A stretch of 64,000 nt of DNA from Phormidium tenue FACHB-1050 (GTDB lineage Bacteria > Cyanobacteriota > Cyanobacteriia > Pseudanabaenales > Pseudanabaenaceae), in the NCBI RefSeq assembly GCF_014696925.1, contig NZ_JACJQY010000008.1, positions 1 to 64,000 on the forward strand. The letters are read 5' to 3'. The position numbers and the translations under genes are program-made. This document shows positions 1-64,000 of this stretch, piece after piece. Numbering within the stretch: position 1 is the first letter of the stretch; each line of letters starts with the position of its first letter. Below the pieces are notes generated by a model. That model saw only the letters and a program-made list of their open reading frames with translations. It searched no databases and had not been told where the DNA came from.

Positions 1-84
1 TCCTTGTTAGACTTGGATTCTACTTCGATTAAATCTCATCCTAGATTTCCAGACCTTTGTTCATACGGTGCTATTGCTTACTAA
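1..84 (+). CDS. possible C-terminal end of a gene entering from upstream
   Basis: Frame 1 is open from the first base to a TAA at 82-84 (27 codons), while the other two forward frames stop within the first 30 bases. The predicted tail ends in YGAIAY. This is compatible with the 3' end of a gene whose body lies outside the window, but 27 codons is too short for proof and I do not recognise the family. Confidence 0.3.
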   Translation, partial: SLLDLDSTSIKSHPRFPDLCSYGAIAY

Positions 85-106
85 TTTTGTCCGAAGTATT
101 GTACTT

Positions 107-209
107 ATACTAATTCACAAAAGTGTGGCGACACTTTTGTGAATTGAAAATCAAACTCAGCAAGGGTTTTAAAAGCACAAAATGGCGGAGCCATTTTGTG
201 CTTTGGTAT
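107..209. repeat. family-1 palindromic element (MITE-like), full copy
   Basis: Two hairpins are joined by a short linker. The first has arms AATTCACAAAAGTGT and its complement; the second has GCACAAAATGGC and its complement. The linker contains a CAAGGGTTTTAAAA-like stretch. The outer ends read ATAC(T/C)AA and TTGGTAT followed by TA. Other copies lie at 907-1008, 49317-49420 and 62089-62190, with partial ones at 28784-28821 and 49783-49834. Confidence 0.8.
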
Positions 210-297
210 TAGACGGACTGACGATTGCTATACTTTTTGATACCGCGTTAATATCGCAACTTCTCCGTTCGCATCGACTAAAAACTGGTGGTATGTC

Positions 298-906
298 ATG
301 GCGCTCAAAATCGGCAGACTTGAGATTGGGTATCGCTTGCTAATTTCTCTAACCGCGATCGCGATCGCCTATGGATATCTAGGCAGCTATATATGCTTGT
401 TTTGGCTAGAACAGAGTTATTGGACCGCAGGCTTATTGTTTTTGTTAGCTGCTAGTGGCATATTTGCGATGCCTCGCAGCTTAGGTGGCTTAATCGCCGC
501 GATCGCCGCCATAATTACAATTTATATTAATGCCAATCTAAATGAAAGCCTAATAGGGGCTGCTATCTGCTTATTTCTTTATTGGGTTGGCTTTCAAGAT
601 ATCCGTTATAATCCTGCACCCAATAAAAAACTTAGCATTATCGATCTGATCGCCACAGCACTCACAATTGCTCTAATGATCGCGCTTACTATTGCCACAT
701 TTCAAATCCCTTTAAGTTGGTTAGCGAGTTTAACGATTGGCATAATAGCGGCTGCGGTAACCCTAATCGGCAAACAAATCGAGTATCTCGAATTATCAAC
801 AAAAGACAATTTTATTCTCCTTGGCATTTTGACTGGTAGTAGTTTGGTGATCGGAATTGCGATCAGAGTAATTTTCTATCTGCCAAAGCCCAACATTTTT
901 TTGTAG
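298..906 (+). CDS. hypothetical multi-spanning membrane protein
   Basis: A 202-residue, very hydrophobic protein with about seven predicted membrane helices (roughly residues 8-37, 44-58, 62-79, 85-99, 113-134, 139-157 and 172-194). No catalytic or transport motif was recognised, so no function is assigned. The ATG at 298 has no strong ribosome-binding site. The gene lies between two full family-1 palindromic elements, and the downstream one starts right after its stop codon. Codon use and HIP1 sites inside the gene look native. It converges with the methyltransferase at 1008-2354. Confidence 0.7.
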   Translation: MALKIGRLEIGYRLLISLTAIAIAYGYLGSYICLFWLEQSYWTAGLLFLLAASGIFAMPRSLGGLIAAIAAIITIYINANLNESLIGAAICLFLYWVGFQDIRYNPAPNKKLSIIDLIATALTIALMIALTIATFQIPLSWLASLTIGIIAAAVTLIGKQIEYLELSTKDNFILLGILTGSSLVIGIAIRVIFYLPKPNIFL

Positions 907-1008
907 CACCAAAACACAAAATGGCATAGCCATTTTGTGAATTAAAAATCAAACCCAGTAAGGGTTTTTAATTCACAAAAGTGTTGTCACACTTTCGTGA
1001 ATTGGTAT
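907..1008. repeat. family-1 palindromic element between convergent genes
   Basis: Same two-hairpin architecture as the copy at 107-209 but in the opposite orientation: the AAAACACAAAATGGC hairpin first, then the AATTCAC hairpin, ending TTGGTATTA. It fills the gap between two stop codons exactly; the TTA at 1008-1010 is the complement of the methyltransferase stop. It probably acts as a bidirectional transcription barrier here. Confidence 0.8.
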
Positions 1009-2354
1009 TAAATATCCTTTTCGATCATCACAAGTTGATCTATAACTAGTTCACCAAGTAAAAACCTTAATTCTTCACTAGCTTGGCGATCGCTGAGCTT
1101 ACCTGTAGGTGTAATCCTGCCACTAACAATAGTTGTCGAAACCTTACGATATGCTTCTAGTCTGGGTTTATGTACACTCCAATAGGTGACAAGCTCAGAG
1201 AATTTACATTCGCATTTCCAGAGAAATCGCAGACATAGAGTTACCGTTAGTGAGTCAAGCTTAGAATTATGTAATTTTTGAATATTAGAGTCAGGTCGAA
1301 GTTGAGCGATCGCCTGCTCCAGAGTCTTAAAAAATGCTTCTGTTCGTAAAATTGGATGTAAATGGACTGTTGCTGATTCCCACATCGTTGCTGTCCACTG
1401 ACTAATTTCTGTATAAGCAGAACGTCCTGAATGTCCACACCAAATATCAAGCAAACGGTTTACAGGATGTAGAAGTTCATAGGCATGAAGATTTTGTTCA
1501 GGTGTCGCATGATCTAAAAATTTAACAAATCCATCTGGAATATGCTCAGGAAATAGATTTGTCAATCGCCAGTCCGCAGGGTTGATCATACTGACAAATT
1601 CTAAGTTTGAACCTCTCAGCATCTGAAAGACTTCGGGAATTGTAAAGCCTTTATCTTCTTGAATGGCATAGTTTGCCAAAAAGAATCCCAAAGACTTATC
1701 AGACGGAGACCAAGTGTTAGCTTTGAGTAAAGTTCCATCTCCCAAAGCTTCCATAATTGCGTAAATCTGTTGATATTCATCCTCTGTGGGGTTGCGATCA
1801 AGGAATCCTAACAAACGAGAAAATGCCTGAGCGCGGAAGAAATCAGTACGCTGATAAAGACTATGTACATTGACTCGTAACAAGCCTTCAGGGGCAAGCA
1901 CTGCTCCCATGATTTTCAAGCCAAGTACTGGATCATTCAAAAGATAAAGTGTATCTTCGCAGTTAATATAGTCGAAATGTAAACCCTCTTTATCTTTTAA
2001 GTTAGGAAGTTCTTCGATCGGCAATTTATGAAATTCAGCATTGGGGAACCCGTGATAATTCAGACGATCTCTTGCCAAGCTTAAAGAAGCTTCAGAAAGA
2101 TCAATTCCTATAATTTTTGAATTGGGGTTTGCCATCGCAAGAGCCAAAGTGGTTACCCCTGAACCACATCCGACATCTAAAATAGTCAGATCTTGGCGAT
2201 CGCCTACCCGTTGAGTTTTGGCATACCAAGCTGATGCAAAAGAATGCAAAATTAAACCGCGATCGCCATCACCACCAGTTTGATTTGCGGGCAAATTTGG
2301 ATAAGGCATCAAATCAAACTGTTGCCGAATTTTTTCGTTGGGGTCAATGTTCAT
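1008..2354 (-). CDS. class I SAM-dependent methyltransferase
   Basis: Predicted soluble methyltransferase of about 448 residues. The N-terminus has the IRQQFDxxPYPxxP signature seen in a family of bacterial methyltransferases. SAM-binding motif I, LDVGCGSG, is at about residues 59-66, followed by the acidic loop IIGIDLSEASL. The C-terminal 200 residues are longer than a bare methyltransferase domain and may bind substrate; the substrate cannot be told. The frame extends to a TTG at 2378, but the ATG at 2354 (MNIDPNEK) fits family N-termini better. It is divergent from the oxidoreductase-GtrA gene at 2462 with about 107 bases between, which should hold both promoters. Function beyond methyl transfer is unknown. 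Confidence 0.8.
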   Translation of the reverse strand: MNIDPNEKIRQQFDLMPYPNLPANQTGGDGDRGLILHSFASAWYAKTQRVGDRQDLTILDVGCGSGVTTLALAMANPNSKIIGIDLSEASLSLARDRLNYHGFPNAEFHKLPIEELPNLKDKEGLHFDYINCEDTLYLLNDPVLGLKIMGAVLAPEGLLRVNVHSLYQRTDFFRAQAFSRLLGFLDRNPTEDEYQQIYAIMEALGDGTLLKANTWSPSDKSLGFFLANYAIQEDKGFTIPEVFQMLRGSNLEFVSMINPADWRLTNLFPEHIPDGFVKFLDHATPEQNLHAYELLHPVNRLLDIWCGHSGRSAYTEISQWTATMWESATVHLHPILRTEAFFKTLEQAIAQLRPDSNIQKLHNSKLDSLTVTLCLRFLWKCECKFSELVTYWSVHKPRLEAYRKVSTTIVSGRITPTGKLSDRQASEELRFLLGELVIDQLVMIEKDI

Positions 2355-2461
2355 ATTTAGAAAATCGTTCAATTTCAAAATTGTTTAAGCAAAACTTCTA
2401 GACAAGTGATTTCTATTTTTCTATGACAATGGGGTAACATCGCATAAACATTAACAGAACT

Positions 2462-4366
2462 ATGACCGTAAACCCACAAATACCATGTAGCGTTATTCTT
2501 GGTGCTGGGCCCGCAGGGCTTGCTGCTGCTTACACTCTATCTAAGCACAACAAAATAATTACAGTTGTAGAGCGAGAAGCCCAAGTTGGCGGATTGGCAA
2601 AAAGCTTTCATTTTCGTGGGTTTATTCTCGACTATGGACCTCATCGTTTTTTTACCAAACTTTCACCTGTGATCCGTTTATGGAATGAGGTTTTAGGAAT
2701 TGAGCAAGTTACTGTTAAACGATTAACACGCATATTTTATGGGGGGAAATATTTTAGCTACCCAATTCACGCTAAGGAAGTTTTATTTGCTTTAGGAATT
2801 AAAGAAACATTTCATATTCTTTACTCTTACTTAATTAGTCGTCTTTTTCCTAATTTTAATCCTCAAAACTTTGCTGAATGGATCATCGCTAGGTTTGGTA
2901 AGCGCTTATTTAGTATTTTTTTTGAAGGCTATACCGAAAAACTTTGGGGAATACCTTGCACTGAAATCGAGTCAGAATGGGCTGTGCAACGCATTAAAGG
3001 ATTATCTCTTAGCAAAGCGATTCGCAATGCAATTTTTGGCAATAGCGGTAAAGTAAAATCTTTAATCGATCAATTTCAATTTCCGCGATTAGGTTCGGGG
3101 CAACTATACGATCGCATTTGCGATCGCCTCCATGAACAAGATCAATCAATTTTGCTCAATACTGAAGTCATCAGTTGCCATCATGATGGTTTCAAAATCA
3201 CCCATGTTGTCCTACGCGATCGCCAGACAGGAAAAGAATCTTTAGTTAGCTGTAGTCATGTTATTTCATCAATTCCCCTAAACTTACTAGTACAGCAAAT
3301 GCAACCAGCACCACCACCCGAAGTAATGGCGGCGGCAAAATCTTTACAGTTTCGCAATACAATTCTGGTGTATTTAATTGTTGATAGCGAATCCTTATTT
3401 CCTGATAATTGGCTATATATTAATGACGCAAAAGTAGGCTTAGGTAGAGTTACTAACTTTGCAAATTGGTCGCCAGATATGTTACCCAACTCATCAATTT
3501 CACAAACACCTTTATGCTGTGAATATTGGTGCAATAGTAATGAAGCGATGTGGCAAGAGTCTGAGGATATATTAATAGCTAATGCGATCACCGAACTACG
3601 TCAGATCAAATTACTAGGCAATCAAACCATAAGTGATGCTTTTGTAATCCGCTTACCGCGTACCTATCCAGTTTACACAGGTAACTATCGAGAAGCGATC
3701 AATACAATTCAAAACTATTTATCCCAATTCTCTAATCTGCAACTAATTGGACGCTACGGATCATTTAAGTATAATAATCAAGACCATAGTTTATTAATGG
3801 GGATTTGGGCAGCCGAAAATATTATTGGTCTATCCAAACATGATCTCTGGTCAGTCAATTCAGATACAGAATATGGAGAAGAAATGAATTTAGAAGCCGA
3901 GAAAACTAATGAAGCTAAAATCCCAGAAATACAAACACAAACTCAAAAAAAATGGCAAGAAAATTTGCAACAACTAAGCAGATATTTCTTGACAGGTGGT
4001 ATCGCTACTATTATCGATGTCAGCATATTTTCACTTTTACGGCAATTAGATATCTTCTATATCTACGCCTTGTGTATTAGTTATTTCTTTGGACTTACGA
4101 CAAATTTCTGGTTGAGTCGTAATTATGTTTTTGGCGTTTACTGGCAAAATGGATTGCTTCAATATCTTGTTTTTACGGCGATCGCTCTCAATAGTCTATT
4201 AGCAAATTTGGGAATGATTCAGCTATTAGTTAATGAGCTAAAGTGGCAACCAATTCCTGCAAGGATTATTAGTGCTGGTTGTATTGTATTTCTGAGCTTT
4301 ATTGGTCATAAATTATATTCATTTAGTTCGCAGCAGGATGTTCGTAGTTCTTCTGTAAGTAAATAA
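2462..4366 (+). CDS. FAD/NAD(P)-dependent amine-oxidase-like protein fused to GtrA-like membrane domain
   Basis: 634 residues. The first ~450 form a flavin oxidoreductase of the protoporphyrinogen oxidase/UDP-galactopyranose mutase-like group: dinucleotide-binding GAGPAG at residues 14-19, then VVEREAQVGGLAKS and a C-terminal flavin-contact segment with YGSFKYNNQDHS. A charged linker (about 460-500) leads to a GtrA-family domain (about 505-620) with four hydrophobic helices and the typical RYFLTGG entry and NFWLSRNYVF motif. GtrA proteins help move or use polyprenyl-linked sugars at the inner membrane. The fusion suggests a membrane-tethered enzyme acting on a sugar or lipid-linked sugar. It is followed 15 bases later by a GT-C-like membrane protein on the same strand, so the two are probably an operon. 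Domain assignment is good; substrate is inference. Confidence 0.8.
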   Translation: MTVNPQIPCSVILGAGPAGLAAAYTLSKHNKIITVVEREAQVGGLAKSFHFRGFILDYGPHRFFTKLSPVIRLWNEVLGIEQVTVKRLTRIFYGGKYFSYPIHAKEVLFALGIKETFHILYSYLISRLFPNFNPQNFAEWIIARFGKRLFSIFFEGYTEKLWGIPCTEIESEWAVQRIKGLSLSKAIRNAIFGNSGKVKSLIDQFQFPRLGSGQLYDRICDRLHEQDQSILLNTEVISCHHDGFKITHVVLRDRQTGKESLVSCSHVISSIPLNLLVQQMQPAPPPEVMAAAKSLQFRNTILVYLIVDSESLFPDNWLYINDAKVGLGRVTNFANWSPDMLPNSSISQTPLCCEYWCNSNEAMWQESEDILIANAITELRQIKLLGNQTISDAFVIRLPRTYPVYTGNYREAINTIQNYLSQFSNLQLIGRYGSFKYNNQDHSLLMGIWAAENIIGLSKHDLWSVNSDTEYGEEMNLEAEKTNEAKIPEIQTQTQKKWQENLQQLSRYFLTGGIATIIDVSIFSLLRQLDIFYIYALCISYFFGLTTNFWLSRNYVFGVYWQNGLLQYLVFTAIALNSLLANLGMIQLLVNELKWQPIPARIISAGCIVFLSFIGHKLYSFSSQQDVRSSSVSK

Positions 4367-4381
4367 TCAAAAAAGATAAAT

Positions 4382-5563
4382 ATGAACCATTTAAAAAAAA
4401 GAATATATGAATTATTGCAAAAATATAAAATACCTATTGCTGTTTTTATATTCTTAGCTATAGTTTTAGGTTTAACAACTCCATTTAATAGTGGTGATAG
4501 TCCACCAATATTATTAGCAAAAGAACTTTTACTGGGTAAACCATATTTGCCTGAAAAAATATCTTGGATTGAAATGTTGGAATGGGATGGGCATCATTAC
4601 ATTGCCTATCCGCCCATGGTGACTTTTTTAGTTGTTCCCTATGTCTTACTTGGTGGTCAAAATTTAGGTGGTGCGCCTATTAATTCCATCTTTATTTTTG
4701 GGTCAGCAATCTTGTTATTTCTGTTAGTTAAGAAATTGCAAGGAATTAAACAATGGGCTAATTTAGCAGCGATCGCTTATGTACTTGGTACAACTAATTT
4801 GCATTCGGCGCATATTGGTAGTGTCTGGCTATTAATGCATAGTCAGGGAAATTTCTTTTTACTATTATCTCTATGGCTATTTATTAGCAGACGAGCATAT
4901 TTTGGGGCAGGACTATGTTTAGCGATCGCCTTTCAAGTGCGCTATGTGATTTTAGCGACTATTCTCGTATTTCCTATATATGCCTTCATGTATTTTCGTC
5001 CATTCCCCTCTATTCAACAATGGCGTAACTTCATTTTAGGCATAATACCACCTTGTTTAATGTCTTGGGCTTTTCAATGGTGGACATTGGAAAATCCCTT
5101 TACATCTCCCTATACTATTGCATGGCAGCAATGGGGACCACCTGAATACATTTTTTCTCTTACTTATTTTCAGCGTAACTTTCAAATTTATTTTTGGGGA
5201 ATGCCGACCATATTAGACAAATTTCCTTACCTACGGTTTGAGTGGGATGGTCAAGCAATGTGGGTAATTAGTCCATTCTTATTGGGACTTTTATTCTTAA
5301 ATTTTCGATTTAGGTTTGTATGGGCTTTTTTGCCATCTGCACTTGTGATGTTAATTGCTTATCTTTGCTATTTTCATACAGGATTTACGCAATATGGAAC
5401 TCGTTATATTCAAGATCTTTTCCCACTGTTAATCCCTCTTGCTTTTACAGGATTTAGCAGAAAGAGTCTATGGATACGCCAATTATTACCTATAGCAGTT
5501 TTAGTTTCTTGTTTAATTAATATATATGCTTTACTTTTTGCACTTGATACTAATTGGACATAA
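4382..5563 (+). CDS. GT-C-like multi-spanning glycosyltransferase-type membrane protein
   Basis: 393 residues with about nine or ten membrane helices. The first long extracytoplasmic loop carries acidic residues (NSGDSPP near residue 40, then EWDGHHYIAYPP around 75), the usual location of the catalytic Asp/Glu in GT-C enzymes that use polyprenyl-phosphate sugars. Length is on the short side for that fold. It starts 15 bases after the oxidoreductase-GtrA gene, so joint transcription is likely, and converges with the gene at 5592-7358 with only 28 bases between and no clear terminator. Donor and acceptor cannot be told. The gene is AT-rich compared with neighbours downstream. Confidence 0.65.
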   Translation: MNHLKKRIYELLQKYKIPIAVFIFLAIVLGLTTPFNSGDSPPILLAKELLLGKPYLPEKISWIEMLEWDGHHYIAYPPMVTFLVVPYVLLGGQNLGGAPINSIFIFGSAILLFLLVKKLQGIKQWANLAAIAYVLGTTNLHSAHIGSVWLLMHSQGNFFLLLSLWLFISRRAYFGAGLCLAIAFQVRYVILATILVFPIYAFMYFRPFPSIQQWRNFILGIIPPCLMSWAFQWWTLENPFTSPYTIAWQQWGPPEYIFSLTYFQRNFQIYFWGMPTILDKFPYLRFEWDGQAMWVISPFLLGLLFLNFRFRFVWAFLPSALVMLIAYLCYFHTGFTQYGTRYIQDLFPLLIPLAFTGFSRKSLWIRQLLPIAVLVSCLINIYALLFALDTNWT

Positions 5564-5591
5564 AATTTATCACGACAGTATCGCAATAATA

Positions 5592-7358
5592 TTATAACAA
5601 TAGTTTCAATTTCTCATTTCGACATAAATGCACTTTTTTGTTCATAATTCTTTCGGGGATGGCTTGCCATGAATCATGACAAAATTCTTCTATTTGTGAG
5701 CTAGCAGCTTCATCTTCATAGCTAAGAAATACTGGATTTAAGTCTTTTAAATTAGACAGATGTAGGCGATCTTTTATATAAGTTAATCCTTGAGTAGTGT
5801 AAACAAATCGATTAGCATACCAAGTTGGTTGCGGTGGTACTGAACCAATAAAAATCATGGGAGAATCGGAGATTGGCAAATCATCAGGTGTAATATATTT
5901 TTGAATAATCGCACCAACTTCTCTTGGAAAAGCTCCGCCTGATCCTGCAAATTTTACAAACTCCGAGGAAACATCTTTATTTGTAAAAATACCTAAAGTT
6001 CCTATGATAATCAGAGCTAACCAAGGCAAAGTAGAGAAAGATATTGACAATGAGTTTGACAAATAACTGATTAAATACTGTAGCAATATAAAAATAGAAA
6101 TTGGGATAACTATCCAAATAATAAATATCGTCGGTAAGCCAAGCTTAAAAGCCGAGAAATCATGAATAGTTGAATGTTGTTTTAAAATAGCAATTTGTAA
6201 TAGTGGCGCACCCAATATTAATAAACAGGTTGACATAAAACATAATTTAGCTTGACTATGCCAACACAGCCAAATTAGAAGTGTAAGGCTACCAATCGAG
6301 AATATTGGTAGAGAAAATTTGCCAGCATCCCATAGTTCTTTTAAGTAATGGGGTAAATAATAATGCCAGTATAAACTCATCACAAATATATCTTGACTCA
6401 GGTTAAATTCAAGGTTTATCCCTACTCTTTCTAGTGCAATATTCGTGATTTGATGAAAGCCATCTTTATAGTAAATCAGTTGGGCAGTAAACCAGAGAGA
6501 AATAACAGCGATCGCTATTACAATCGGCATAACAGCTCTAAATGCTGACCATATACTTTTACGCACTAATGGCACGAATATAGTTAGCATTAGCAACAGC
6601 AAAAATACCCATCCATACCAGTCAAATCCTGAGGCACACAGAGAAGATATAAAGAGAATTACTTGTTTAGGTCGCGATAAGTTTTCAAATTGAAATCGTT
6701 GCTTAATTGCAAATAAAATTAGGACATAAATTGGTAATAAAACTGCTTGATCGCAAAAATAAACATTCTGTGACCAATAGAGCACAGCAGGAGTTAACAT
6801 CCAAGCTGATGTACCTATAAAAGCCAAAATTTTGCCACCCCAATTCTGTAGAAAATCAATCTTTTTAAATAGTAGAATGATTTCTAAAAATAGAAAGTAG
6901 ATAGCTAATCCGCTAAATAAGCGATCGCATATTAAATGATAAATCTGTAAATTAGCTACAGTAGTAGAAATTGCGAAAATTTTAAAAACTATATAAGGAA
7001 CAACTAGCCATAGAGAAGGATAACTAAGATAAACTCCATCACCTTTGTCAAAAATAGTGATGTCAGCTTGGAGATATTCCATACTCTTAGGTACAAGTAC
7101 AGAAGCACCTAATAAATTCCCAATCCCCCATTGATCTAAGGCTCTTAGGCTAACTAAACTATGTGCAGTCAGATATTCATGATGAGCGTCAATATCTAAG
7201 GGACGATTAAAAACTGAACTAGATAAAAAAAGGCTAATCAACCAAATTATAATAACAATCAATACTTCCCAAACCCATGATTTTGACTCTTTACTTATTT
7301 GATATTTGTAGTTTTCAATTAAACTGGTATATTTCGCGATTTTTTCTCGTAGATACAT
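5592..7358 (-). CDS. large membrane protein, GT39/GT-C-like
   Basis: 588 residues: a short cytoplasmic N-terminus, then about twelve membrane helices and a soluble C-terminal part of ~120 residues with PTWYANRF and cysteine-containing segments. The first extracytoplasmic loop contains DIDAHHE (about residue 57), matching the position of the acidic catalytic motif of GT-C glycosyltransferases. No closer family was recognised. The ATG at 7358 is divergent from the TVP38-like gene at 7390, leaving only 31 bases for a shared promoter region. A role in adding sugars to surface polymers is inferred from the neighbouring glycosyltransferases, not proven. Confidence 0.6.
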   Translation of the reverse strand: MYLREKIAKYTSLIENYKYQISKESKSWVWEVLIVIIIWLISLFLSSSVFNRPLDIDAHHEYLTAHSLVSLRALDQWGIGNLLGASVLVPKSMEYLQADITIFDKGDGVYLSYPSLWLVVPYIVFKIFAISTTVANLQIYHLICDRLFSGLAIYFLFLEIILLFKKIDFLQNWGGKILAFIGTSAWMLTPAVLYWSQNVYFCDQAVLLPIYVLILFAIKQRFQFENLSRPKQVILFISSLCASGFDWYGWVFLLLLMLTIFVPLVRKSIWSAFRAVMPIVIAIAVISLWFTAQLIYYKDGFHQITNIALERVGINLEFNLSQDIFVMSLYWHYYLPHYLKELWDAGKFSLPIFSIGSLTLLIWLCWHSQAKLCFMSTCLLILGAPLLQIAILKQHSTIHDFSAFKLGLPTIFIIWIVIPISIFILLQYLISYLSNSLSISFSTLPWLALIIIGTLGIFTNKDVSSEFVKFAGSGGAFPREVGAIIQKYITPDDLPISDSPMIFIGSVPPQPTWYANRFVYTTQGLTYIKDRLHLSNLKDLNPVFLSYEDEAASSQIEEFCHDSWQAIPERIMNKKVHLCRNEKLKLLL

Positions 7359-7389
7359 AAATTTAAGAGTGATAATTTAAGCTGTTGAT

Positions 7390-8046
7390 ATGAATAAAAA
7401 ACTTTTTATAGTCTGCATCCTAATGATAATTACATCTTGGGTGACTTTTTCTCATATCGATTGGTTAAACCAAATTCAGAAAATTATCCTAGATGCAGGG
7501 TCTTGGGGTGCTGTAATTTTTGTTGTCGCTTACGCGATCGCTACTTTGCTCATTTTACCTGTGACTGCTTTTAATATTGCAGGCGGGGCAATTTATGGAG
7601 GGGTTGAAGGATTATTATTAACTTCTTTGGGGGCTTTACTCTCAGCATTGCTTGGTTTTGTTTTGGCGCGATCGCTTGGTGCAAAATTCATTAACAATGA
7701 TCGATGGCCAAACGTGAGCCAAAAACTCGCCTCAGGAGGAATTGCTTACTCCTTTGCCGCAAGGCTATTGCCCCTGATTCCTTACGGTGTGGTTAGCTTT
7801 GCCGCAGGTTTGAGTGCAATTAAACGCCGTGATTATCTATTAGGCACTTTATTCGGTACGCCTTTGGGGATTTGTCCTTTTGTGTTTTTGGGTAGTGCTG
7901 GCGTACAAGTGAGTTCAGGACATGATGTGCTACCTTTAGTGGCTAGTAGCATGGGACTAGCAATTCTGATTGTGGCGGGTACATGGTATAGCTCCAACAA
8001 GAAGGACGAATTAGTGCAGAGTGATTATGCAGAACCTACAAAATAA
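7390..8046 (+). CDS. TVP38/TMEM64 (DedA-superfamily) membrane protein
   Basis: 218 residues with an N-terminal helix, then the conserved VTT-type core: LPVTAFNIAGGAIYGG (residues ~57-73) and FAARLLPLIPYGVVSFAAG (~121-140), followed by GTPLGICPF. These re-entrant segments characterise the DedA/VTT superfamily, members of which scramble or flip lipids including polyprenyl phosphates. Next to several polyprenyl-sugar-type glycosyltransferases, recycling of a lipid carrier is an attractive but unproven role. The end overlaps the start of the PMT-family gene downstream by about 20 bases, so the two are translationally coupled. Confidence 0.8.
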   Translation: MNKKLFIVCILMIITSWVTFSHIDWLNQIQKIILDAGSWGAVIFVVAYAIATLLILPVTAFNIAGGAIYGGVEGLLLTSLGALLSALLGFVLARSLGAKFINNDRWPNVSQKLASGGIAYSFAARLLPLIPYGVVSFAAGLSAIKRRDYLLGTLFGTPLGICPFVFLGSAGVQVSSGHDVLPLVASSMGLAILIVAGTWYSSNKKDELVQSDYAEPTK

Positions 8047-9469
8047 TTTAGAGAAGAATGCATCCCAAGAGCCAGAGAGACAGTTTCATATTCAATCAGG
8101 ACGGGATTGGTATTTAGTTTTGGGTGCTTTAGGCATTTTCATAATTGCTTTGTTTCTACATTTTTGGCAATTAGGAAAAATTCCCTATCCAGTTTTTGAT
8201 GAAATTTGGTTTGGGCGATATGCCGAAGAGTATCTAGAGGGTAAACCAACATGGGAAGGTCATCCGCCACTAGGTAAATATTTCATCATGATCGGCATTT
8301 TACTGTTTGGACATAATGAAATTGGCTATCGGTTTCTTGATGCAAGTTTTGGGTCGATTATGCCTTTGTTAGTGATTGGGCTAGTCTATCGTCTGACTTA
8401 CAAACGTAATTTTGCACTTTTGACAGGTTTATTTGTCAGTAGTGATGGTTTGTTTTTAGTAGAATCTCGATTAAGTTTGATCAATATCTTTTTGGTTGGC
8501 TGTGGCGTGACATCACAGATATTTTTGATTGCGGGTTTAGAGAATAAGGGGAAATTACGCACATTTTTACTTTGTTGTGCAGGGCTGATGCTTGGTGCAA
8601 CTGCATCAGTGAAATGGAATGGATTGGGATTTAGTTTATTGCTGTTTTTATTGGTGATGTTAGTATGGGCGATCGCCAAATTTTTTCCAAAAAATTTGGA
8701 ACGTTTAGGAATACTTGCCGAAATTATTAAATTGCATTGGTGGCAGTATTTATTTTGTTTTGTAGCCATGCCGATCGCCTTTTATCTAGTGCAGTGGTTA
8801 CCTCTTTTTATGCTCAACCCTGGTGGTACTGCACTATTGAATGGCTGGGAATCGATTCCAAATTTTGGGAAGTTAATAGTTTCAGTACATCAACATATTC
8901 TCTGGTGGCATTCCTCGGACATTGTGACAAGTATTGATCCTGAGCATCCCGCCCATCCATACTGCTCATCGGCAATTTCATGGGCTGTCTCTGCCAGACC
9001 AGTTGGTTATTACTTCCAGAATAACGATGGATATTTTTCGGTTATTCAAGGACTGGGGAATCCGATTTTGTGGTGGTTCTCAACTTTGGCGATCGTAGTC
9101 ACAACCATCACTTCCTTCTTGTCTAAATTTTTACCGAGATTTCACAAATCTACCAATGGCAGTAATGACTACTTACTTTTGGGCTATTTCTCTAACTATG
9201 CACCTTGGCTAATTGTGAAGCGTTGCCTATTTATCTATCACTATATGTCTGCTGCGGTGTTTAGCTTTATGGCTTTAGCATGGCTAGTTAGCCAAATGCT
9301 TGAACAAAAAGGGATTCTACGTTATCTGGGATATGCAATTATTTCCGCTGTAGTGCTAAGTCAGATTTTCTTTATGCCGATTTGGTTAGGTTTACCCATA
9401 TTATCTGACGATTTTTATCATCGGATTTGGTTTATGCCAGAAAAAATATCTGGGTTTAATTGGATTTAA
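8027..9469 (+). CDS. PMT-family (GT39) protein O-mannosyltransferase-like enzyme
   Basis: About 480 residues. The first extracytoplasmic loop has VFDEIWFGRYAEEYLEG with the DE pair that is catalytic in protein O-mannosyltransferases, followed by HPPLGK, also conserved in the family. About ten further membrane helices follow, and a second loop contains HPYCSSAISW and GNPILWW, typical of the bacterial/actinobacterial PMT group. Such enzymes move mannose from polyprenyl-phosphate-mannose to secreted proteins. The open frame begins with a GTG at 8021; the ATG two codons later (8027) is preferred. It overlaps the TVP38-like gene. A polyprenyl-phosphate sugar synthase-like GT2 that could make the donor is encoded just downstream on the other strand. 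Confidence 0.8.
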   Translation: MQNLQNNLEKNASQEPERQFHIQSGRDWYLVLGALGIFIIALFLHFWQLGKIPYPVFDEIWFGRYAEEYLEGKPTWEGHPPLGKYFIMIGILLFGHNEIGYRFLDASFGSIMPLLVIGLVYRLTYKRNFALLTGLFVSSDGLFLVESRLSLINIFLVGCGVTSQIFLIAGLENKGKLRTFLLCCAGLMLGATASVKWNGLGFSLLLFLLVMLVWAIAKFFPKNLERLGILAEIIKLHWWQYLFCFVAMPIAFYLVQWLPLFMLNPGGTALLNGWESIPNFGKLIVSVHQHILWWHSSDIVTSIDPEHPAHPYCSSAISWAVSARPVGYYFQNNDGYFSVIQGLGNPILWWFSTLAIVVTTITSFLSKFLPRFHKSTNGSNDYLLLGYFSNYAPWLIVKRCLFIYHYMSAAVFSFMALAWLVSQMLEQKGILRYLGYAIISAVVLSQIFFMPIWLGLPILSDDFYHRIWFMPEKISGFNWI

Positions 9470-9473
9470 AATC

Positions 9474-9578
9474 TATAGCTATAGCTACCTGTATCAGGAC
9501 AAATCAAAACCCAAATAGTGTGAGGCGGTGCGAAGCACCGCCTCACACTATTTGGGTTTAAGAATGGCGACAGCTATA
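9474..9578. repeat. family-2 palindromic element
   Basis: A perfect hairpin at 9507-9559 (AAACCCAAATAGTGTGAGGC stem, centre GTGCGAAGCAC) is flanked by TATAGC-containing ends: left type ACCTGTATCAGGACA, right type the complement of CTGTCGCCATTC. It lies between the convergent genes at 9469 and 9600. Other copies are at 11662, 28821, 34384, 45129, 49833 and 51707. Confidence 0.85.
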
Positions 9579-9599
9579 GAAAATGAGATTTACTGCATC

Positions 9600-10361
9600 T
9601 CATTTTTGAGTAACTACATTGGAGATCTCGATATGATCACGGCATTCTTTTTTTAATTGCCAACATTCCCAAAACATTTTTAAGATTACTTTGATGTTAG
9701 CTCCTGTCGCTGTGCCAAATTTCCGAGGGAAGTGCTGCACAGGTAATTCGATAATCGGGAAATGTTGTAATTTTAAGAGAAATTCGGCGCTAAATAAGGC
9801 TCCATCAGATTTGATCGGTTTGATCGATTTGTAAATGCTGCGTGGAAATAGTTTAAAGGCGCAATCAATGTCTTTGGCTCGGATACCCAGTACCACTTGA
9901 ATAAATTGATGATACAGCCAAGCATTGAGCGATCGCACAAAAACATCGGCACGTTTAGCTCGATAACCGATCACGATCTTGGATAATATTTGTCCTTGTG
10001 AATTGTAGATATATGGAAAAAATTGATCGAGATCGCTAATCTCAAACTGTCCATCTCCATCGGTTAAGAAAATATATTCATGCACAGACTGATCAAAACC
10101 AGTTCTCAAAGCTGAGCCATAACCCAAATTGTGCGGATGATTAATCAGTCGAATCTGTGGATTTTTCACTGCTAATTCAGACACGATCGCTTTAGTCGCA
10201 TCAGTAGAGCCATCATTGACCACGATGATTTCATAGCAAATCTGGAGATCGCTTAGGTAATCAATGGCATTGGTGATCACCCGATCAATATTTTCCGCTT
10301 CATTGTAAGCAGGCAATACCACAGATAGAGATAGAGAATTGCTCATCGGTTTATGGCTCAT
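9600..10361 (-). CDS. glycosyltransferase family 2, polyprenyl-phosphate sugar synthase-like
   Basis: 253 residues with a GT-A fold: LSVVLPAYNEAENI at the N-terminus, VVNDGSTD (nucleotide binding) near residue 50, and the DGDGQF metal/donor motif near residue 100. There is no C-terminal membrane anchor, which fits soluble dolichyl-phosphate-mannose synthase-like enzymes. It could load a sugar onto polyprenyl phosphate for the GT-C enzymes encoded around it. It follows the membrane protein gene at 10377-11633 with a 15-base gap, so the two are probably one transcript. A second in-frame ATG at 10346 is possible. Sugar specificity cannot be read from the sequence. Confidence 0.85.
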   Translation of the reverse strand: MSHKPMSNSLSLSVVLPAYNEAENIDRVITNAIDYLSDLQICYEIIVVNDGSTDATKAIVSELAVKNPQIRLINHPHNLGYGSALRTGFDQSVHEYIFLTDGDGQFEISDLDQFFPYIYNSQGQILSKIVIGYRAKRADVFVRSLNAWLYHQFIQVVLGIRAKDIDCAFKLFPRSIYKSIKPIKSDGALFSAEFLLKLQHFPIIELPVQHFPRKFGTATGANIKVILKMFWECWQLKKECRDHIEISNVVTQK

Positions 10362-10376
10362 GGATGCTAAGGCTGG

Positions 10377-11633
10377 TTAATAGATAGTGCTTGTATTGGT
10401 TGCCAGCGAATCGTATGGGAGAGCAGAACTCCAAATAAGATGATATTTACAGCACTGATTATTATAGATCACACTTTGACCCCACACTTCTGGAATGGCA
10501 TTGAATAAGGCTTCATAGTTATATTGCAGATAAACATAGCCCACATTTACCGATCCTGTGATGGTAAAGCCCCAATAGATCCACTTGATTGTGGGAATTA
10601 TAGCGATCGCAATTGCTATAAAAGCCAAACCATACAACATGTAACGTTCATGCATTCGCGTTGGCAACATAAAAAATCCGATCAACATCGTCGCTGCGGC
10701 TAAGCAATTAGCTGCAAAGTGTCGTTGTTGGTATAGAAAGATTCCTAACCACATCGTAAGGATTCCCAAAAATGCTAAACCAATTACCTTGTAACTAATT
10801 CCCAAAAATGTCGTAGCATCGCGCTGCCAATTTGCCCATCCCCAAATATTGAAAGCATTGACCGAGGCAAAATCATAATAATTCGCTGTACCTTGCAATC
10901 GTTGATATAAACCAAAGAATGGGGTGAGCATACCATTTTCAAGTCCATAGAAAGGCAAGACAATTGACCAAATCAATGCTAAACCACCAACAGCGATCGC
11001 CATCCATTTCCACCAAGTCTGACGAAACCATTGAGAGATTACCAAGAATGGTGCAAGAAAAAGTCCTTGTGGTTTCACAATGACCATCACGGCAATAAGT
11101 AGTCCTGCTCTAATTAGAAGATTTTGCTGAATTAAGTAAAAAGCCCATAGCATTAATAAAACCATGACACCATCTACCTGTCCCCAAACTGACGAGACAA
11201 ATATCATTAATGGATTAAAGGCGTAGATTAGGGCTATTTTGTGAGCAACATCATGCGTTGTGTATGGCTTTAAGATTCTTGCGATTAAAAAAGCTGATCC
11301 AATATCGGCAAGTACAGGTGGTAATTTGATCATCGCCATTAGTATTACTCCATCAGTATGACTAAGGGTAGGATCGAAAAGTAGTTGATAAATCTTGCCA
11401 ATCAACCACGATATATAAAGATAAGCAGGTGGATAGTCACAGTTTGAGAAGTTATAGAAATTGAAAAACCCCTGCTGAATCAAGTCTATTGACCAAGCCT
11501 TAAATAGATTCATATCAATCCAAAAGGCGATCGGTAGACTGATTAGCAGTAGATGTAAAACTAGGGCGATCGCCAATCCTAGATAAAACCTAGATGAATT
11601 TAGTTCTAATGGGGCTTTTGCGATATTGGTCAT
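10377..11633 (-). CDS. GT-C-fold mannosyltransferase-like membrane protein
   Basis: About 418 residues and ten or more membrane helices. The first outer loop carries IDMNLFKAW and then NCDYPPAYLY, the Asp and the DYPP motif typical of GT-C mannosyl/glucosyltransferases; GQVDGVMV follows further on. The frame extends to 11669, but that segment lies inside a family-2 palindromic element whose left end (TATAGCAAAGC) is found elsewhere, so I place the start at the ATG at 11633 (MTNIAKAP). The partner GT2 gene follows 15 bases later. Likely function: transfer of a sugar from a polyprenyl-linked donor outside the cytoplasmic membrane. Confidence 0.7.
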   Translation of the reverse strand: MTNIAKAPLELNSSRFYLGLAIALVLHLLLISLPIAFWIDMNLFKAWSIDLIQQGFFNFYNFSNCDYPPAYLYISWLIGKIYQLLFDPTLSHTDGVILMAMIKLPPVLADIGSAFLIARILKPYTTHDVAHKIALIYAFNPLMIFVSSVWGQVDGVMVLLMLWAFYLIQQNLLIRAGLLIAVMVIVKPQGLFLAPFLVISQWFRQTWWKWMAIAVGGLALIWSIVLPFYGLENGMLTPFFGLYQRLQGTANYYDFASVNAFNIWGWANWQRDATTFLGISYKVIGLAFLGILTMWLGIFLYQQRHFAANCLAAATMLIGFFMLPTRMHERYMLYGLAFIAIAIAIIPTIKWIYWGFTITGSVNVGYVYLQYNYEALFNAIPEVWGQSVIYNNQCCKYHLIWSSALPYDSLATNTSTIY

Positions 11634-11661
11634 TTTTTCCGATATGTAACCAGACAAGTAA

Positions 11662-11765
11662 TATAGCAAAGCAAGAGTTTAGCTAGTACCAACCAAAATC
11701 CAAATAGTGTGAGGCGGCGCTTCGTGCCGCCTCACACTATTTGGGTTTTGGCTATGGCTTATAAC
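11662..11765. repeat. family-2 palindromic element
   Basis: Hairpin 11693-11751 with the AATAGTGTGAGG stem and a GGCGCTTCGTGCC centre. One mismatch (T for C) lies in the left arm. The left end is of the TATAGCAAAGCAAG type shared with the copies at 49833 and 51707. Confidence 0.8.
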
Positions 11766-11774
11766 AATCGCTAG

Positions 11775-11818
11775 TCGAGAAAGTAGTGGTAATTCACGAA
11801 TTACCACTACTTTCTCGA
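11775..11818. terminator. perfect hairpin upstream of hpsA-like gene
   Basis: Inverted repeat with arms TCGAGAAAGTAGTGGTAATT and their complement around a CACG-like centre. There is no T-run, so it may be a palindromic repeat in the leader of the hpsA-like gene rather than a terminator. Confidence 0.5.
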
Positions 11819-11892
11819 TTCTGATCAAAATTTTTTGCAACTTTTACAACTTGCTTGGGTAACATATTGCAGTCAGGTTGGTAGAAACTGTT

Positions 11893-14800
11893 ATGTCCGA
11901 CTCTAAGCAAAGCCGCAAACTCAATCGTTTTTTTGCCGAGTTTCTTGCAAAAATCAGGAAATGGCTGAATAAAATCGGTAGTCCGATTAGGCTTAGTCGC
12001 CGCTTTATCCGTGCGTTGTTAAATGGCAGTAGCGGTAAAAGACGAAAGGCGGGCGGTTTTGTGTTGCCAACTGTGACGATGGTTACCCTAGTGGTGAGCT
12101 TGCTAGTAGTCTCGATGGTGGCGAGATCAGCTGATCGCGCTAGAGAAGCATCTAATGCCAGAGTTGAGCAAGTATATCGCAGTGCCAACTCCACCATTCT
12201 TGACCGAGCTAGGGCAAAGATTAGCGCCCTAATCGAAGATCCCAGCCTTCCTGGTGGTACTCCACCCGAATCTTCCCTCTACCAAGCCATTACTCAAGAC
12301 AATGGCAACTACACATTTGCTGATGAAATAAGGCTGCAACTTGTTGATCCAACTTTAAATGGAGGAGCAGCTGATACTAATATTAACTGGGGTTCTCTTG
12401 CCATTGCCAATAACGATGTTGTTAGTACTGCTTGGAAGTTTCCTGTAGATACTGATAGCAATGGTAGATATGATTCCTTTGCTATCTATAGCATTTTGTT
12501 TCGGACAACGCCACGAGATAGCATCTCTAACCTAAATACCCGTCCAGTTAGTCCCCTTGAAGTGCGGACTCCGCCTATGGACAACGGGATCTTGAGTGGA
12601 GCTTGTGTCAGTGCAGCCCAATCTGGAGCTAGTACGACTGAAGGTTGGGTAACTACTTCTGACAATTCACTCAAAAAGAGTTTCTTTGTTTATGCACTTA
12701 CAGTTCCAATTACCACCCCTCTAGATGATCCCTCTAGCCCTTTAACTGCGGCGGAGCAGGCAAGTGGTAACTATGAAGTTTATACCGGCAATCCATCATT
12801 TAGCGCCCTAGAGCTACAACAAGATCGGGCGCGATCGCCTCAAAATACCAACGCGGTTTGGTTTGAAGGTGACTTAGAGATCTCCCGCGCCGCTCGCTTT
12901 GACCTTAACGGTAGAATCTATACCGCAGGGAACTTGATGTTGGGAGCTACTGCACCAATTAGGTTGTTTCAGGTAAGCAGTCCTGAATCTTGTTATTACA
13001 AAGAAGAAAATAGCAAAATCCTTGTTGCAGGGAATGTAGTTGAGGGGGATGCGCTAGTTAGTGACAACTCCTTAAGTGTTGATCCTAATGTGGTTTCAGT
13101 TCACCTGTTCCGAGGAGCTGGAGCTGGCAAAGATCCAACGCAGGATGGCACTGGTTCAAACCCAGCACAAATTAAGTTAATCAATAACACTACCCAAAGT
13201 CTAGTTGACGACAACACCAATCGTGGACGTGACGTTGCCTTTAACGATTTTGCTTATAACTTCCGTGTTGATGCTTTAGTTACTCAAGCAGTTGGGACAT
13301 TTTCAGGCGCTAGCGTTATTAATCCGTCTCTCACTGTCTTTGCAGATGTCAACGACACTGATGTCTTAACTAACGATCCAGTTGCTGTCAAAAAAGACAT
13401 TGTCAGCCGCATCAAAGACGAAGGTTTGACCGCAGACGCTGACTTCAGAGAAGCAAGACGTAAATCTATAGAAGCTTACTTTAGATTAAGGACTCGTAAG
13501 GTTCCCTATCGAGAAGTTCCATTTGGCGCTCCAGACACTGTGATCTATGGTGGTGTCACTCCAAATTTTACGACTATTACTACTACTAGTGGCACTGAAT
13601 GGAAGCCTCCAGTAGAATGGATGATTCCGGCCTATGCTAATACCACAGCGCTAACCTCTACGGCAACGGCTGACATTGAAGCTGGTAGAGCTTTGCGTAG
13701 AGGGACGGCTGGCGTTGCTATCACTGCTGCCACCGTACCACCAACTACAGTCGCCAAAATTGGAGACCTGACCTTAAGTGCATCAGGCAACATAGCCGCT
13801 TTACCCGCAACCAAGCCAGAAGTTGAGAAGACAACTAAGGAACAGTTCTTAGGCGATCGCGTTTTAGTTGGAAATAACCTTCCTGCACTTTGGCTCAAAA
13901 CCGAGGGTTCTCTGAATCGGTATGTTGGTGCAACTGAGCCTCACGAACTTACCAATAACAACTCTATTTTTTGGAATGGGGCAGAAGGTTCGGCAGCGAG
14001 TACTAATGTTGCTGATGCTCGCAATCGCTTTACTCAGTCAAATTCACTCAAGTCTTTGGGGGTATCGGATCGTGGTGGTTTCTGGGAACTAAATGCTGCT
14101 GACAACCCTGCCATTGATGCAACAGGAACTGCCACGCCCACCCAAGCTCCAGTTAGTGGTGGACTTAGAGTGGTTACTGGTGCTGGGGTCTATAGTCGGG
14201 TAAGTACTCAAACATTTTTACCTCAGCCGCCTGCGTTAACAGATAACACCAACACTCCCGAAGTAAATGAATCGTTGTTTCCTGTTGTCTGGAGCGATGC
14301 GATGCCGATGACGGGTGTTGATACTGCGACTACAGCACCTAAGGGCGACTTGCAGATGCGAGCAACCGCAGTTTATCACTACAAAACTTCAGCTTACGAT
14401 CCTGCTGTACCTGCAACCTATCAAACGCCACTCGCCTGTGTCAGTAGCTACTACGACCCTACCAACTCAGTTACAGCCCAAGACATACTGGTCACGGGCG
14501 GTCGCTCAAACAATGGGTTTACCTACAATGTTGGGACAACTGCCTCAGGTGTCACAGGCATTACCTATAACGCTACAACCAAGTTGTTTACTAGTAGTGC
14601 TGGGGGCGAGAATCCTCTAGCAGGTACATTAGCTCAAAGGCTATCCTATCAAGGCAACTTGATGTTTCCTAGTGGTCGATTTGTGAATGAGCCATTAAGA
14701 AATGCTCTGATCAAAATCGCGGCAACCCAGAGATTGACTCTGCCTGATCAGTCCGCAGTGGATTCTACACTTTGTGCTTTACAAATTCTTGATGGAACGA

Positions 14801-17800
14801 TTACTAGAAATGCGGCAAATTTCCCTAACAATGCTGTCAAAGAGTCATCTTTCTTAGATGGACGTGAAGTTAAAGCGCTGAATAAAGACGAATCGTTAAC
14901 TTCGCAAATTACAAATAACGCCAATCGTTCTGATCTATATGATCTTGAAATAGAGCAGCGTCAGCCCTTAGAGATTAGGGTGACTGATCTAGATATGAAT
15001 ATTTTGCGGGGAGCTACGATCTCTGGTGGCAATAATGCCGCTAGTTTAAATACAGACTTTTTACTTCCCTACAGTGGTGTTGTCTATGCAACTCGTGATG
15101 ATGCCCTGCCCGATCTGAGCTACTTTGACACTAATAACTTAACTGGGGCTTCTGAGGCGACAAACCTAAGTAAACGCAAAGCTCTCAGTTCTACCGATTT
15201 TCGCTTAGATGCATCTCGTCGCGCTAATGGTATCCGTTTGATTAATGGAGCTAGGCTCTGGCGTGGTACAGGAACTGACCAGCCAAACTTCACTCAAGCA
15301 ACACAAGGTGAAAAAGGACTGATTTTAGTTTCTAATAACCCTGTTTATATCAGTGCGGCTAATGCTACTGGTGACATTGGGTTTAACTTACATACAGCCG
15401 AAGAATTTACAACGGCGCTAACTAGTAACTGGAGTAATTTCTATACTCGTACAGCTGCGAATCTTAACCCCAACTTTGCCTACCGTCCTAGCCAAGCAAA
15501 TGCAGCAGCAAGTCCTGCTGGTGGTGATCAATGGCGACCTGCAACAGTAATTGCAGATAGTATCACGGTGCAGTCGGCTAGCTTTAATGCAGGATTTCGC
15601 AATCAGGGTGACTATGACTTGCGAAATAACCGCAATACATCAACAGCCACGAATTGGCAGAGTCGCAGTGTCGCTACTAAGTTGATCAGTCAATCAGTTG
15701 GACAGACTAGTAGTGATATCTCTGTACTCCAAGATTTGCCTTCGATCAAACGCCTCAGCATGGGCTTCTTAAATAATAACTTTGTCACTAGTTACAACTG
15801 GTTGCCTAGTGCCTCGGCTGCTGATTCGATCTCTGGTGGGGCTACAGGGGTGGCAAGTACTGCTTCCAATAATGCCACTAATCTCTGGCCAGGACTGACT
15901 ACTGCTAATAGCAATAGCTACTTCTCTAATGGAGTCACGCCTGTACAGCGTCGGGTGATCTTTGGGGAATATGGCATGGAGATTTGCCGCAAGGTTCCCA
16001 CATCAGAATGTACTTTTAGTGATTGGGTGATGGCTGGAGCAGGGACGACAGCTCTGCCTAGTCGTACTGGTGCTGCTGGCATTATCACTCCAACGGATGC
16101 GCCGCGTTATATTGATCCTGCTGATGAGCGCTTCCCCCGTCGAGTTTCATTCTTGCGCTATGACGACATCTATAAGGATGGCAACAAAGCGCTAATCATG
16201 GCGGCGGGTAATTGCCCTCAACTCGACAACTGGTGGCCGATGCCAATTGGAGTCGCCTATGGCAACAACTCATCAACAATAACCACAAATCCTGGATACA
16301 CCTATCCCAAAGTGTTGGGCGATCGCGACACACCTTTTAATGCATCTGGCTCGGCAAGCACGGCTTATGGCAATGTCGGCTGTCCTGCTACTAAACCAGT
16401 GGTGAGATTTGACAATAACAATGACATCTCAGGAAATGAAGGGCGGAGAATTTACAAACTGCCTCAGTTTGGCTTTAAGGATGCAACTGATCCTGTGATC
16501 GTCTCAGCACCAATCACTAATGATCCTGATCCTCAACATCCACCATTGAGAATCGGTGACAATCTACCCACTGTTTACCCTGCTACGGCTACTTCAACTT
16601 CGCTTGCATCAGACTACGTTAAGACAGCGGCTTTATATTCACCGATCGCGATCGCACCTGCTGGTGAACTCCTAGCACCTAACTTTGTTGCCCCTCTGAC
16701 CAATGGAGTTGCCGACAACCCACCAACTCCTTGGGCTGGTCATACAAGACGTAATGTGGTTCGCAATTATCCTCGCACAACTTCACCTTTACAAAGTACT
16801 ACTTTAGTTACCAATGAAGGGGATGGAAATACAGTTGCCAATCCACCAGCGACTGCCTTAACTCTAAACAATAATGCGGTTTATCGAGCATATACCTTTA
16901 GAGTAGTTGTTGATAATGCCAATAGCGCCAATAACGTCTCAGGGTCTGGTACACTTCCCGATCCGATCACTGTCGAGATATCCACTGTAGTTCCACCCTT
17001 AGCGAGCTTACCTGGCTCAGCAAATACTGACAATGGCAAATCACATATTGCCAGAAGAGGCGATTATCTTGGTACTGGTCCAACAGGGCTACAACCACAG
17101 GTTAGAAACACTCGCTATGCCAATAACACCACTTGCGGCACTCCCATCAATGCGATTGGTGATGAAGAAGCGATTCCTGGCTGTTCCACAGCAGCTGGGC
17201 GAGGCGAGGGCACTGGCGTAGACTATCTATCGACCATTTATCGCTGGAACGGCACAAATTGGGTTCCTGCGGACTATGTGGGCGCTCCTACTGCGGGTGG
17301 TAAACAAGTTCTCAAATTCCCTGACTCTACCAATCCTCAATGTTCAACTATCAACACTGGAACCTCCGCTACTGATAGCTGCTTCCAATGGGTCACAGTT
17401 CTCGTTGTTAGAGACAATGCGAACGAAGAACAAGAACGCTTCCGCGTCAAGATTGACAACCCTAATACTGCGGAGTCTGGTGCAGTATTAAGAACTGTAA
17501 CTCCTGATACAGCTACTGGGAATAACTGGGACTTCCGTTGGGTGAGAATTGACAACGACGACTCTGCAACATCCTTTGGTACGGCTACACCAACCCCAAC
17601 CCCAACGCCAACGCCAACGCCAACCCCACCCCCAGCAACCCCAACCCCAACACCGAAGCCAGCAACCCCAACCCCAACCCCAACCCCGAAGCCAACTGCT
17701 ACCCCAACACCGAAGCCAGCAACCCCAACCCCAACCCCAACACCGAAGCCAACTGCAACCCCAACACCGAAGCCAACTGCTACACCAACACCAACACCAG

Positions 17801-20244
17801 CACCAACCCCAACACCACCCCCAACCGGAGGCACATTATTCCCACGTAGGTACTTCTTTGAAGGTAATATGCGCTTACCATTCTCTGCGCTTTTACCTCC
17901 TTTCTCTGACTCCATCTCACTTGCAGCCGCCTATCCTGCAACAGATGCAAGTGCAGCTCGCAACTACCCCTACCCTGGAGTAACTACAAATAAAAACTAT
18001 GGTTTCGTTCCTAACACCAACAACAATAGTGTATGGGGCGAAGATGTTAATAACAACAATGTGTTAGATACAGGTGAAGATCTGAATGGTAATGGCATTC
18101 TAGATCGTGAGCAATTCCCTGATATTTCTCCTGATGGTGCTCCTGTAATCTCTGGTGGTGCTACTGATAATGGTCAAGTACCAATGCTTCCAGGTATGAA
18201 TAAAGCCATGCCTCAGAGAGTAGCGCGATCGTTGTGGTATCGAGTTGTCAATAACAATAATGAGGAAACTGGAGATAGCAGCACTGTATGGTATGACAAT
18301 GATGGTGACTTATTTATTTACAACACCAGTTACAACTCCTCCACTGCTAACACAAATGGAACCTTCAACGTCAATCAACCCGCACCGTTAATCTTGCCTG
18401 AAACGGTCTGTATTGAGACAGGTACTACCACAAACGGCACGATTGACAAAACCTGTACTGCTTCAACATTGCTCAATCTCAATTTACCTGCAAATCCTGT
18501 ATTCCCCAATAATAGTGGAACTAATCAACCAGCATCGTCGTTTACAGTGTGCGGTGTTACAGGTAATTCCAGAAGATATCAAGCGGTTGAAAGAGTAGGT
18601 ACTAACTTCTTATTCGATATCACAGGTAGTAGTTGCCCAAGTACTTTGGGTGATCCTCGTAGTGCGATCGTTAACTTTGCGGATGGATTGAAGGCGATCT
18701 CCTCTGCGGCTCCTGCCACAGCAAACACTGCACAGACTGTAACCCTTGGTGGTACTGGTACAACTCGCATAGTAAATGCGCTGAGCAGCACCAAGCTCAA
18801 TGTCTTAGATTTGACTGCCGCCAATATCAATACAGATCTCAAAGATGCCACCCTCACCTTGAGTGCAAATGGCAATCCTGACCCGACCTTCTTGCTCCGC
18901 GCTCCTAATGCTGACGTGACGATCGATGGCTTGTATGTCAAGTTAAATGGAGTTGATCCAAACAAAGTATTTTGGGTATTCCCAAGGGTTGGGCTTAAGG
19001 CTCTGACCATCCAAGGTGGTAGCAGTGCGGCGGCGAAACCAACCGTATTGGTGGGTAACTTTATTGGTACTATGCCTGCCACTGCTGGCACAGCAGCAAA
19101 CAGCACAGGACTAAACATTGGTTCCACGGGCGGTGGTAAGGGTGTATCGATCAGAAGTGCAAGATTCCTTGGCTTTAGAGCAGTAAATGTCGCAACTGCT
19201 GCCACAGAATCCGCTACTGCTTCGATAACCCCAGCGGCGATCGGGATTGACTCGACTGCAAAAATCACGGCGATGACCACAGTTAATCAGCCAGTAGTTG
19301 TACCAGTCTTACAAATCCACGCACCAGTCACCACTACTGTTGCCGCATCAGGATCTGAGGCGACCTTACCACAGCCAACCGTTGGATTTGCTAAGTATCT
19401 ACAAGGCACTAATGGTATCCCCAATACTACCGACGGTACTGGACAATGGACGCAGCGAGTAGCTGCACCCGCAACTACAGTCAATGTTTACTTTGTGGCA
19501 GGAAATACGCCTTCCCGATCCTATGTGCCTTACCTCACCTCTGCAAATGCTGGTAATGCAAATCTTTCACTCTACACAGGTGAAACTGGTGGTGGTTTAC
19601 ATAACTTCGTCCGATTTATGGAAAATTGGACTAGCACGTCACTACAAATTGCAGGTGGATTTATTCAAAACACTCGCAGTACATTTGCAACGGCTCCGTT
19701 CTCTAGTACTGCTCCTTACACCAGCTTAGATTTAGCTGGATGTCTCTCTCCAACTGCTACATATGCGACTCGTGCAACCTGTATTGATACAAGTAGTGAC
19801 ACTCAAAGTTGGTTTACCAATCCTAGTGCTGGTAGTAATGATCCTCTAATTAACTTTGCTAAGTATTACCAATCAACTAATATTCAGTCGATTCCGTTCT
19901 ACACAGCGCCTACTCGCTTGTGGGGATTTGATGTTGGACTACTCGTACAACAGCCTGACTTGTTTGCCCAACGCTTCTCGCAAGCATTACCCAACCCTAA
20001 CGAGTTCTTTAGAGAATCTAGTAGGGAAGATCCTTGGGTAACAACGATGCTCTGCGCCTTGCAGCCTGCTCCAACCGCCTTGAATACCAACAACGTGGCG
20101 GCTGATGGTATCAATGTCGGACTTGCACAGCGCTTGGGTACTAGAGTCACCAATTACACAAACTTTGCCCTAGGTCAGAGGGATCGTCCCGCAGACTGTA
20201 ATACTAGCGCAGTTCCAACTACGACTTATTCTCCTGCTACTTAG
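11893..20244 (+). CDS. hpsA: giant HpsA-like hormogonium polysaccharide protein
   Basis: About 2783 residues. A basic cytoplasmic N-terminus (1-52) precedes one hydrophobic helix (about 56-77) beginning [13 protein letters not shown]. This resembles a prepilin N-terminus but has no Glu at +5, as in PilX-like proteins. The region after it ([21 protein letters not shown]) matches HpsA-type proteins of filamentous cyanobacteria, needed for polysaccharide secretion during gliding. The rest is a long extracellular beta-rich region ending one module in RIDNDD (Calx-beta-like), then a Thr-Pro/Lys-Pro run (about 1897-1979). An Asn/Asp-rich loop near 2052-2073 with DLNGNGILD is probably calcium-binding. 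The frame has a TTG at 11878; I prefer the ATG at 11893. It leads a run of four pseudopilin genes. Family call good; length unusually large as far as I recall. Confidence 0.8.
17581..17827 (+). repeat. Thr-Pro/Lys-Pro coding minisatellite in hpsA-like gene
   Basis: About 250 bases of 6-base units CCAACC/CCAACA/CCAACG, interrupted by CCGAAGCCA units, coding for TP, KPT and KPATP repeats. It forms a flexible, possibly wall-spanning or glycosylated linker between two extracellular parts. Repeat purity makes copy-number change by slippage likely. Confidence 0.9.
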
Positions 20245-20257
20245 CGATCGCTATCTC

Positions 20258-20294
20258 AAAAATGGTTTCTGGGTAATATCCTAGAAACCATTTT
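20258..20294 (+). terminator. terminator after hpsA-like gene
   Basis: Hairpin with arms AAAAATGGTTTCT and AGAAACCATTTT around GGGTAATATCCT, ending in a short T-run. It lies 14 bases past the hpsA stop and before the pseudopilin genes, so it may only lower transcription into them. Confidence 0.6.
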
Positions 20295-20383
20295 GCTTTA
20301 GAATCTAAGGCTAAAAAAAATCAAGTAAAATCAAGCAAGTTTTGCAGATTTGTACTAACCAATCTCAACTATGGTGAACCGCT

Positions 20384-21103
20384 ATGCGAAAACAAAATAC
20401 TCGTTTGTTACTTATAAAGTATTTGCTATCTACACAAGCAGGCTTTTCGCTGATCGAGTCACTTGTAGCTGTAGTCGTAGTTGCTATTTTGCTGGCTGCG
20501 ATCGTGCCTATGGTCGTATTATCCACTGCTTCACGAGTACAAGCAAGGCGAGTTGACTTAGCCACGCAGGCTGCTCGTAGCTATGTTGATGGTGTCCGCG
20601 CTGGCGTGATTAACATTGTCAATCCTGTGGCATCTTTTCCCTATATTGATAATGGTTCAACTTGGGTCGGGACATCTCGAAGCCAGTACTTTCAATCAGT
20701 ACCTGCTCCGACCAACGCTACAGTGGCAGCTTTAAACGCGCTTCCTGGTATTAAAGTTGACACTAATGGTGATGGCTTTAGTGCTGATGATCCTCAAGAT
20801 TTAGTGATTCAACCCATGCGTAGTGGTGCGCCTGATGGGAATAATCTAGACAGCCAAGGATTTTATATGGCGGTGCGAGTATATCGAGCCGATGCATTTC
20901 TAACAGATACCGCAAATCCTCCCAACCTAACTGGGATTAGAACAGGAGTCACCTTACAAACAGGGAATAATGAGGCAGACTGTCCTAATGGTAGTCGAGT
21001 TTTTACAAGTACAAATGGCTCACTCACCTGTCCTTTGGTAGTCATGAAAGTTGATATTTATCCTGCTGATAGTACTCTCGATCAGATTAGAGGTCGCTTA
21101 TAA
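20384..21103 (+). CDS. hpsB: type IV pilin-like protein (HpsB-like pseudopilin)
   Basis: 239 residues. A class III signal ends with G20, and the mature protein starts FSLIESLVAVV with Glu at +5, so prepilin peptidase cleavage and methylation are expected. The hydrophobic N-terminal helix is followed by a soluble head. DTNGDGFSADD at residues 126-136 is a calcium-binding-type loop, a feature of several pseudopilins. Located 139 bases after hpsA and followed by three more prepilin-like genes, it matches the hpsB position of the hps locus. It probably forms part of a pilus-like polysaccharide export device. Assignment to HpsB rests on order and type rather than on a sequence comparison. Confidence 0.75.
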   Translation: MRKQNTRLLLIKYLLSTQAGFSLIESLVAVVVVAILLAAIVPMVVLSTASRVQARRVDLATQAARSYVDGVRAGVINIVNPVASFPYIDNGSTWVGTSRSQYFQSVPAPTNATVAALNALPGIKVDTNGDGFSADDPQDLVIQPMRSGAPDGNNLDSQGFYMAVRVYRADAFLTDTANPPNLTGIRTGVTLQTGNNEADCPNGSRVFTSTNGSLTCPLVVMKVDIYPADSTLDQIRGRL

Positions 21104-21166
21104 ATTTATCTAAGTTTTAATTAAAGGTTTGATTTCACATTCTCCATCCCAATTCTTGGTAATGCC

Positions 21167-22486
21167 ATGATTTTCTCAAGTCGCAAATTCTGGAAGCTTG
21201 ATCGCTCTAATAAAAAGCAACGTAGTAATCGCTCATCTCTGATTATTTCTTGGGTTAGAGACATGAAGCGGTTAATTGCGAAGATGTTTGTGATCAGCGA
21301 TCGCAAAGCTCTGCAAATAGGTGGTTTTACTTTAATTGAGCTTTTGGTTGCGATGTTGATTGCGACCTTAATCATTAGCACCATGCTCGCCTTTACGATC
21401 AATATCATGGAAACTGATCGCCGCGAACAAGCAAAGGTAGAGACACAAGGAGAGGTGCAGGCCGCTCTTGACTATATTTCTGACGATCTGCAAGAAGCTG
21501 TTTATATCTATAATGCCGATGGTCTAGAGCGAGTTAGTCCTAATGGGATTAGCAACCAGATTCCCACTTTTGCCAACAGCACACCAGTTCTCGCCTTCTG
21601 GAAGCGCATCTACTACGATCCCAATGAGAATGTGCCTGTAGGTGGAGGTAATACCAAAAGAGTTGGATGTTTGGAATATGGTACATCGATTACTAACTCT
21701 ACAGCTGCTTTAACTTGCGATGCGAATAACCCAACTGGCTCTGGACGTTATTCTTACTCCCTCGTTGTTTACTATCTAACTTACAATAACGCCAATGGCG
21801 CAAATCAAGCTTGGTCAAGTGCAGCAAGACTAGATCGTTGGGAAGTCAGAGATGGTATTCGGGCAAGTTGTCAGTTAGGCGCGGCTGGTAATCCTTCTCT
21901 CATTTCGCCTACCTGTCCTGAGCCTGTGCCAATTAGCCGAGTTGAAGTCACCCCGAATAACTTTGTTAACTATTGGGTTGCCCCTGATGCTGGATTTAAG
22001 CCATTCGATGCTCAAGGTGCAGACCTGACTACGGTGATGAATAGTTGGACAAAAACTAGTGCAGCCTATACAGCTACACCAACCCCTCTATTGGATTTAG
22101 TTGACGATACGCCTTTTGTAGCTGGTCAAGATGATGGAACTGCTACAAATCCACCATTTAGGATTGCGATCGGACCAAATACTGGAGTTGCAGGTAACTG
22201 GAGTAATGCCAGCTGCTCTGATCCAATGGTTGGTGTTGGTGGTGCTTCAATCCAAGCAGCTCAAAGAATTCCTAGTACATTTACTGTGGGTGGACTGAGT
22301 AGTTTTTATGCATGTGTGAACTCAACTAACACAGTTGCCCGTGTCTATTTGCGCGGTAATGCATTGGCAAGACTAAGACCAAATCAAACTCAATCTCAAA
22401 GAGCAATCACTGATCAAAACAATACGTTTCTATCAACTAGCAGTGTGAGAGCTTATGGACGCGGTAAGTTGTTCTTCCAACAGTAA
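21167..22486 (+). CDS. hpsC: type IV pilin-like protein (HpsC-like pseudopilin)
   Basis: 439 residues, unusually long for a pseudopilin. The cleavage motif is G53 followed by FTLIELLVAML. From the ATG at 21167 the leader would be 53 residues; from the in-frame ATG at 21263 (MKRLIAKM) it would be 21, which is more typical, so the later start deserves consideration. Neither has a strong Shine-Dalgarno. The head domain has several cysteine-containing loops (GCLEYG, LTCDANN, SPTCPEP), possibly disulfides. It follows hpsB by 63 bases and precedes two small GspH/FimT-like genes. Large minor pseudopilins such as GspK/PilX-type cap the pilus tip; a similar role is inferred. Confidence 0.7.
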   Translation: MIFSSRKFWKLDRSNKKQRSNRSSLIISWVRDMKRLIAKMFVISDRKALQIGGFTLIELLVAMLIATLIISTMLAFTINIMETDRREQAKVETQGEVQAALDYISDDLQEAVYIYNADGLERVSPNGISNQIPTFANSTPVLAFWKRIYYDPNENVPVGGGNTKRVGCLEYGTSITNSTAALTCDANNPTGSGRYSYSLVVYYLTYNNANGANQAWSSAARLDRWEVRDGIRASCQLGAAGNPSLISPTCPEPVPISRVEVTPNNFVNYWVAPDAGFKPFDAQGADLTTVMNSWTKTSAAYTATPTPLLDLVDDTPFVAGQDDGTATNPPFRIAIGPNTGVAGNWSNASCSDPMVGVGGASIQAAQRIPSTFTVGGLSSFYACVNSTNTVARVYLRGNALARLRPNQTQSQRAITDQNNTFLSTSSVRAYGRGKLFFQQ

Positions 22487-22533
22487 GTTGTTTGTGTTGT
22501 TAAAACTCGCGAATTTTTAAGGAGATATCTCAG

Positions 22534-23100
22534 ATGCTGTGGCTATTTAAGCAAAATCGACAATCACATAGAAAGTTATCAGGTCGCGATCGCGGTTTTA
22601 CCTTGATCGAACTGTTGGTAACAATGATCATCATCGGCATTTTAGCCGCGATCGCCGCTCCAGGATGGCTTGGGTTTGTGAATAATAATCGCCTAAGTTC
22701 ATCGCAAAGCCGAGTATTCGGTACATTAAAGGAAGCCCAATCTACTGCGAAAAGGAGCGGAACTGCGACGATCTTTACCATTGGCAATGACGCAACTAAT
22801 GGTGCTTATGTGCAGACTAATCGATCTCAAGCGCAATATTTAGAGCAAGGTGTACAGATTTTATCCGTCACCGCAGCAACTACTCCAACTCCAACAGCGA
22901 TGACATTGCCACTAACCATCACATTTAATTCGCAGGGGTTACCCGTATCTGTAAATGCGACAACGAGTTTTACGGATTATCCACTCCGCATTACTTTAAA
23001 TACTAGAGACAGCCCTAATCGCAAACGCTGCACAACTATTACAACGATTTTAGGAGCAATGAGATCAGAATCTGATACTGATTGCGACAGATCTCTTTAA
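22534..23100 (+). CDS. GspH/FimT-type pseudopilin
   Basis: 188 residues. Leader ending G21 then FTLIELLVTMIIIGILAAI, with Glu at +5. The following APGWLGFVNNNRLSSSQS is characteristic of GspH/FimT-like pseudopilins. Start at 22534 is supported by a good Shine-Dalgarno, AAGGAGATATCTCAG. It is clearly paralogous to the next gene: both share WLGFVNN after the helix and end in an RK(R/K)C...LGAMR...DC block, pointing to tandem duplication. The C-terminal cysteines may form a disulfide. It could be hpsD or an additional member of the locus. Confidence 0.85.
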   Translation: MLWLFKQNRQSHRKLSGRDRGFTLIELLVTMIIIGILAAIAAPGWLGFVNNNRLSSSQSRVFGTLKEAQSTAKRSGTATIFTIGNDATNGAYVQTNRSQAQYLEQGVQILSVTAATTPTPTAMTLPLTITFNSQGLPVSVNATTSFTDYPLRITLNTRDSPNRKRCTTITTILGAMRSESDTDCDRSL

Positions 23101-23172
23101 AGCGTAAATAAACTAAATAATTCGCTAAAATCATAACTAGCAAATAATTGCATTTAAAAACCGCAACATATT

Positions 23173-23766
23173 ATGTTTTGGACTGTGAATGAACGACGAA
23201 AGCAAAAGCTCGATCGCCGTTCTGGAATTAGTGGGTTCACACTGCTCGAAGTTCTAGTTGTGATGGTGATCATTGGCATTTTGGCGGCGATCGCTGCGCC
23301 ATCTTGGTTAGGTTTTGTGAATAATCAAAGTCTCAATTCAGCGCAAAGTCAAGCGCTTAGGACGCTGCGCTTAGCCCAAAGCAATGCCAAACGCACCCAA
23401 ACCATGTGGCAAGCAACTTTTAGAAATACACCTAACATTTCTCAATACGCAGTACACCAATCTCCTCCATCATCCATGACCAAAGAATATTGGGACAATC
23501 TGCCTTGGCAAAATTTTGATGGAGGAGTGCGAATTGTAGATAACACGGAAGACCAACCTAGAACCACCTTTACAAAGCTAACAGCAGTTCCAGAACCAGA
23601 TATTTATCGTGTCCAGTTTAAATCTCAAGGCAATCCCAATGGACTAGGAGAGATGGGGCGGATCACTTTGGGAACTAGATCAGGCGATCGCAAAAAATGT
23701 GTGATTATCTCAACACTATTAGGCGCAATGCGTTTAGCTGAAAACTCAGACTGCAATCAAACGTAA
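23173..23766 (+). CDS. GspH/FimT-type pseudopilin, paralogue of previous gene
   Basis: 197 residues. Leader ending G21 then FTLLEVLVVMVIIGILAAI. The helix and the WLGFVNNQSLNSAQSQ segment parallel the gene at 22534. The C-terminus RKKCVIISTLLGAMR with a later Cys is also shared. It is the last gene of the hpsA-pseudopilin run and is followed by a hairpin at 23773-23799. No Shine-Dalgarno is obvious before the ATG, and the 70-base gap is AT-rich. Expected role: minor subunit of the same pilus-like apparatus. Confidence 0.85.
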   Translation: MFWTVNERRKQKLDRRSGISGFTLLEVLVVMVIIGILAAIAAPSWLGFVNNQSLNSAQSQALRTLRLAQSNAKRTQTMWQATFRNTPNISQYAVHQSPPSSMTKEYWDNLPWQNFDGGVRIVDNTEDQPRTTFTKLTAVPEPDIYRVQFKSQGNPNGLGEMGRITLGTRSGDRKKCVIISTLLGAMRLAENSDCNQT

Positions 23767-23772
23767 AGGATA

Positions 23773-23799
23773 TATAAGCGTCGCTTTGCGACGCTTATA
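23773..23799. terminator. bidirectional hairpin between pseudopilin and ubiD genes
   Basis: Perfect inverted repeat TATAAGCGTCGC / complement with a TTTG loop, between convergent stop codons at 23766 and 23806. Confidence 0.7.
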
Positions 23800-23805
23800 G
23801 CCGAG

Positions 23806-25323
23806 CTAACGAATGTCGTAACCAAACAAATTAGGATTGGCTCCGTCTAGCTTTAAATCTGCCAAACCATATTCTGCCCAGCGTCGCGTTACCATATCCG
23901 CTACATCAGGATCACTTTCTAAGGGATCTCCCCAATCGCGATCGGTTTCAGGATAGATTTTAGTAGTTGCATCAATGCCCATACGTCCGCCTAGCCCTTC
24001 CTTTTCACAGGCAAAATCAAGGCTGTCAAAGGGATTATCAGGCAAGATAAACACATCGCGAGTAGGGTCAACTTTGGAGCTGAGCGCCCAAACTACCATC
24101 CTTGGATCGCGAATATTGATCGTATGGTCAACCACAATCACAAATTTGGTATAGGTGAATTGCGGCAAGGCGCTCCAAAATGCGAGGGCGGCGCGTCTGG
24201 CTTGACCGGGGTAAGCCTTTTTGATGGAAATAATTGCAGCTTTATAGGACAGTGCTTCCATCGGTAAAAAGAAATCGGTGATTTCAGAAACCTGTTGGCG
24301 GAGAATAGGTGTATAAATGCGATTTAAGGCGATCGCCATCATTGCTTCTTCCTTAGGAGGTAAGCCGCTAAAGGTAGTCAGATAAATCGGATCTTTGCGA
24401 TGGGTCATGCAATGGAATCTGATCAAAGGTGCTTGCTCGTTAATGCCACCGTAATAGCCCATGTGATCTCCAAAAGGTCCATCGGTTCCCACTTCATGGG
24501 GCGTAATCGTTCCTTCTAAAACATATTCGGCACAGGCAGGAACTTCCAAATCAAGGGTTTTACATTTGGTAAGTTGTACGCCTTCGTTGCCATAGAGGCC
24601 TGCAAAAATCCATTCCGATAGATCGACAGGAATTGGAGTCGCCGCCGCCATGATCAGCACGGGATCAACACCGATCGCGATCGCTATTTCCAGTTTCTTT
24701 CCTGCTTCAGTTGCTTTGCGTAAATGTCTGGCTCCACCGCGCACTGACAGCCATTGCACAGTCATTGTGTTTTTGGACTGTTGCTGTAAGCGATAGACTC
24801 CCACATTAGGAATTCCATTCTCAACATCTTTGGTGATGACTAGCGCCAAAGTCACGGCTCGTCCGCCATCTTTGGGATAGGGCTTAAGAATGGGAATTTG
24901 ATCGAGATCCACTTCCTCATCTTTTAACACCACATCTTGACAAGGAGCGTTCCCAAAGAGAACTTTTTGGGGACGGGACTTAACTACATCAAAGAGAATT
25001 TTCCCGAATTCGATCGCTTGAGAGATTTTCTTGGGTGGTTTTGGACTTTGCAGTTTCCCTAATTTTGTACCGAGGACTTCTAATTCCGACTGTTCCTTCA
25101 TGCCCATCGCCCAGCAGACGCGCTCTACTGTACCTAACAAATTTACAGCGACAGGTGTTTTGTAACCCTTGACATTCTCAAATAGCAGTGCTGGCCCAGC
25201 TGATTGCAATAGACGATTGCTGATCTCGGCAATTTCTAACTCAGGATCAACAAGGGCTTTGACGCGATGGAGTTGTTTGCGTTCTTCGAGCAGATTGAGA
25301 AACGATCGCAGGTCACGGGTCAT
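23806..25323 (-). CDS. ubiD: UbiD-family decarboxylase
   Basis: About 505 residues matching UbiD-type 4-hydroxybenzoate decarboxylases, which use prenylated FMN. In cyanobacteria the step belongs to plastoquinone synthesis. Family features visible: the N-terminal MTRDLRSFLNLLEER, GPALLFENVKG, the central GVYRLQ and WLSVRGGARH segments of the cofactor site, then EYVLEG and GPFGDHMGYYG. The frame extends to a TTG at 25347, but family N-termini begin at the ATG at 25323. Length agrees with the family. It stands alone on the minus strand, with hairpins on both sides. UbiX, which makes the cofactor, is not in this window. Confidence 0.92.
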   Translation of the reverse strand: MTRDLRSFLNLLEERKQLHRVKALVDPELEIAEISNRLLQSAGPALLFENVKGYKTPVAVNLLGTVERVCWAMGMKEQSELEVLGTKLGKLQSPKPPKKISQAIEFGKILFDVVKSRPQKVLFGNAPCQDVVLKDEEVDLDQIPILKPYPKDGGRAVTLALVITKDVENGIPNVGVYRLQQQSKNTMTVQWLSVRGGARHLRKATEAGKKLEIAIAIGVDPVLIMAAATPIPVDLSEWIFAGLYGNEGVQLTKCKTLDLEVPACAEYVLEGTITPHEVGTDGPFGDHMGYYGGINEQAPLIRFHCMTHRKDPIYLTTFSGLPPKEEAMMAIALNRIYTPILRQQVSEITDFFLPMEALSYKAAIISIKKAYPGQARRAALAFWSALPQFTYTKFVIVVDHTINIRDPRMVVWALSSKVDPTRDVFILPDNPFDSLDFACEKEGLGGRMGIDATTKIYPETDRDWGDPLESDPDVADMVTRRWAEYGLADLKLDGANPNLFGYDIR

Positions 25324-25395
25324 AGGAATTTGGTGGCGCTTTGGCAATTAGTCAGTAACCTATTGTAACTAAATGTTACACACTCCAATCCCAAA

Positions 25396-25432
25396 AAGAT
25401 GAAAGGCGGCGCTTCGCGCCGCCTTTCATCTT
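25396..25432. terminator. GCTTCGC-centred hairpin, truncated family-2 type
   Basis: Perfect stem AAGATGAAAGGCGGCGC with a TTCG loop. The same GGCGGCGCTTCGCGCCGCC core occurs in family-2 elements, here with a fifth stem sequence and without the outer ends. It overlaps the end of the TPR gene at 25431 and separates it from ubiD. Confidence 0.7.
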
Positions 25433-25754
25433 ATAGTCCTAAAGTTTTGGCATATTCACAGTCAGCATTTGCCCCTTCAGCATCACCAAGCTTAGCTCTA
25501 GCTAAACCCCGATTAAAATAGGCGGGGGCAGCATCGGGCGCGAGTTCGATCACTTTGTTATAGTCCTCGATCGCTCCCGCATAATCTTCAAGCTCAGAGC
25601 GATCATAGGCGCGGTTATAGTATGCCTCAGCATAGTTGGGATCAAGATCGATCGCGGCGGTGTAATCAGCGATCGCCCCAGCAAAATCTTCATTTTCAGC
25701 ACGTTCCATACCGCGCTCATTGTAGGCTTCTGCGGAATCAAGTTTGTCCGTCAT
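25431..25754 (-). CDS. small TPR-repeat protein
   Basis: 107 residues made almost wholly of three tetratricopeptide repeats: AYNERGMERAENEDFAGAI, then AYYNRAYDRSELEDYAGAI, then AYFNRGLARAKLGDAEGA. No signal peptide or membrane segment, so a cytoplasmic protein-protein adaptor is likely. The protein is acidic. Its stop overlaps a GCTTCGC hairpin that should end transcription before ubiD. The partner is unknown. Confidence 0.85.
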   Translation of the reverse strand: MTDKLDSAEAYNERGMERAENEDFAGAIADYTAAIDLDPNYAEAYYNRAYDRSELEDYAGAIEDYNKVIELAPDAAPAYFNRGLARAKLGDAEGANADCEYAKTLGL

Positions 25755-25885
25755 TGCTTTAAAAAGTAATTACTGATTGTGCTTTTCTTCTAAGATATAG
25801 CAATAAAACCCAGAAATTTAGAAAGGTAATCTTTGCGAACCCATTCTAAATTTAATGCCATGTTGATTAAGTTGATCCTTCCTGT

Positions 25886-27229
25886 ATGAATTCCAAGCTC
25901 AAACTACCATTCCTCAATGTCTACAGTAAATTTTTGCAGCTAATTAGCCCATTACAGGATTGGCGCGAAGGTAGTCGTTTGTTGAGGGCAAGATTTTTGG
26001 GCGGTTTGTTAGTCGTCCTGATTGCAACTTTACCCTTTCTAGAAAATGCTCAAACTGGAGTAATTGGTGCGGCGGTAGCGATCGCTTGGTTGATGTTGTG
26101 GCTTAGCGATCGACGTGATGCTGAGGATCAGACAGTACCAATTTGGACACCGATTCATTTACCTCTGATTAGTTATTGGGCGATCGCTCTCATTGCTACA
26201 TTAATTTCGCCTGTGCGCGTAGCGGCGCTCGATGGCATGGTCAAGCTCACAATTTACATGTTGGCGTTTGTGTCCATGAGTCGGATGATGCGCTTGGGAT
26301 GGAGATCGATTTTGATTGCCACTTATCTAATTACAGCCCTAATATCAAGTGCCTACGGAGTGCAGCAATGGTATCTTGGCGCACCCGAACTAGCTACATG
26401 GACTGATCCTACCTCCGAGGTTGCAGGAATTACCCGCGTTTACAGTTTTTTGGGCAATCCGAATTTATTTGCAGGATATTTGATGCCAGCTTTGCCGATG
26501 GGTGTAATTGCAGCAATCCACTGGAAAGGTTGGGGTATGAAAGCTCTAGGGGCGATCACTGCGATTATGGGAGCGTTCTGTATTACCCAGTCGCAAAGTC
26601 GGGGTGGACTGATGGGACTTGCTGCCACGGGTTTTACCCTAGCGTTGCTCTTGGTTTATTGGTGGGGCAAGCGTTTACCAACTTGGACTTTACCTGTCAC
26701 TTTTGGCGGAACCGCAGGGGCGATCGCCTTAGGGACAATTCTCGTTCCCACATTGCGAAAGCGTGTTGGCAGTATTTTTGGAACCGAGGATAGCAGTAAC
26801 GCCTTTCGAGTTAACGTTTGGCAGTCTGTACTAAACATGATCAGAGCCAAACCAATTTTGGGGATTGGACCTGGTAATAAGGCTTTTAACTTAGTCTATC
26901 CGCAATATCAGCGTTCAGGATATAGCGCTCTTGGGGCTTATTCCGTGCCATTGGAACTAACTGTCGAGACAGGAATTATTGGTGTAATTTGCTATGGTTG
27001 GCTAATTTTCACGATCTTGAGCCAAGCATGGATTGCTCTCAACCGTTTGAGAAGCGATCGCGACTCTAGTGGCTTATGGATAATCGCTGCGATCGCGACC
27101 ATCGTGGGCATGATTGCCCATGGCTTAGTAGATACAGTTTGGTATCGTCCTCAAGTGCAATTACTCTGGTGGCTAGCGATCGCGATCGTCAGCAGTTTTT
27201 ATATCGCTCCAATCAAAAATGCCGAATAA
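25886..27229 (+). CDS. ictB: IctB/O-antigen-ligase-like membrane protein
   Basis: 447 residues with about ten membrane helices. N-terminal ISPLQDWREGSRLL and the PFLENAQTGVIG segment match the cyanobacterial IctB family. The large outer loop with GIGPGNKAFNLVYPQYQ is the Wzy/WaaL-like (O-antigen ligase superfamily) signature. IctB was first linked to inorganic carbon accumulation, but it belongs to the polymer-ligase superfamily and its transport activity is disputed, so a role in surface glycans is possible. Start is the ATG at 25886. The crtD gene begins about 25 bases downstream, so the two may share a transcript. Confidence 0.85.
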   Translation: MNSKLKLPFLNVYSKFLQLISPLQDWREGSRLLRARFLGGLLVVLIATLPFLENAQTGVIGAAVAIAWLMLWLSDRRDAEDQTVPIWTPIHLPLISYWAIALIATLISPVRVAALDGMVKLTIYMLAFVSMSRMMRLGWRSILIATYLITALISSAYGVQQWYLGAPELATWTDPTSEVAGITRVYSFLGNPNLFAGYLMPALPMGVIAAIHWKGWGMKALGAITAIMGAFCITQSQSRGGLMGLAATGFTLALLLVYWWGKRLPTWTLPVTFGGTAGAIALGTILVPTLRKRVGSIFGTEDSSNAFRVNVWQSVLNMIRAKPILGIGPGNKAFNLVYPQYQRSGYSALGAYSVPLELTVETGIIGVICYGWLIFTILSQAWIALNRLRSDRDSSGLWIIAAIATIVGMIAHGLVDTVWYRPQVQLLWWLAIAIVSSFYIAPIKNAE

Positions 27230-27253
27230 AGCAAGTATTGCTTGGTTGATTAT

Positions 27254-28759
27254 ATGAAAGTGCAACAGAAAATTATTGTGATCGGGGCGGGAATCGGCGG
27301 CTTAACCACGGCAGCGTTGTTAGCAAAGCGTGGATATGAAGTCATTGTTTATGACTTAGCATTAGTTGCTGGTGGCTGTGCATCCACATTTAAACGACGC
27401 GGATTTACCTTTGATGTCGGTGCAACACAGGTAGCAGGATTGGAATCTGGAGGCATTCACGATCGCATTTTTAAAGAAATAGAAATAGAAACTCCTGAAG
27501 CGACCTATTGCGATCCTGCCTGTGCAGTATTTTTGCCAAATGAGATTGAGCCAATTAATGTCTGGCGCGATCGCCAAAAGTGGAAACTCGAACGACAAAG
27601 ACAATTTCCTAATAGCGAACCATTTTGGGATTTTCTGGAAGACTTATTTTGGCGAAGTTGGCGCTTTCAGTCACGCGATCCAATTTTGCCGCCACGCAAT
27701 TTTTGGGATGCATGGCAATTAGTTAAAGCTTTGCGAATCGATACCTTGGCAACAGTTCCCTATACTTTCTCAACTGTGGGCGATGCTCTGCGCGGTTTTG
27801 GATTAGCCAGTGATAAAAGATTACGCACCTTTCTCGATTTGCAATTGAAACTCTATTCACAGGTGAATGCCGAAGAGACGGCTTTGCTTTATGCAGCAAC
27901 GGCTCTAGCAGTTTCCCAAACTCCGTTAGGTTTATTCCACCTTAAGGGAAGTATGCAAGTTTTGAGCGATCGCCTCATCGAAAGCATTGAGCGCGATGGG
28001 GGAAAGGTGTTGATGCAGCATCAAGTTACAGCGATCGCTGCTCAAGGTAAAAGTAAAAAGGTTAAAGTAAAAAATCTACGATCTCAAGAGATTTTTGAAG
28101 ATAGCGCCGATCACATCGTGGCAAATGTGACGGTGAATAATTTTGTGCAGCTTTTAGGAGATGATGCGCCCAAGGGTTATGCTAAACGAGTTGTTAATCT
28201 CACACCCGCTTCAGTAGCTTTTGTGGTTTATTTGGGAGTAGATCGGGCTGCGATTCCTGAGGACTGTCCGCCACATTTGCAGTTTTTGGAAGCCTATGAA
28301 GATTCCACAATTAATAAACCCCATTCGCTATTTGTTTCCGTTAGCAAGGAAGGAGATGGTCGCGCTCCCGATGGCAAAGCTACGATTATTGCTTCTGAGT
28401 TTACAGATGCAGCTGTTTGGTATGGCGGCGAAGATTATCAGGAACTCAAAAAGAGATTTACAGAACGTGCGATCGCGCAGTTAAGTGGATATTTTCATCT
28501 CAACGAAAAGATAATCATTCACATCGAAGCTGCCACGCCACAAACTTTTGAGCGATATACAGGACGCGATCGCGGCATCGTTGGCGGCGTAGGAATGCGC
28601 GTTTCTACTTTTGGTCCCTTTGGTTTCGCTAATCGCACACCACTCAAAAATATTTGGCTAGTCGGCGATTCTACTCATCCTGGGGAAGGAACGGCTGGGG
28701 TCAGTTATTCAGCGCTCACAGTAGTAAGACAGATAGAGCAAGCGCGTCATGTAAACTGA
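27254..28759 (+). CDS. crtD: carotenoid C-3',4' desaturase CrtD-like
   Basis: About 501 residues of the phytoene desaturase/CrtI-CrtISO superfamily. N-terminal FAD site GAGIGGLTTAALL, GGCASTFKRRGFTFDVGATQ, and C-terminal WLVGDSTHPGEGTAGVSYS. The internal HLKGSMQVLSDRLIESIERDG agrees with cyanobacterial CrtD, which desaturates the psi end for myxol-type carotenoids, rather than with CrtH. A related isomerase role cannot be fully excluded. The open frame starts with a TTG at 27242; the ATG at 27254 is the better start. cruF, another myxol-pathway gene, lies at 45.4 kb. Confidence 0.8.
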   Translation: MKVQQKIIVIGAGIGGLTTAALLAKRGYEVIVYDLALVAGGCASTFKRRGFTFDVGATQVAGLESGGIHDRIFKEIEIETPEATYCDPACAVFLPNEIEPINVWRDRQKWKLERQRQFPNSEPFWDFLEDLFWRSWRFQSRDPILPPRNFWDAWQLVKALRIDTLATVPYTFSTVGDALRGFGLASDKRLRTFLDLQLKLYSQVNAEETALLYAATALAVSQTPLGLFHLKGSMQVLSDRLIESIERDGGKVLMQHQVTAIAAQGKSKKVKVKNLRSQEIFEDSADHIVANVTVNNFVQLLGDDAPKGYAKRVVNLTPASVAFVVYLGVDRAAIPEDCPPHLQFLEAYEDSTINKPHSLFVSVSKEGDGRAPDGKATIIASEFTDAAVWYGGEDYQELKKRFTERAIAQLSGYFHLNEKIIIHIEAATPQTFERYTGRDRGIVGGVGMRVSTFGPFGFANRTPLKNIWLVGDSTHPGEGTAGVSYSALTVVRQIEQARHVN

Positions 28760-28783
28760 TGGGATAGACCTGTTGACAAATAA

Positions 28784-28821
28784 TACTAATTCACAAAAGT
28801 GTTGTCACACTTTTGTGAATT
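28784..28821. repeat. half family-1 element (single hairpin)
   Basis: AATTCACAAAAGTGT hairpin with a TGTC centre at 28788-28821. The second hairpin of the family is missing, and a family-2 element starts directly at its end, suggesting insertion into or replacement of the other half. Confidence 0.75.
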
Positions 28822-28936
28822 ATAGCTATAGCCACCTGTATCAGGACAAATCAAAACCCAAATAGTGTGAGGCGGAGCTTCGCGCCGCCTCACACTATTT
28901 GGGTTTGATTTCCTAACAGGAATGGCGACAGCTATA
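28821..28936. repeat. family-2 palindromic element
   Basis: Left end TATAGCCACCTGTATCAGG, then a hairpin with the AATAGTGTGAGG stem around GGCGGAGCTTCGCGCC, then a right end complementary to the CTGTCGCCATTCCTG type. It is inserted beside a half family-1 element between convergent genes. Confidence 0.85.
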
Positions 28937-28964
28937 AAAAGGGCGTGCGAAGCACGCCCTTTTT
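28936..28964. terminator. bidirectional rho-independent terminator
   Basis: AAAAAGGGCGTGC / GCACGCCCTTTTT with a GAA loop. Runs of A and T on both sides make it function on either strand. It lies directly beyond the stop of the minus-strand gene at 28966. Confidence 0.85.
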
Positions 28965-28965
28965 G

Positions 28966-30498
28966 TTATTCAGCACAGGCAAATAATTTTTCTAGCTGTG
29001 ATTTTTCGGTGGGATTTTCGATAGTTTGAGCGATCTCCTTAGCTTGAGCACGTTGACCGATCGCCCAATAGCTACTACTGATATCTGAGTAGGCTCTGGA
29101 GCGAATGTTGGGATCGGGAGCAGTTTTAGCGATCGCCAGACTCTCTTGGAGAATTGGTTCCACTTTATCGGTTAGACCAAATTCACCATAGGTGCTTGCC
29201 ATAATATTGAGGGCAAAGAGACGATCAACTGGGGTTTGGAGATTTTTGGCGATCGTCAAGGATTGATCCCAAGCTTTGCTAGCCAAATCTATAGATTTGG
29301 CGGCTTGATATTGGCGACCGACCTCCACTAATAAAGTAAAAACATCAAGCGAAGGAGCGACAGTACTTAATCCTTGCAAACTTTGATCAAACAATTTGAT
29401 TGCTTCATCATTTTTCTGATCCTTGGCATAGGCGATCGCCACATTAGCAATGCCGACGCTTTTCTCAATTGATGTAGGATCAAGATTGCTGATTACTTCT
29501 AGCGCCTTTTCATACTGCTTTGAGGCTAAATATTGACTAGCAACTAGAAACAGCGATCGCGTTTTCAAGAGTTCAGCATTAGCGATTGCAGCCTGTTCAA
29601 CATCTTTAGGATCAGGTACAGCCTTTTCCTCTTTAGTCCCATCATTTTTTAGAGCTTTATTGGCGAGCTTGGGGGGAGTTTTTTTAGCAGTTTTGGCATT
29701 CTTGGCGGCTTCCTTGGCTGAGGTGATTGCATTATCACGAATCGCATCAAATTCTTGGAAAACCGCATTTAGGGAAGCGATCGCCTTAGCATGGTTTCCA
29801 GCCTGCGCGTAGCTACCTGCAATTTCAACTCTTGCTCTAGATTTGATATTGCGATCTTCAATCATTGGCAACAAATCGGTTGCTGCCGAAATTGATGCCT
29901 CAGAATTGAAATCATCACCAATCTCGGTATAAGCATTAGCGATCGCCGAAAAAGCTCGTGATCGTACATAAGCATCAATAATTTCTGGTGTCGCTTTAGC
30001 GGCATCAGCTAATAAATTTTGAGTAATATCCTTTTTACCAGCTTCTCCATAGGCTTGAGCAATTTTGATATTCGCAAAAACTCTATCAACAGGGTCAGGT
30101 AAATCCTTCGCGATCGCCAAAGCATTACTTAGAGCATCTACCGCCAACTTAGGCTGTGAAGCTTTGGTGAGGCGACCTGCGGTATCTAATAGGGCAAAAG
30201 CTTTGAGCGATGGCGTATTAATTGTATTTGCGGTGGTTAAGCTCTTTTCTAAAACTTTTTTGGCTTGGTCTGGACGCTGCAATTCTATATATTTGCTTGC
30301 GATTTCAGTGTAGGCAGCAACCTTGGCTTCGGGAGATGTTCCTGCATCAGCTAATGACACAAAGCACTGAAGTGGCACACCTTGAAATTTTGGTTCTCCA
30401 GCCTTTTTGGGACTAGCTGCCCATACTGCACCTGTTGTTGTCAGATTGACTAACAATGCTAAGCAGCCAGCTAGAAGCCGCATCCATATTTTTCGCAT
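28966..30498 (-). CDS. secreted TPR-like helical repeat protein
   Basis: 510 residues. A Sec signal peptide (MRKIWMRLLAGCLALLVNL ... AVWAAS) ends near residue 30. The mature part consists of about ten helical repeats of TPR type with recurring phrases such as RVFANIKIAQAYGEAGK, RVEIAGSYAQAGNHAKAI and RSRAYSDISSSYWAIGQ. A Lys/Ala-rich spacer (about 265-295) splits the array. It is probably periplasmic or outer-membrane associated. No enzymatic motif was seen and the partner is unknown. The last residues include a lone Cys. The gene ends at a strong terminator and is divergent from hli with about 266 bases between. Confidence 0.8.
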   Translation of the reverse strand: MRKIWMRLLAGCLALLVNLTTTGAVWAASPKKAGEPKFQGVPLQCFVSLADAGTSPEAKVAAYTEIASKYIELQRPDQAKKVLEKSLTTANTINTPSLKAFALLDTAGRLTKASQPKLAVDALSNALAIAKDLPDPVDRVFANIKIAQAYGEAGKKDITQNLLADAAKATPEIIDAYVRSRAFSAIANAYTEIGDDFNSEASISAATDLLPMIEDRNIKSRARVEIAGSYAQAGNHAKAIASLNAVFQEFDAIRDNAITSAKEAAKNAKTAKKTPPKLANKALKNDGTKEEKAVPDPKDVEQAAIANAELLKTRSLFLVASQYLASKQYEKALEVISNLDPTSIEKSVGIANVAIAYAKDQKNDEAIKLFDQSLQGLSTVAPSLDVFTLLVEVGRQYQAAKSIDLASKAWDQSLTIAKNLQTPVDRLFALNIMASTYGEFGLTDKVEPILQESLAIAKTAPDPNIRSRAYSDISSSYWAIGQRAQAKEIAQTIENPTEKSQLEKLFACAE

Positions 30499-30605
30499 AG
30501 TTAATTTTGTCCTTGCGTTGATTATTGCGTGAAGATCTCTTGGATTCTACCCAATTAGTTAGCGATCGCACCTAAATAAGTGCTTTCACATAATTTAAAC
30601 CCAGA

Positions 30606-30641
30606 GCCTAAACCTTTGGCGCGTGCGCCAAAGGCTTTAGG
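30606..30641. terminator. hairpin in the divergent region upstream of hli
   Basis: GCCTAAACCTTTGGCGC / GCGCCAAAGGCTTTAGG with one bulge/mismatch. It sits between two divergent genes, where a terminator is not expected, so it may be a palindromic repeat. Confidence 0.5.
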
Positions 30642-30665
30642 ATTTTATTGTGAAGATCAAGTTTG

Positions 30666-30681
30666 TCTGTCTAAAGACAGA
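30666..30681. promoter_or_regulatory. small palindrome upstream of hli
   Basis: Perfect 7-base inverted repeat TCTGTCT-AA-AGACAGA about 84 bases before the hli start. A single GTTACATT (30718-30725) matches one half of the RpaB-type HLR1 repeat, but no second half was found. Operator function is a guess. Confidence 0.25.
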
Positions 30682-30764
30682 AAATATAAAGAAAGATTGT
30701 GAATATCGAAATAATCTGTTACATTACTAAATATAAGTTAACTAATTACAAAGGTAATTCGATT

Positions 30765-30917
30765 ATGTCTGACGAAAGCCGTAACGTATGGAACTGGGGT
30801 TTCACTTCTGGTGCTGAAAACTGGAATGGACGCTTAGCAATGATCGGATTCGTATCTGCATTAGCAATTGAGCTAATCAGCGGTCAAGGTGTATTGCACT
30901 TCTGGGGCATCCTATAA
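30765..30917 (+). CDS. hli: high-light-inducible protein (one-helix, CAB-like)
   Basis: 50 residues starting MSDESRNVWNWGF. It has the chlorophyll-binding ENWNGRLAMIGF motif of the light-harvesting-like superfamily and a single membrane helix, ending in HFWGIL. Such proteins bind chlorophyll and carotenoid and protect photosystem II assembly intermediates and chlorophyll synthase in high light. The frame is open upstream to 30699, but the family N-terminus and the AAAGG upstream favour the ATG at 30765. It is monocistronic, with a strong terminator right after it; the upstream HLR1-like half-site would fit RpaB control. Confidence 0.95.
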   Translation: MSDESRNVWNWGFTSGAENWNGRLAMIGFVSALAIELISGQGVLHFWGIL

Positions 30918-30926
30918 TTTTTTAAG

Positions 30927-30978
30927 ATTTTGCCAATAAAAAATCCTCGACTAGTCGAGGATTTTTTATTGGCAAAAT
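30927..30978. terminator. strong terminator after hli
   Basis: Long perfect stem: ATTTTGCCAATAAAAAATCC and its complement, with the inner CCTCGACTAGTCGAGG palindrome. T-rich on both strands, so it also protects from the opposite direction. Confidence 0.9.
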
Positions 30979-31011
30979 TAAGGCTGTATAACGCTTTTAC
31001 AACTATAAGAT

Positions 31012-31068
31012 AAAACCCAAGAAGACGAATGGCGGTGCTTCGCGCCGCTATTCGTCTTCTTGGGTTTT
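31012..31068. repeat. family-2-type hairpin with variant stem
   Basis: AAAACCCAAGAAGACGAAT / complement around GGCGGTGCTTCGCGCCGCT. It shares the AAAACCCAA foot and GCTTCGC centre with family 2 but has a different stem, and the TATAGC ends are not clear. It lies beyond the rpsF stop. Confidence 0.75.
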
Positions 31069-31099
31069 GAATTTGTACTAATACACGATAGGTACAATT

Positions 31100-31477
31100 T
31101 TATTCAGCAGCATCAGCAGCAACGGCTACTGGTTCTTCAGCATCAGGAATAATTGCTTCAGCATCTTCGGCTTCGACAGCCTCTGGCTCAAGTTTGATAG
31201 TCATATAACGAATTACATCGTCAGCTAGACGCATAGATTTTTCTAGGCTCTCGATGGTTTTAGGAGTTGCCGTGTAATTTACTTGGATGTAAATTCCTTC
31301 GCGATGTCCTTTAATGTCATAGGCTAATCTCCGTCTGCCACGATGTTGAATCGTGATGTCTTCAGATTCTTGTTGTACTAAGAAATCTTGATATTTGGCG
31401 ATCGCGGCATCAGCTTCCTGATCGGGAAGATCGGGACGCAGGATATACATGGTTTCGTACAAACGCTTAACAGTCAT
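31100..31477 (-). CDS. rpsF: 30S ribosomal protein bS6
   Basis: 125 residues. The N-terminus [16 protein letters not shown], the middle [20 protein letters not shown] and FRY-like [10 protein letters not shown] are diagnostic of bS6, which binds the central domain of 16S rRNA with bS18. An acidic Ala/Glu-rich tail (last ~25 residues) is typical of cyanobacterial forms. It appears to be transcribed alone, opposite to hli, with a type-3 palindromic element in its upstream region (31588-31718). Confidence 0.96.
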
Positions 31478-31478
31478 T

Positions 31479-31888
31479 TAATTTTTTCCTTACGGTCAGT
31501 ATTTGGCTTCTATTAATTTAGTTTTAGAAGCAAGGATTTACTATTATATCGCTTCAAGCCAATTGAGCAACACAAAAAAAACAAAAGCAGCAATTCCCAT
31601 TATAAAAATCGGTTTTTTGAAAGCCCTACGTTGTCGGGCTTTCAAAAAACCGATTTGGGTGTTTCCAGTACCGAAGGTACTGGAAACACCCAAATCGGTT
31701 TCATAATTAGAATTGCTGAAACAAAAGTAAGATAGCGGAGATTAGCTCTGCCATCTTAACTTTTGTTTTTTTGTGGAGACAATATTTTTGCCTCCTGAAT
31801 TTTATATATTAATCGTATAATTAAACAGTAAGTAGCTCTTTGAGCAACTTGCGCTCAATGGCAATTAGAGACAGATAGAGTGAATACC
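31479..31888. other. intergenic region between rpsF and the hybrid sensor gene
   Basis: About 410 bases with no credible gene. It holds the type-3 compound palindrome (31588-31718) and an imperfect hairpin near 31718-31773 ending in a run of seven T, and must contain the divergent promoters for rpsF and the sensor gene. Their exact positions cannot be assigned by eye. Confidence 0.6.
31588..31718. repeat. type-3 compound palindromic element
   Basis: Outer inverted ends CAGCAATT...ATTAT and ATAAT...AATTGCTG. Inside are hairpin A (31606-31656, AAATCGGTTTTTTGAAAGCC arm) and hairpin B (31647-31701, AAACCGATTTGGGTGTTTCC arm) that share the middle AAACCGATTT segment, so they cannot form together. 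The second copy is at 60745-60876 in the opposite orientation. Confidence 0.85.
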
Positions 31889-33010
31889 ATGACAGTGAAA
31901 ACTAATACGATCGCTGATGTCTTGATTGTCGAAGATGAACTGGTTACTGCAAATGCGCTCTCAGATGTTCTATCAGATTTGGGTTATCGAGTTTTGGCGA
32001 TCGTTGATAGTAGTGATAGCGCCATATCTCTAATTCATCAGAAGTTGCCAGATATTATTTTGATGGATATTAAATTACGCGGTACAGATAGTGGGATCAC
32101 TGCGACCAATGAGATTCATAAAATAGCGCCGATCCCCGTAATTTATCTGACTGCTTTTAGCGATCCTGAGACTTTAGAACTAGCGATCGCTACTTCTCCC
32201 TATGGATATCTCACGAAGCCCCTGAGATATGCGGAAGTAAATGTCGCAATTATGCTTGCCTTAAAGAAACATCACGAAGAAAAAATATTGCAAGAAGCAC
32301 TGGACAAAGAAAAAGAGCTTCATATTTTAAAGTCTCGATTACTTGCTATGGCATCCCATGAATTTTCAACGCCAATGTCAGTAATTAGATTGTTAATTTG
32401 GAAATTACAAAACTTTGAAGAGCAACTAACTAAAGAAAGTAGAGCTAAAAATCTTGCTTCTATTCAATCAGCAATTAAAGATATTAATTGGTTACTAGAA
32501 GAAGTCAAGTTTATTGCTTGTTCTGAATCTGGGAAATTCCCATTTAATCCTGAGAGTGTGGATGCGATAATCTATTGTCAACAACTAGTTGATAGCTTTC
32601 AAACAGAAGATAGTACACGCAAATGTCGAATCAAATTTCATAGCCAAGGTCAATGTCAAAAGTTAAAAGTTGACAAAAAGCTACTATGGCACATATTTAT
32701 GAATTTAATTTCTAACGCCATTAAATATTCCTACGAAGGAGGCTCTATTGATGTGGAGGTAGTATGTAAGTCAAAGAAATTATTTCTAAGTATTTGTGAT
32801 CATGGTATTGGTATACCTAAAGAATATTTAAACAACCTATTTTTACCTTTTTTAAGGGCTGAAAATGTTGGTAATGTCAAAGGCTTAGGGATGGGATTGT
32901 ATATCGTAAAGCAAGCTGTAGAAGCTCATTCGGGCAAAATAGCAGTGGAAAGCGAAGTGAATATGGGTACAAAGTTTACAGTTGTGTTACCTTCCGCAGA
33001 TAGTTTGTAA
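31889..33010 (+). CDS. response regulator-histidine kinase hybrid
   Basis: About 373 residues. An N-terminal receiver domain (acidic VEDE, phospho-acceptor in PDIILMDIKL, switch Lys in YLTKPLR) is followed by a short coiled coil. Then come a HisKA domain with the H-box MASHEFSTPMSVI and a HATPase_c domain with N-box LISNAIKYSYEGG, G1 DHGIGIP and G2 GLGMGLYIVK. All catalytic motifs look intact, so it should be an active cytoplasmic kinase controlled by an upstream phosphodonor through its receiver. No transmembrane or sensory domain is present. A GTG lies at 31880; the ATG at 31889 is preferred. No partner regulator is adjacent. Confidence 0.9.
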   Translation: MTVKTNTIADVLIVEDELVTANALSDVLSDLGYRVLAIVDSSDSAISLIHQKLPDIILMDIKLRGTDSGITATNEIHKIAPIPVIYLTAFSDPETLELAIATSPYGYLTKPLRYAEVNVAIMLALKKHHEEKILQEALDKEKELHILKSRLLAMASHEFSTPMSVIRLLIWKLQNFEEQLTKESRAKNLASIQSAIKDINWLLEEVKFIACSESGKFPFNPESVDAIIYCQQLVDSFQTEDSTRKCRIKFHSQGQCQKLKVDKKLLWHIFMNLISNAIKYSYEGGSIDVEVVCKSKKLFLSICDHGIGIPKEYLNNLFLPFLRAENVGNVKGLGMGLYIVKQAVEAHSGKIAVESEVNMGTKFTVVLPSADSL

Positions 33011-33604
33011 AAGCATAAAAAATGAGCGGAGTATAGATTGAAATTTGCTATTTATATTGGTTGATATTTTTATATCTTTAGGAATAACTCTTTAGGATTA
33101 TTTTTTATCCTCAATTTGAAGTAATCTGCTATTGAACCTAGATAAATTTAGAGCAAATCATAACTTGTAAAGTAGATAGAGTAAGAACTTCTCACTTTCA
33201 ATAAGTTCTTAATAGGGTGGTGAAAGCAAATCAAAAGTGTATTTAACAATACTTTACATATTGCGAAAACAGATGTAAGGTTTGATGCATGTTAAAAGTC
33301 TGTATCAATTTTCCTTTATTACGGCATAGACCATGTTTCCCTAAAGGAGGTAACGACATGACAAGACTAGAGATGAACTGGAAAGATTAATCATCGACTG
33401 CTTACTCGTTGTGAGCAACGTGACTAAACTAAAACTTTTTAAAACTCAACGCATATAAAAGTTTGGTCACAAGTTGTTGGCAAAGAGATTATTTACCGTC
33501 TCACAAAATTTACTTTGGGTAAGTTATTAGTTAGCGGCATAGGCTAGCAAACTTACATCAATAACAAATAGTAAAACTAGTGAGACCTCAATATTGGAGG
33601 TTTT
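33011..33604 (+). other. long leader/intergenic region upstream of the SDR gene
   Basis: About 590 AT-rich bases without a normal-size gene. At 33343-33390 there is a perfect Shine-Dalgarno (AAAGGAGGTAACGAC) in front of a 10-codon frame, MTRLEMNWKD then TAA. At 33585-33601 the SDR Shine-Dalgarno lies in a small inverted repeat ACCTC...GAGGT. The region could be a leader with a regulatory peptide or a small RNA. Confidence 0.5.
33358..33390 (+). CDS. possible 10-residue peptide with perfect ribosome-binding site
   Basis: ATG at 33358, stop TAA at 33388-33390, sequence MTRLEMNWKD. The preceding AAAGGAGGT is one of the strongest Shine-Dalgarno matches in the window. The peptide is unlike anything I recognise. 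It could be a leader peptide for the SDR gene 215 bases downstream, an independent micropeptide, or chance. Confidence 0.35.
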   Translation: MTRLEMNWKD

Positions 33605-34378
33605 ATGATTGTTCGTGGAAAAACAGCTCTAATTACTGGAGCTTCGAGGGGTATTGGTCGGGCGATCGCTTTAGAGCTAGCCCAAAAGGGAGTTAAATGC
33701 TTGATCTTGGTTGCTCGCGATCTAGAACGTTTAAATTCCGTTGCTTCAGAAATAGAAGCTCTAGGCATCAAAGCAGTGAGTTTACCGCTAGATCTATCGC
33801 AGACAATCGAGGTGAATATTGCGATCGCTCAAGTTTGGCGGGATTTTGGTCCCATTGATATCTTAGTTAATTGTGCAGGTGTGGCCCATCAATCATCCTT
33901 TTTGCGATCGCGTTTACAGGATGTGCAATCCGAAATCGAAGTCAACTTACTCGGTATGTATGCAATCACAAGGATGGTGGCTCGACGGATGGCGGCTCAG
34001 CGCAATGGCAGAATAGTCAATGTTTCTAGTCTCATGGGCAAAGTTGCCGCACCGACGATGGCAACTTATTCGGCAACGAAGTTTGCGATCTTAGGATTCA
34101 CTCAAGCTCTGCGCGGTGAATTGGCAGCTTACAACATCAAAGTCACAGCTTTACTGCCATCGCTGACGGATACTGACATGGCGCAGGATTTGGAGTGGTT
34201 TCGCTGGGTATCACTAATGACTCCTAAACAAGTAGCTAAAGCGCTAATCGCTGGATTAGAACGTGAAACCCCTGAAATTCTTGTTGGATGGCAAAGTCAT
34301 CTAGCGGTGTGGTGTCATCGTCTATTTCCATCCCTAATGGAAAAGATCTTGCTAATTGCTGCTCCTAAAGTTGGCTAA
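33605..34378 (+). CDS. short-chain dehydrogenase/reductase
   Basis: 257 residues of the classical SDR family. Cofactor motif TGASRGIG near residue 11, NCAGVA (NNAG-like), catalytic Ser in VNVSSLMGK, and active-site YSATK. An Arg at RDLERL after beta-2 suggests NADP(H) preference. A proline-poor C-terminal helix with RLFPSLMEK may associate with membranes, as in some cyanobacterial lipid-active SDRs; substrate unknown. The start has a very good Shine-Dalgarno (TTGGAGGTTTT) that can pair with an upstream ACCTC. A family-2 element follows the gene. Confidence 0.9.
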   Translation: MIVRGKTALITGASRGIGRAIALELAQKGVKCLILVARDLERLNSVASEIEALGIKAVSLPLDLSQTIEVNIAIAQVWRDFGPIDILVNCAGVAHQSSFLRSRLQDVQSEIEVNLLGMYAITRMVARRMAAQRNGRIVNVSSLMGKVAAPTMATYSATKFAILGFTQALRGELAAYNIKVTALLPSLTDTDMAQDLEWFRWVSLMTPKQVAKALIAGLERETPEILVGWQSHLAVWCHRLFPSLMEKILLIAAPKVG

Positions 34379-34383
34379 GGTTC

Positions 34384-34482
34384 TATAGCAACGTAAGAGA
34401 TAGCTAGGAAAAATCAAAACCCAAAAGATGAGTGGCGGCGCTTCGCGCCGCCACTCATCTTTTGGGTTTGGCGACAGCTATA
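34384..34482. repeat. family-2 palindromic element with variant stem
   Basis: Perfect hairpin 34417-34469 with stem AAACCCAAAAGATGAGTGGC, core GGCGGCGCTTCGCGCC. Outer ends TATAGCAACG and GCGACAGCTATA. It ends directly at the stop codon of the UbiB-like gene, between convergent genes. Confidence 0.85.
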
Positions 34483-36129
34483 TCAACGCTTTGTTCTCAA
34501 AATTGTGAATACTAACCACAATCCCAATAAGCTAGCAGTTGCAAAAAGACCATTACTCAGAATTAGCAATTGCGGCGAGGATTGATTAGTCGAGATAAAT
34601 GCTGCACCAATAATTAGGGAACCAATAATTAATCCAGATGTGAGGCGATTTGAGACATCTTCTATTGTTGTCCGTAGTGCATTCAGATCCTGAAGATGGA
34701 TATTCAAGCGAAAGGTTTCGTTGCTCAATTGCTCTAGTAGAAACTCCACTTGGCGAGGTGCTTTTAGAGATAATTGCTTCAACTCTAAGCCAGTTTTCAA
34801 CATTGCTTGCATAGGATTATGACCAAGTAGCTGTTGCTGAAACATATCTGACATCAAGGGTTTCATTTCATCCCAAATGTTGACAGAGTTATCAAATTCT
34901 CTTCCTGTTCCATCCAGATTTGTAATTGATTTTGCCAATAAGCCAATGCTGCTAGGCATTCGCAAGTTATTGTTGTGAGCAATTTGCAAAATATCCTGTA
35001 GAGCCGAACCTAGCTTTAAATCGACTAAACTTAAGCCATAGAACTTCTTTAATAAATTATCGTAATCGGTCTGAATTTGCCGCAGATTGATCGCTTTTGA
35101 TGAATCAAGAGGATTAGCGAGTTGTAGTGTCACTTGAGCGCAACGCTCAGCATCAAAGTCCAGCATAGCGAGGAGCAATTCTACCAGAGATTCCCTCAGC
35201 TTGGGGTTGAGAGTTCCCATCATCCCGCAGTCGAGAATCGCAGCGCGACCGTCCTGTAGATAGAACAAGTTCCCAGGGTGGGGATCGGCATGAAAGAATC
35301 CATCCACGACATATTGCTGTAAGAAAGCGCGAAAGAGTTGTCGGGTGAGATCATGACGTTCTGACTCAATATTTCCAAGAGAATTTTTGCCATTAAGTTC
35401 TGCTTTGAGAAGTGATGTACCATCTAACCATTCAAGTACCAAAATCTTGGCACTAGTTAACTCGCGGTAAACTTTCGGTACAGTAATCCGCTTAGAATTA
35501 CACCACTTTCCTTTAGCTAGATTTTCGCGTAACCGCTCTGTAAAACTCGCTTCCTGAACAAAATTAAGTTCGTTATGTAAAGATTGGGCAAACTCATCGG
35601 CTAGTGACACCAAGTTATATCGCTTCCCCATCTCTGTACCCGAAAGCCTCACAGCAATTCGCTTGAGAACTGCCATATCTTCCGCAACAGTAATCTCAAT
35701 GCCAGCTCGTTGAATCTTCAGGGCTACTTGTTGTCCATCCTTGAGGGTGGCACGATGCACTTGGGCAATGGAACCAGCCGCGATCGCATTTGGATCAATT
35801 TTGTCAAAGATATCCTCTATCGGTCTTGGTAAATTTTGCTGTAAGACTGGCGCGATCGCTTCCCAGTCTACTGGGGGGACATTCGATTGGAGGTGGCTCA
35901 GTGACTCAATATAGGTGGCGGGGAGGAGATCTGGACGGGTACTTAAAAGCTGTCCAAATTTTATATAAACTGGCCCCAGATCAATCAGGATGCTACACAA
36001 AATTTCTGGCATTGGCGCATAGTGATGTTCGCTCTGACCAAGAGTAAGCATCTGATGTAAATATTCCCACCCATGTTTGAGCAGGATGGCGATGACTTCT
36101 CGCTCACGCGCTTGGGGATTAATTGTCAC
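34483..36129 (-). CDS. ABC1/UbiB-family atypical kinase
   Basis: 548 residues. The family signature KFGQ (IKFGQLLSTRPDLLP, near residue 57), the Ala-rich loop AAGSIAQVHRA, VALKIQR with the catalytic Lys, ExD-type helix, HADPHPGNLF and the metal-binding ILDCGMMG are all visible. Two C-terminal hydrophobic helices anchor it to a membrane. UbiB/ABC1K proteins are ATPases that support quinone metabolism; in cyanobacteria and plastids they affect prenylquinone and tocopherol handling. The start appears to be a GTG at 36129. It is the last native-looking gene before the AT-rich ATPase island at 36.2-38.7 kb. Confidence 0.92.
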   Translation of the reverse strand: MTINPQAREREVIAILLKHGWEYLHQMLTLGQSEHHYAPMPEILCSILIDLGPVYIKFGQLLSTRPDLLPATYIESLSHLQSNVPPVDWEAIAPVLQQNLPRPIEDIFDKIDPNAIAAGSIAQVHRATLKDGQQVALKIQRAGIEITVAEDMAVLKRIAVRLSGTEMGKRYNLVSLADEFAQSLHNELNFVQEASFTERLRENLAKGKWCNSKRITVPKVYRELTSAKILVLEWLDGTSLLKAELNGKNSLGNIESERHDLTRQLFRAFLQQYVVDGFFHADPHPGNLFYLQDGRAAILDCGMMGTLNPKLRESLVELLLAMLDFDAERCAQVTLQLANPLDSSKAINLRQIQTDYDNLLKKFYGLSLVDLKLGSALQDILQIAHNNNLRMPSSIGLLAKSITNLDGTGREFDNSVNIWDEMKPLMSDMFQQQLLGHNPMQAMLKTGLELKQLSLKAPRQVEFLLEQLSNETFRLNIHLQDLNALRTTIEDVSNRLTSGLIIGSLIIGAAFISTNQSSPQLLILSNGLFATASLLGLWLVFTILRTKR

Positions 36130-36212
36130 TTTCGCTTTTATTAGCTGTCTCCTATTTTCTGAGCTAGCTACATTATAGGGAGAAAGTATTTGTCAGTGCG
36201 ATCGCCTACCCA

Positions 36213-37178
36213 TCAAGCAAATTTACGCAACATTTTAAAAAAGTAGGGAATATGATATTTCGCCGCCGCTTCGTCGTCAATTTGTTTTGCATAGAACTCT
36301 CTAGCGATTTCTAGTGAGAGTTGATCTCTATACACAGAAACATCTCTACTCCATTCATCATTTGGTTTCACTTGATGCCAATATTCTTTAGCTTTTCGGG
36401 TAGTTAACAAACTGAAAACTAGTTCGTGTTTTCTATTCTCATCTATAGCATTTTGAAATTCATTTATCCAGCTATCTTTGAGTTTATCTATTCCACTAAA
36501 ATCTAATCCAACACAATGATTAATACGAGAACAAGCGATTGCAAAGTTAGTTTTTAAATCAGCATCCGAACACAGATCTTGAGACATTGCGAGATAAATA
36601 TCTTCAAGTAATAATTCACTATCTTTGTAAAATGGCTGGATGGAATATCCCTCAAATATTGATTGCAGCGCTGGAACTAAAAAATATGCTTCTTTATGAA
36701 TCAATCCTGTCACTAATATTTCATAAGTCTCTTGATCATTATTGGCATTAATCTCATTGATTTTGAGCTTGTCATAAAGATTACAAAAGATTTCCTGAGT
36801 ATTGACAAATCGATAATTGTAAATAGGTCTTATTTGGATATCAAGATCTACGATCGCAAATATTTTTTTAGGATGAAAATATTGATTGTCTGTATCTTCC
36901 TCAAGCATTTCTAAAAGGGTGAAGTATGTATTCGCAACATTGTTACAGTCACCACAGTTAAAAAACTCTGGTCGAGAGTTTCTCCAATCGCTAGAAATAC
37001 AAGCTTTGTAAAAATTTGAATCTGGTAGCTCATCCATTCTTCCATAGGATTGTGGAGATAGTCTTCCTTGTTCTTTAGGGATAACTCCTTCGCATAAAAC
37101 AATAATCTTATTGCGGATTTTACGTTGCTTTAAAATTATTTGGCAATGCTGCTTTAATTCTTTCTCACTAAAACTCAT
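36213..37178 (-). CDS. unknown protein, possibly Toprim/DUF4435-like, paired with AAA ATPase
   Basis: 321 residues, no membrane segment. Near the N-terminus, KIIVLCEG (Glu30) is followed by IFAIVDLDIQ (Asp111, Asp113). This Glu plus Asp-x-Asp spacing at the ends of predicted beta strands resembles the Toprim metal site of OLD, DUF4435 and RloB-like nucleases, but it is a visual match only. A CGDC pair sits at about 75-78. The start is 2 bases after the stop of the ATPase gene, so translation is coupled. The gene is AT-rich, lacks the HIP1 octamer and sits between housekeeping genes, pointing to acquisition. A defence effector is the leading idea; family uncertain. Confidence 0.6.
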   Translation of the reverse strand: MSFSEKELKQHCQIILKQRKIRNKIIVLCEGVIPKEQGRLSPQSYGRMDELPDSNFYKACISSDWRNSRPEFFNCGDCNNVANTYFTLLEMLEEDTDNQYFHPKKIFAIVDLDIQIRPIYNYRFVNTQEIFCNLYDKLKINEINANNDQETYEILVTGLIHKEAYFLVPALQSIFEGYSIQPFYKDSELLLEDIYLAMSQDLCSDADLKTNFAIACSRINHCVGLDFSGIDKLKDSWINEFQNAIDENRKHELVFSLLTTRKAKEYWHQVKPNDEWSRDVSVYRDQLSLEIAREFYAKQIDDEAAAKYHIPYFFKMLRKFA

Positions 37179-37180
37179 AA

Positions 37181-38656
37181 CTAATCACTACTTCTTTCTG
37201 TGAGTTTTGGTTCTAATATTTTTACATGAGATGGAGTTAGAGCATTACATAATTCATAGGAATGAGTAGCTAATATATATTGGTTTTTTGCTGACCATTC
37301 AAGCAAATCAGAAACTATTTGATATTGCCAATCTGGATGTAAAGCAATATCAATTTCATCCATTAACACAATTGAATCTTCAATATTTTTATATTTAAGC
37401 CAGCAATAAATACTAAGCCTTTTTAGTTCACCGTGGCTTAAATCTTCTGGATAAAGCTCAATACTTTTATTTGATTTTTCATCCCTAAAGCTTACTCCCG
37501 ACAGATTAAATGACGAATCTAAATTAGGTTTTAAATATGCTTTTTTTTCAATCATTATAGAATGCAGTTCTTCTGATAATTTTTTATAGTTATCTCCATA
37601 TTCACCCGTATCTACTACATCTTTAAAATCTTTATCTCTAGCAGATTGAAATAGATTTATAAGATAATTTACAGCTAAAAAGTCATATGTAAATAGTCCA
37701 GTTAAATTAGATTTTATTTCTCCAAGCGATTTTGAGTAAACATCATTTTCTTTTGCAAACAAAGACTTTCTAGCATTTTGTGACAAAAAAAGAAAAACCT
37801 GTGTAGAGGGAGCGGCTAGAAAAATTTTATTGGATAAAATATATAAAAATTGTCTGGCTGTATCTATTGGTATATTATCGACAAGACATAACAGAACTTC
37901 TCTAGATATATTACCTTGTGAAAAATATGTAGAAATGTATTCAATATTTTTTGATTTAAGCTTTTTAATGAGAGAATCTTCTTGAAAAGACAATTCATCT
38001 ATTTGTTGTTCTAACCTAGCTATTTGCTCTTTAATATCTGAATTTATTTTTCTTAGCTGTTGTATCAAAGTACTACGATCTGAGTAAATAAATTTTGGTA
38101 TTCCAATATTTAAACCATGCAAAACGATGGGAAGATTCTGGGTGAAATGATATAAAGATTCATCATAATTACTAATAGTATTTTCATTGAGACTTTGACC
38201 AAAATCCTGTAATTCATTCTGACATTGTAATAACTCAGATTTTCGATTTTTGATTTTTGATAAATACGATAGACTTGCAGTTACTGAATTATCAATTAAG
38301 CCTCTAAATTTATTTAAATAATCAAAACTTAATGTCTCTTTTATATATGAATCATTACAAACAAAAAACTCCAGTGTTACAGATTTTATTCCATCCCAAA
38401 CATCAATTATCGCTAATACTCTTTTATCTTCATCTTCACGTAAAGTAAAATTATTAAGCAAGTTTTTTATAGCAAAATGTCTGTCATGACTAGCAGAGCA
38501 ATGTAATAATACAAAAATCAATTGTAATAAAGTACTTTTACCGCCACCATTTTGACTGCCAAGTGGAAAAACTCTAGGATTAAAATCTTTCTCGAAAGTG
38601 ATATCTACATCCTTTAGAACTCGGAAATCAGGAACTTGAACTCTTTGTAAATGCAT
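37181..38656 (-). CDS. AAA15/21-type (ABC-like) ATPase with coiled coil
   Basis: 491 residues. Walker A GSQNGGGKST at about 33-42, a coiled-coil insertion (about 200-245, IKEQIARLEQQIDELS), signature LSHGELKRLS, Walker B SIVLMDEID followed by ALHPDW, and H-loop ATHSYEL. This arrangement is that of SMC/RecF-like AAA15-AAA21 ATPases found in OLD, PARIS (AriA), Abi and retron defence systems. The start has a Shine-Dalgarno AGGAGTTTAT. The partner gene follows after 2 bases; a DUF29 gene precedes by 29 bases. Low GC and absence of HIP1 sites contrast with flanking leuS and ubiB-like genes. Confidence 0.88.
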   Translation of the reverse strand: MHLQRVQVPDFRVLKDVDITFEKDFNPRVFPLGSQNGGGKSTLLQLIFVLLHCSASHDRHFAIKNLLNNFTLREDEDKRVLAIIDVWDGIKSVTLEFFVCNDSYIKETLSFDYLNKFRGLIDNSVTASLSYLSKIKNRKSELLQCQNELQDFGQSLNENTISNYDESLYHFTQNLPIVLHGLNIGIPKFIYSDRSTLIQQLRKINSDIKEQIARLEQQIDELSFQEDSLIKKLKSKNIEYISTYFSQGNISREVLLCLVDNIPIDTARQFLYILSNKIFLAAPSTQVFLFLSQNARKSLFAKENDVYSKSLGEIKSNLTGLFTYDFLAVNYLINLFQSARDKDFKDVVDTGEYGDNYKKLSEELHSIMIEKKAYLKPNLDSSFNLSGVSFRDEKSNKSIELYPEDLSHGELKRLSIYCWLKYKNIEDSIVLMDEIDIALHPDWQYQIVSDLLEWSAKNQYILATHSYELCNALTPSHVKILEPKLTERSSD

Positions 38657-38685
38657 ATAAACTCCTGTTGTTTTCTTGTAACCGC

Positions 38686-39120
38686 TTAATTAACTGACTC
38701 CTGCTCAATTAATTTTACTGCATCTGCCAAAATCTCATCGCGATCGCACATTGCCGCTAACTCATCCGCCTCATAGCGACCTTCAAAAGCCTCGATCGCT
38801 GCACTAGAAAGCGCAATATCGTAAGCTTCTGCCAAAGTTTCACTAAGTTCTAATTGACTAAGATAAGTTCCCTTAGCCTTACGACGCTGATTTGCACGCC
38901 GAATTTGAGTTGTCGAGTTATAAATTGAAAGATCCCACGATCTCTTAGTGCGTTTTTCTACCTTTTGCTTAATGAGATGAACTAATAAAATAATACTGTA
39001 GCTAAAAATTTTGCTGATTTTATCATCCTTACTCATCTCCGTCATTTCCTCAACCAAAACCATCGCCGCAGGAATATCCCCACAAACCAGCAATTCCTTC
39101 AGAGTCAATAATTCTTCCAT
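38686..39120 (-). CDS. DUF29-family protein
   Basis: 144 residues. The EEMTEMSKDDKISKIFSYS, RTKRSWDLSIYNS and AFEGRYEADELA segments are typical of the cyanobacterial DUF29 family, whose function is unknown. All-helical, soluble, charged. It is followed after 29 bases by the AAA ATPase gene on the same strand and preceded after 60 bases by the end of leuS. HIP1 is present near its 3' end, so it may be native rather than part of the ATPase island. DUF29 genes are common as stand-alone genes in cyanobacteria, so a joint function is not implied. Confidence 0.85.
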   Translation of the reverse strand: MEELLTLKELLVCGDIPAAMVLVEEMTEMSKDDKISKIFSYSIILLVHLIKQKVEKRTKRSWDLSIYNSTTQIRRANQRRKAKGTYLSQLELSETLAEAYDIALSSAAIEAFEGRYEADELAAMCDRDEILADAVKLIEQESVN

Positions 39121-39180
39121 AAAGACATCGCCTCGTTATTGAGTAAATAGATGGGGTGGCGAAAAACACCACCCACAAAC

Positions 39181-41796
39181 TTAGACAACTACAAAATTCA
39201 CCAATTTCCCGGGAACTGCAATTACCTTCTTAATCTCCTTACCTTCGAGATACTTCTGCGCCGCACTTGAACTGCGAGCATATTCTTCCAATGCTTGCTT
39301 ATCATTGCTGGCACTAGATGGCACTTGGAGACTGCCGCGCACCTTGCCATTGATTTGAATGACAAGGGTAATCTCATCAACAATGAGAGCATCAGGATCG
39401 TGGGTAAGCCAAGTTTGGAAATGTATAGAATCTGTGTGACCAATCAATGACCAAAGTTCATCAGCAATGTGTGGCGCAAAGGGAGAAAGCAAGATTAAGA
39501 GAGTTTCGATACCTTCTAAGAAAGTAGCCGAACTCTTATCTTCCGTGTCTTGCAAAGCATTGCTGAGCTTCATCATTTCCGAAATGGCGGTATTCAATTG
39601 ATAGCCTCCATCAAAATCTTCAGAAACTTCCTTAATGGCGATGTGAATCGCTCGGCGGAGATTCTTATCAACTTTTTTAGAGATCCCATTCTGCTTAGTT
39701 TCGGCAAAACTAGACACCAAACGCCATACCCGATTTAAGAAGCGTTGTTGACCTTCGACATCGGCATCTTCCCATTCCAAATCCTTTTCAGGAGGAGCTT
39801 TAAAGAGCGTGAACATCCGCAAAGTGTCGGCTCCATATTTAGCGATCGCATCTACAGGCGATACCCCATTGCCCTTAGATTTGGACATCGTGGCAAAGAG
39901 CGCTTGCAAAGGTTCGCCTGTTTTTGGATCTTTAGGATCTTTAGGATCGACTAAAGCCGAAGGAACCCATTTGTCCTTGCCACCCTTGTTAGGATTTATG
40001 TAGGTTAAGCCCTGCACCATGCCCTGCGTGAGCAATCTTGTAAAGGGTTCATCGAAATCAAGCAAACCGCGATCGCGCAAGACCTTAGTCACAAAGCGTG
40101 AATAGAGCAAGTGCAAAATCGCATGTTCTACGCCGCCCACATATTGATCGACGGGCATCCAGTTGTTAATGGCATTGCGATCGCCTATTTCTTGATCATT
40201 CTTAGCATCGGCAAAACGCAAGAAATACCAAGAGGAATCGATGAAGGTGTCCATCGTGTCGGTTTCGCGCTTGGCGGCTGTGCCACATTTAGGACAGGGG
40301 ACATTGATCCAAGATTCCTTTTGGGCGAGAGGTGATGCTCCGCGTCCTGTGAGTTCCACATCTTCAGGCAAAATTACGGGTAAATCCGCATGGGGAACAG
40401 GAACGATGCCGCAGTTTGGGCAATGGATGACAGGAATTGGACAGCCCCAATATCTCTGGCGCGAGATCAACCAATCACGCAAGCGATAGGTGATTTTGGC
40501 GGTTCCCCATTGATTCTTTTCCGCAAGTTCCACAATCTTATTTTTTGCGGTTACAGAATCTAAGCCATCAAATTCGCCTGAATTAATGATGATTCCTGCT
40601 TCGGTGTAAGCGGATTCCCTCTCCCCCAGCCCCTCTCCCGATGGGAGAGGGGAGTTAGAGGTAATGACAGTTTGAATCGGAAGATCGTACTGCTTCGCAA
40701 AGGCAAAATCGCGGACATCGTGGGCGGGAACTCCCATCACTGCGCCTGTTCCATATTCAAAGAGAACATAATCGGCAATCCAGATGGGAACTTCTTTGCC
40801 AGTGAAGGGATTAACCACACTCGCGCCGATCGCTACACCGCGTTTAGGCTGATCATCGGAGGTGCGATCGATTTCGCTAAGGTTTTTGACTTCTTCGATG
40901 AATTTGCTGACGGATTCTTTTTGAGTAGCGCTGGTCAACGTCTCGACTAAAGGATGCTCAGGAGCAAGCACGACATAGCTCACACCGTAAACGGTATCAG
41001 GACGGGTGGTAAAAACTGTGATTTTTTCACAGTCCGCCTGTAGGGGCAATTCATGAATTGCCCCTACAGGATTGACAATAGGAAAACTTAGCTCTGCGCC
41101 TGTGGACTTACCGATCCAGTTGGCTTGCATGATTTTGACATTAGAGGGCCATTCATCGAGCTTGTCCAAATCTTGCAAAAGCTGCTCAGCATAGTCGGTG
41201 ATTTTCAAGAACCATTGACGTAATTTGCGCTTCTCTACGATCGCACCCGATCGCCAAGATCTCCCCTCATTATCCACCTGTTCATTGGCAATTACAGTCT
41301 GATCAATCGGGTCCCAGTTAACCTTTGCTTCTTTTTGATAAGCCAAACCTGCTTCCAAAAATTGCAAAAAGATCCATTGTGTCCATTTGTAATAGTCGGG
41401 CGAACAGGTTGCTAACTCGCGATCCCAATCGTAGGATAAGCCCACTTGCTGAAGCTGCGATCGCATATTGTCGATATTGGCATAAGTCCATTTCGCAGGA
41501 TGGGTATTGCGATCGATCGCTGCATTTTCCGCTGGCAATCCGAAGGCATCCCAACCCATTGGGTGCAACACTTGATAACCCTGCATTCTTTTGTAACGGG
41601 CAATTACATCGGTGATCGTGTAGTTACGGACATGCCCCATATGCAGATCGCCCGATGGATAGGGAAACATTGACAGCGCATAGAATTTCTTTTTGTCTGC
41701 ACCAATTGCGTCGTTGCTTACCTTGTCAAGTTGTTTCTCTGCCCAAACTTTCTGCCACTTGGGTTCGATCTGCTGGGGATTATATCTGCTGTCCAT
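39181..41796 (-). CDS. leuS: leucyl-tRNA synthetase with two in-frame repeat insertions
   Basis: 871 residues. Class I signatures HMGH (52-55) and MSKSKGN (about 634-640). The CP1 editing domain includes [13 protein letters not shown] and [17 protein letters not shown] zinc-binding-like CPNCG/CPKCG segment follows. Two short stretches look inserted: about residues 243-254 (GAIHELPLQ), coded by a perfect palindrome at 41037-41070, and about 380-395 ([12 protein letters not shown]), coded by an interspersed GC-rich palindrome at 40615-40662. Both are in frame and lie on either side of editing-domain motifs, presumably in surface loops. All catalytic motifs are kept, so the enzyme should be active. 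Confidence 0.96.
40615..40662. repeat. interspersed palindromic repeat inside leuS (second insertion)
   Basis: CCCTCTCC...GGGAGAGGGG-type palindrome with a CGATG loop. It encodes [12 protein letters not shown] in the leuS frame. The same peptide-coding repeat type recurs in many bacterial genomes as an intergenic element; recognition is from memory. Confidence 0.7.
41037..41070. repeat. palindromic repeat inside leuS (first insertion)
   Basis: Perfect inverted repeat CCTGTAGGGGCAATT / AATTGCCCCTACAGG with a CATG centre. In leuS it codes for [11 protein letters not shown], just before the TTRPDT editing motif. Confidence 0.8.
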
Positions 41797-41903
41797 TACT
41801 TATCAATCAATATGCGAATATGAATGTGAGCAGTACTTAGTACCACTCACATTCAGCAATAATACTAAATATTAAGACTCAACCAACCTATCAAACTTAA
41901 TTT

Positions 41904-42110
41904 ATGTCACCCGATTATATAAAAGCTCAAGTAATTCTGCTTATTGCCATCGTTGCGGCGATCGCTTTTGTTGGTTGCATTTACGAAATATCCTACGGCG
42001 CACCAGATTTTGGTTTTGCGACGACTTGGGCAATTTTGCTAATCAGCTTACCCGTGGGTGTCTATAGCTTTGTTAAAGCAGTCAGCCTTGCCCGTAAATC
42101 TATGCAATAG
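41904..42110 (+). CDS. small two-helix membrane protein
   Basis: 68 residues with two hydrophobic helices (about 6-26 and 40-60), a short polar loop (YEISYGAPDFGF) and a basic C-terminal tail (ARKSMQ). No family recognised. Divergent from leuS (start at 41796) and followed by a GGGGCGC/GCGCCCC hairpin. Native codon use and a HIP1 core inside the gene suggest that it is a real cyanobacterial gene. Confidence 0.65.
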   Translation: MSPDYIKAQVILLIAIVAAIAFVGCIYEISYGAPDFGFATTWAILLISLPVGVYSFVKAVSLARKSMQ

Positions 42111-42115
42111 GCTCA

Positions 42116-42142
42116 TTGGGGGGCGCTTAGCGCCCTTTCTAA
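42116..42142 (+). terminator. terminator after small membrane protein gene
   Basis: GGGGGCGCTTAGCGCCCTTTCT: short GC-rich hairpin with a modest T-run, just after the stop at 42110. Confidence 0.6.
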
Positions 42143-42164
42143 AATATCTTGGAAAAACAACAGT

Positions 42165-42331
42165 ATGACCACGCATCCACTTCCTCAACCCCAACTCGAT
42201 CGCGCCTCCATCACCCTCGATCAGTACCTGCTTTACAAAATCCTAAGCTTGATGATGCTATGCGCGATCGCTTAAACCAAGACCTAGCAGATTTGATGGT
42301 AGTAGTAGAGTATTTGAATAATATTGAGTAG
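42165..42331 (+). pseudogene. small conserved-looking gene broken by a one-base frameshift
   Basis: From ATG 42165 the frame reads MTTHPLPQPQLDRASITLDQ, then goes out of phase and stops after about 36 codons. The second frame continues smoothly as LQNPKLDDAMRDRLNQDL and ends ...VEYLNNIE at 42331. Restoring one base near 42228 (CTGCTTTACAA) would join them into a ~56-residue protein with DQYL(x)LQNPKLDD. So this is either a recent one-base deletion or a sequencing error. Function unknown; it is a small acidic helical protein. Confidence 0.6.
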
Positions 42332-42351
42332 AAGCAAATTCACAAAAACGA

Positions 42352-42966
42352 TTATGTTTCAGTGAGATATAAACTTAAAATTGATTGAAGACAGCCAATA
42401 ATTCTTTCGATTTCATTTATGTAGTAGCGATCGCTATCAATGCTCACAACTTGATCGACTAACTTTAGAAATTGCCAACGCTCACCTGTGGTCACACATC
42501 CGTAGATCGTATCAATTTGCTGCTTAGGATTTTTAAGGTTAACTAATTGTGCACCATACATCTGAGCAATACATTGTCCTAAACCTGACTCCACGTCATT
42601 TTTTTTAGCTTCAACCAAAGCAAAAATAGGTGTTTCGAGAGTGTAGGAAATCGCCCCCTTACTAAGAATAAAGTCACATTCCCCAGTCAAGCCTCGATCT
42701 TTATCAGCATCAAGATTCTTGCCAGAATAAATAGCAAATTTTTGATCGTTAATCCTTTCCATTTCCAGCAAAATTGGCGCAACAATAAACTCTGAACGAG
42801 CCTTCTCACTCCCAGACTTCAAAGCAAAGTCCAAACTAAGATTGAGAGTTTCAGTGAGCCATTTACTAGGCTGAATTGGTAATGAATTCTCAAAAAGTCG
42901 ATTATTAACCAAGTCTAGAGATAGCCTCTCACGAACTTCAACTAGACCAAAATCACTGTATGCCAT
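42352..42966 (-). CDS. PD-(D/E)XK-like nuclease-fold protein
   Basis: 204 residues. GECDFILSKG, then FALVEAKKNDVESGLGQCIAQMYGA, gives the D...ExK core of the PD-(D/E)XK nuclease fold, similar to the N-terminal part of type I restriction HsdR and to many stand-alone hypothetical proteins. The Gln/Ala helix after the motif (GQCIAQMYGA) fits motif III. No helicase domain, so not a full restriction subunit. It follows the Uma2-family gene after 5 bases on the same strand, forming a likely operon. Biological substrate unknown. Confidence 0.7.
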   Translation of the reverse strand: MAYSDFGLVEVRERLSLDLVNNRLFENSLPIQPSKWLTETLNLSLDFALKSGSEKARSEFIVAPILLEMERINDQKFAIYSGKNLDADKDRGLTGECDFILSKGAISYTLETPIFALVEAKKNDVESGLGQCIAQMYGAQLVNLKNPKQQIDTIYGCVTTGERWQFLKLVDQVVSIDSDRYYINEIERIIGCLQSILSLYLTET

Positions 42967-42971
42967 ACCAT

Positions 42972-43559
42972 CTAAATTCCCGCTTTTACAAAAAATTGCT
43001 CTGAAGTTACTGCCAAGTTAGGAAATAAATCATCAGCTAATAGGCGATCGCCTCGATAAGTTTCAGGAGGGCGATCAACAAAAAACACCGTCAGGCTCCG
43101 CATCGGTGGATAAACGACCCAAACGCGATCGACTCCTGCACTCAAATAATCCATCGCTTTTTGGGCTAACTGATTGAAAGTCTGATCGGGCGATACAATC
43201 TCAATCACTAATTCAGGCAATACGGGGCAAGGTGCATCCTCACACCAATCTGCGGCAAGACGCTCATGGGAAACATAGAGTAAGTCAGGTACAGGAACCC
43301 AATCTTTTCCCCTTCGTTTTAAGACTACTGACCACTCTACTCTTACGCGCCCAAAACCATCACACCAAGATGAAAGCTCAACCCAAAAAATAGTTGTTAA
43401 TGAGGAATGAAAAAATTTGGGTGACTTTTTTTTTATTGCTTCTCCTTCAACTAACTCATAACTTGCGTCTATATCTGGTAATTTCAAAAACTCCTCTAAG
43501 GTTAATGTTTGCTTTACCTCTAAGTTAGTTTCTTCTTTTTCAATAACAATGCTGGTCAT
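42972..43559 (-). CDS. Uma2-family (DUF820) putative endonuclease
   Basis: 195 residues. ELVEGEAIKKKSP, VPDLLYVS and LPELVIEIVSPDQTFNQLAQKAMDYLSAG are hallmarks of Uma2/DUF820, a PD-(D/E)XK-fold family hugely expanded in cyanobacteria with unknown in vivo role. Start at 43559 is supported by AGGAGCAAAAC. It ends 5 bases before a second nuclease-fold gene. Members are frequently linked with mobile or variable regions but also occur alone; no toxin or methylase is adjacent. Confidence 0.9.
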   Translation of the reverse strand: MTSIVIEKEETNLEVKQTLTLEEFLKLPDIDASYELVEGEAIKKKSPKFFHSSLTTIFWVELSSWCDGFGRVRVEWSVVLKRRGKDWVPVPDLLYVSHERLAADWCEDAPCPVLPELVIEIVSPDQTFNQLAQKAMDYLSAGVDRVWVVYPPMRSLTVFFVDRPPETYRGDRLLADDLFPNLAVTSEQFFVKAGI

Positions 43560-43593
43560 GTTTTGCTCCTAATCAAATTAGGCAAGTTATGTC

Positions 43594-43980
43594 TTAATCT
43601 AGCAAATGCGCGATCGCCTCAATCAAAAAAGGCACAGCACCCTCATCCCAAAAGCCTTCAGAGCGTCGTCCAGTTAACAACTGAAAATGCAAATTAAAGG
43701 CATGAGGATAGCCATTCACCTCAAGGCAAAGCTCCTCAGTCTCCAACGTACAACAAATCTTTTCCCCATCTGACAACTCGCTTGCCATCAACTGCATTGT
43801 CTCTGCAAGTTGCGAAGCTAATTTACAAAAATCTTTAAACTCACCCTCAGTTAGCTCGATCGCCCAACTGTCAGCCCCCACCAAGCCTTTATACAAATCT
43901 ACATCTGAGCGAAATCCGATCCGCCAACCTTCACCGTTTAACAGCCGTTTAGATGTATCTTGAGACGTGAAATTCAGCAT
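43594..43980 (-). CDS. DUF1818-family protein
   Basis: 128 residues. GEGWRIGFRSDVDLYKGLVG and WAIELTEGEFKDFCKLASQL are typical of DUF1818, conserved in cyanobacteria and plastid-bearing plants with no known function. Soluble alpha/beta protein. Located between a Uma2 gene and rpoZ, all on the minus strand, separated from rpoZ by a GC-rich hairpin. Probably housekeeping; the role is unknown. Confidence 0.85.
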   Translation of the reverse strand: MLNFTSQDTSKRLLNGEGWRIGFRSDVDLYKGLVGADSWAIELTEGEFKDFCKLASQLAETMQLMASELSDGEKICCTLETEELCLEVNGYPHAFNLHFQLLTGRRSEGFWDEGAVPFLIEAIAHLLD

Positions 43981-43995
43981 AGTAATTAGGAAAAA

Positions 43996-44022
43996 TTGGC
44001 GGCGCTACGCGCCGCCAATTCT
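43996..44022. terminator. GC-rich hairpin between rpoZ and DUF1818 gene
   Basis: AATTGGCGGCGC / GCGCCGCCAATT with a TAC loop. It probably ends the rpoZ transcript or attenuates read-through into the DUF1818 gene. Confidence 0.7.
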
Positions 44023-44029
44023 AGGGCTT

Positions 44030-44254
44030 TCAGTCGCTTAGAATTTCAGGCTGGGAAATTTCGTCAGACATTTCCATAATGGCGCGGAGGATCGGCTTCA
44101 TCATGCGATCGTCATAGTCATCATCTTCATACCGTCTGAGCTTGGCACGATTAGCCACTTGCACAGTAATACGATAACGATTAGAAGAAGCATCTATCAA
44201 TTCTTCGACACGACGAATAATTTGTGATGAGTCAATAGTGTAGCGTTTTGCCAT
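44030..44254 (-). CDS. rpoZ: RNA polymerase omega subunit
   Basis: 74 residues. [30 protein letters not shown] and [15 protein letters not shown] match the cyanobacterial omega subunit, which assists RNA polymerase assembly and sigma recruitment. The open frame continues upstream to 44332, but homologues start at MAKRYTI/MLKR-type residues, so the ATG at 44254 is chosen. It is divergent from the response regulator gene at 44395 with 140 bases between. Confidence 0.93.
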
Positions 44255-44394
44255 AAAACCGAAAGAAAATGGGTCTTTTAAGTCTAACGCGATCGCGCTC
44301 ATGTTGAACTGAACAGAAAATATTTTAACCAATCAAGTTTTGTGATGTAATATGATGGTCTCGCATAGCTATTTGGGGCGGATTCTTCAAATCC

Positions 44395-45087
44395 ATGACT
44401 GCAAAGAAAGTACTGGTAATTGACGACAGCATCATGATCCGCAAAATGGTTAAAAGCATTTTGGCGGGAAAATATGATGTTTTAGAAGCAAGTGATGGCA
44501 AATCAGGTTTAGATGCTGCTCGCCGAGCCTTTCCTGACCTAATTTTGCTTGATTTCGTGATGCCCAAATACAATGGCTATCAAACCTTACAGGCTATCCG
44601 TCGCGTCGAAGGATTACAAAAAGTTCCTGTAATCATGATCTCAGGGCTTAAAGAACAAGTTACTGAGCATGTGCCTGAGCCATTCACGGAGTTTGATTTT
44701 CTTGAAAAGCCCTTTGAAGCGGATGTGTTAGTAGCCCGCATTCAAAACTTTTTAACAACCGAACCTGCTCAACCCGTTTCAGCAGCTACGGCTCGATCAT
44801 CTGCACCTGCTGCGGTTAGAGAGATGCCGCGTGCCGAAGAACCAAGTCTGCAAATGATCGTCAATCGACTCACTGCGACTGAGACTTTGCTAGTACAAGG
44901 AATCGAAAATCTAATTCAACGTGAAGTTGTGGCGCGTTTTAATGAGTTAAATACTCGCATCGATCATCAAGATCAGGCGATCAATTCTTTAACTCAGCGC
45001 ATGGACAAAATCTCAGAACAAATCGATCATCAAAATAAAGGTTTGATGGTGATTTTGCGAGAACTAAAAGCTTTACAAAACAAATAA
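44395..45087 (+). CDS. response regulator with coiled-coil C-terminus
   Basis: 230 residues. A receiver domain (acidic pair D10-D11, phospho-acceptor D53 in LILLDFVMP, Lys in FLEKPFE) is followed by a Pro/Ala-rich linker (about 122-150). The C-terminal part is predicted coiled coil (RLTATETLLVQGIENLI ... MDKISEQIDHQN). There is no DNA-binding domain. A protein-interaction output, such as PatA/Hmp-like or chemotaxis/pilus motility control, is possible but unproven. It ends in a very strong bidirectional terminator and is transcribed away from rpoZ. Confidence 0.88.
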   Translation: MTAKKVLVIDDSIMIRKMVKSILAGKYDVLEASDGKSGLDAARRAFPDLILLDFVMPKYNGYQTLQAIRRVEGLQKVPVIMISGLKEQVTEHVPEPFTEFDFLEKPFEADVLVARIQNFLTTEPAQPVSAATARSSAPAAVREMPRAEEPSLQMIVNRLTATETLLVQGIENLIQREVVARFNELNTRIDHQDQAINSLTQRMDKISEQIDHQNKGLMVILRELKALQNK

Positions 45088-45129
45088 AAAAGGGGAGGCG
45101 CAAAGCGCCTCCCCTTTTTTATTTGTTTT
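45077..45129. terminator. strong terminator after response regulator
   Basis: AAAACAAATAAAAAAGGGGA arm and its complement around GGCGCAAAGCGCC. It begins inside the last codons and has a T-run on each strand. Confidence 0.9.
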
Positions 45130-45240
45130 ATAGCTGTCGACATTCTTGTTAGGACATAAAACCCAAATAGTGTGAGGCGGCGCGAAGCGCCGCCTCACAC
45201 TATTTGGGTTTTGATTTGTCCTGATACAGGCGGCTATAGC
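45129..45240. repeat. family-2 palindromic element
   Basis: Left end TATAGCTGTCGACATTC, perfect hairpin 45158-45212 with the AATAGTGTGAGG stem and GGCGCGAAGCGCC centre, right end the complement of TATAGCCGCCTGTATCAGG. Ends are in the opposite order to the copy at 28821. It is inserted exactly at the edge of the terminator. Confidence 0.85.
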
Positions 45241-45296
45241 TCCTCATACACTTGGTGACAGCTATAAATAGCTAGACATAATTGATTACAAAGCAG

Positions 45297-45338
45297 ACCC
45301 CTTAAAGTTTCGCCTCGCGAGGCGGAACTTTAAGGGGT
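45297..45338. terminator. hairpin downstream of cruF
   Basis: ACCCCTTAAAGTTTCGCCTC / complement with one mismatch around GCGA. It lies 25 bases past the cruF stop on the minus strand. Confidence 0.7.
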
Positions 45339-45363
45339 TTGGTAATTTATTTTGCACAAGTAC

Positions 45364-46290
45364 TTAACGAGTAGCAATTGTTTCTACTTTGGCGCTATCT
45401 ACTGCTATCACTGGGATATTTGTAGAAGAGTTAGCAATGATCTCTTGTTCGTCTTCGCCATTAGGGGTAGTCAAATAAAGTACCACAAGCGGCAAGGCTC
45501 CAACGACAATACCTAACAGGGCTGGCACGTAAAAACCTGCATTAAAGCTCAATATCAACGCAAACATAAAGTTTCCCGCATACATGATTGTAGGGAAAAT
45601 AATTTGTTGACGATTGAGAATTGGTTGATTGTCTTTGCCCCAAATTAGTGAGGCAACGGTCATAAATACGCAGCCAGTTCCGAACCAACCAAAAAAGTTT
45701 TGATAAGGCATTCCGTAGAATTCACCTGCTTGATGCCATTCCCAGAAAGGATAGGGTGTTTGGCTCATCGCGGGATCAAGTACAAAGTCCCATGAGGTTA
45801 GCATTAGAGAACCAAGAGCGATCGCCACAATTCTATAGACCCAGCTTGTACCGAAGCGCATCAGAGTTGCGGATACTAAAAACGCAGAAAATCCCATGTA
45901 AAACCATGACAGGGGAATTGTGAAAGGTACTAAATCTGCAATTTTGTAACCTAAACCACTGAGATAAGCATAAGCACCAAAAGGAAAACCAGTACTAGTC
46001 CCAAGTAATTCACTACTTAGGGAAAGCCCGATCGCAGGAATGCAAAATGCAAGTGTGCGCTTGAGCCCGATAGTTTGCTTTCCATAGAGGAAAGCGGCGA
46101 TCGCGCCAAAAATCATGTAGGATGCACCGCCATTTTGCATTCCCCATGAAAAGACTTGCAAACCAGCTTCAGATAAGCTTTCAATAAACTCGGTATTTGG
46201 CAGTACGAAAATCAAGCCAAATAGACCAAACACCATTGAAACTAGGTGCATTCCTAAATTAATCCATTGTGCGGGGATCGCTCTCCTCAT
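45364..46290 (-). CDS. cruF: gamma-carotene 1'-hydroxylase/hydratase CruF-like
   Basis: About 308 residues with seven or eight membrane helices. LGTSTGFPFGAYAYLSGLG and TSWDFVLDPAMS are the conserved blocks of the DUF422/CruF-bisanhydrobacterioruberin hydratase family. In cyanobacteria CruF hydrates the C-1' position on the way to myxol glycosides (myxoxanthophyll). A GTG precedes the ATG at 46290 by one codon. The crtD-like gene of the same pathway is about 17 kb away, and CruG was not found here. Catalytic acidic residues in WDF and DP are present. Confidence 0.88.
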   Translation of the reverse strand: MRRAIPAQWINLGMHLVSMVFGLFGLIFVLPNTEFIESLSEAGLQVFSWGMQNGGASYMIFGAIAAFLYGKQTIGLKRTLAFCIPAIGLSLSSELLGTSTGFPFGAYAYLSGLGYKIADLVPFTIPLSWFYMGFSAFLVSATLMRFGTSWVYRIVAIALGSLMLTSWDFVLDPAMSQTPYPFWEWHQAGEFYGMPYQNFFGWFGTGCVFMTVASLIWGKDNQPILNRQQIIFPTIMYAGNFMFALILSFNAGFYVPALLGIVVGALPLVVLYLTTPNGEDEQEIIANSSTNIPVIAVDSAKVETIATR

Positions 46291-46452
46291 CACGCCATTT
46301 ACTCCCAGAATTAGTTGAAATTTACTTGATTAAGTTTGAATTTTGCTTTAATTAACTTAACAAAAGTATAAACTAGCATACCATTCATTTTTGAGTTTGA
46401 TGTTTACAGCACTTAAAGCTACAGAATAGAGGCAGGGATTAGCACTATTGAC

Positions 46453-46962
46453 TTATTTTGTTGCCCAAAATGCTAAAAGCATGAGAGAAACGGCGATCGC
46501 AAACCACAAAAAGTTATTGTTACTTTCAGTATTTGGCTTCTCTAGGGGAACTTCGCGAAATGGCTTTTGATTATTAGTTGTAACGTTACTTCTGGGCGCA
46601 GGCTTAGATTGATAACTATCAGGTGATTGTAAAATGGGAACCTCCGATACAACACCTTCAAGTTTGCTCAGTTGTGGCGCAGTCAAAATTCCTAACATGT
46701 AACGGGCTGATTTCCGCACACTATTAACTGGGTGCTTTTTAAGGCTACGGCATAGGGCGATCGCCTCTTCAGTTCTACCCATTGCATCATAGGCATTGGC
46801 TAGCCATATGAGAATTTCGCCACCCAAAGCGGTTTCTAAAATGGCTAAAGCACGGGCGCGTTCGAGTAGGGCGATCGCCTGTTGATAGTTGCCACCCTCA
46901 AAGTTGCTCAATCCTTCTTGATATAGCTCCGACGCTAGTTGTTCCGCACTGATTTCTTCCAT
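46453..46962 (-). CDS. TPR protein with C-terminal membrane anchor
   Basis: 169 residues. Two to three tetratricopeptide-like repeats (ELYQEGLSNFEGGNYQQAI, WLANAYDAMGRTEEAIAL) are followed by a linker rich in Ser/Pro/Asn and a single C-terminal helix (FLWFAIAVSLMLLAFW) ending in ATK. This is tail-anchored architecture with the TPR part in the cytoplasm. No family name is assigned. It is separated by 160 bases from cruF and 140 from the Nudix gene. Confidence 0.8.
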   Translation of the reverse strand: MEEISAEQLASELYQEGLSNFEGGNYQQAIALLERARALAILETALGGEILIWLANAYDAMGRTEEAIALCRSLKKHPVNSVRKSARYMLGILTAPQLSKLEGVVSEVPILQSPDSYQSKPAPRSNVTTNNQKPFREVPLEKPNTESNNNFLWFAIAVSLMLLAFWATK

Positions 46963-47034
46963 CAGTAAATTTCTTACCTCGATTAGTAAAATTAGTCAGA
47001 CAATTGTGAACAAGAGTTACTTTATAGCGTTTAT

Positions 47035-47077
47035 CAATCTATTGTTTCCCCGCCAAAGGCGGGGAAACAATAGATTG
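47035..47077. terminator. hairpin after Nudix gene
   Basis: CAATCTATTGTTTCCCCGCC / complement with an AAA loop, perfect over 20 bases. It lies beyond the stop of the Nudix hydrolase gene (47100) on the minus strand. Confidence 0.8.
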
Positions 47078-47099
47078 CTTGAAAAGCTCTAAGACACGC

Positions 47100-47540
47100 T
47101 TATCCGCAATTTAATGATTTTGATTCTTTTAATGCATGGACTATTTGATAGTTAGCGGCGGGCAATTGATAGGTATCTAATTCATCAACCGTTACCCAAC
47201 GGATTTCTGAACAAGCGATCGCCTGTGGTTCGCCTGAAATATGCATACAGTGATGCACAATCAAACTTACTCTCAGTGTTTCATATTCAAAATCTACAGT
47301 GATCAAATGATCGCCAACTTCCACATCGATCGCTAGTTCTTCTTGCAACTCGCGCTTGATGCAATCCGTCGCAGTCTCATGCCCCTCAATCTTGCCACCA
47401 GGGAATTCCCAATAGCCAGCCAGTTCGCCCTCAGGCAACCGTCGATCAATCAGGATACGTTGGCGATCGCGATCCCAGACCACACCAACACCGATACAGC
47501 GATACTTTTTCGTTGTTAAATCAGTCCTCAAATTAGTCAT
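47100..47540 (-). CDS. MutT-type Nudix hydrolase
   Basis: 146 residues. The complete Nudix box GGKIEGHETATDCIKRELQE followed by ELAI (GX5EX7REUXEEXGU pattern) and the preceding WEFPGGK are those of 8-oxo-dGTP diphosphatase-like enzymes, which clean oxidised nucleotides. A short C-terminal domain has the SEIRWVTVDELD typical of MutT. The start ATG at 47540 overlaps the end of the cysK-like gene, so the two are translationally coupled. Note the frame could also begin with TTG at 47543. Confidence 0.9.
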   Translation of the reverse strand: MTNLRTDLTTKKYRCIGVGVVWDRDRQRILIDRRLPEGELAGYWEFPGGKIEGHETATDCIKRELQEELAIDVEVGDHLITVDFEYETLRVSLIVHHCMHISGEPQAIACSEIRWVTVDELDTYQLPAANYQIVHALKESKSLNCG

Positions 47541-48540
47541 CAATAAACTCCAGCCCTGTAGCCACTGGAGTTAAACCTTTTTCCGCGAGCCACTCTGGGT
47601 TATACATTCGGCTCTGATATCGACCACCACCATCACATAGAATTGTGGCGATCGTGTGACCTTTGCCTAGTTTACGTGCCAGTTTGACTGCACCAACTGC
47701 ATTTAAAGCGGCTGAACTGCCTATAAACAAGCCATCATGCTTTAGTAAATACTGTGCCATCTCGATTACTTGCTGATCAGTACCTTGGAAAGCCCCATTA
47801 AGTCTTGCTCGATTAAAGTTCGCTGTGGCTCGATTGATGCCAATACCTTCAGTAATCGAGTTGCCTTCAGCCTTAAATTCACCCGTAGTCACGTAACTAT
47901 ATAAACCTGAACCAGTGGGATCAATTAAATAAGTAGCAATTTGGGGATTTTGTTCTTTAAGATAAGCCGTCACACCGCCGATAGTACCTCCAGTACCAGA
48001 GGACATGACAATCCCATCCAGTTCGCCGCCAGTTTGTTTCCAGATTTCAGGTGCAGTCGTATAGTAGTGAGCGTCAGAATTAGATAAGTTCTCAAACTGA
48101 TTTGCCCAAAAAGAATTGGTAACTTCTTCCGACCGTTTTCGAGCAACGTGATAGTAATTATCAGGACTAGAAAAAGGCGCAGGGTTAGTCAGTTCTACTT
48201 CAGCACCCAGAGTCCTCAGTAAATCAATTTTTTCTTGCGACTGGTTACTCGGCATCACAATTACACTCCGATAACCACGCGCATTAGCTACGAGAGCTAA
48301 GCCAATGCCAGTATTGCCTGCCGTTCCTTCAACAATCGTGCCACCAGCTTTGAGGGTTCCAGCTTTTTCAGCTTCTAACACCATAAATAGAGCAGCGCGA
48401 TCCTTAACGCTACCACCTGGATTCAGAAATTCAGCTTTCCCTAAAATAGTGCAGCCTGTCGCTTCTGAAAGAGACTCGATTTTAATTAGAGGGGTATTAC
48501 CCACAGAGTTAGCAAAACCAATACGAATATCGCGTGTCAT
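47533..48540 (-). CDS. cysK: cysteine synthase A (O-acetylserine sulfhydrylase)
   Basis: 335 residues, a fold-type II PLP enzyme. The PLP lysine lies in GGSVKDRAA, substrate loop TAGNTGIGLA, phosphate-binding SGTGGTIGG. It forms cysteine from O-acetylserine and sulfide. The long ENLSNSDAHYYTTAPEIW insertion is typical of a cyanobacterial/CysK-like subgroup of ~330 residues. It is followed, overlapping, by the Nudix gene. Specificity between CysK and related cystathionine beta-synthase-like enzymes cannot be settled by eye. Confidence 0.9.
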   Translation of the reverse strand: MTRDIRIGFANSVGNTPLIKIESLSEATGCTILGKAEFLNPGGSVKDRAALFMVLEAEKAGTLKAGGTIVEGTAGNTGIGLALVANARGYRSVIVMPSNQSQEKIDLLRTLGAEVELTNPAPFSSPDNYYHVARKRSEEVTNSFWANQFENLSNSDAHYYTTAPEIWKQTGGELDGIVMSSGTGGTIGGVTAYLKEQNPQIATYLIDPTGSGLYSYVTTGEFKAEGNSITEGIGINRATANFNRARLNGAFQGTDQQVIEMAQYLLKHDGLFIGSSAALNAVGAVKLARKLGKGHTIATILCDGGGRYQSRMYNPEWLAEKGLTPVATGLEFIDD

Positions 48541-48812
48541 GGAATATTACAAGAGATGAACTACAGCAAAGATTTACAACTTGTTGATTAACTTCAGTAT
48601 ATTTGGGTCTGTAATTAGTTATATAGATATTTGCAAATTTGAATTTTCTGGGTTTATTACAGTTAGACGTTAGTTATCGCTAATAATCGCGCTAAATTAA
48701 CCAAATCTTGAAAATTAAAATTGGCGATCGCTATATGTGAATGAATGCATTACTTACCAAGCATTTTAAAGATGCATGACAGACACTATAAGTTCTATAT
48801 TACGGTAAACAT

Positions 48813-49265
48813 ATGAAATTCTTAGTTGCTATTGATGGCTCTCAAGCTAGCGAACATGCTCTTGCCAAAGCTTTAAGCTTTGCAGTTCCTCTAGAAGCCG
48901 AAATTGTCTTGTTGACTGTGGTTGAACCACTTAGTAGCTATATGCCTGAGGTCATGCTACCCACAGGTGATTGGGTTGGTTGGCGGGGACTGCCCGATGT
49001 GGAACTGGAGCGCAAAATCTTAAATGCAGGTCAAGCCCTGCTCCAAAAAGCCCAAGATACTTGCCAAGCTTCACAGATGAAAAACCGTACTAGATTGGAA
49101 ACAGGTCAACCTCGTGATGTAATTTGCTATGTGGCAAAAGAGGAAACTCCAGACTTAGTGATACTGGGATCGCGCGGGTTAGGTTCGATTGAACGTTTGA
49201 TGTTGGGGAGTGTGAGTGATTATGTAGTTCACCATTGCGTTTCACCTGTTCTGGTCGTGCGCTAA
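48813..49265 (+). CDS. universal stress protein (UspA family)
   Basis: 150 residues. MKFLVAIDGSQASEHALAKA at the N-terminus and LGSRGLGSIERLMLGSVSDY near the C-terminus give the ATP-binding G-2x-G-9x-G(S/T) motif, so this is the ATP-binding Usp subtype. Soluble dimer expected; role in stress adaptation, details unknown. Divergent from cysK with 270 AT-rich bases between, and followed by a perfect hairpin at 49273-49311. Confidence 0.92.
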   Translation: MKFLVAIDGSQASEHALAKALSFAVPLEAEIVLLTVVEPLSSYMPEVMLPTGDWVGWRGLPDVELERKILNAGQALLQKAQDTCQASQMKNRTRLETGQPRDVICYVAKEETPDLVILGSRGLGSIERLMLGSVSDYVVHHCVSPVLVVR

Positions 49266-49272
49266 AATTTCA

Positions 49273-49311
49273 ACAGTTTAGAAGTATTGCTAGTTAATAC
49301 TTCTAAACTGT
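49273..49311. terminator. hairpin after universal stress gene
   Basis: ACAGTTTAGAAGTATT / AATACTTCTAAACTGT with a GCTAGTT loop, perfect over 16 bases. Confidence 0.75.
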
Positions 49312-49316
49312 ATCTA

Positions 49317-49420
49317 ATACCAATTCACGAAAGTGTTGCCTCCACTTTTGTGAATTAAAGACCAAACCCAGTAAGGGTTTTAAAAACACAAAATGGCGTA
49401 GCCATTTTGTGTTTTGGTAT
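49317..49420. repeat. family-1 palindromic element, full copy
   Basis: Ends ATACCAATTCAC and GTTTTGGTAT. Hairpin AATTCACGAAAGTG... has one non-paired change, and hairpin AAAACACAAAATGGC is perfect. The start of the next gene may lie inside its right end. Confidence 0.85.
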
Positions 49421-49735
49421 AACAACGCGATCGCTACTACTTTGGATAATCTTCCCACCCGCCAAGTTCTTGTTTGTCAGCATCGCACCTGTGCAAAGGA
49501 TGGTGCGGCTAAAGTTTTGGCAACATTACAACAGCAAGAAATTGTCAAGGTAAGTGTAGAAGCTTGTGGCTGTTTGGGGCTATGTGGTTCTGGCCCCATA
49601 GTAGTTGTATTGCCAGACAATGTCTATTACTGGCGTGTTACTCCCAAAAAAGCTCAGACAATTATTGAAACGCATCTAATTGGCAATGTAGAGATCCGCT
49701 CAATGATGCATCCTCGATTACATCCGAATAATTAG
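49409..49735 (+). CDS. thioredoxin-like [2Fe-2S] ferredoxin-domain protein
   Basis: Up to 108 residues. QVLVCQHRTCAKDGA, then VEACGCLGLCGSGP, gives four cysteines in the C-x4-C...C-x3-C pattern of thioredoxin-like 2Fe-2S ferredoxins (NuoE C-terminal type). The domain seems complete; redox partner unknown. The start is uncertain: a GTG at 49409 lies within the right hairpin of a family-1 element, while a TTG at 49442 would start shortly before the domain. It is followed by a perfect hairpin at 49727-49769. Confidence 0.8.
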   Translation: MFWYNNAIATTLDNLPTRQVLVCQHRTCAKDGAAKVLATLQQQEIVKVSVEACGCLGLCGSGPIVVVLPDNVYYWRVTPKKAQTIIETHLIGNVEIRSMMHPRLHPNN

Positions 49736-49769
49736 AGGTGCGCGGCTTCGCCGCTCACCTCTAATTATT
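49727..49769. terminator. hairpin overlapping end of ferredoxin-like gene
   Basis: AATAATTAGAGGTG-GCGGCTTCGCCGC-CACCTCTAATTATT with small mismatch near the centre. It includes the stop codon. Confidence 0.8.
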
Positions 49770-50288
49770 CCAAAGCACTAGATGGGTTTGGCTTTTAATT
49801 CACTAAAGTGTTGCCATACTTTAGTGAATTGGTATAGCAAAGCAAGTTTTGTTTAGAACATAAAACCCAAGAATCGAGTGGCGGCGCTTCGCGCCGCCAC
49901 TCGATTCTTGGGTTTTGTTTGTCCTGATACAGGTGACTATAGCTATAAAGAGAGTTATACCAAATCACTTAGATAGGGCGACAGATGGGATTTTCACACT
50001 CTAAATATTGGTTTGGGTTTACGAGCATTTTTTAATAACCATCTGTCGTCTTTACTTTGTGTTTTGGTATTACATCGCTTTGCGCTCAAACCCAAACCAA
50101 GAAAAACCCTAAAAACTTTGCGAAGCAACGTTTTTAGGGTTTTTCTTTTGGTTCGTTTGATCGGTAATTGCTGTAGGTACAGAAAAGCCCACGTAGAAAC
50201 ATGGGCAAACTTGCGAATATTAAGTGACAGATACAGTCCTGAGAAGAAATTGATATCTTTCGCTCAACTCATAATTAAAAAAACAACT
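49736..50288. other. repeat-filled intergenic region
   Basis: No gene is credible here. It holds half a family-1 element (49783-49834, with a compensated A-T to T-A change in its stem), a family-2 element (49833-49944), inverted arms CGACAGATGG/CCATCTGTCG at 49979 and 50039, a family-1 right-end fragment near 50055-50071, and a long hairpin at 50096-50153 (AACCAAGAAAAACCCTAAAA arm, TTGCGAAGCAA centre). Confidence 0.75.
49833..49944. repeat. family-2 palindromic element with variant stem
   Basis: Perfect hairpin 49862-49916 with stem AAAACCCAAGAATCGAGTGG and the GGCGGCGCTTCGCGCCGCC core. Left end of the TATAGCAAAGCAAG type, right end complement of the CCTGTATCAGGAC type. Its left arm is the probable parent of the chimeric copy at 51707. 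Confidence 0.85.
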
Positions 50289-51221
50289 CTAGTAAGCTCC
50301 AAATCCAGACAAGACTTTTGGAACAGTCATAAACAAAATTTTCAAGTCTGACCACAAAGTCCAATGGCGAAGATAACTTAAATCGCACTCAGTAACTGCA
50401 TCTAGATCTAGCATCGTTGAACGAGCGCTTACTTGCCACGCACCAGTGACTCCTGGTAATGAATTTAATCTTCTTTTGCGATCGCCATTAATACGCAAAG
50501 CATCATATAAAGCCCAAGGACGAGGACCTACCAAACTCATTTCACCACGTAAAACATTGAAAAGTTGAGGAAGTTCATCAAGGCTATACTTACGCATCCA
50601 ACGACCTACGTTAGTAATCCTTGGATCGTCTTCACACTTATGCAATCCAGTTTGACCAGTCATTACTAGGTGGTGCAGTTTGTCAGCATCAGTAATCATG
50701 GTACGAAATTTAATGATTCTAAATAACTTGCCACCTTCCCCGACTCGCCATTGGTGAAAAAATATTGAACCACTTGAAGTCGTAGCAATAATCACAGCCA
50801 ATGCAGACATGACTGGGCTAAGGATTAAGAGAATAAATAAAGCTGCCAACCAATCCAAAGCCCGTTTTATTGTCCAAGTGATTGGCTTATTTATTTGTGG
50901 TAACTCATTTGTATGAGGCAGGTTTAGCAGCACAGATTTTTCGGATCTATAGCATACTTCAGCTAAATTTTTAAGTTTAGCTTCACCAATTTCAGGCTTA
51001 ACTTTCACTAAATTTAGTTTGGGTTGACTATGTTTATCAGATTTAGTGTTATTTGATATCAAGGATATGAAGGTAGTTAATTGATTACGAAAACTTGAGC
51101 CTAATGGAATTGTATTAATCTTAATTTGGTTAGTATTGAACATTGAATTAGATATAGATGAAATCTCTTTTTGTTGATCAATTTGAATTACTTGTGGTTT
51201 TTTGACAATAATCTCAGTCAT
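50289..51221 (-). CDS. undecaprenyl-phosphate sugar transferase (priming enzyme)
   Basis: 310 residues. A variable N-terminal ~115 residues lacks the usual four helices of WbaP. Then comes one membrane helix (about 122-150) and the catalytic PF02397 domain: FFHQWRVGEGGKLFRIIKFR, KYSLDELPQLFNVLRGEMSL, VGPRPW and GVTGAWQVSARS. It transfers a sugar-1-phosphate to undecaprenyl phosphate, the first step of exopolysaccharide repeat synthesis. Start has AGAGGTAAAA upstream. It stands close to a Wzc-like kinase and GT4 genes, so it is part of an export cluster. Confidence 0.92.
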   Translation of the reverse strand: MTEIIVKKPQVIQIDQQKEISSISNSMFNTNQIKINTIPLGSSFRNQLTTFISLISNNTKSDKHSQPKLNLVKVKPEIGEAKLKNLAEVCYRSEKSVLLNLPHTNELPQINKPITWTIKRALDWLAALFILLILSPVMSALAVIIATTSSGSIFFHQWRVGEGGKLFRIIKFRTMITDADKLHHLVMTGQTGLHKCEDDPRITNVGRWMRKYSLDELPQLFNVLRGEMSLVGPRPWALYDALRINGDRKRRLNSLPGVTGAWQVSARSTMLDLDAVTECDLSYLRHWTLWSDLKILFMTVPKVLSGFGAY

Positions 51222-51706
51222 TTTTACCTCTCTGTATATTCTTATATCTCTGATGCTTCAGCCTACCTAGTCTAGGTTTCAATAGTTTAATCTTGGTTAA
51301 TATTGATGCAGATATCGTAGAAGTTTTATGGTTAAGAAAATCTAATGTATCTGGCATAGCAAACATATTTTACTGATTAAGTCACCAATAGGTAAATTAA
51401 AAACAAAAAGATTTTTGTTGCTATAACATTTATGGATATGATTATTCTAAAAAGAGTCATATCTTCTTCGGTAAATTTGAAGATTTACATGATTTATCCA
51501 TATATACTTATCTATCAATTCCATCGATATAGCAACTACTAGAAGTTAGTAAAAGGTCATACTAAAAGTTATATAAAAGTTATATTTTGGCATTACAGAT
51601 TGTTGGAGTGTCTAATTTAGGTGCATATCCCACCCAAAAACATGAGAAAGCAGATGCATCGCATCTGCTTTCTCATGTTTTTACTTAACGTGAGTTCGGG
51701 ATAAGC

Positions 51707-51819
51707 TATAGCAAAGCAAGTTTTGCGTAGGACATAAAACCCCAGAATCGAGTGGCGGCGCTTCGCGCCGCCTCACACTATTTGGGTTTTGATTTGTCCT
51801 GATACAGGTGGCTATAGCT
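51707..51819. repeat. family-2 palindromic element, chimeric arms
   Basis: Left arm AAAACCCCAGAATCGAGTGG, as in the copy at 49862. Right arm the complement of AAAACCCAAATAGTGTGAGG, as in the copies at 9507, 28855 and 45158. Only the GC core and the AAAACCC foot still pair. This is the only family-2 copy here whose arms do not match. Confidence 0.85.
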
Positions 51820-51856
51820 ACACTAGCTAACTCTTTTTTTGCTATAAAATTTTAAA

Positions 51857-51942
51857 AGCCAAAACAGTAAAAGCCTTGCAAAGCAAGGCTTTTACTGTTT
51901 TGGCTCCTAGAGAGGATTAGCACCGCGAACCCTCTCTAGGAG
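51857..51942. terminator. two adjacent hairpins beyond the Wzc-like gene
   Basis: 51857-51905: AGCCAAAACAGTAAAAGCC / complement with a TTGCAAAGCAA centre. 51904-51942: CTCCTAGAGAGG / CCTCTCTAGGAG. Both lie just past the stop of the minus-strand kinase gene at 51974. Confidence 0.75.
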
Positions 51943-51973
51943 CTAGTTTGCAATTAACCCGAACTGAGGTTAT

Positions 51974-54163
51974 TTATGCTGTTTCCTCGTCATCGCTAAT
52001 GGCAACGGATTTGTAGGTATATGGCAAATCTTTAACTGCATTAGCAATTACCCCAATGAAATTCAGCTTTTGGAGAATAGATATAGCCTGCGAGAATTCA
52101 ACACGAGTAATTCGATCTATCCGAGCTACAGTAACTACTCCACCACAGCAGGAAGCTATTTGAATTGTGTCAACTGTTCCAAGAATAGGTGGTGAATCAA
52201 CAATGACAAGGTCATATTCCTGCTCAAAACTAGTGACCAAAGTTTGCATCCACTCTGAACTTAGTAAAGTAACGGAATCACTGGTAATTGGTCCAGCAGT
52301 AAGAATATCAATAGCTGAGTTGGACGATTGGATTACATCTTGACTATTTATACTGCCATTACTAGCCAGTAATGTTGATAAGCCCCTCTCATTTGGTAAG
52401 TTGAGTTGCTTATGTAAAGTTGGCGATCTCATGTCTGCGTCTATCAGTAGGACTCGTTTATGTAATCTTGCCGCACTAGTAGCCAGTCCAAGAGCGATCG
52501 TAGATTTACCCTCACCAGGTAGAGCCGAGGTAATTACCAGCGATCGCACGCTTATTTCCTGAGAAAAACTATTAATCTGAATATTTCTATAAATTACATC
52601 CAACCCTTCTCGGAAAGGCAACCACTTAACAATCTCAACTGTAAGTGGTGAAACTGGCTGACTTTTAAGAAACTGTGGTAAGAAACTAGGGCTTGATGCT
52701 TCAGTCTGCAAATATTGTGGAGTCATGCCCAATAAGGATATAGAAGCAATTTGCTGTTCTAACTCACTGTAGGTATGCACCGTATCATCTTGCATATCCC
52801 TAAGAAAAGCCGCCATACCACCAATAAACAACCCAGCAACTACTCCCAACAATAAATTTCGGCGTAAACTATCTGCTGCATCTGTAGAACCCAGCCCAGG
52901 TTCCTCAACAACTTGCCAATCAAAGCCACCTCGAGCAATTTCTAGACTTAACTCTTGGCGGTTTCTAAGTAATGTTTGTAATGTTTCTTGCAGAACTGTC
53001 AGTTTAGGTCTTAAAGATTCGTACTCACTGAGCAATTTGGGCAATCGATTAATTTCTGCTCGAAGATTTCGCTCTTGAGATGCCAAAGAATCAAGTCGAG
53101 ATAATGATAATGTAATCTGAGATTGGGTTTCTACAATTTGACTTGCTAAAGTTACATCAATATTACTTAGCTGATCGGCATTCCATTTGGAATAGCTAGT
53201 CAAATCAGCATCACCTAAAATACTTCTTCTCTCTTCTTCCAGACTACTCTGCTGTTGCCTAAAACGTAACTCAAGGGCTTCAACAATAGGATTAGTAGGT
53301 TGAAATCTAGCTTTTTCGCGATTTAGTGCAACTTCTATACTTTGCATCTCTACAATCAAGGCTTGATAACGAGGTGACTGATTTAATCGAGTAAGTAATA
53401 CAGCATCCTGTGAAGACAGGTTGAGGTTTTGTTGTAGAGAATCTAACCGAGTGACTGCTTGATCATATTCTAATTGGGCGGTGCGTTTTTGTTGCTCAAT
53501 CCCATTCAGGGCTGTTGTAATTTCTGTAACTCGCTGAGTAGCATCAAATAAATTATTCTTGCGACGAAATACTTCGAGCGCTTCAGCAGTTTCTGAGATA
53601 CTTTTACGCACATTGGCAACTTGCTCATCAATACCTGCCAAGCCTTTCTGCAAACGCTTTTCCTGCTGCTCTCGATTGTAATCAGTATAAACTTTTTGAA
53701 AAGCTCTTAAAACTGCTCTTGTCTTCACAGGATCTAAAGCTGTGTACTGTACTTCAACAATTTTGGTTGGATTTGCATTATCACCCAACATATTAATTTT
53801 TAATGATTGAAGTTCAGCGCCAGTAATGCCAGGATATTGATCGTTTAGCAAATCAGCAGCTTTTTGAAACAACGAAGAACTTTGCAGTAAATTCAGCTGT
53901 GTTGCATAGTCAATCTGGATATTTGAGTCAACAAATGAGGTTGTATTTGTATTGGATCTGTAAGTTGATTCGACCAGTAAACGCATGTTACTAGTGTATT
54001 TAGGCTTAGAGTTAATATTTATAAAAGCAGCAATTACCAGCCCTAAACTTAATCCGCCCAAAAGCCAAAGTCGTCTACGGGAAAGAACCGCAAAAATTTT
54101 CCCGTAGCCTGGATCTTGCTCGGAGAGGACTGGAGATGTTGAATTTGCAGCACTAATATTCAT
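51974..54163 (-). CDS. Wzc-like polysaccharide co-polymerase/BY-kinase
   Basis: 729 residues. Wzz chain-length domain with two membrane helices (about 32-50 and 437-457) and long coiled coils between. The C-terminal cytoplasmic tyrosine kinase domain has Walker A ALPGEGKSTIA, Walker A' VLLIDADMRSP and Walker B LVIVDSPPIL. It controls export and chain length of exopolysaccharide together with an outer-membrane porin. The C-terminal tail (DLPYTYKSVAISDDEETA) contains only two tyrosines, fewer than the clusters in proteobacterial Wzc. Upstream GT4 gene ends 46 bases before its start, same strand, so probably an operon. Confidence 0.93.
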   Translation of the reverse strand: MNISAANSTSPVLSEQDPGYGKIFAVLSRRRLWLLGGLSLGLVIAAFININSKPKYTSNMRLLVESTYRSNTNTTSFVDSNIQIDYATQLNLLQSSSLFQKAADLLNDQYPGITGAELQSLKINMLGDNANPTKIVEVQYTALDPVKTRAVLRAFQKVYTDYNREQQEKRLQKGLAGIDEQVANVRKSISETAEALEVFRRKNNLFDATQRVTEITTALNGIEQQKRTAQLEYDQAVTRLDSLQQNLNLSSQDAVLLTRLNQSPRYQALIVEMQSIEVALNREKARFQPTNPIVEALELRFRQQQSSLEEERRSILGDADLTSYSKWNADQLSNIDVTLASQIVETQSQITLSLSRLDSLASQERNLRAEINRLPKLLSEYESLRPKLTVLQETLQTLLRNRQELSLEIARGGFDWQVVEEPGLGSTDAADSLRRNLLLGVVAGLFIGGMAAFLRDMQDDTVHTYSELEQQIASISLLGMTPQYLQTEASSPSFLPQFLKSQPVSPLTVEIVKWLPFREGLDVIYRNIQINSFSQEISVRSLVITSALPGEGKSTIALGLATSAARLHKRVLLIDADMRSPTLHKQLNLPNERGLSTLLASNGSINSQDVIQSSNSAIDILTAGPITSDSVTLLSSEWMQTLVTSFEQEYDLVIVDSPPILGTVDTIQIASCCGGVVTVARIDRITRVEFSQAISILQKLNFIGVIANAVKDLPYTYKSVAISDDEETA

Positions 54164-54209
54164 TATTTGTCCTTTGTTTAGTTCCAGCTATAAAAATGCT
54201 TTTGGTCAG

Positions 54210-55316
54210 TTAAGTCTTTTTTGTAATTCCCCTGATCGTACAGATTTCCTCTACGATCTGATCTACTCTTGAGAAAAATACTAGTTCAGAAAAGTTAGAG
54301 ATAGCATGTTCTCGAATTTTGGCATAGTCCCAATCAATTTTTTGAGCCTTGATTATGGCCTTTTTTAAGGATTCCGAAGTTTGGTTTTCAAATAAAATTC
54401 CCGTTAGCCCTGAGATTTGTGTATCTAAAACGCCACCAGCGCCATAGGCAATTACAGGAGTACCACTAGCATTAGCCTCAATGGGGACAAGTCCATAATC
54501 TTCTAAAGCGGCAACAACTACAAACTTTGCCTTTGCCATAAGATTGCACCGTTCGCGATCGCTAACATGACCAAGAAATTGAATGTTGGGGCGTGCTCTT
54601 GTTCTCAATTGATTCGTTTCGGGACCTTCTCCTGTAATCAGCAGAGGCAGGTTTAAGCTATTAAAAGCGTCAACGATTATATCAAGCCTCTTATAACCAA
54701 GATGCCTCGAAGAAACAAGACAGTACTCATCTTTTTGATCTGAAAAGCTAAATCGACAATCATCGATTGGATAATTTACAACTACAGCATCTTTTTTATA
54801 GATTTCTCGAATCCGCTTTGCGACTGTGGTGGAATTAGCAATGTAATAATCGGGAGATTGTGCATAGTAAATGTCTTGTTGACGCATTTTTTGAAAAAGC
54901 AGTTCAATTAAGGGTCTAAACAAGCTATATGCACTATATTCTCTCAAGTAGGTATTGGTGTCCCAAAGAAAACGAGTAACGTTGTGACAAAAGCAAATAT
55001 GCACTGCATCGGAACGCTTTTGGACTCCTTTGGCAAAACTAGCACTGCTGCTAAGAATTAAATCATATTTTTGGAGATTTAAAGATCTAAAAGCCTTGTA
55101 ATAAAATGGTGCAAATAGGCGAAAGTATTTACCAATTGCAGGAATATTTTGTAAAAACGTTGTGTAAACTGGGCGATCGCCTAAGTCAATTGTATTTTGG
55201 CGATCACATACAGACGTGTAAATATCTGCCTCTGGGAAATGTTTGCATAAAAGTTCAAATACCCTTTCAGCACCACCACGTTGCGTAAGATAGTCATGAA
55301 CCAAAGCAATTTTCAT
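54210..55316 (-). CDS. glycosyltransferase family 4
   Basis: 368 residues, GT-B fold. N-terminal KIALVHDYLTQRGGAERVF is the acceptor-side glycine-rich loop of GT4 enzymes. C-terminal LVSSRHLGYKRLDIIVDAF, LLITGEGP and VPIEANASGTPVIAYGAGG are donor-binding, with the EX7E-type pair partly changed (EDYGLVPIEA). It is first in a minus-strand run with the Wzc-like kinase and the priming transferase downstream. It presumably adds a sugar in the exopolysaccharide repeat; nucleotide-sugar donor unknown. Confidence 0.92.
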   Translation of the reverse strand: MKIALVHDYLTQRGGAERVFELLCKHFPEADIYTSVCDRQNTIDLGDRPVYTTFLQNIPAIGKYFRLFAPFYYKAFRSLNLQKYDLILSSSASFAKGVQKRSDAVHICFCHNVTRFLWDTNTYLREYSAYSLFRPLIELLFQKMRQQDIYYAQSPDYYIANSTTVAKRIREIYKKDAVVVNYPIDDCRFSFSDQKDEYCLVSSRHLGYKRLDIIVDAFNSLNLPLLITGEGPETNQLRTRARPNIQFLGHVSDRERCNLMAKAKFVVVAALEDYGLVPIEANASGTPVIAYGAGGVLDTQISGLTGILFENQTSESLKKAIIKAQKIDWDYAKIREHAISNFSELVFFSRVDQIVEEICTIRGITKKT

Positions 55317-55371
55317 TTAATTTTTATAAAGCTGTCTAGAGGTACTAATTAACAAGGATCAATATTCCAAC

Positions 55372-55499
55372 AACTCTCATTATAAAATCATTTTTGATGA
55401 AAGAATGCTGTAGTTTGACTGTCATCAAAACCAATTTGGGGATATTCAACGTCACATGGAGTGAATATCTCATAATTAGTTTCATAATTAGAATAGCTA
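55372..55499. repeat. decayed type-3-like palindrome
   Basis: Contains CTCATTATAAAATC near the left and TTTCATAATTAGAAT at the right, both close to type-3 ends, and an inner GATATTCA/TGAATATC hairpin at 55441-55469. It lies between divergent genes and is probably an old copy. Confidence 0.4.
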
Positions 55500-55555
55500 T
55501 CAATATTCATGACAAAATACAACAAAGCATAAAACGTCTTAGAATGACAAGAGTG

Positions 55556-55577
55556 AAGTTATATAAAAGTTATATTT
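55556..55577 (+). promoter_or_regulatory. tandem AGTTATAT motif before STAND gene
   Basis: Two AGTTATAT boxes spaced by 11 bases, ending 19 bases before the ATG. An identical 22-base copy is at 51566-51587. It may be a regulator-binding direct repeat or part of a duplicated promoter. Confidence 0.4.
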
Positions 55578-55596
55578 ATATATTTAAGGCGCATCT

Positions 55597-58500
55597 ATGA
55601 CGGCTGATGAGGCGGTGACATTTGTAGAGTTGTCGTTAAAAGAGCGCAGTCTGTCTCGTGTTGAGCAGTCTGTCTTTCTTGGAGTGTGGCAGGGCTTGTC
55701 TTATTCTGAGATTGCGAAGCAGACTGGCTATGATGCTGGCTACATTAAGTTAGTCAGCCATAAGCTTTGGCATTTATTAACCGAGACTTTTGGCGAAAAA
55801 GTAACTAAAAGTACGGTACAAAATCTAATTCGTCGTCAAATCCAAAAGAAGTTAGTTGAGTCTCCCCCAACTATCCCCAATTTACAGTTTGAGGAAAACA
55901 GTCATCAAGACTGGTGCGAGGTAATCGATGTCACTTTTTTCTATGGTCGCCAAAATGATCTGGATATCCTTGAAAAATGGATAGACCATGATCGTTGTCG
56001 GTTAGTGGCTCTTCTGGGAATGGGTGGCTTGGGTAAAACTGCTCTATCGGTCAAGCTGGCTCAACAGCTACAAGATAAATTTGATTTTGTGGTATGGCGA
56101 TCGCTAAATAATGCTAAAACCCCAAGTGAAATGTTGACGGCTGTGATCCATTTCCTGTCACAGCAGAAAGAAACTCCTGATACCACTGATACCAACGCCT
56201 TAATTTCGAGATTAATGGAATATTTACAGCGTTATCGCTGTTTATTGGTATTGGACAATTTTGAATCAGTTTTGAAAGACGAAGCTCAAGCAGGGGCGTA
56301 TCGTAAAGATTTTGAGGGCTATGGCTCACTGCTAAGAAGGGTTGGTGAAGTTTCCCATCGTAGTTGCGTTGTGATTACTAGCCGCGAAATGCCCGAAGAA
56401 GTCGCCACCTTGGAGGGGGACATTTTGCCTGTGCGAGCCTTGCAACTAACTGGGTTAGATGAGCCTGCTGCCGAGCGAGTCCTCGAAGCTAAGGGGATCA
56501 AAGCCATGAGCAATGATTTGCATCGTCTCGTAGATTGGTATCGTGGTAATCCTTTAGCACTGAAAATTGCCGCAGCTTCGATTAAAGATCTTTATTCAGG
56601 TAGTATTAACCGCTTTTTAGAACAAAAAACGATCATTTTTAGTGGCATTAGTAATCTGATTGAGCAGCAATATCAGAGATTAACGGCGCACGAAAAACAA
56701 ATCATGATTTGGTTAGCAATTAACCGTGAGCCAGTTCAGCCTAATGAACTGCACTCCGATATTGTGCCAAAGATCGAGCAGAATCATCTAATGATGTCGC
56801 TGCGATCGCTAAAACGGCGATCGCTAGTTGAGCATACAGCCGCAGGTTTTACGCAGCAACCTGTGGTCATGGAGTTTGTCACCAATTTATTGATTGAGCA
56901 AATTTATCAAGAAATTACCCAAGAGCATCCTCTCGGGGCTTTACCAAGTATTCAATTAAAACTGAATCGCCAGCTTTTCTACTTACGTCACTACGCTCTG
57001 ATCAAAGCAACTGCCAAAGACTATATTCGCCAAAGTCAGATCCGCCTGATTTTAGAACCTCTGGTTACCAAACTTTTAGGACGTTTGGGTAGTAAGCAAA
57101 TGGTTGCTAAAGAGCTATTTCAAACGCTTGAGGAATTACGAAGACGCGAATTACGCCCCGAAGGAGAACTGAAATCAACCTTTGGCTATGGGGGCGGCAA
57201 TATCATCAATTTGTTATGCAATCTCGGTATTGATTTGACAGCGAGGGACTTCTCCTATCTTGCTATCCGCCAAGCTTATTTGTCTGAAGTCAAATTACAT
57301 CGAGTTAACTTTGCTCAGACGGCAGTAATTAAATCGGTGTTTGCGGAGGTAATTGGCGGAGTCTTATCAGTAGCTTTTAGTGCTAATGGCAAGTTATTAG
57401 CGATCGGTGATACTAAAGGTGATATTCATCTTTGGCAAGTCAGTGACGGTAAGCCAATACTCACTTATCGTGGGCATAAAGGATGGGTGGTTTCTGTAGC
57501 TTTCAATCCTGAAGGAACGGTTTTAGCTAGTAGTAGTGTTGATCAATCCATTAAGTTGTGGGATGTCTCCACAGGAGATTGCTTAAATACTCTCCAAGGA
57601 TATATCGGTGCTGTGATGTCAGTCGCTTTCAGTCCCGACGGCACAATTTTGGCTAGTGGTCATGCCGATCGCACGGTGAGGCTCTGGAAATCGGGACAAT
57701 GCCTCAAAATTTTGCATGGTCATGAAGATATTGTTGAAGCTGTAGCCTTTAGCTCAAAGGGTAACTTACTCGCAAGTAGCAGCGACGATTGCACTGTGAG
57801 GCTATGGGATATCGATACTGGTGAATGTTCGCAAATATTTGAAGGGCATGAAGATATCATTTGGTCGATCGCCTTTAGTCATAATGGCAATGTTTTAGCC
57901 AGTGGCAGTGAAGATAAAACCATCAGACTATGGAATACGGACAAAGGTACTTGCATCAAAACCTTGTTAGGGCATACCCATACTGTCTTTGCCGTTAGCT
58001 TTAGCCATGATGGTTCAACCCTTGCGACAGGAAGCGGCGATCGCACAATTCGTCTTTGGGATCTCAAGACAGCTCAATGCTCTAAAACCTTAACTGGGCA
58101 TAACCATTGGGTACGCTCCATTGCTTTTCATCCTGATCGCTTAGTGCTAGCAAGCAGTAGTGGCGATGAAATGGTGAAACTTTGGGAAATCGATACAGGT
58201 TTCTGTATGCGAACTTTTCAAGGGCATACGGGGCGATCGTGGACAGCCAAAAATGATAATCAGAGTGATAGCCAAATATCAGGCAATATCTCCAATGAAC
58301 ATCTCCTTAATCTCTGGGAAGTCACATCAGGTCAACAGTTTCGGATTTTGCAAGGCTATACCAATGCCGTGCGATCAGTTGTTTTTAACCTAGAGCAGAG
58401 CCTCATAGCTAGCGGTGGTGATGACTCGATTATTCGTCTCTGGGATGTTCAATCAGGTGAATGTATTCGAGCTTTGCATGGTCACGCAGGGCATGTTTGG

Positions 58501-59337
58501 CAAGTCGCCTTTAGTCCGCTTGGAACCCTACTAGCTAGTTGTGCTGAGGACTGCACAATTAAACTATGGGATGTCAGCAGTGGCAATTGTTTAACTACCA
58601 TCACCGAACACCCTGATTTAGCTCGAACTCTTGTGTTTAGCCATGATGGTAAATTGCTGGCGACTGGTGAAACTAGTCGAGTGATTAAGCTCAGAGATAT
58701 TGTTACTGGTGAGTGTTTGCGGATTCTCCAAGGACATGCGTCAGCAATCTTAGCGATCGCCTTTAGTGCCGATGATCGGTATATCATTAGCAGCAGTCGA
58801 GATAAAACTGTAAAAATTTGGGACACCAAAACAGGAGATTGTCTACAAACGCTAGATACACTTACCTCGATTACTTCTAACATCAAATTTATGCCAATGC
58901 ACCCCGATATAGCTTTTGGCTGCGGGGATCAATTGATCTATCGATGGAATATCAAAAGCGGTGAATTTATCTCGGAACACCAATGTAACGATGGCAATGT
59001 TCTGACAATTGCGGCTGATCCCAAAGGAATCTTAATGGCAAGTGCTGGTGAAAATGCTCAAATTAATATTTGGAATTGGCAAACTGGTGAAGTGATCAGA
59101 TCTTTAGTTGGACATATTGGCACGATATATTCAGTGTCATTTTCTGCGGATGGCACTCTGATCGCTAGTAGTAGTCGTGATGAAACCGTCAAACTATGGG
59201 ATGTACTGACAGGTGAATGCATCAAAACCTACCGCGAACCTCGTCCCTATGAAGGACTGAATATTCATGGAGCGACAGGTTTAACATCTGCTCAAAAAGC
59301 GAAGCTCATCGCCCTTGGCGCGATCGATGGCTCATAG
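55597..59337 (+). CDS. STAND protein: HTH - NB-ARC - WD40 (15 repeats)
   Basis: 1246 residues. An N-terminal winged/HTH module of the vMAP type (about 1-80, [20 protein letters not shown]) precedes an NB-ARC NTPase: Walker [10 protein letters not shown] at ~141, Walker [20 protein letters not shown], and the GNPLALK motif. A helical linker follows, then WD40 repeats from ~587 to ~1225: 14 good ones plus a decayed one around residue 885 ([13 protein letters not shown]). Enough blades for two seven-bladed propellers. The tail [15 protein letters not shown] is common to cyanobacterial WD40-STAND proteins. It is a signal-transducing switch; some such proteins sense phage, others control development. 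Embedded in an exopolysaccharide cluster, opposite in direction. Confidence 0.92.
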
Positions 59338-59364
59338 ATAGCCTCGCAAAGCAAGGCTATCTAT
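59334..59364. terminator. bidirectional hairpin between convergent genes
   Basis: ATAGATAGCCTCGC / GCAAGGCTATCTAT with an AAA loop and one mismatch. It spans both stop codons of the STAND and GT4 genes. Confidence 0.8.
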
Positions 59365-60500
59365 TATTTGATAACTTGCTCATAAACAGATTTCATTTGA
59401 TTAGCAATTACCTGCCAGTCGTAATTTTGCTTGACATAGGTTTGACAAGCTCTAGCACTGGGAATGTGTCTTTGCCCAGATAAAGCTTCGATCATGCCTT
59501 GTGCTAGTTGCTCGGTTGTATTACCTTGCAAGACAAGCTCAGGAGAAAAAGGTAGTAAAATTTCAGGAATACCGCCAATTGGTGTCCCCAATACAGGTGT
59601 ACCTGCGGCTAAAGACTCAATCACAATCAATCCAAATCCTTCCAGTGAGACTGTCGGCACAATTGATAGCTCTGCTGCTCGATAGGCGATCGCCAAGTCT
59701 TGATCTGGCACAAACCCCAATAACTGCACATGATTTTCCAGTTGTAATTCTTGAATTTGCGATCGCAAGGCTCCCGCGATCGCTCCTTTACCAGCAATCA
59801 GTAGCAATACATCAGGATGTTGTTTCCTAACCAAGGCGATCGAGGCAATCAAATTCTCTAAACCCATACGCTGAACTAGTCGCCGCACACAGAGAATAAT
59901 GCGCCGATCCTTTTGCCATCCTAGTTTTTCTCTTGCTTTGGCAACCGTTAAGTCCAAATCAAATTCTGTTGTATCAATGCCCCCACCGACGATAAAAATC
60001 TTTTCTAACGGCACATTATAGGTTTTATGCAAAGTTTGTCGAAAAGCCTCAGACAAAACAATAAAGCCATTAGCTCTGCGATAAACCAATTTCTCGACCA
60101 CCCATTTCCCCCAAGTCGATAAGCGTCCTGCTCCCTCTGCTTGACTCTCCAACGCCCAAGGTCCATGAAAATGCATCACTAACGGGACTTTCCCCAAGCG
60201 ATCAAGTATAGGCAATGTATACAAGGCAAAATGTGAGGCTACCAAATCAAATTCTGAGTTCGCGATCGCCTGATTGAATGCTTTTCTCATGCCTAGCGAT
60301 CGCTGCCATGTCGAACTATTTGCTGGAGCAAATGTTGTTACTTGTCCGCCAGAACTTTGAAAAACGCGATCGGAGCCAGCCACTAAACCACTTACTTCAA
60401 CACCAACTTTGGGTAAATAATTGACACAACCGTAATAAACACGAGCCAATCCACCTGCTTCTTCTAAAAACCAGCTCGTACCTAGCTGTAATGTTTTCAT
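59364..60500 (-). CDS. glycosyltransferase family 4
   Basis: 378 residues, GT-B fold. N-terminal WFLEEAGGLARVYYG loop, VMHFHGPWALES in the acceptor domain, and ILCVRRLVQRMGLENLI, LLIAGKG, LLGFVPD and SLEGFGLIVIESLAAGTPVL in the donor domain. The EX7E pair is intact. It probably acts on a lipid-linked or secreted glycan of the same export cluster as the genes at 50-55 kb, from which it is separated by the STAND gene. Donor unknown. Confidence 0.92.
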   Translation of the reverse strand: MKTLQLGTSWFLEEAGGLARVYYGCVNYLPKVGVEVSGLVAGSDRVFQSSGGQVTTFAPANSSTWQRSLGMRKAFNQAIANSEFDLVASHFALYTLPILDRLGKVPLVMHFHGPWALESQAEGAGRLSTWGKWVVEKLVYRRANGFIVLSEAFRQTLHKTYNVPLEKIFIVGGGIDTTEFDLDLTVAKAREKLGWQKDRRIILCVRRLVQRMGLENLIASIALVRKQHPDVLLLIAGKGAIAGALRSQIQELQLENHVQLLGFVPDQDLAIAYRAAELSIVPTVSLEGFGLIVIESLAAGTPVLGTPIGGIPEILLPFSPELVLQGNTTEQLAQGMIEALSGQRHIPSARACQTYVKQNYDWQVIANQMKSVYEQVIK

Positions 60501-60965
60501 AAAACTTTATTAAATATTGACATCTCTACATAGAAGCCGAAGATAGCATAATGCTAGCCTTGACTTCATAGCTATAGCCACTTGTATTAAAAAAGCAGCG
60601 CGAAGCACTGCTTTTGTCCCTACACTTAAGTGCAATTCTCAAAGCTCAAAACTATTGAAATGGTCTGCTTAGAGATGTTTTGTAGTCTACTTCAGTGGAC
60701 TTAAGCTTTTAGCCAAGAACTTGAGTTCTTGGTTTATTTGCGTACAGCAATGCTCATTATGAAACCGATTTTGTTGTTTCCAACGCCTTCGGCGTTGGAA
60801 ACAACAAAATCGGTTTTTTGAAAGCCCGCCAACGGCGGGCTTTCAAAAAACTGATTTTTTCTAATGAGCATTGCTGATTTGCATAAGTTCTAATATATAA
60901 AAAACAATTTAGTTTCATAATTAAAAATTGTCATCATCATTGCTCCAATTTGGATATCACCCTAC
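60501..60965. other. repeat-rich intergenic region
   Basis: Contains a truncated family-2 copy (60572-60615: TATAGCCACTTG end, then hairpin AAAAGCAGCGCGAAGCACTG) and the complete type-3 element (60745-60876). No gene is seen. The promoter for the ferredoxin gene should be in the AT-rich stretch 60877-60960. Confidence 0.65.
60745..60876. repeat. type-3 compound palindromic element
   Basis: Inverted ends CAGCAATGCTCATTA / TAATGAGCATTGCTG. Inside, AAACCGATTT-like segments occur three times, so the middle one can pair left (hairpin B, centre AACGCCTTCGGCGTT) or right (hairpin A, centre GCCCGCCAACGGCGGGC). It is the reverse orientation of the copy at 31588-31718, with paired base changes in the stem tips. 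Confidence 0.85.
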
Positions 60966-61184
60966 ATGGCTTATACGATCGCCTCAAATATCTGTGAAGG
61001 CATAGCAGACTGTGTACCCGCTTGCCCTGTCGCCTGTATCGAACAGGGGGAGGGGGCAAATATTAAAGGGACGATTTGGTTTAAGATCGATGCTTCAATT
61101 TGTATTGACTGCGGTGTTTGCTTACAGGTATGCCCTGTGCAGGGGGCTATTTTGCCAGAAGAGAGACCAGAATTAGTAATTTAA
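60966..61184 (+). CDS. small ferredoxin with two Fe-S cluster motifs
   Basis: 72 residues. The C-terminal half has a standard 4Fe-4S motif CIDCGVCLQVCP. The N-terminal motif is CEGIADCVPACPVAC with spacing C-x5-C-x3-CP, which departs from C-x2-C-x2-C-x3-CP and suggests a 3Fe-4S or modified cluster, as in 7Fe ferredoxins. Likely an electron carrier in the cytoplasm; partner unknown. A perfect hairpin overlaps its stop codon. Confidence 0.9.
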   Translation: MAYTIASNICEGIADCVPACPVACIEQGEGANIKGTIWFKIDASICIDCGVCLQVCPVQGAILPEERPELVI

Positions 61185-61242
61185 AAACCAATTTTGATGA
61201 TTGCAGTGGCTTCGCCACTGCAATCATCAAAATTGGTTTTTA
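61182..61242. terminator. long hairpin after ferredoxin gene
   Basis: TAAAAACCAATTTTGATGAT and onward, perfect over about 29 bases, with centre GTGGCTTCGCCAC. The outer AAACCAATTTTGATGA is similar to segments in the decayed copy near 55430. Confidence 0.85.
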
Positions 61243-61600
61243 GATGAAAGTCAGATTGATCTGTAATTGGCGTGATAGTATAAACTTCAGTACCAGCAGG
61301 CAAGTAGTCAAGAGTAAACACACTAAGATAGCTATGTTTTCCCTGTAGTACACAAGCTCCGAAGAAATGTATCTGACTATTACTTGTTGTATGTTTTGCA
61401 AGTAGCAGCTAGATCTACAGCAGCAAAAGGATCGCATCTGTGATGTTTTTTGCTGTGATCGGTTAAAGATAAAAGCACTCAAAGAGTGGGCGATCGTCCC
61501 ACTTTTTTGTTTTTAAAGTAGCTTTTTATAGCTTGAATCAAAAACTCTTACGTCAAAAAACAAAGAAAAGCTCACACTGTAAGCTCAAATCGTAAATTCT
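61243..61600 (+). other. intergenic region ending in a + strand terminator upstream of rimP
   Basis: About 360 bases without a convincing gene. It has nested inverted segments near 61411-61464 (CAGCAAAA ... TTTTGCTG enclosing CATC/GATG). A rho-independent terminator reading AGTGGGCGATCGTCCCACT plus T-run lies at 61485-61514. It may be a small structured RNA gene or a rimP-nusA leader with an attenuator. Confidence 0.5.
61485..61514 (+). terminator. rho-independent terminator 87 bases before rimP
   Basis: AGTGGG-CGATCG-TCCCACT stem-loop followed by a T-rich run, pointing along the + strand toward rimP. Since the ferredoxin gene already has its own hairpin, a separate transcript must end here. 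Confidence 0.75.
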
Positions 61601-62062
61601 ATGAGTCATCCTCTAATTCCGCAAATTTTTCAAATTGCTGAAGAAGTTGCCTCGCCCCTTGGGTTAGAGGTTGTCGATGTGGTGTTGCATACCAATAAAA
61701 ACCCTGTGGTATTGCGGGTTGATATTCGCAACCCTGATCAAAATACAGGTTTGGATGATTGTGAACGCATGAGTCGAGCGCTAGAGCCAACTCTGGATGC
61801 GATCGATTTGATTCCCCATGCCTATGTGTTAGAAATTTCTAGCCCAGGAGCTGAACGTCAGTTACAAGGCGATCGCGAGTTTGTGGCTTTTCGAGGCTTT
61901 ATGGTCAATGTCAGTACAACCACACCTCATGATGGCAAACAAATTTGGAGTGGACACCTCATATCACGCAACGAGACGCAAGTGACAATTAGCATCAAGG
62001 GGCGAATTGTCAATATTCCCCGTGAACTGATTGAGCGCGTCGAGTTAACCAAAATGGAATAA
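61601..62062 (+). CDS. rimP: ribosome maturation factor RimP
   Basis: 153 residues. GLEVVDVVLHTNKNPVVLRVDIRN-type N-terminal domain, DDCERMSRALEPTLDA, and the diagnostic YVLEISSPGAERQL, followed by an SH3-like C-terminal domain. RimP helps 30S subunit maturation. Standard order rimP-nusA-ylxR-infB is kept here, but a family-1 palindromic element (62089-62190) lies between rimP and nusA. The start ATG lacks a strong Shine-Dalgarno. A candidate attenuator is upstream. Confidence 0.95.
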   Translation: MSHPLIPQIFQIAEEVASPLGLEVVDVVLHTNKNPVVLRVDIRNPDQNTGLDDCERMSRALEPTLDAIDLIPHAYVLEISSPGAERQLQGDREFVAFRGFMVNVSTTTPHDGKQIWSGHLISRNETQVTISIKGRIVNIPRELIERVELTKME

Positions 62063-62088
62063 ACAGAACTTACGAATAGCTAACCCTA

Positions 62089-62190
62089 ATAACAAAACAT
62101 AAAATGGCGTAGCCATTTTATGTTTTTAAAACCTTTACTGGGTTTGGCTTTCAATTCACAAAAGTGTCGCCACACTTTTGTGAATTGGTT
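62089..62190. repeat. family-1 palindromic element inside rimP-nusA operon
   Basis: AAAACATAAAATGGC hairpin, linker, AATTCACAAAAGTGT hairpin with CGCC centre, right end TTGGTTTA. It sits in the 172-base gap between two genes normally transcribed together. Confidence 0.8.
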
Positions 62191-62234
62191 TAAAGAATTA
62201 CAGTTATTGATTTTTATAGAAGCGAGAAAACCTT

Positions 62235-63476
62235 ATGTCATTATTGAATTTACCTGGATTAGGACAAATGGTGGAGGTGATTAGCAAAGAGCGTAATCTC
62301 CCCAAACATGCTGTCCAGAACGCTTTACGTGAAGCTCTACTCAAGGGATATGAGCGCTTTCGCAAAACCTATCGCTCCGATGGCATTAACTTTGAAGAAG
62401 AACATTTTAATAATTTTGATGTAGAACTAGATCTCGAAGGCGAAGGATTTCGGGTTCTCGCGACAAAAACAATTGTTGATGAAGTGGGTGACGCTGATCA
62501 TGAAATTGGCTTGTTTGAAGTGCGTGAAGTTGCTCCTGAAGCTCAAGCTGGCGGAACAGTAGTGGTTGATGTGACTCCAGAGCAGGGTGATTTTGGACGT
62601 ATGGCTGCAATCCAGACCAAACAAGTACTAGCTCAAAAGCTAAGAGATCAACAGCGCAAAATCATTCAAGAAGAGTTCCAAGACATTGAAGGGACGGTTC
62701 TGCAAGGTCGAGTACTACGTTTTGAAACAACCTCAGTAATCGTGGCAGTTAGTAGTGGATTTGGACAACCTGAAGTTGAAGCCGAACTTCCCAAACGCGA
62801 ACAACTAGCAGGTGAAAGACCCTATCGCCCTAATATGACCCTGAAGGTATACCTCAAGAAGGTCTTTGAAGGCTCACGCCGTGGTCCTCAGTTATTAGTT
62901 TCGCGAGCAGATGCAGGTTTAGTTGTGTATTTGTTTGCCAATGAAGTACCTGAAATTGAGGAAGAAATTGTCCGCATCGTGGCTGTGGCAAGAGAAGCAA
63001 ATCCCCCTTCCCCTGCGGTTGGTCCTCGCACTAAGATTGCTGTAGACACCCTTGAGCGGGATGTTGATCCTGTAGGTGCTTGTATTGGTGCTAGAGGGGC
63101 ACGGATTCAGGCGGTAGTTGCTGAGCTACGCGGCGAAAAGATTGATGTGATTCGTTGGTCGCCCGATCCTTCGACCTATATTGCCAACTCCTTAAGCCCA
63201 GCAAGAATTCATGAAGTGCGTTTGATTAATGCTAATGAAAGAATTGCCCATGTGATTGTCCCTGAAGATCAGCTCAGTCTAGCGATTGGTAAGGAAGGAC
63301 AAAATGTGCGTTTGGCGGCGAGGTTGACTGGTTGGAAAATTGATATCAAAAATTTGTCAAAGTACGACTATGAAGAAGAAGAGCGAAAAGCTCAAGAAAG
63401 CATTGCAAGGTCAGCAGCAATACTTGAAGAATCTCATGAAGATGATGATAATGACTATGACAACAGTGAAGATTAA
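62235..63476 (+). CDS. nusA: transcription elongation/termination factor NusA
   Basis: 413 residues. N-terminal polymerase-binding domain ([21 protein letters not shown]), S1 domain ([20 protein letters not shown]), then two KH domains with [20 protein letters not shown] / [10 protein letters not shown] and [21 protein letters not shown]. It lacks the C-terminal acidic repeats of the E. coli protein, as usual in cyanobacteria, ending in a short acidic tail. NusA controls pausing and termination and can autoregulate its operon. Flanked by palindromic elements on both sides. Confidence 0.96.
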
Positions 63477-63518
63477 AAATCTCCAGTTTAATTAATTTAA
63501 TTAAGGGCTTCGCCGTAA

Positions 63519-63579
63519 AATAAGGAACTAATTTTTGATAGTACGGTAAAACCGCACTATCAAAAATTAGTTCCTTATT
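63519..63579. repeat. long hairpin after nusA
   Basis: AATAAGGAACTAATTTTTGA and onward, perfect over 24 bases, around an ACGGTAAAACCGC centre. It could reduce transcription into ylxR-infB. Confidence 0.8.
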
Positions 63580-63623
63580 GAATTGCTGCACCCTAAGTAG
63601 ATGAACACAATTAATTACAAATC

Positions 63624-63670
63624 TAAAGTTGCAAAGTTGCGCTCCGTAGGGGTGCAACTTTGCAACTTTA
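63624..63670. repeat. hairpin before ylxR
   Basis: TAAAGTTGCAAAGTTGC / GCAACTTTGCAACTTTA around GCTCCGTAGGGGT. Second hairpin in the nusA-ylxR gap. Confidence 0.8.
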
Positions 63671-63696
63671 GACTAGGTACTGAGGAGTAAAGTAGT

Positions 63697-63987
63697 TTGG
63701 CTCTGAAGCTACATCGTCGTTGTGTTAGTTGCCAATGTATCGCCATGCGCGATACTTTCTGGAGGGTGGTACGTGTGCCGATCACCGATCAGCATCCCAA
63801 AGAAGATAAGCCCAACCATAATCAAGTTCAACATCAAATTCAACTTGATCAAGGCATGGGGCGATCAGCCTATATTTGCCAGAAGCTAGATTGTATACAA
63901 ATAGCTCAAAAGAAAAATCGTTTAGGGCGATCGCTCCGCACCCATATACCACCTGAAATTTTTGACATTCTCAAATCACGTCTTTAG
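63697..63987 (+). CDS. ylxR: YlxR-family RNA-binding protein
   Basis: 96 residues. RRCVSCQCIAMRDTFWRVVR, then GRSAYICQKLDCIQIAQKKNR and SLRTHIP, are the YlxR (DUF448) pattern with the conserved CVxC and YxCxxxxC. An RNA-binding protein usually between nusA and infB. The start is a TTG at 63697: a TAA lies three codons upstream, and GAGGAG at 63682-63687 is well placed. infB is expected just beyond the window. A Gln/His-rich insertion (about 35-52) separates the two halves. Confidence 0.88.
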   Translation: MALKLHRRCVSCQCIAMRDTFWRVVRVPITDQHPKEDKPNHNQVQHQIQLDQGMGRSAYICQKLDCIQIAQKKNRLGRSLRTHIPPEIFDILKSRL

Positions 63988-64000
63988 AACCCATAAATCG

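Follow-up and report, generated by a model that had tools for sequence, protein, structure and literature searches.

Introduction

One of the closest described counterparts of the hairpins analyzed here is the correction of quasipalindromes by polymerase template switching, which is known from yeast genes, from rRNA and microRNA genes, and from E. coli reporters (PMC8604942, PMC8794818, PMC7202029). Homogenized arms and inverted spacers occur in those cases and in ours, and together they constitute the signature of template switching between inverted repeats (PMC8604942, PMC8794818). What distinguishes the present case is that the evidence is drawn from a mobile hairpin present in hundreds of copies, and that loop orientation is near random. 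It has long been asked whether stems stay perfectly paired through selection or through a mutational process. In this genus the two can be separated, since a single hairpin occurs there in hundreds of copies whose flank orientation and parent types are known and among which there are mixed intermediates.

The elements that carry these hairpins also have described relatives. MITEs that target TA (IS630/Tc1-mariner) are alike in their length of ~130 bp, high copy number, TAGC..GCTA inverted ends, TA duplication, and intergenic sites, whereas the present family has in addition a long perfect central palindrome and interchangeable arms. REP/REPIN elements and BIMEs (PMC3116915, PMC2817692) are likewise abundant intergenic palindromes that are often clustered, but the present elements are longer and TA-flanked, and no GTAG or CGTC tag was noticed at the palindrome ends of our four consensus types. 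Nezha and the other cyanobacterial MITEs, as they are cited in PMC10969869, are comparable as MITEs in cyanobacteria; every genome in which our searches located the present family is a Pseudanabaena. We found no account of the family in the literature searched; there, the template-switch mechanism is known, and the element family and the scale seen here appear undescribed.

Results

A Pseudanabaena MITE family with four subfamilies

The element is ~130 bp long, TA-flanked, and non-coding, has TATAGC..GCTATA ends, and lies in intergenic DNA. A strict pattern recovers 249 copies in this genome and between 1 and 176 copies in each of 25 congeners, and a DNA search of 32 genomes from other genera returned none. 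An exact 35-base piece is present, among named genomes, only in Pseudanabaena, and these matches together with the taxonomy place the source of the window in that genus. The site of one copy (g22_305786) is cleanly empty in this genome, where a single TA stands in place of two, delimiting the element as TAGC..GCTA. In its copy number, ends, and TA duplication, the family fits the definition of a MITE.

We collected 186 flank-bearing copies from 1.81 Mb of this genome. Most sort by their flanks into four subfamilies that are distinct at both the left and the right end: subfamily A with arms AAATAGTGTGA, B with arms AAGAATCGAGT and CAGAATCGAGT, C with arms AAAAGATGAGT, and D with arms AAGAAGAGAAT. 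No ORF flanked by MITE ends was found in the 1.81 Mb, and a search for an autonomous partner through end motifs and DDE_3 loci returned only an IS630-type element (locus L203, 956-2042) that has the terminal TATAGCAAT in common with the MITE. Its ends, TATAGCAATCC..GGATTGCTATA (TATAGCAATCCTAAATGA..TCATTTAGGATTGCTATA), share only ~9 terminal bases with the MITE; it is the best lead and a possible source of the mobilizing transposase.

A palindrome with arms of two subfamilies

In the window (the whole 64,000-nucleotide stretch of DNA that was analyzed), the first-pass annotation described a chimeric palindrome with arms from two different hairpin types. Our comparison confirms that this mixed palindrome is real. 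It spans 51738-51788, and its left arm (CAGAATCGAGT) differs at 7 of 11 positions from its right arm when the latter is read as a left arm (AAATAGTGTGA), around a core, GGCGGCGCTTCGCGCCGCC, that is perfect. Both arms are letter-for-letter identical to complete arms of other copies, which excludes chance.

All parts of the element with an assigned strand lie on the + strand. First comes a subfamily-B left end (TATAGCAAAGCAAGTTTTGCGTAGGACATAAAACCC, 51707..51742), which shows one difference from the B consensus and is followed by the left arm (51743..51753), a subfamily-B variant that is also present with matched arms at contig position 70042. The annotation had likened this arm to that of the copy at 49862, but that copy carries AAGAATCGAGT, and the CCCC-bearing arm is instead the exact variant at 70042. 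The common core, at which the two halves were presumably joined, occupies 51754..51772. As the annotation stated, the right arm (TCACACTATTT, 51773..51783) is the complement of the other hairpin type, here the subfamily-A arm AAATAGTGTGA, and it is continued by a subfamily-A right flank with a true right end (GGGTTTTGATTTGTCCTGATACAGGTGGCTATAGCTA, 51784..51820) that shows no difference from the A consensus. Judged by their sequences, the left half of the copy (end and arm) is thus subfamily B and the right half is subfamily A.

The feature does not stop at 51819, where the annotation had placed its end, but extends to 51846. The A right end closes with GCTA at 51820, and the bases that come next, CACTAGCTAACTCTTTTTTTGCTATA, are a B right end of the kind found in ~25 B copies. 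We read 51821..51822 as the probable duplicate of the target TA, now CA, and 51823..51846 (CTAGCTAACTCTTTTTTTGCTATA) as the tail of an interrupted subfamily-B element, since the same tail terminates ~25 B copies. The B consensus reads GGGTTTTGGTTTGTACTAGCTAACTC.

The mixed element is bracketed by AACGTGAGTTCGGGATAA and TTAACCCGAACTGAGGTTA (51688-51972), which are seemingly the termini of another mobile element; a transposase gene in the congener G022 has similar ends around it. In that genome an insertion sequence disrupts the ortholog of the sugar transferase gene at 50289-51221, and a second copy, nearly identical, lies ~1 kb away. A hairpin at 51636-51682 reads AACATGAGAAAG.. here and AACAGAGAAAG.. 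in the congener G005, a one-base length difference that is matched on both arms.

Probable nested insertion and loss between cores

The arrangement of the locus is what a nested insertion followed by a deletion would leave. A subfamily-A element would have landed at GTA|CTAGC (GTACTAGC), within the right half of a subfamily-B element, duplicating the target TA of that site and placing two identical 19-bp cores in the same orientation ~88-90 bp apart. Slippage or recombination between these cores would then have removed the B right arm and the A left half, and the remainder, consisting of B-left, a single core, A-right with its true A end, and the B tail, would form a hairpin with mismatched arms. 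Built in silico, the product of the two steps equals the observed locus except for one substitution and a 2-base gap. Because the empty site described above gives the TA duplication, the gap can, in our own reading, be taken as one T-to-C substitution once the duplicated TA is counted, and the model then has two base differences overall. We infer the order of events and the deletion pathway. No intact nested B::A precursor was found at this site among the 19 congeners that have the orthologous region, nor was the unmixed ancestor that the annotation had proposed to look for found there; the element is absent at this position from all 19.

The annotation took the mixed copy as direct evidence that such elements recombine through their cores. 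This part of its claim is supported in that the core appears to have served as the joining site; the exchange, however, was probably between nested rather than distant copies, because a B tail lies beyond the A end and congeners show synteny for the genes to the left and right. The mixed copy is good evidence for local core-to-core joining.

Cores are identical across subfamilies, so an alternative to nested insertion has to be weighed, namely an ectopic exchange, by crossover or gene conversion, in which A and B copies far apart met through their common core. Elements with hybrid flanks but no second tail, at 49862 and at C4:101716, are in its favor. We nevertheless think such an exchange quite unlikely here. 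The B tail directly follows the A end, which makes the second junction a transposon end and not a stretch of homology, the flanking gene order is that of congeners, and the reciprocal A-left/B-right hybrid was sought and none was found.

The flanking synteny bears equally on the assembly. The genome is a draft in 89 contigs and contains 249 similar copies, and the collapse or misjoining of a nested B::A copy, or of two repeats, through the core would yield the same product. Syntenic genes on both sides nevertheless exclude that distant loci were joined, 19 bp is a short repeat for an assembler to mistake, and two of the genome's five mixed copies (C12:239898 and C13:46320) are arm-only replacements with intact A ends, which no collapse makes. 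An assembly artefact is therefore highly improbable. Taken as a whole, the explanation that we consider probable is a composite of nested copies with a core deletion at this locus, together with upkeep of the arms by template switching in the other copies.

Mixed copies lie beside or within other copies

According to the annotation, all other hairpins of the family have matching arms. The copy at 51738-51788 is indeed the only strongly mixed one in the window, but in the genome as a whole a pattern that demands a mismatch at the first arm bases recovers five, compared with a total of 249 copies, which confirms for this genome that mixed-arm copies are rare. The same pattern, which is blind to mixtures like the mixed copy G014:C72:15937, returned zero in the 25 congeners; G014 and G004 are a close pair, 95.9% identical.

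The four further mixed copies lie outside the window, each beside or inside another copy, and all five are accompanied by a neighboring copy or by what remains of a nested one. C71:10126 has the same layout of nesting plus deletion, built from an A and a D element. C13:46320 has A ends on both sides and a right arm that exactly matches the element directly upstream; elsewhere in the sample this arm occurs only in that element, 114 bp away, which makes the neighbor the likely donor. C12:239898 also has A ends on both sides, with a right arm one base off that of the element directly upstream, and in C3:47861 an A arm sits in a C element, with an A copy 104 bp away. Exchange is thus local, in better accord with slippage or template switching over ~100 bp than with recombination among distant copies. 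As a statistic, the clustering of mixed copies is only suggestive, because matched copies also cluster: 47 of 163 in the 1.81-Mb sample have another core at most 200 bp away, far above the even-spacing expectation, which suggests frequent insertion of one element into another. Insertion of one copy into another with loss of the DNA between cores would provide a route to new hairpin types.

The copy at 49862 (49837..49949, + strand) is a hybrid with a B left end, matched B arms, and an A right end. The B-left/A-right pattern occurs in exactly three elements of the genome, with arms A/A, B/B, and B/A. Resolution of mixed arms would yield this trio, but crossovers in shared flank sequence without arm correction predict it too, and we therefore rejected it as proof of arm resolution. 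A subfamily-A element with matched arms at 45133..45269 (+ strand) is absent from the orthologous site in G022.

Arm identity and loop orientation

The annotation further suggested that the perfect match of the other copies is restored by some process acting on palindromes. The mixed copy alone proves neither a restoring process nor the youth of mixed copies, and the suggestion does not follow from it; separate tests on paired arm variation, loop orientation, and orthologous loops do support it.

Within flank-defined subfamilies, we counted 34 paired and 4 unpaired changes in 1023 arm base pairs, where independent change at the per-site flank divergence of ~3.5% would, by our arithmetic, give ~72 unpaired and 0.4 paired changes, in a comparison whose flanks are possibly constrained and whose copies have common ancestry. 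Counting distinct variants only leaves 19 paired and 4 unpaired changes, and shuffling the right arms among copies gives a mean of 66 mismatches (minimum 48) against the 4 observed. The paired rate of 0.033 is near the per-site flank rate, as expected if each mutation is equally likely to be copied to the other arm or erased by it.

The 3-nt loop takes its two orientations with nearly equal frequency. Relative to the flanks, GAA and TTC occur 25:19 in subfamily A and 16:11 in C, while the two orientations number 16 and 13 copies in B and 6 and 5 in D; other loops are few. As GAA and TTC are reverse complements, the center has been turned round many times. Among 36 well-aligned orthologous hairpins of this genome and G022, 9 loops are exact reverse complements, 12 are unchanged, 14 are otherwise changed, and 1 is self-complementary; permutation gives a mean of 2.7 exact inversions and a maximum of 7 in 2000 trials. 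Loop inversion is thus not limited to the mobile family. The arms of the same 36 hairpins show 22 paired and 19 unpaired changes, the latter indicating that correction is not instantaneous.

Both an excess of paired arm changes and exact spacer inversion, by which template switching is recognized, are therefore found here. A nascent strand may switch template inside the palindrome during replication and copy one arm from the other, and the same switch may turn the 3-nt loop round. Arm identity would then be kept mainly at the DNA level, by arm-to-arm copying, with polymerase template switching as the likely agent, and the mixed copy would in time resolve to B/B or A/A.

Selection on an RNA hairpin, such as a bidirectional terminator, could instead preserve arm identity through successive compensatory mutations. 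Many of the hairpins lie at gene ends. The predicted stability of the RNA stem is very high where the arms match (about -49 to -50 kcal/mol) and is halved by the mixed arms (-24.4 versus about -49 kcal/mol). Selection on the stem could contribute to the paired changes. Yet selection that acts on pairing offers no explanation for loops that are exactly inverted, or for paired changes being as frequent as single changes in the flanks. A consensus scan for terminators across the mixed copy's intergenic stretch (51222-51973) found none, and no Rfam family matched within 45000-53000. We judge selection unlikely as the main cause and favor arm-to-arm copying.

More tentatively, and with some doubt, palindromes in Pseudanabaena might be rewritten from arm to arm at about the pace of point substitution, in which case the two bases of an arm pair would evolve as a single site and loops would turn freely. 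Diversification of mobile hairpins could then proceed by whole palindromes, with mixed copies as short-lived states awaiting resolution, and the high rate would be set by a trait of the host's replication or hairpin repair.

Two further hairpins in the window overlap gene ends. A perfect 28-bp hairpin at 45074-45132 includes the last codons and the stop of a gene in its left arm, which its right arm mirrors; in G022 it has the same arms with the loop inverted from AAA to TTT. A 21-bp hairpin at 49726-49770 lies over the stop codon of the ORF at 49409-49735 and is absent from the G022 ortholog, which ends in HPN instead of HPNN, indicating that the right arm of the palindrome mirrors the gene end.
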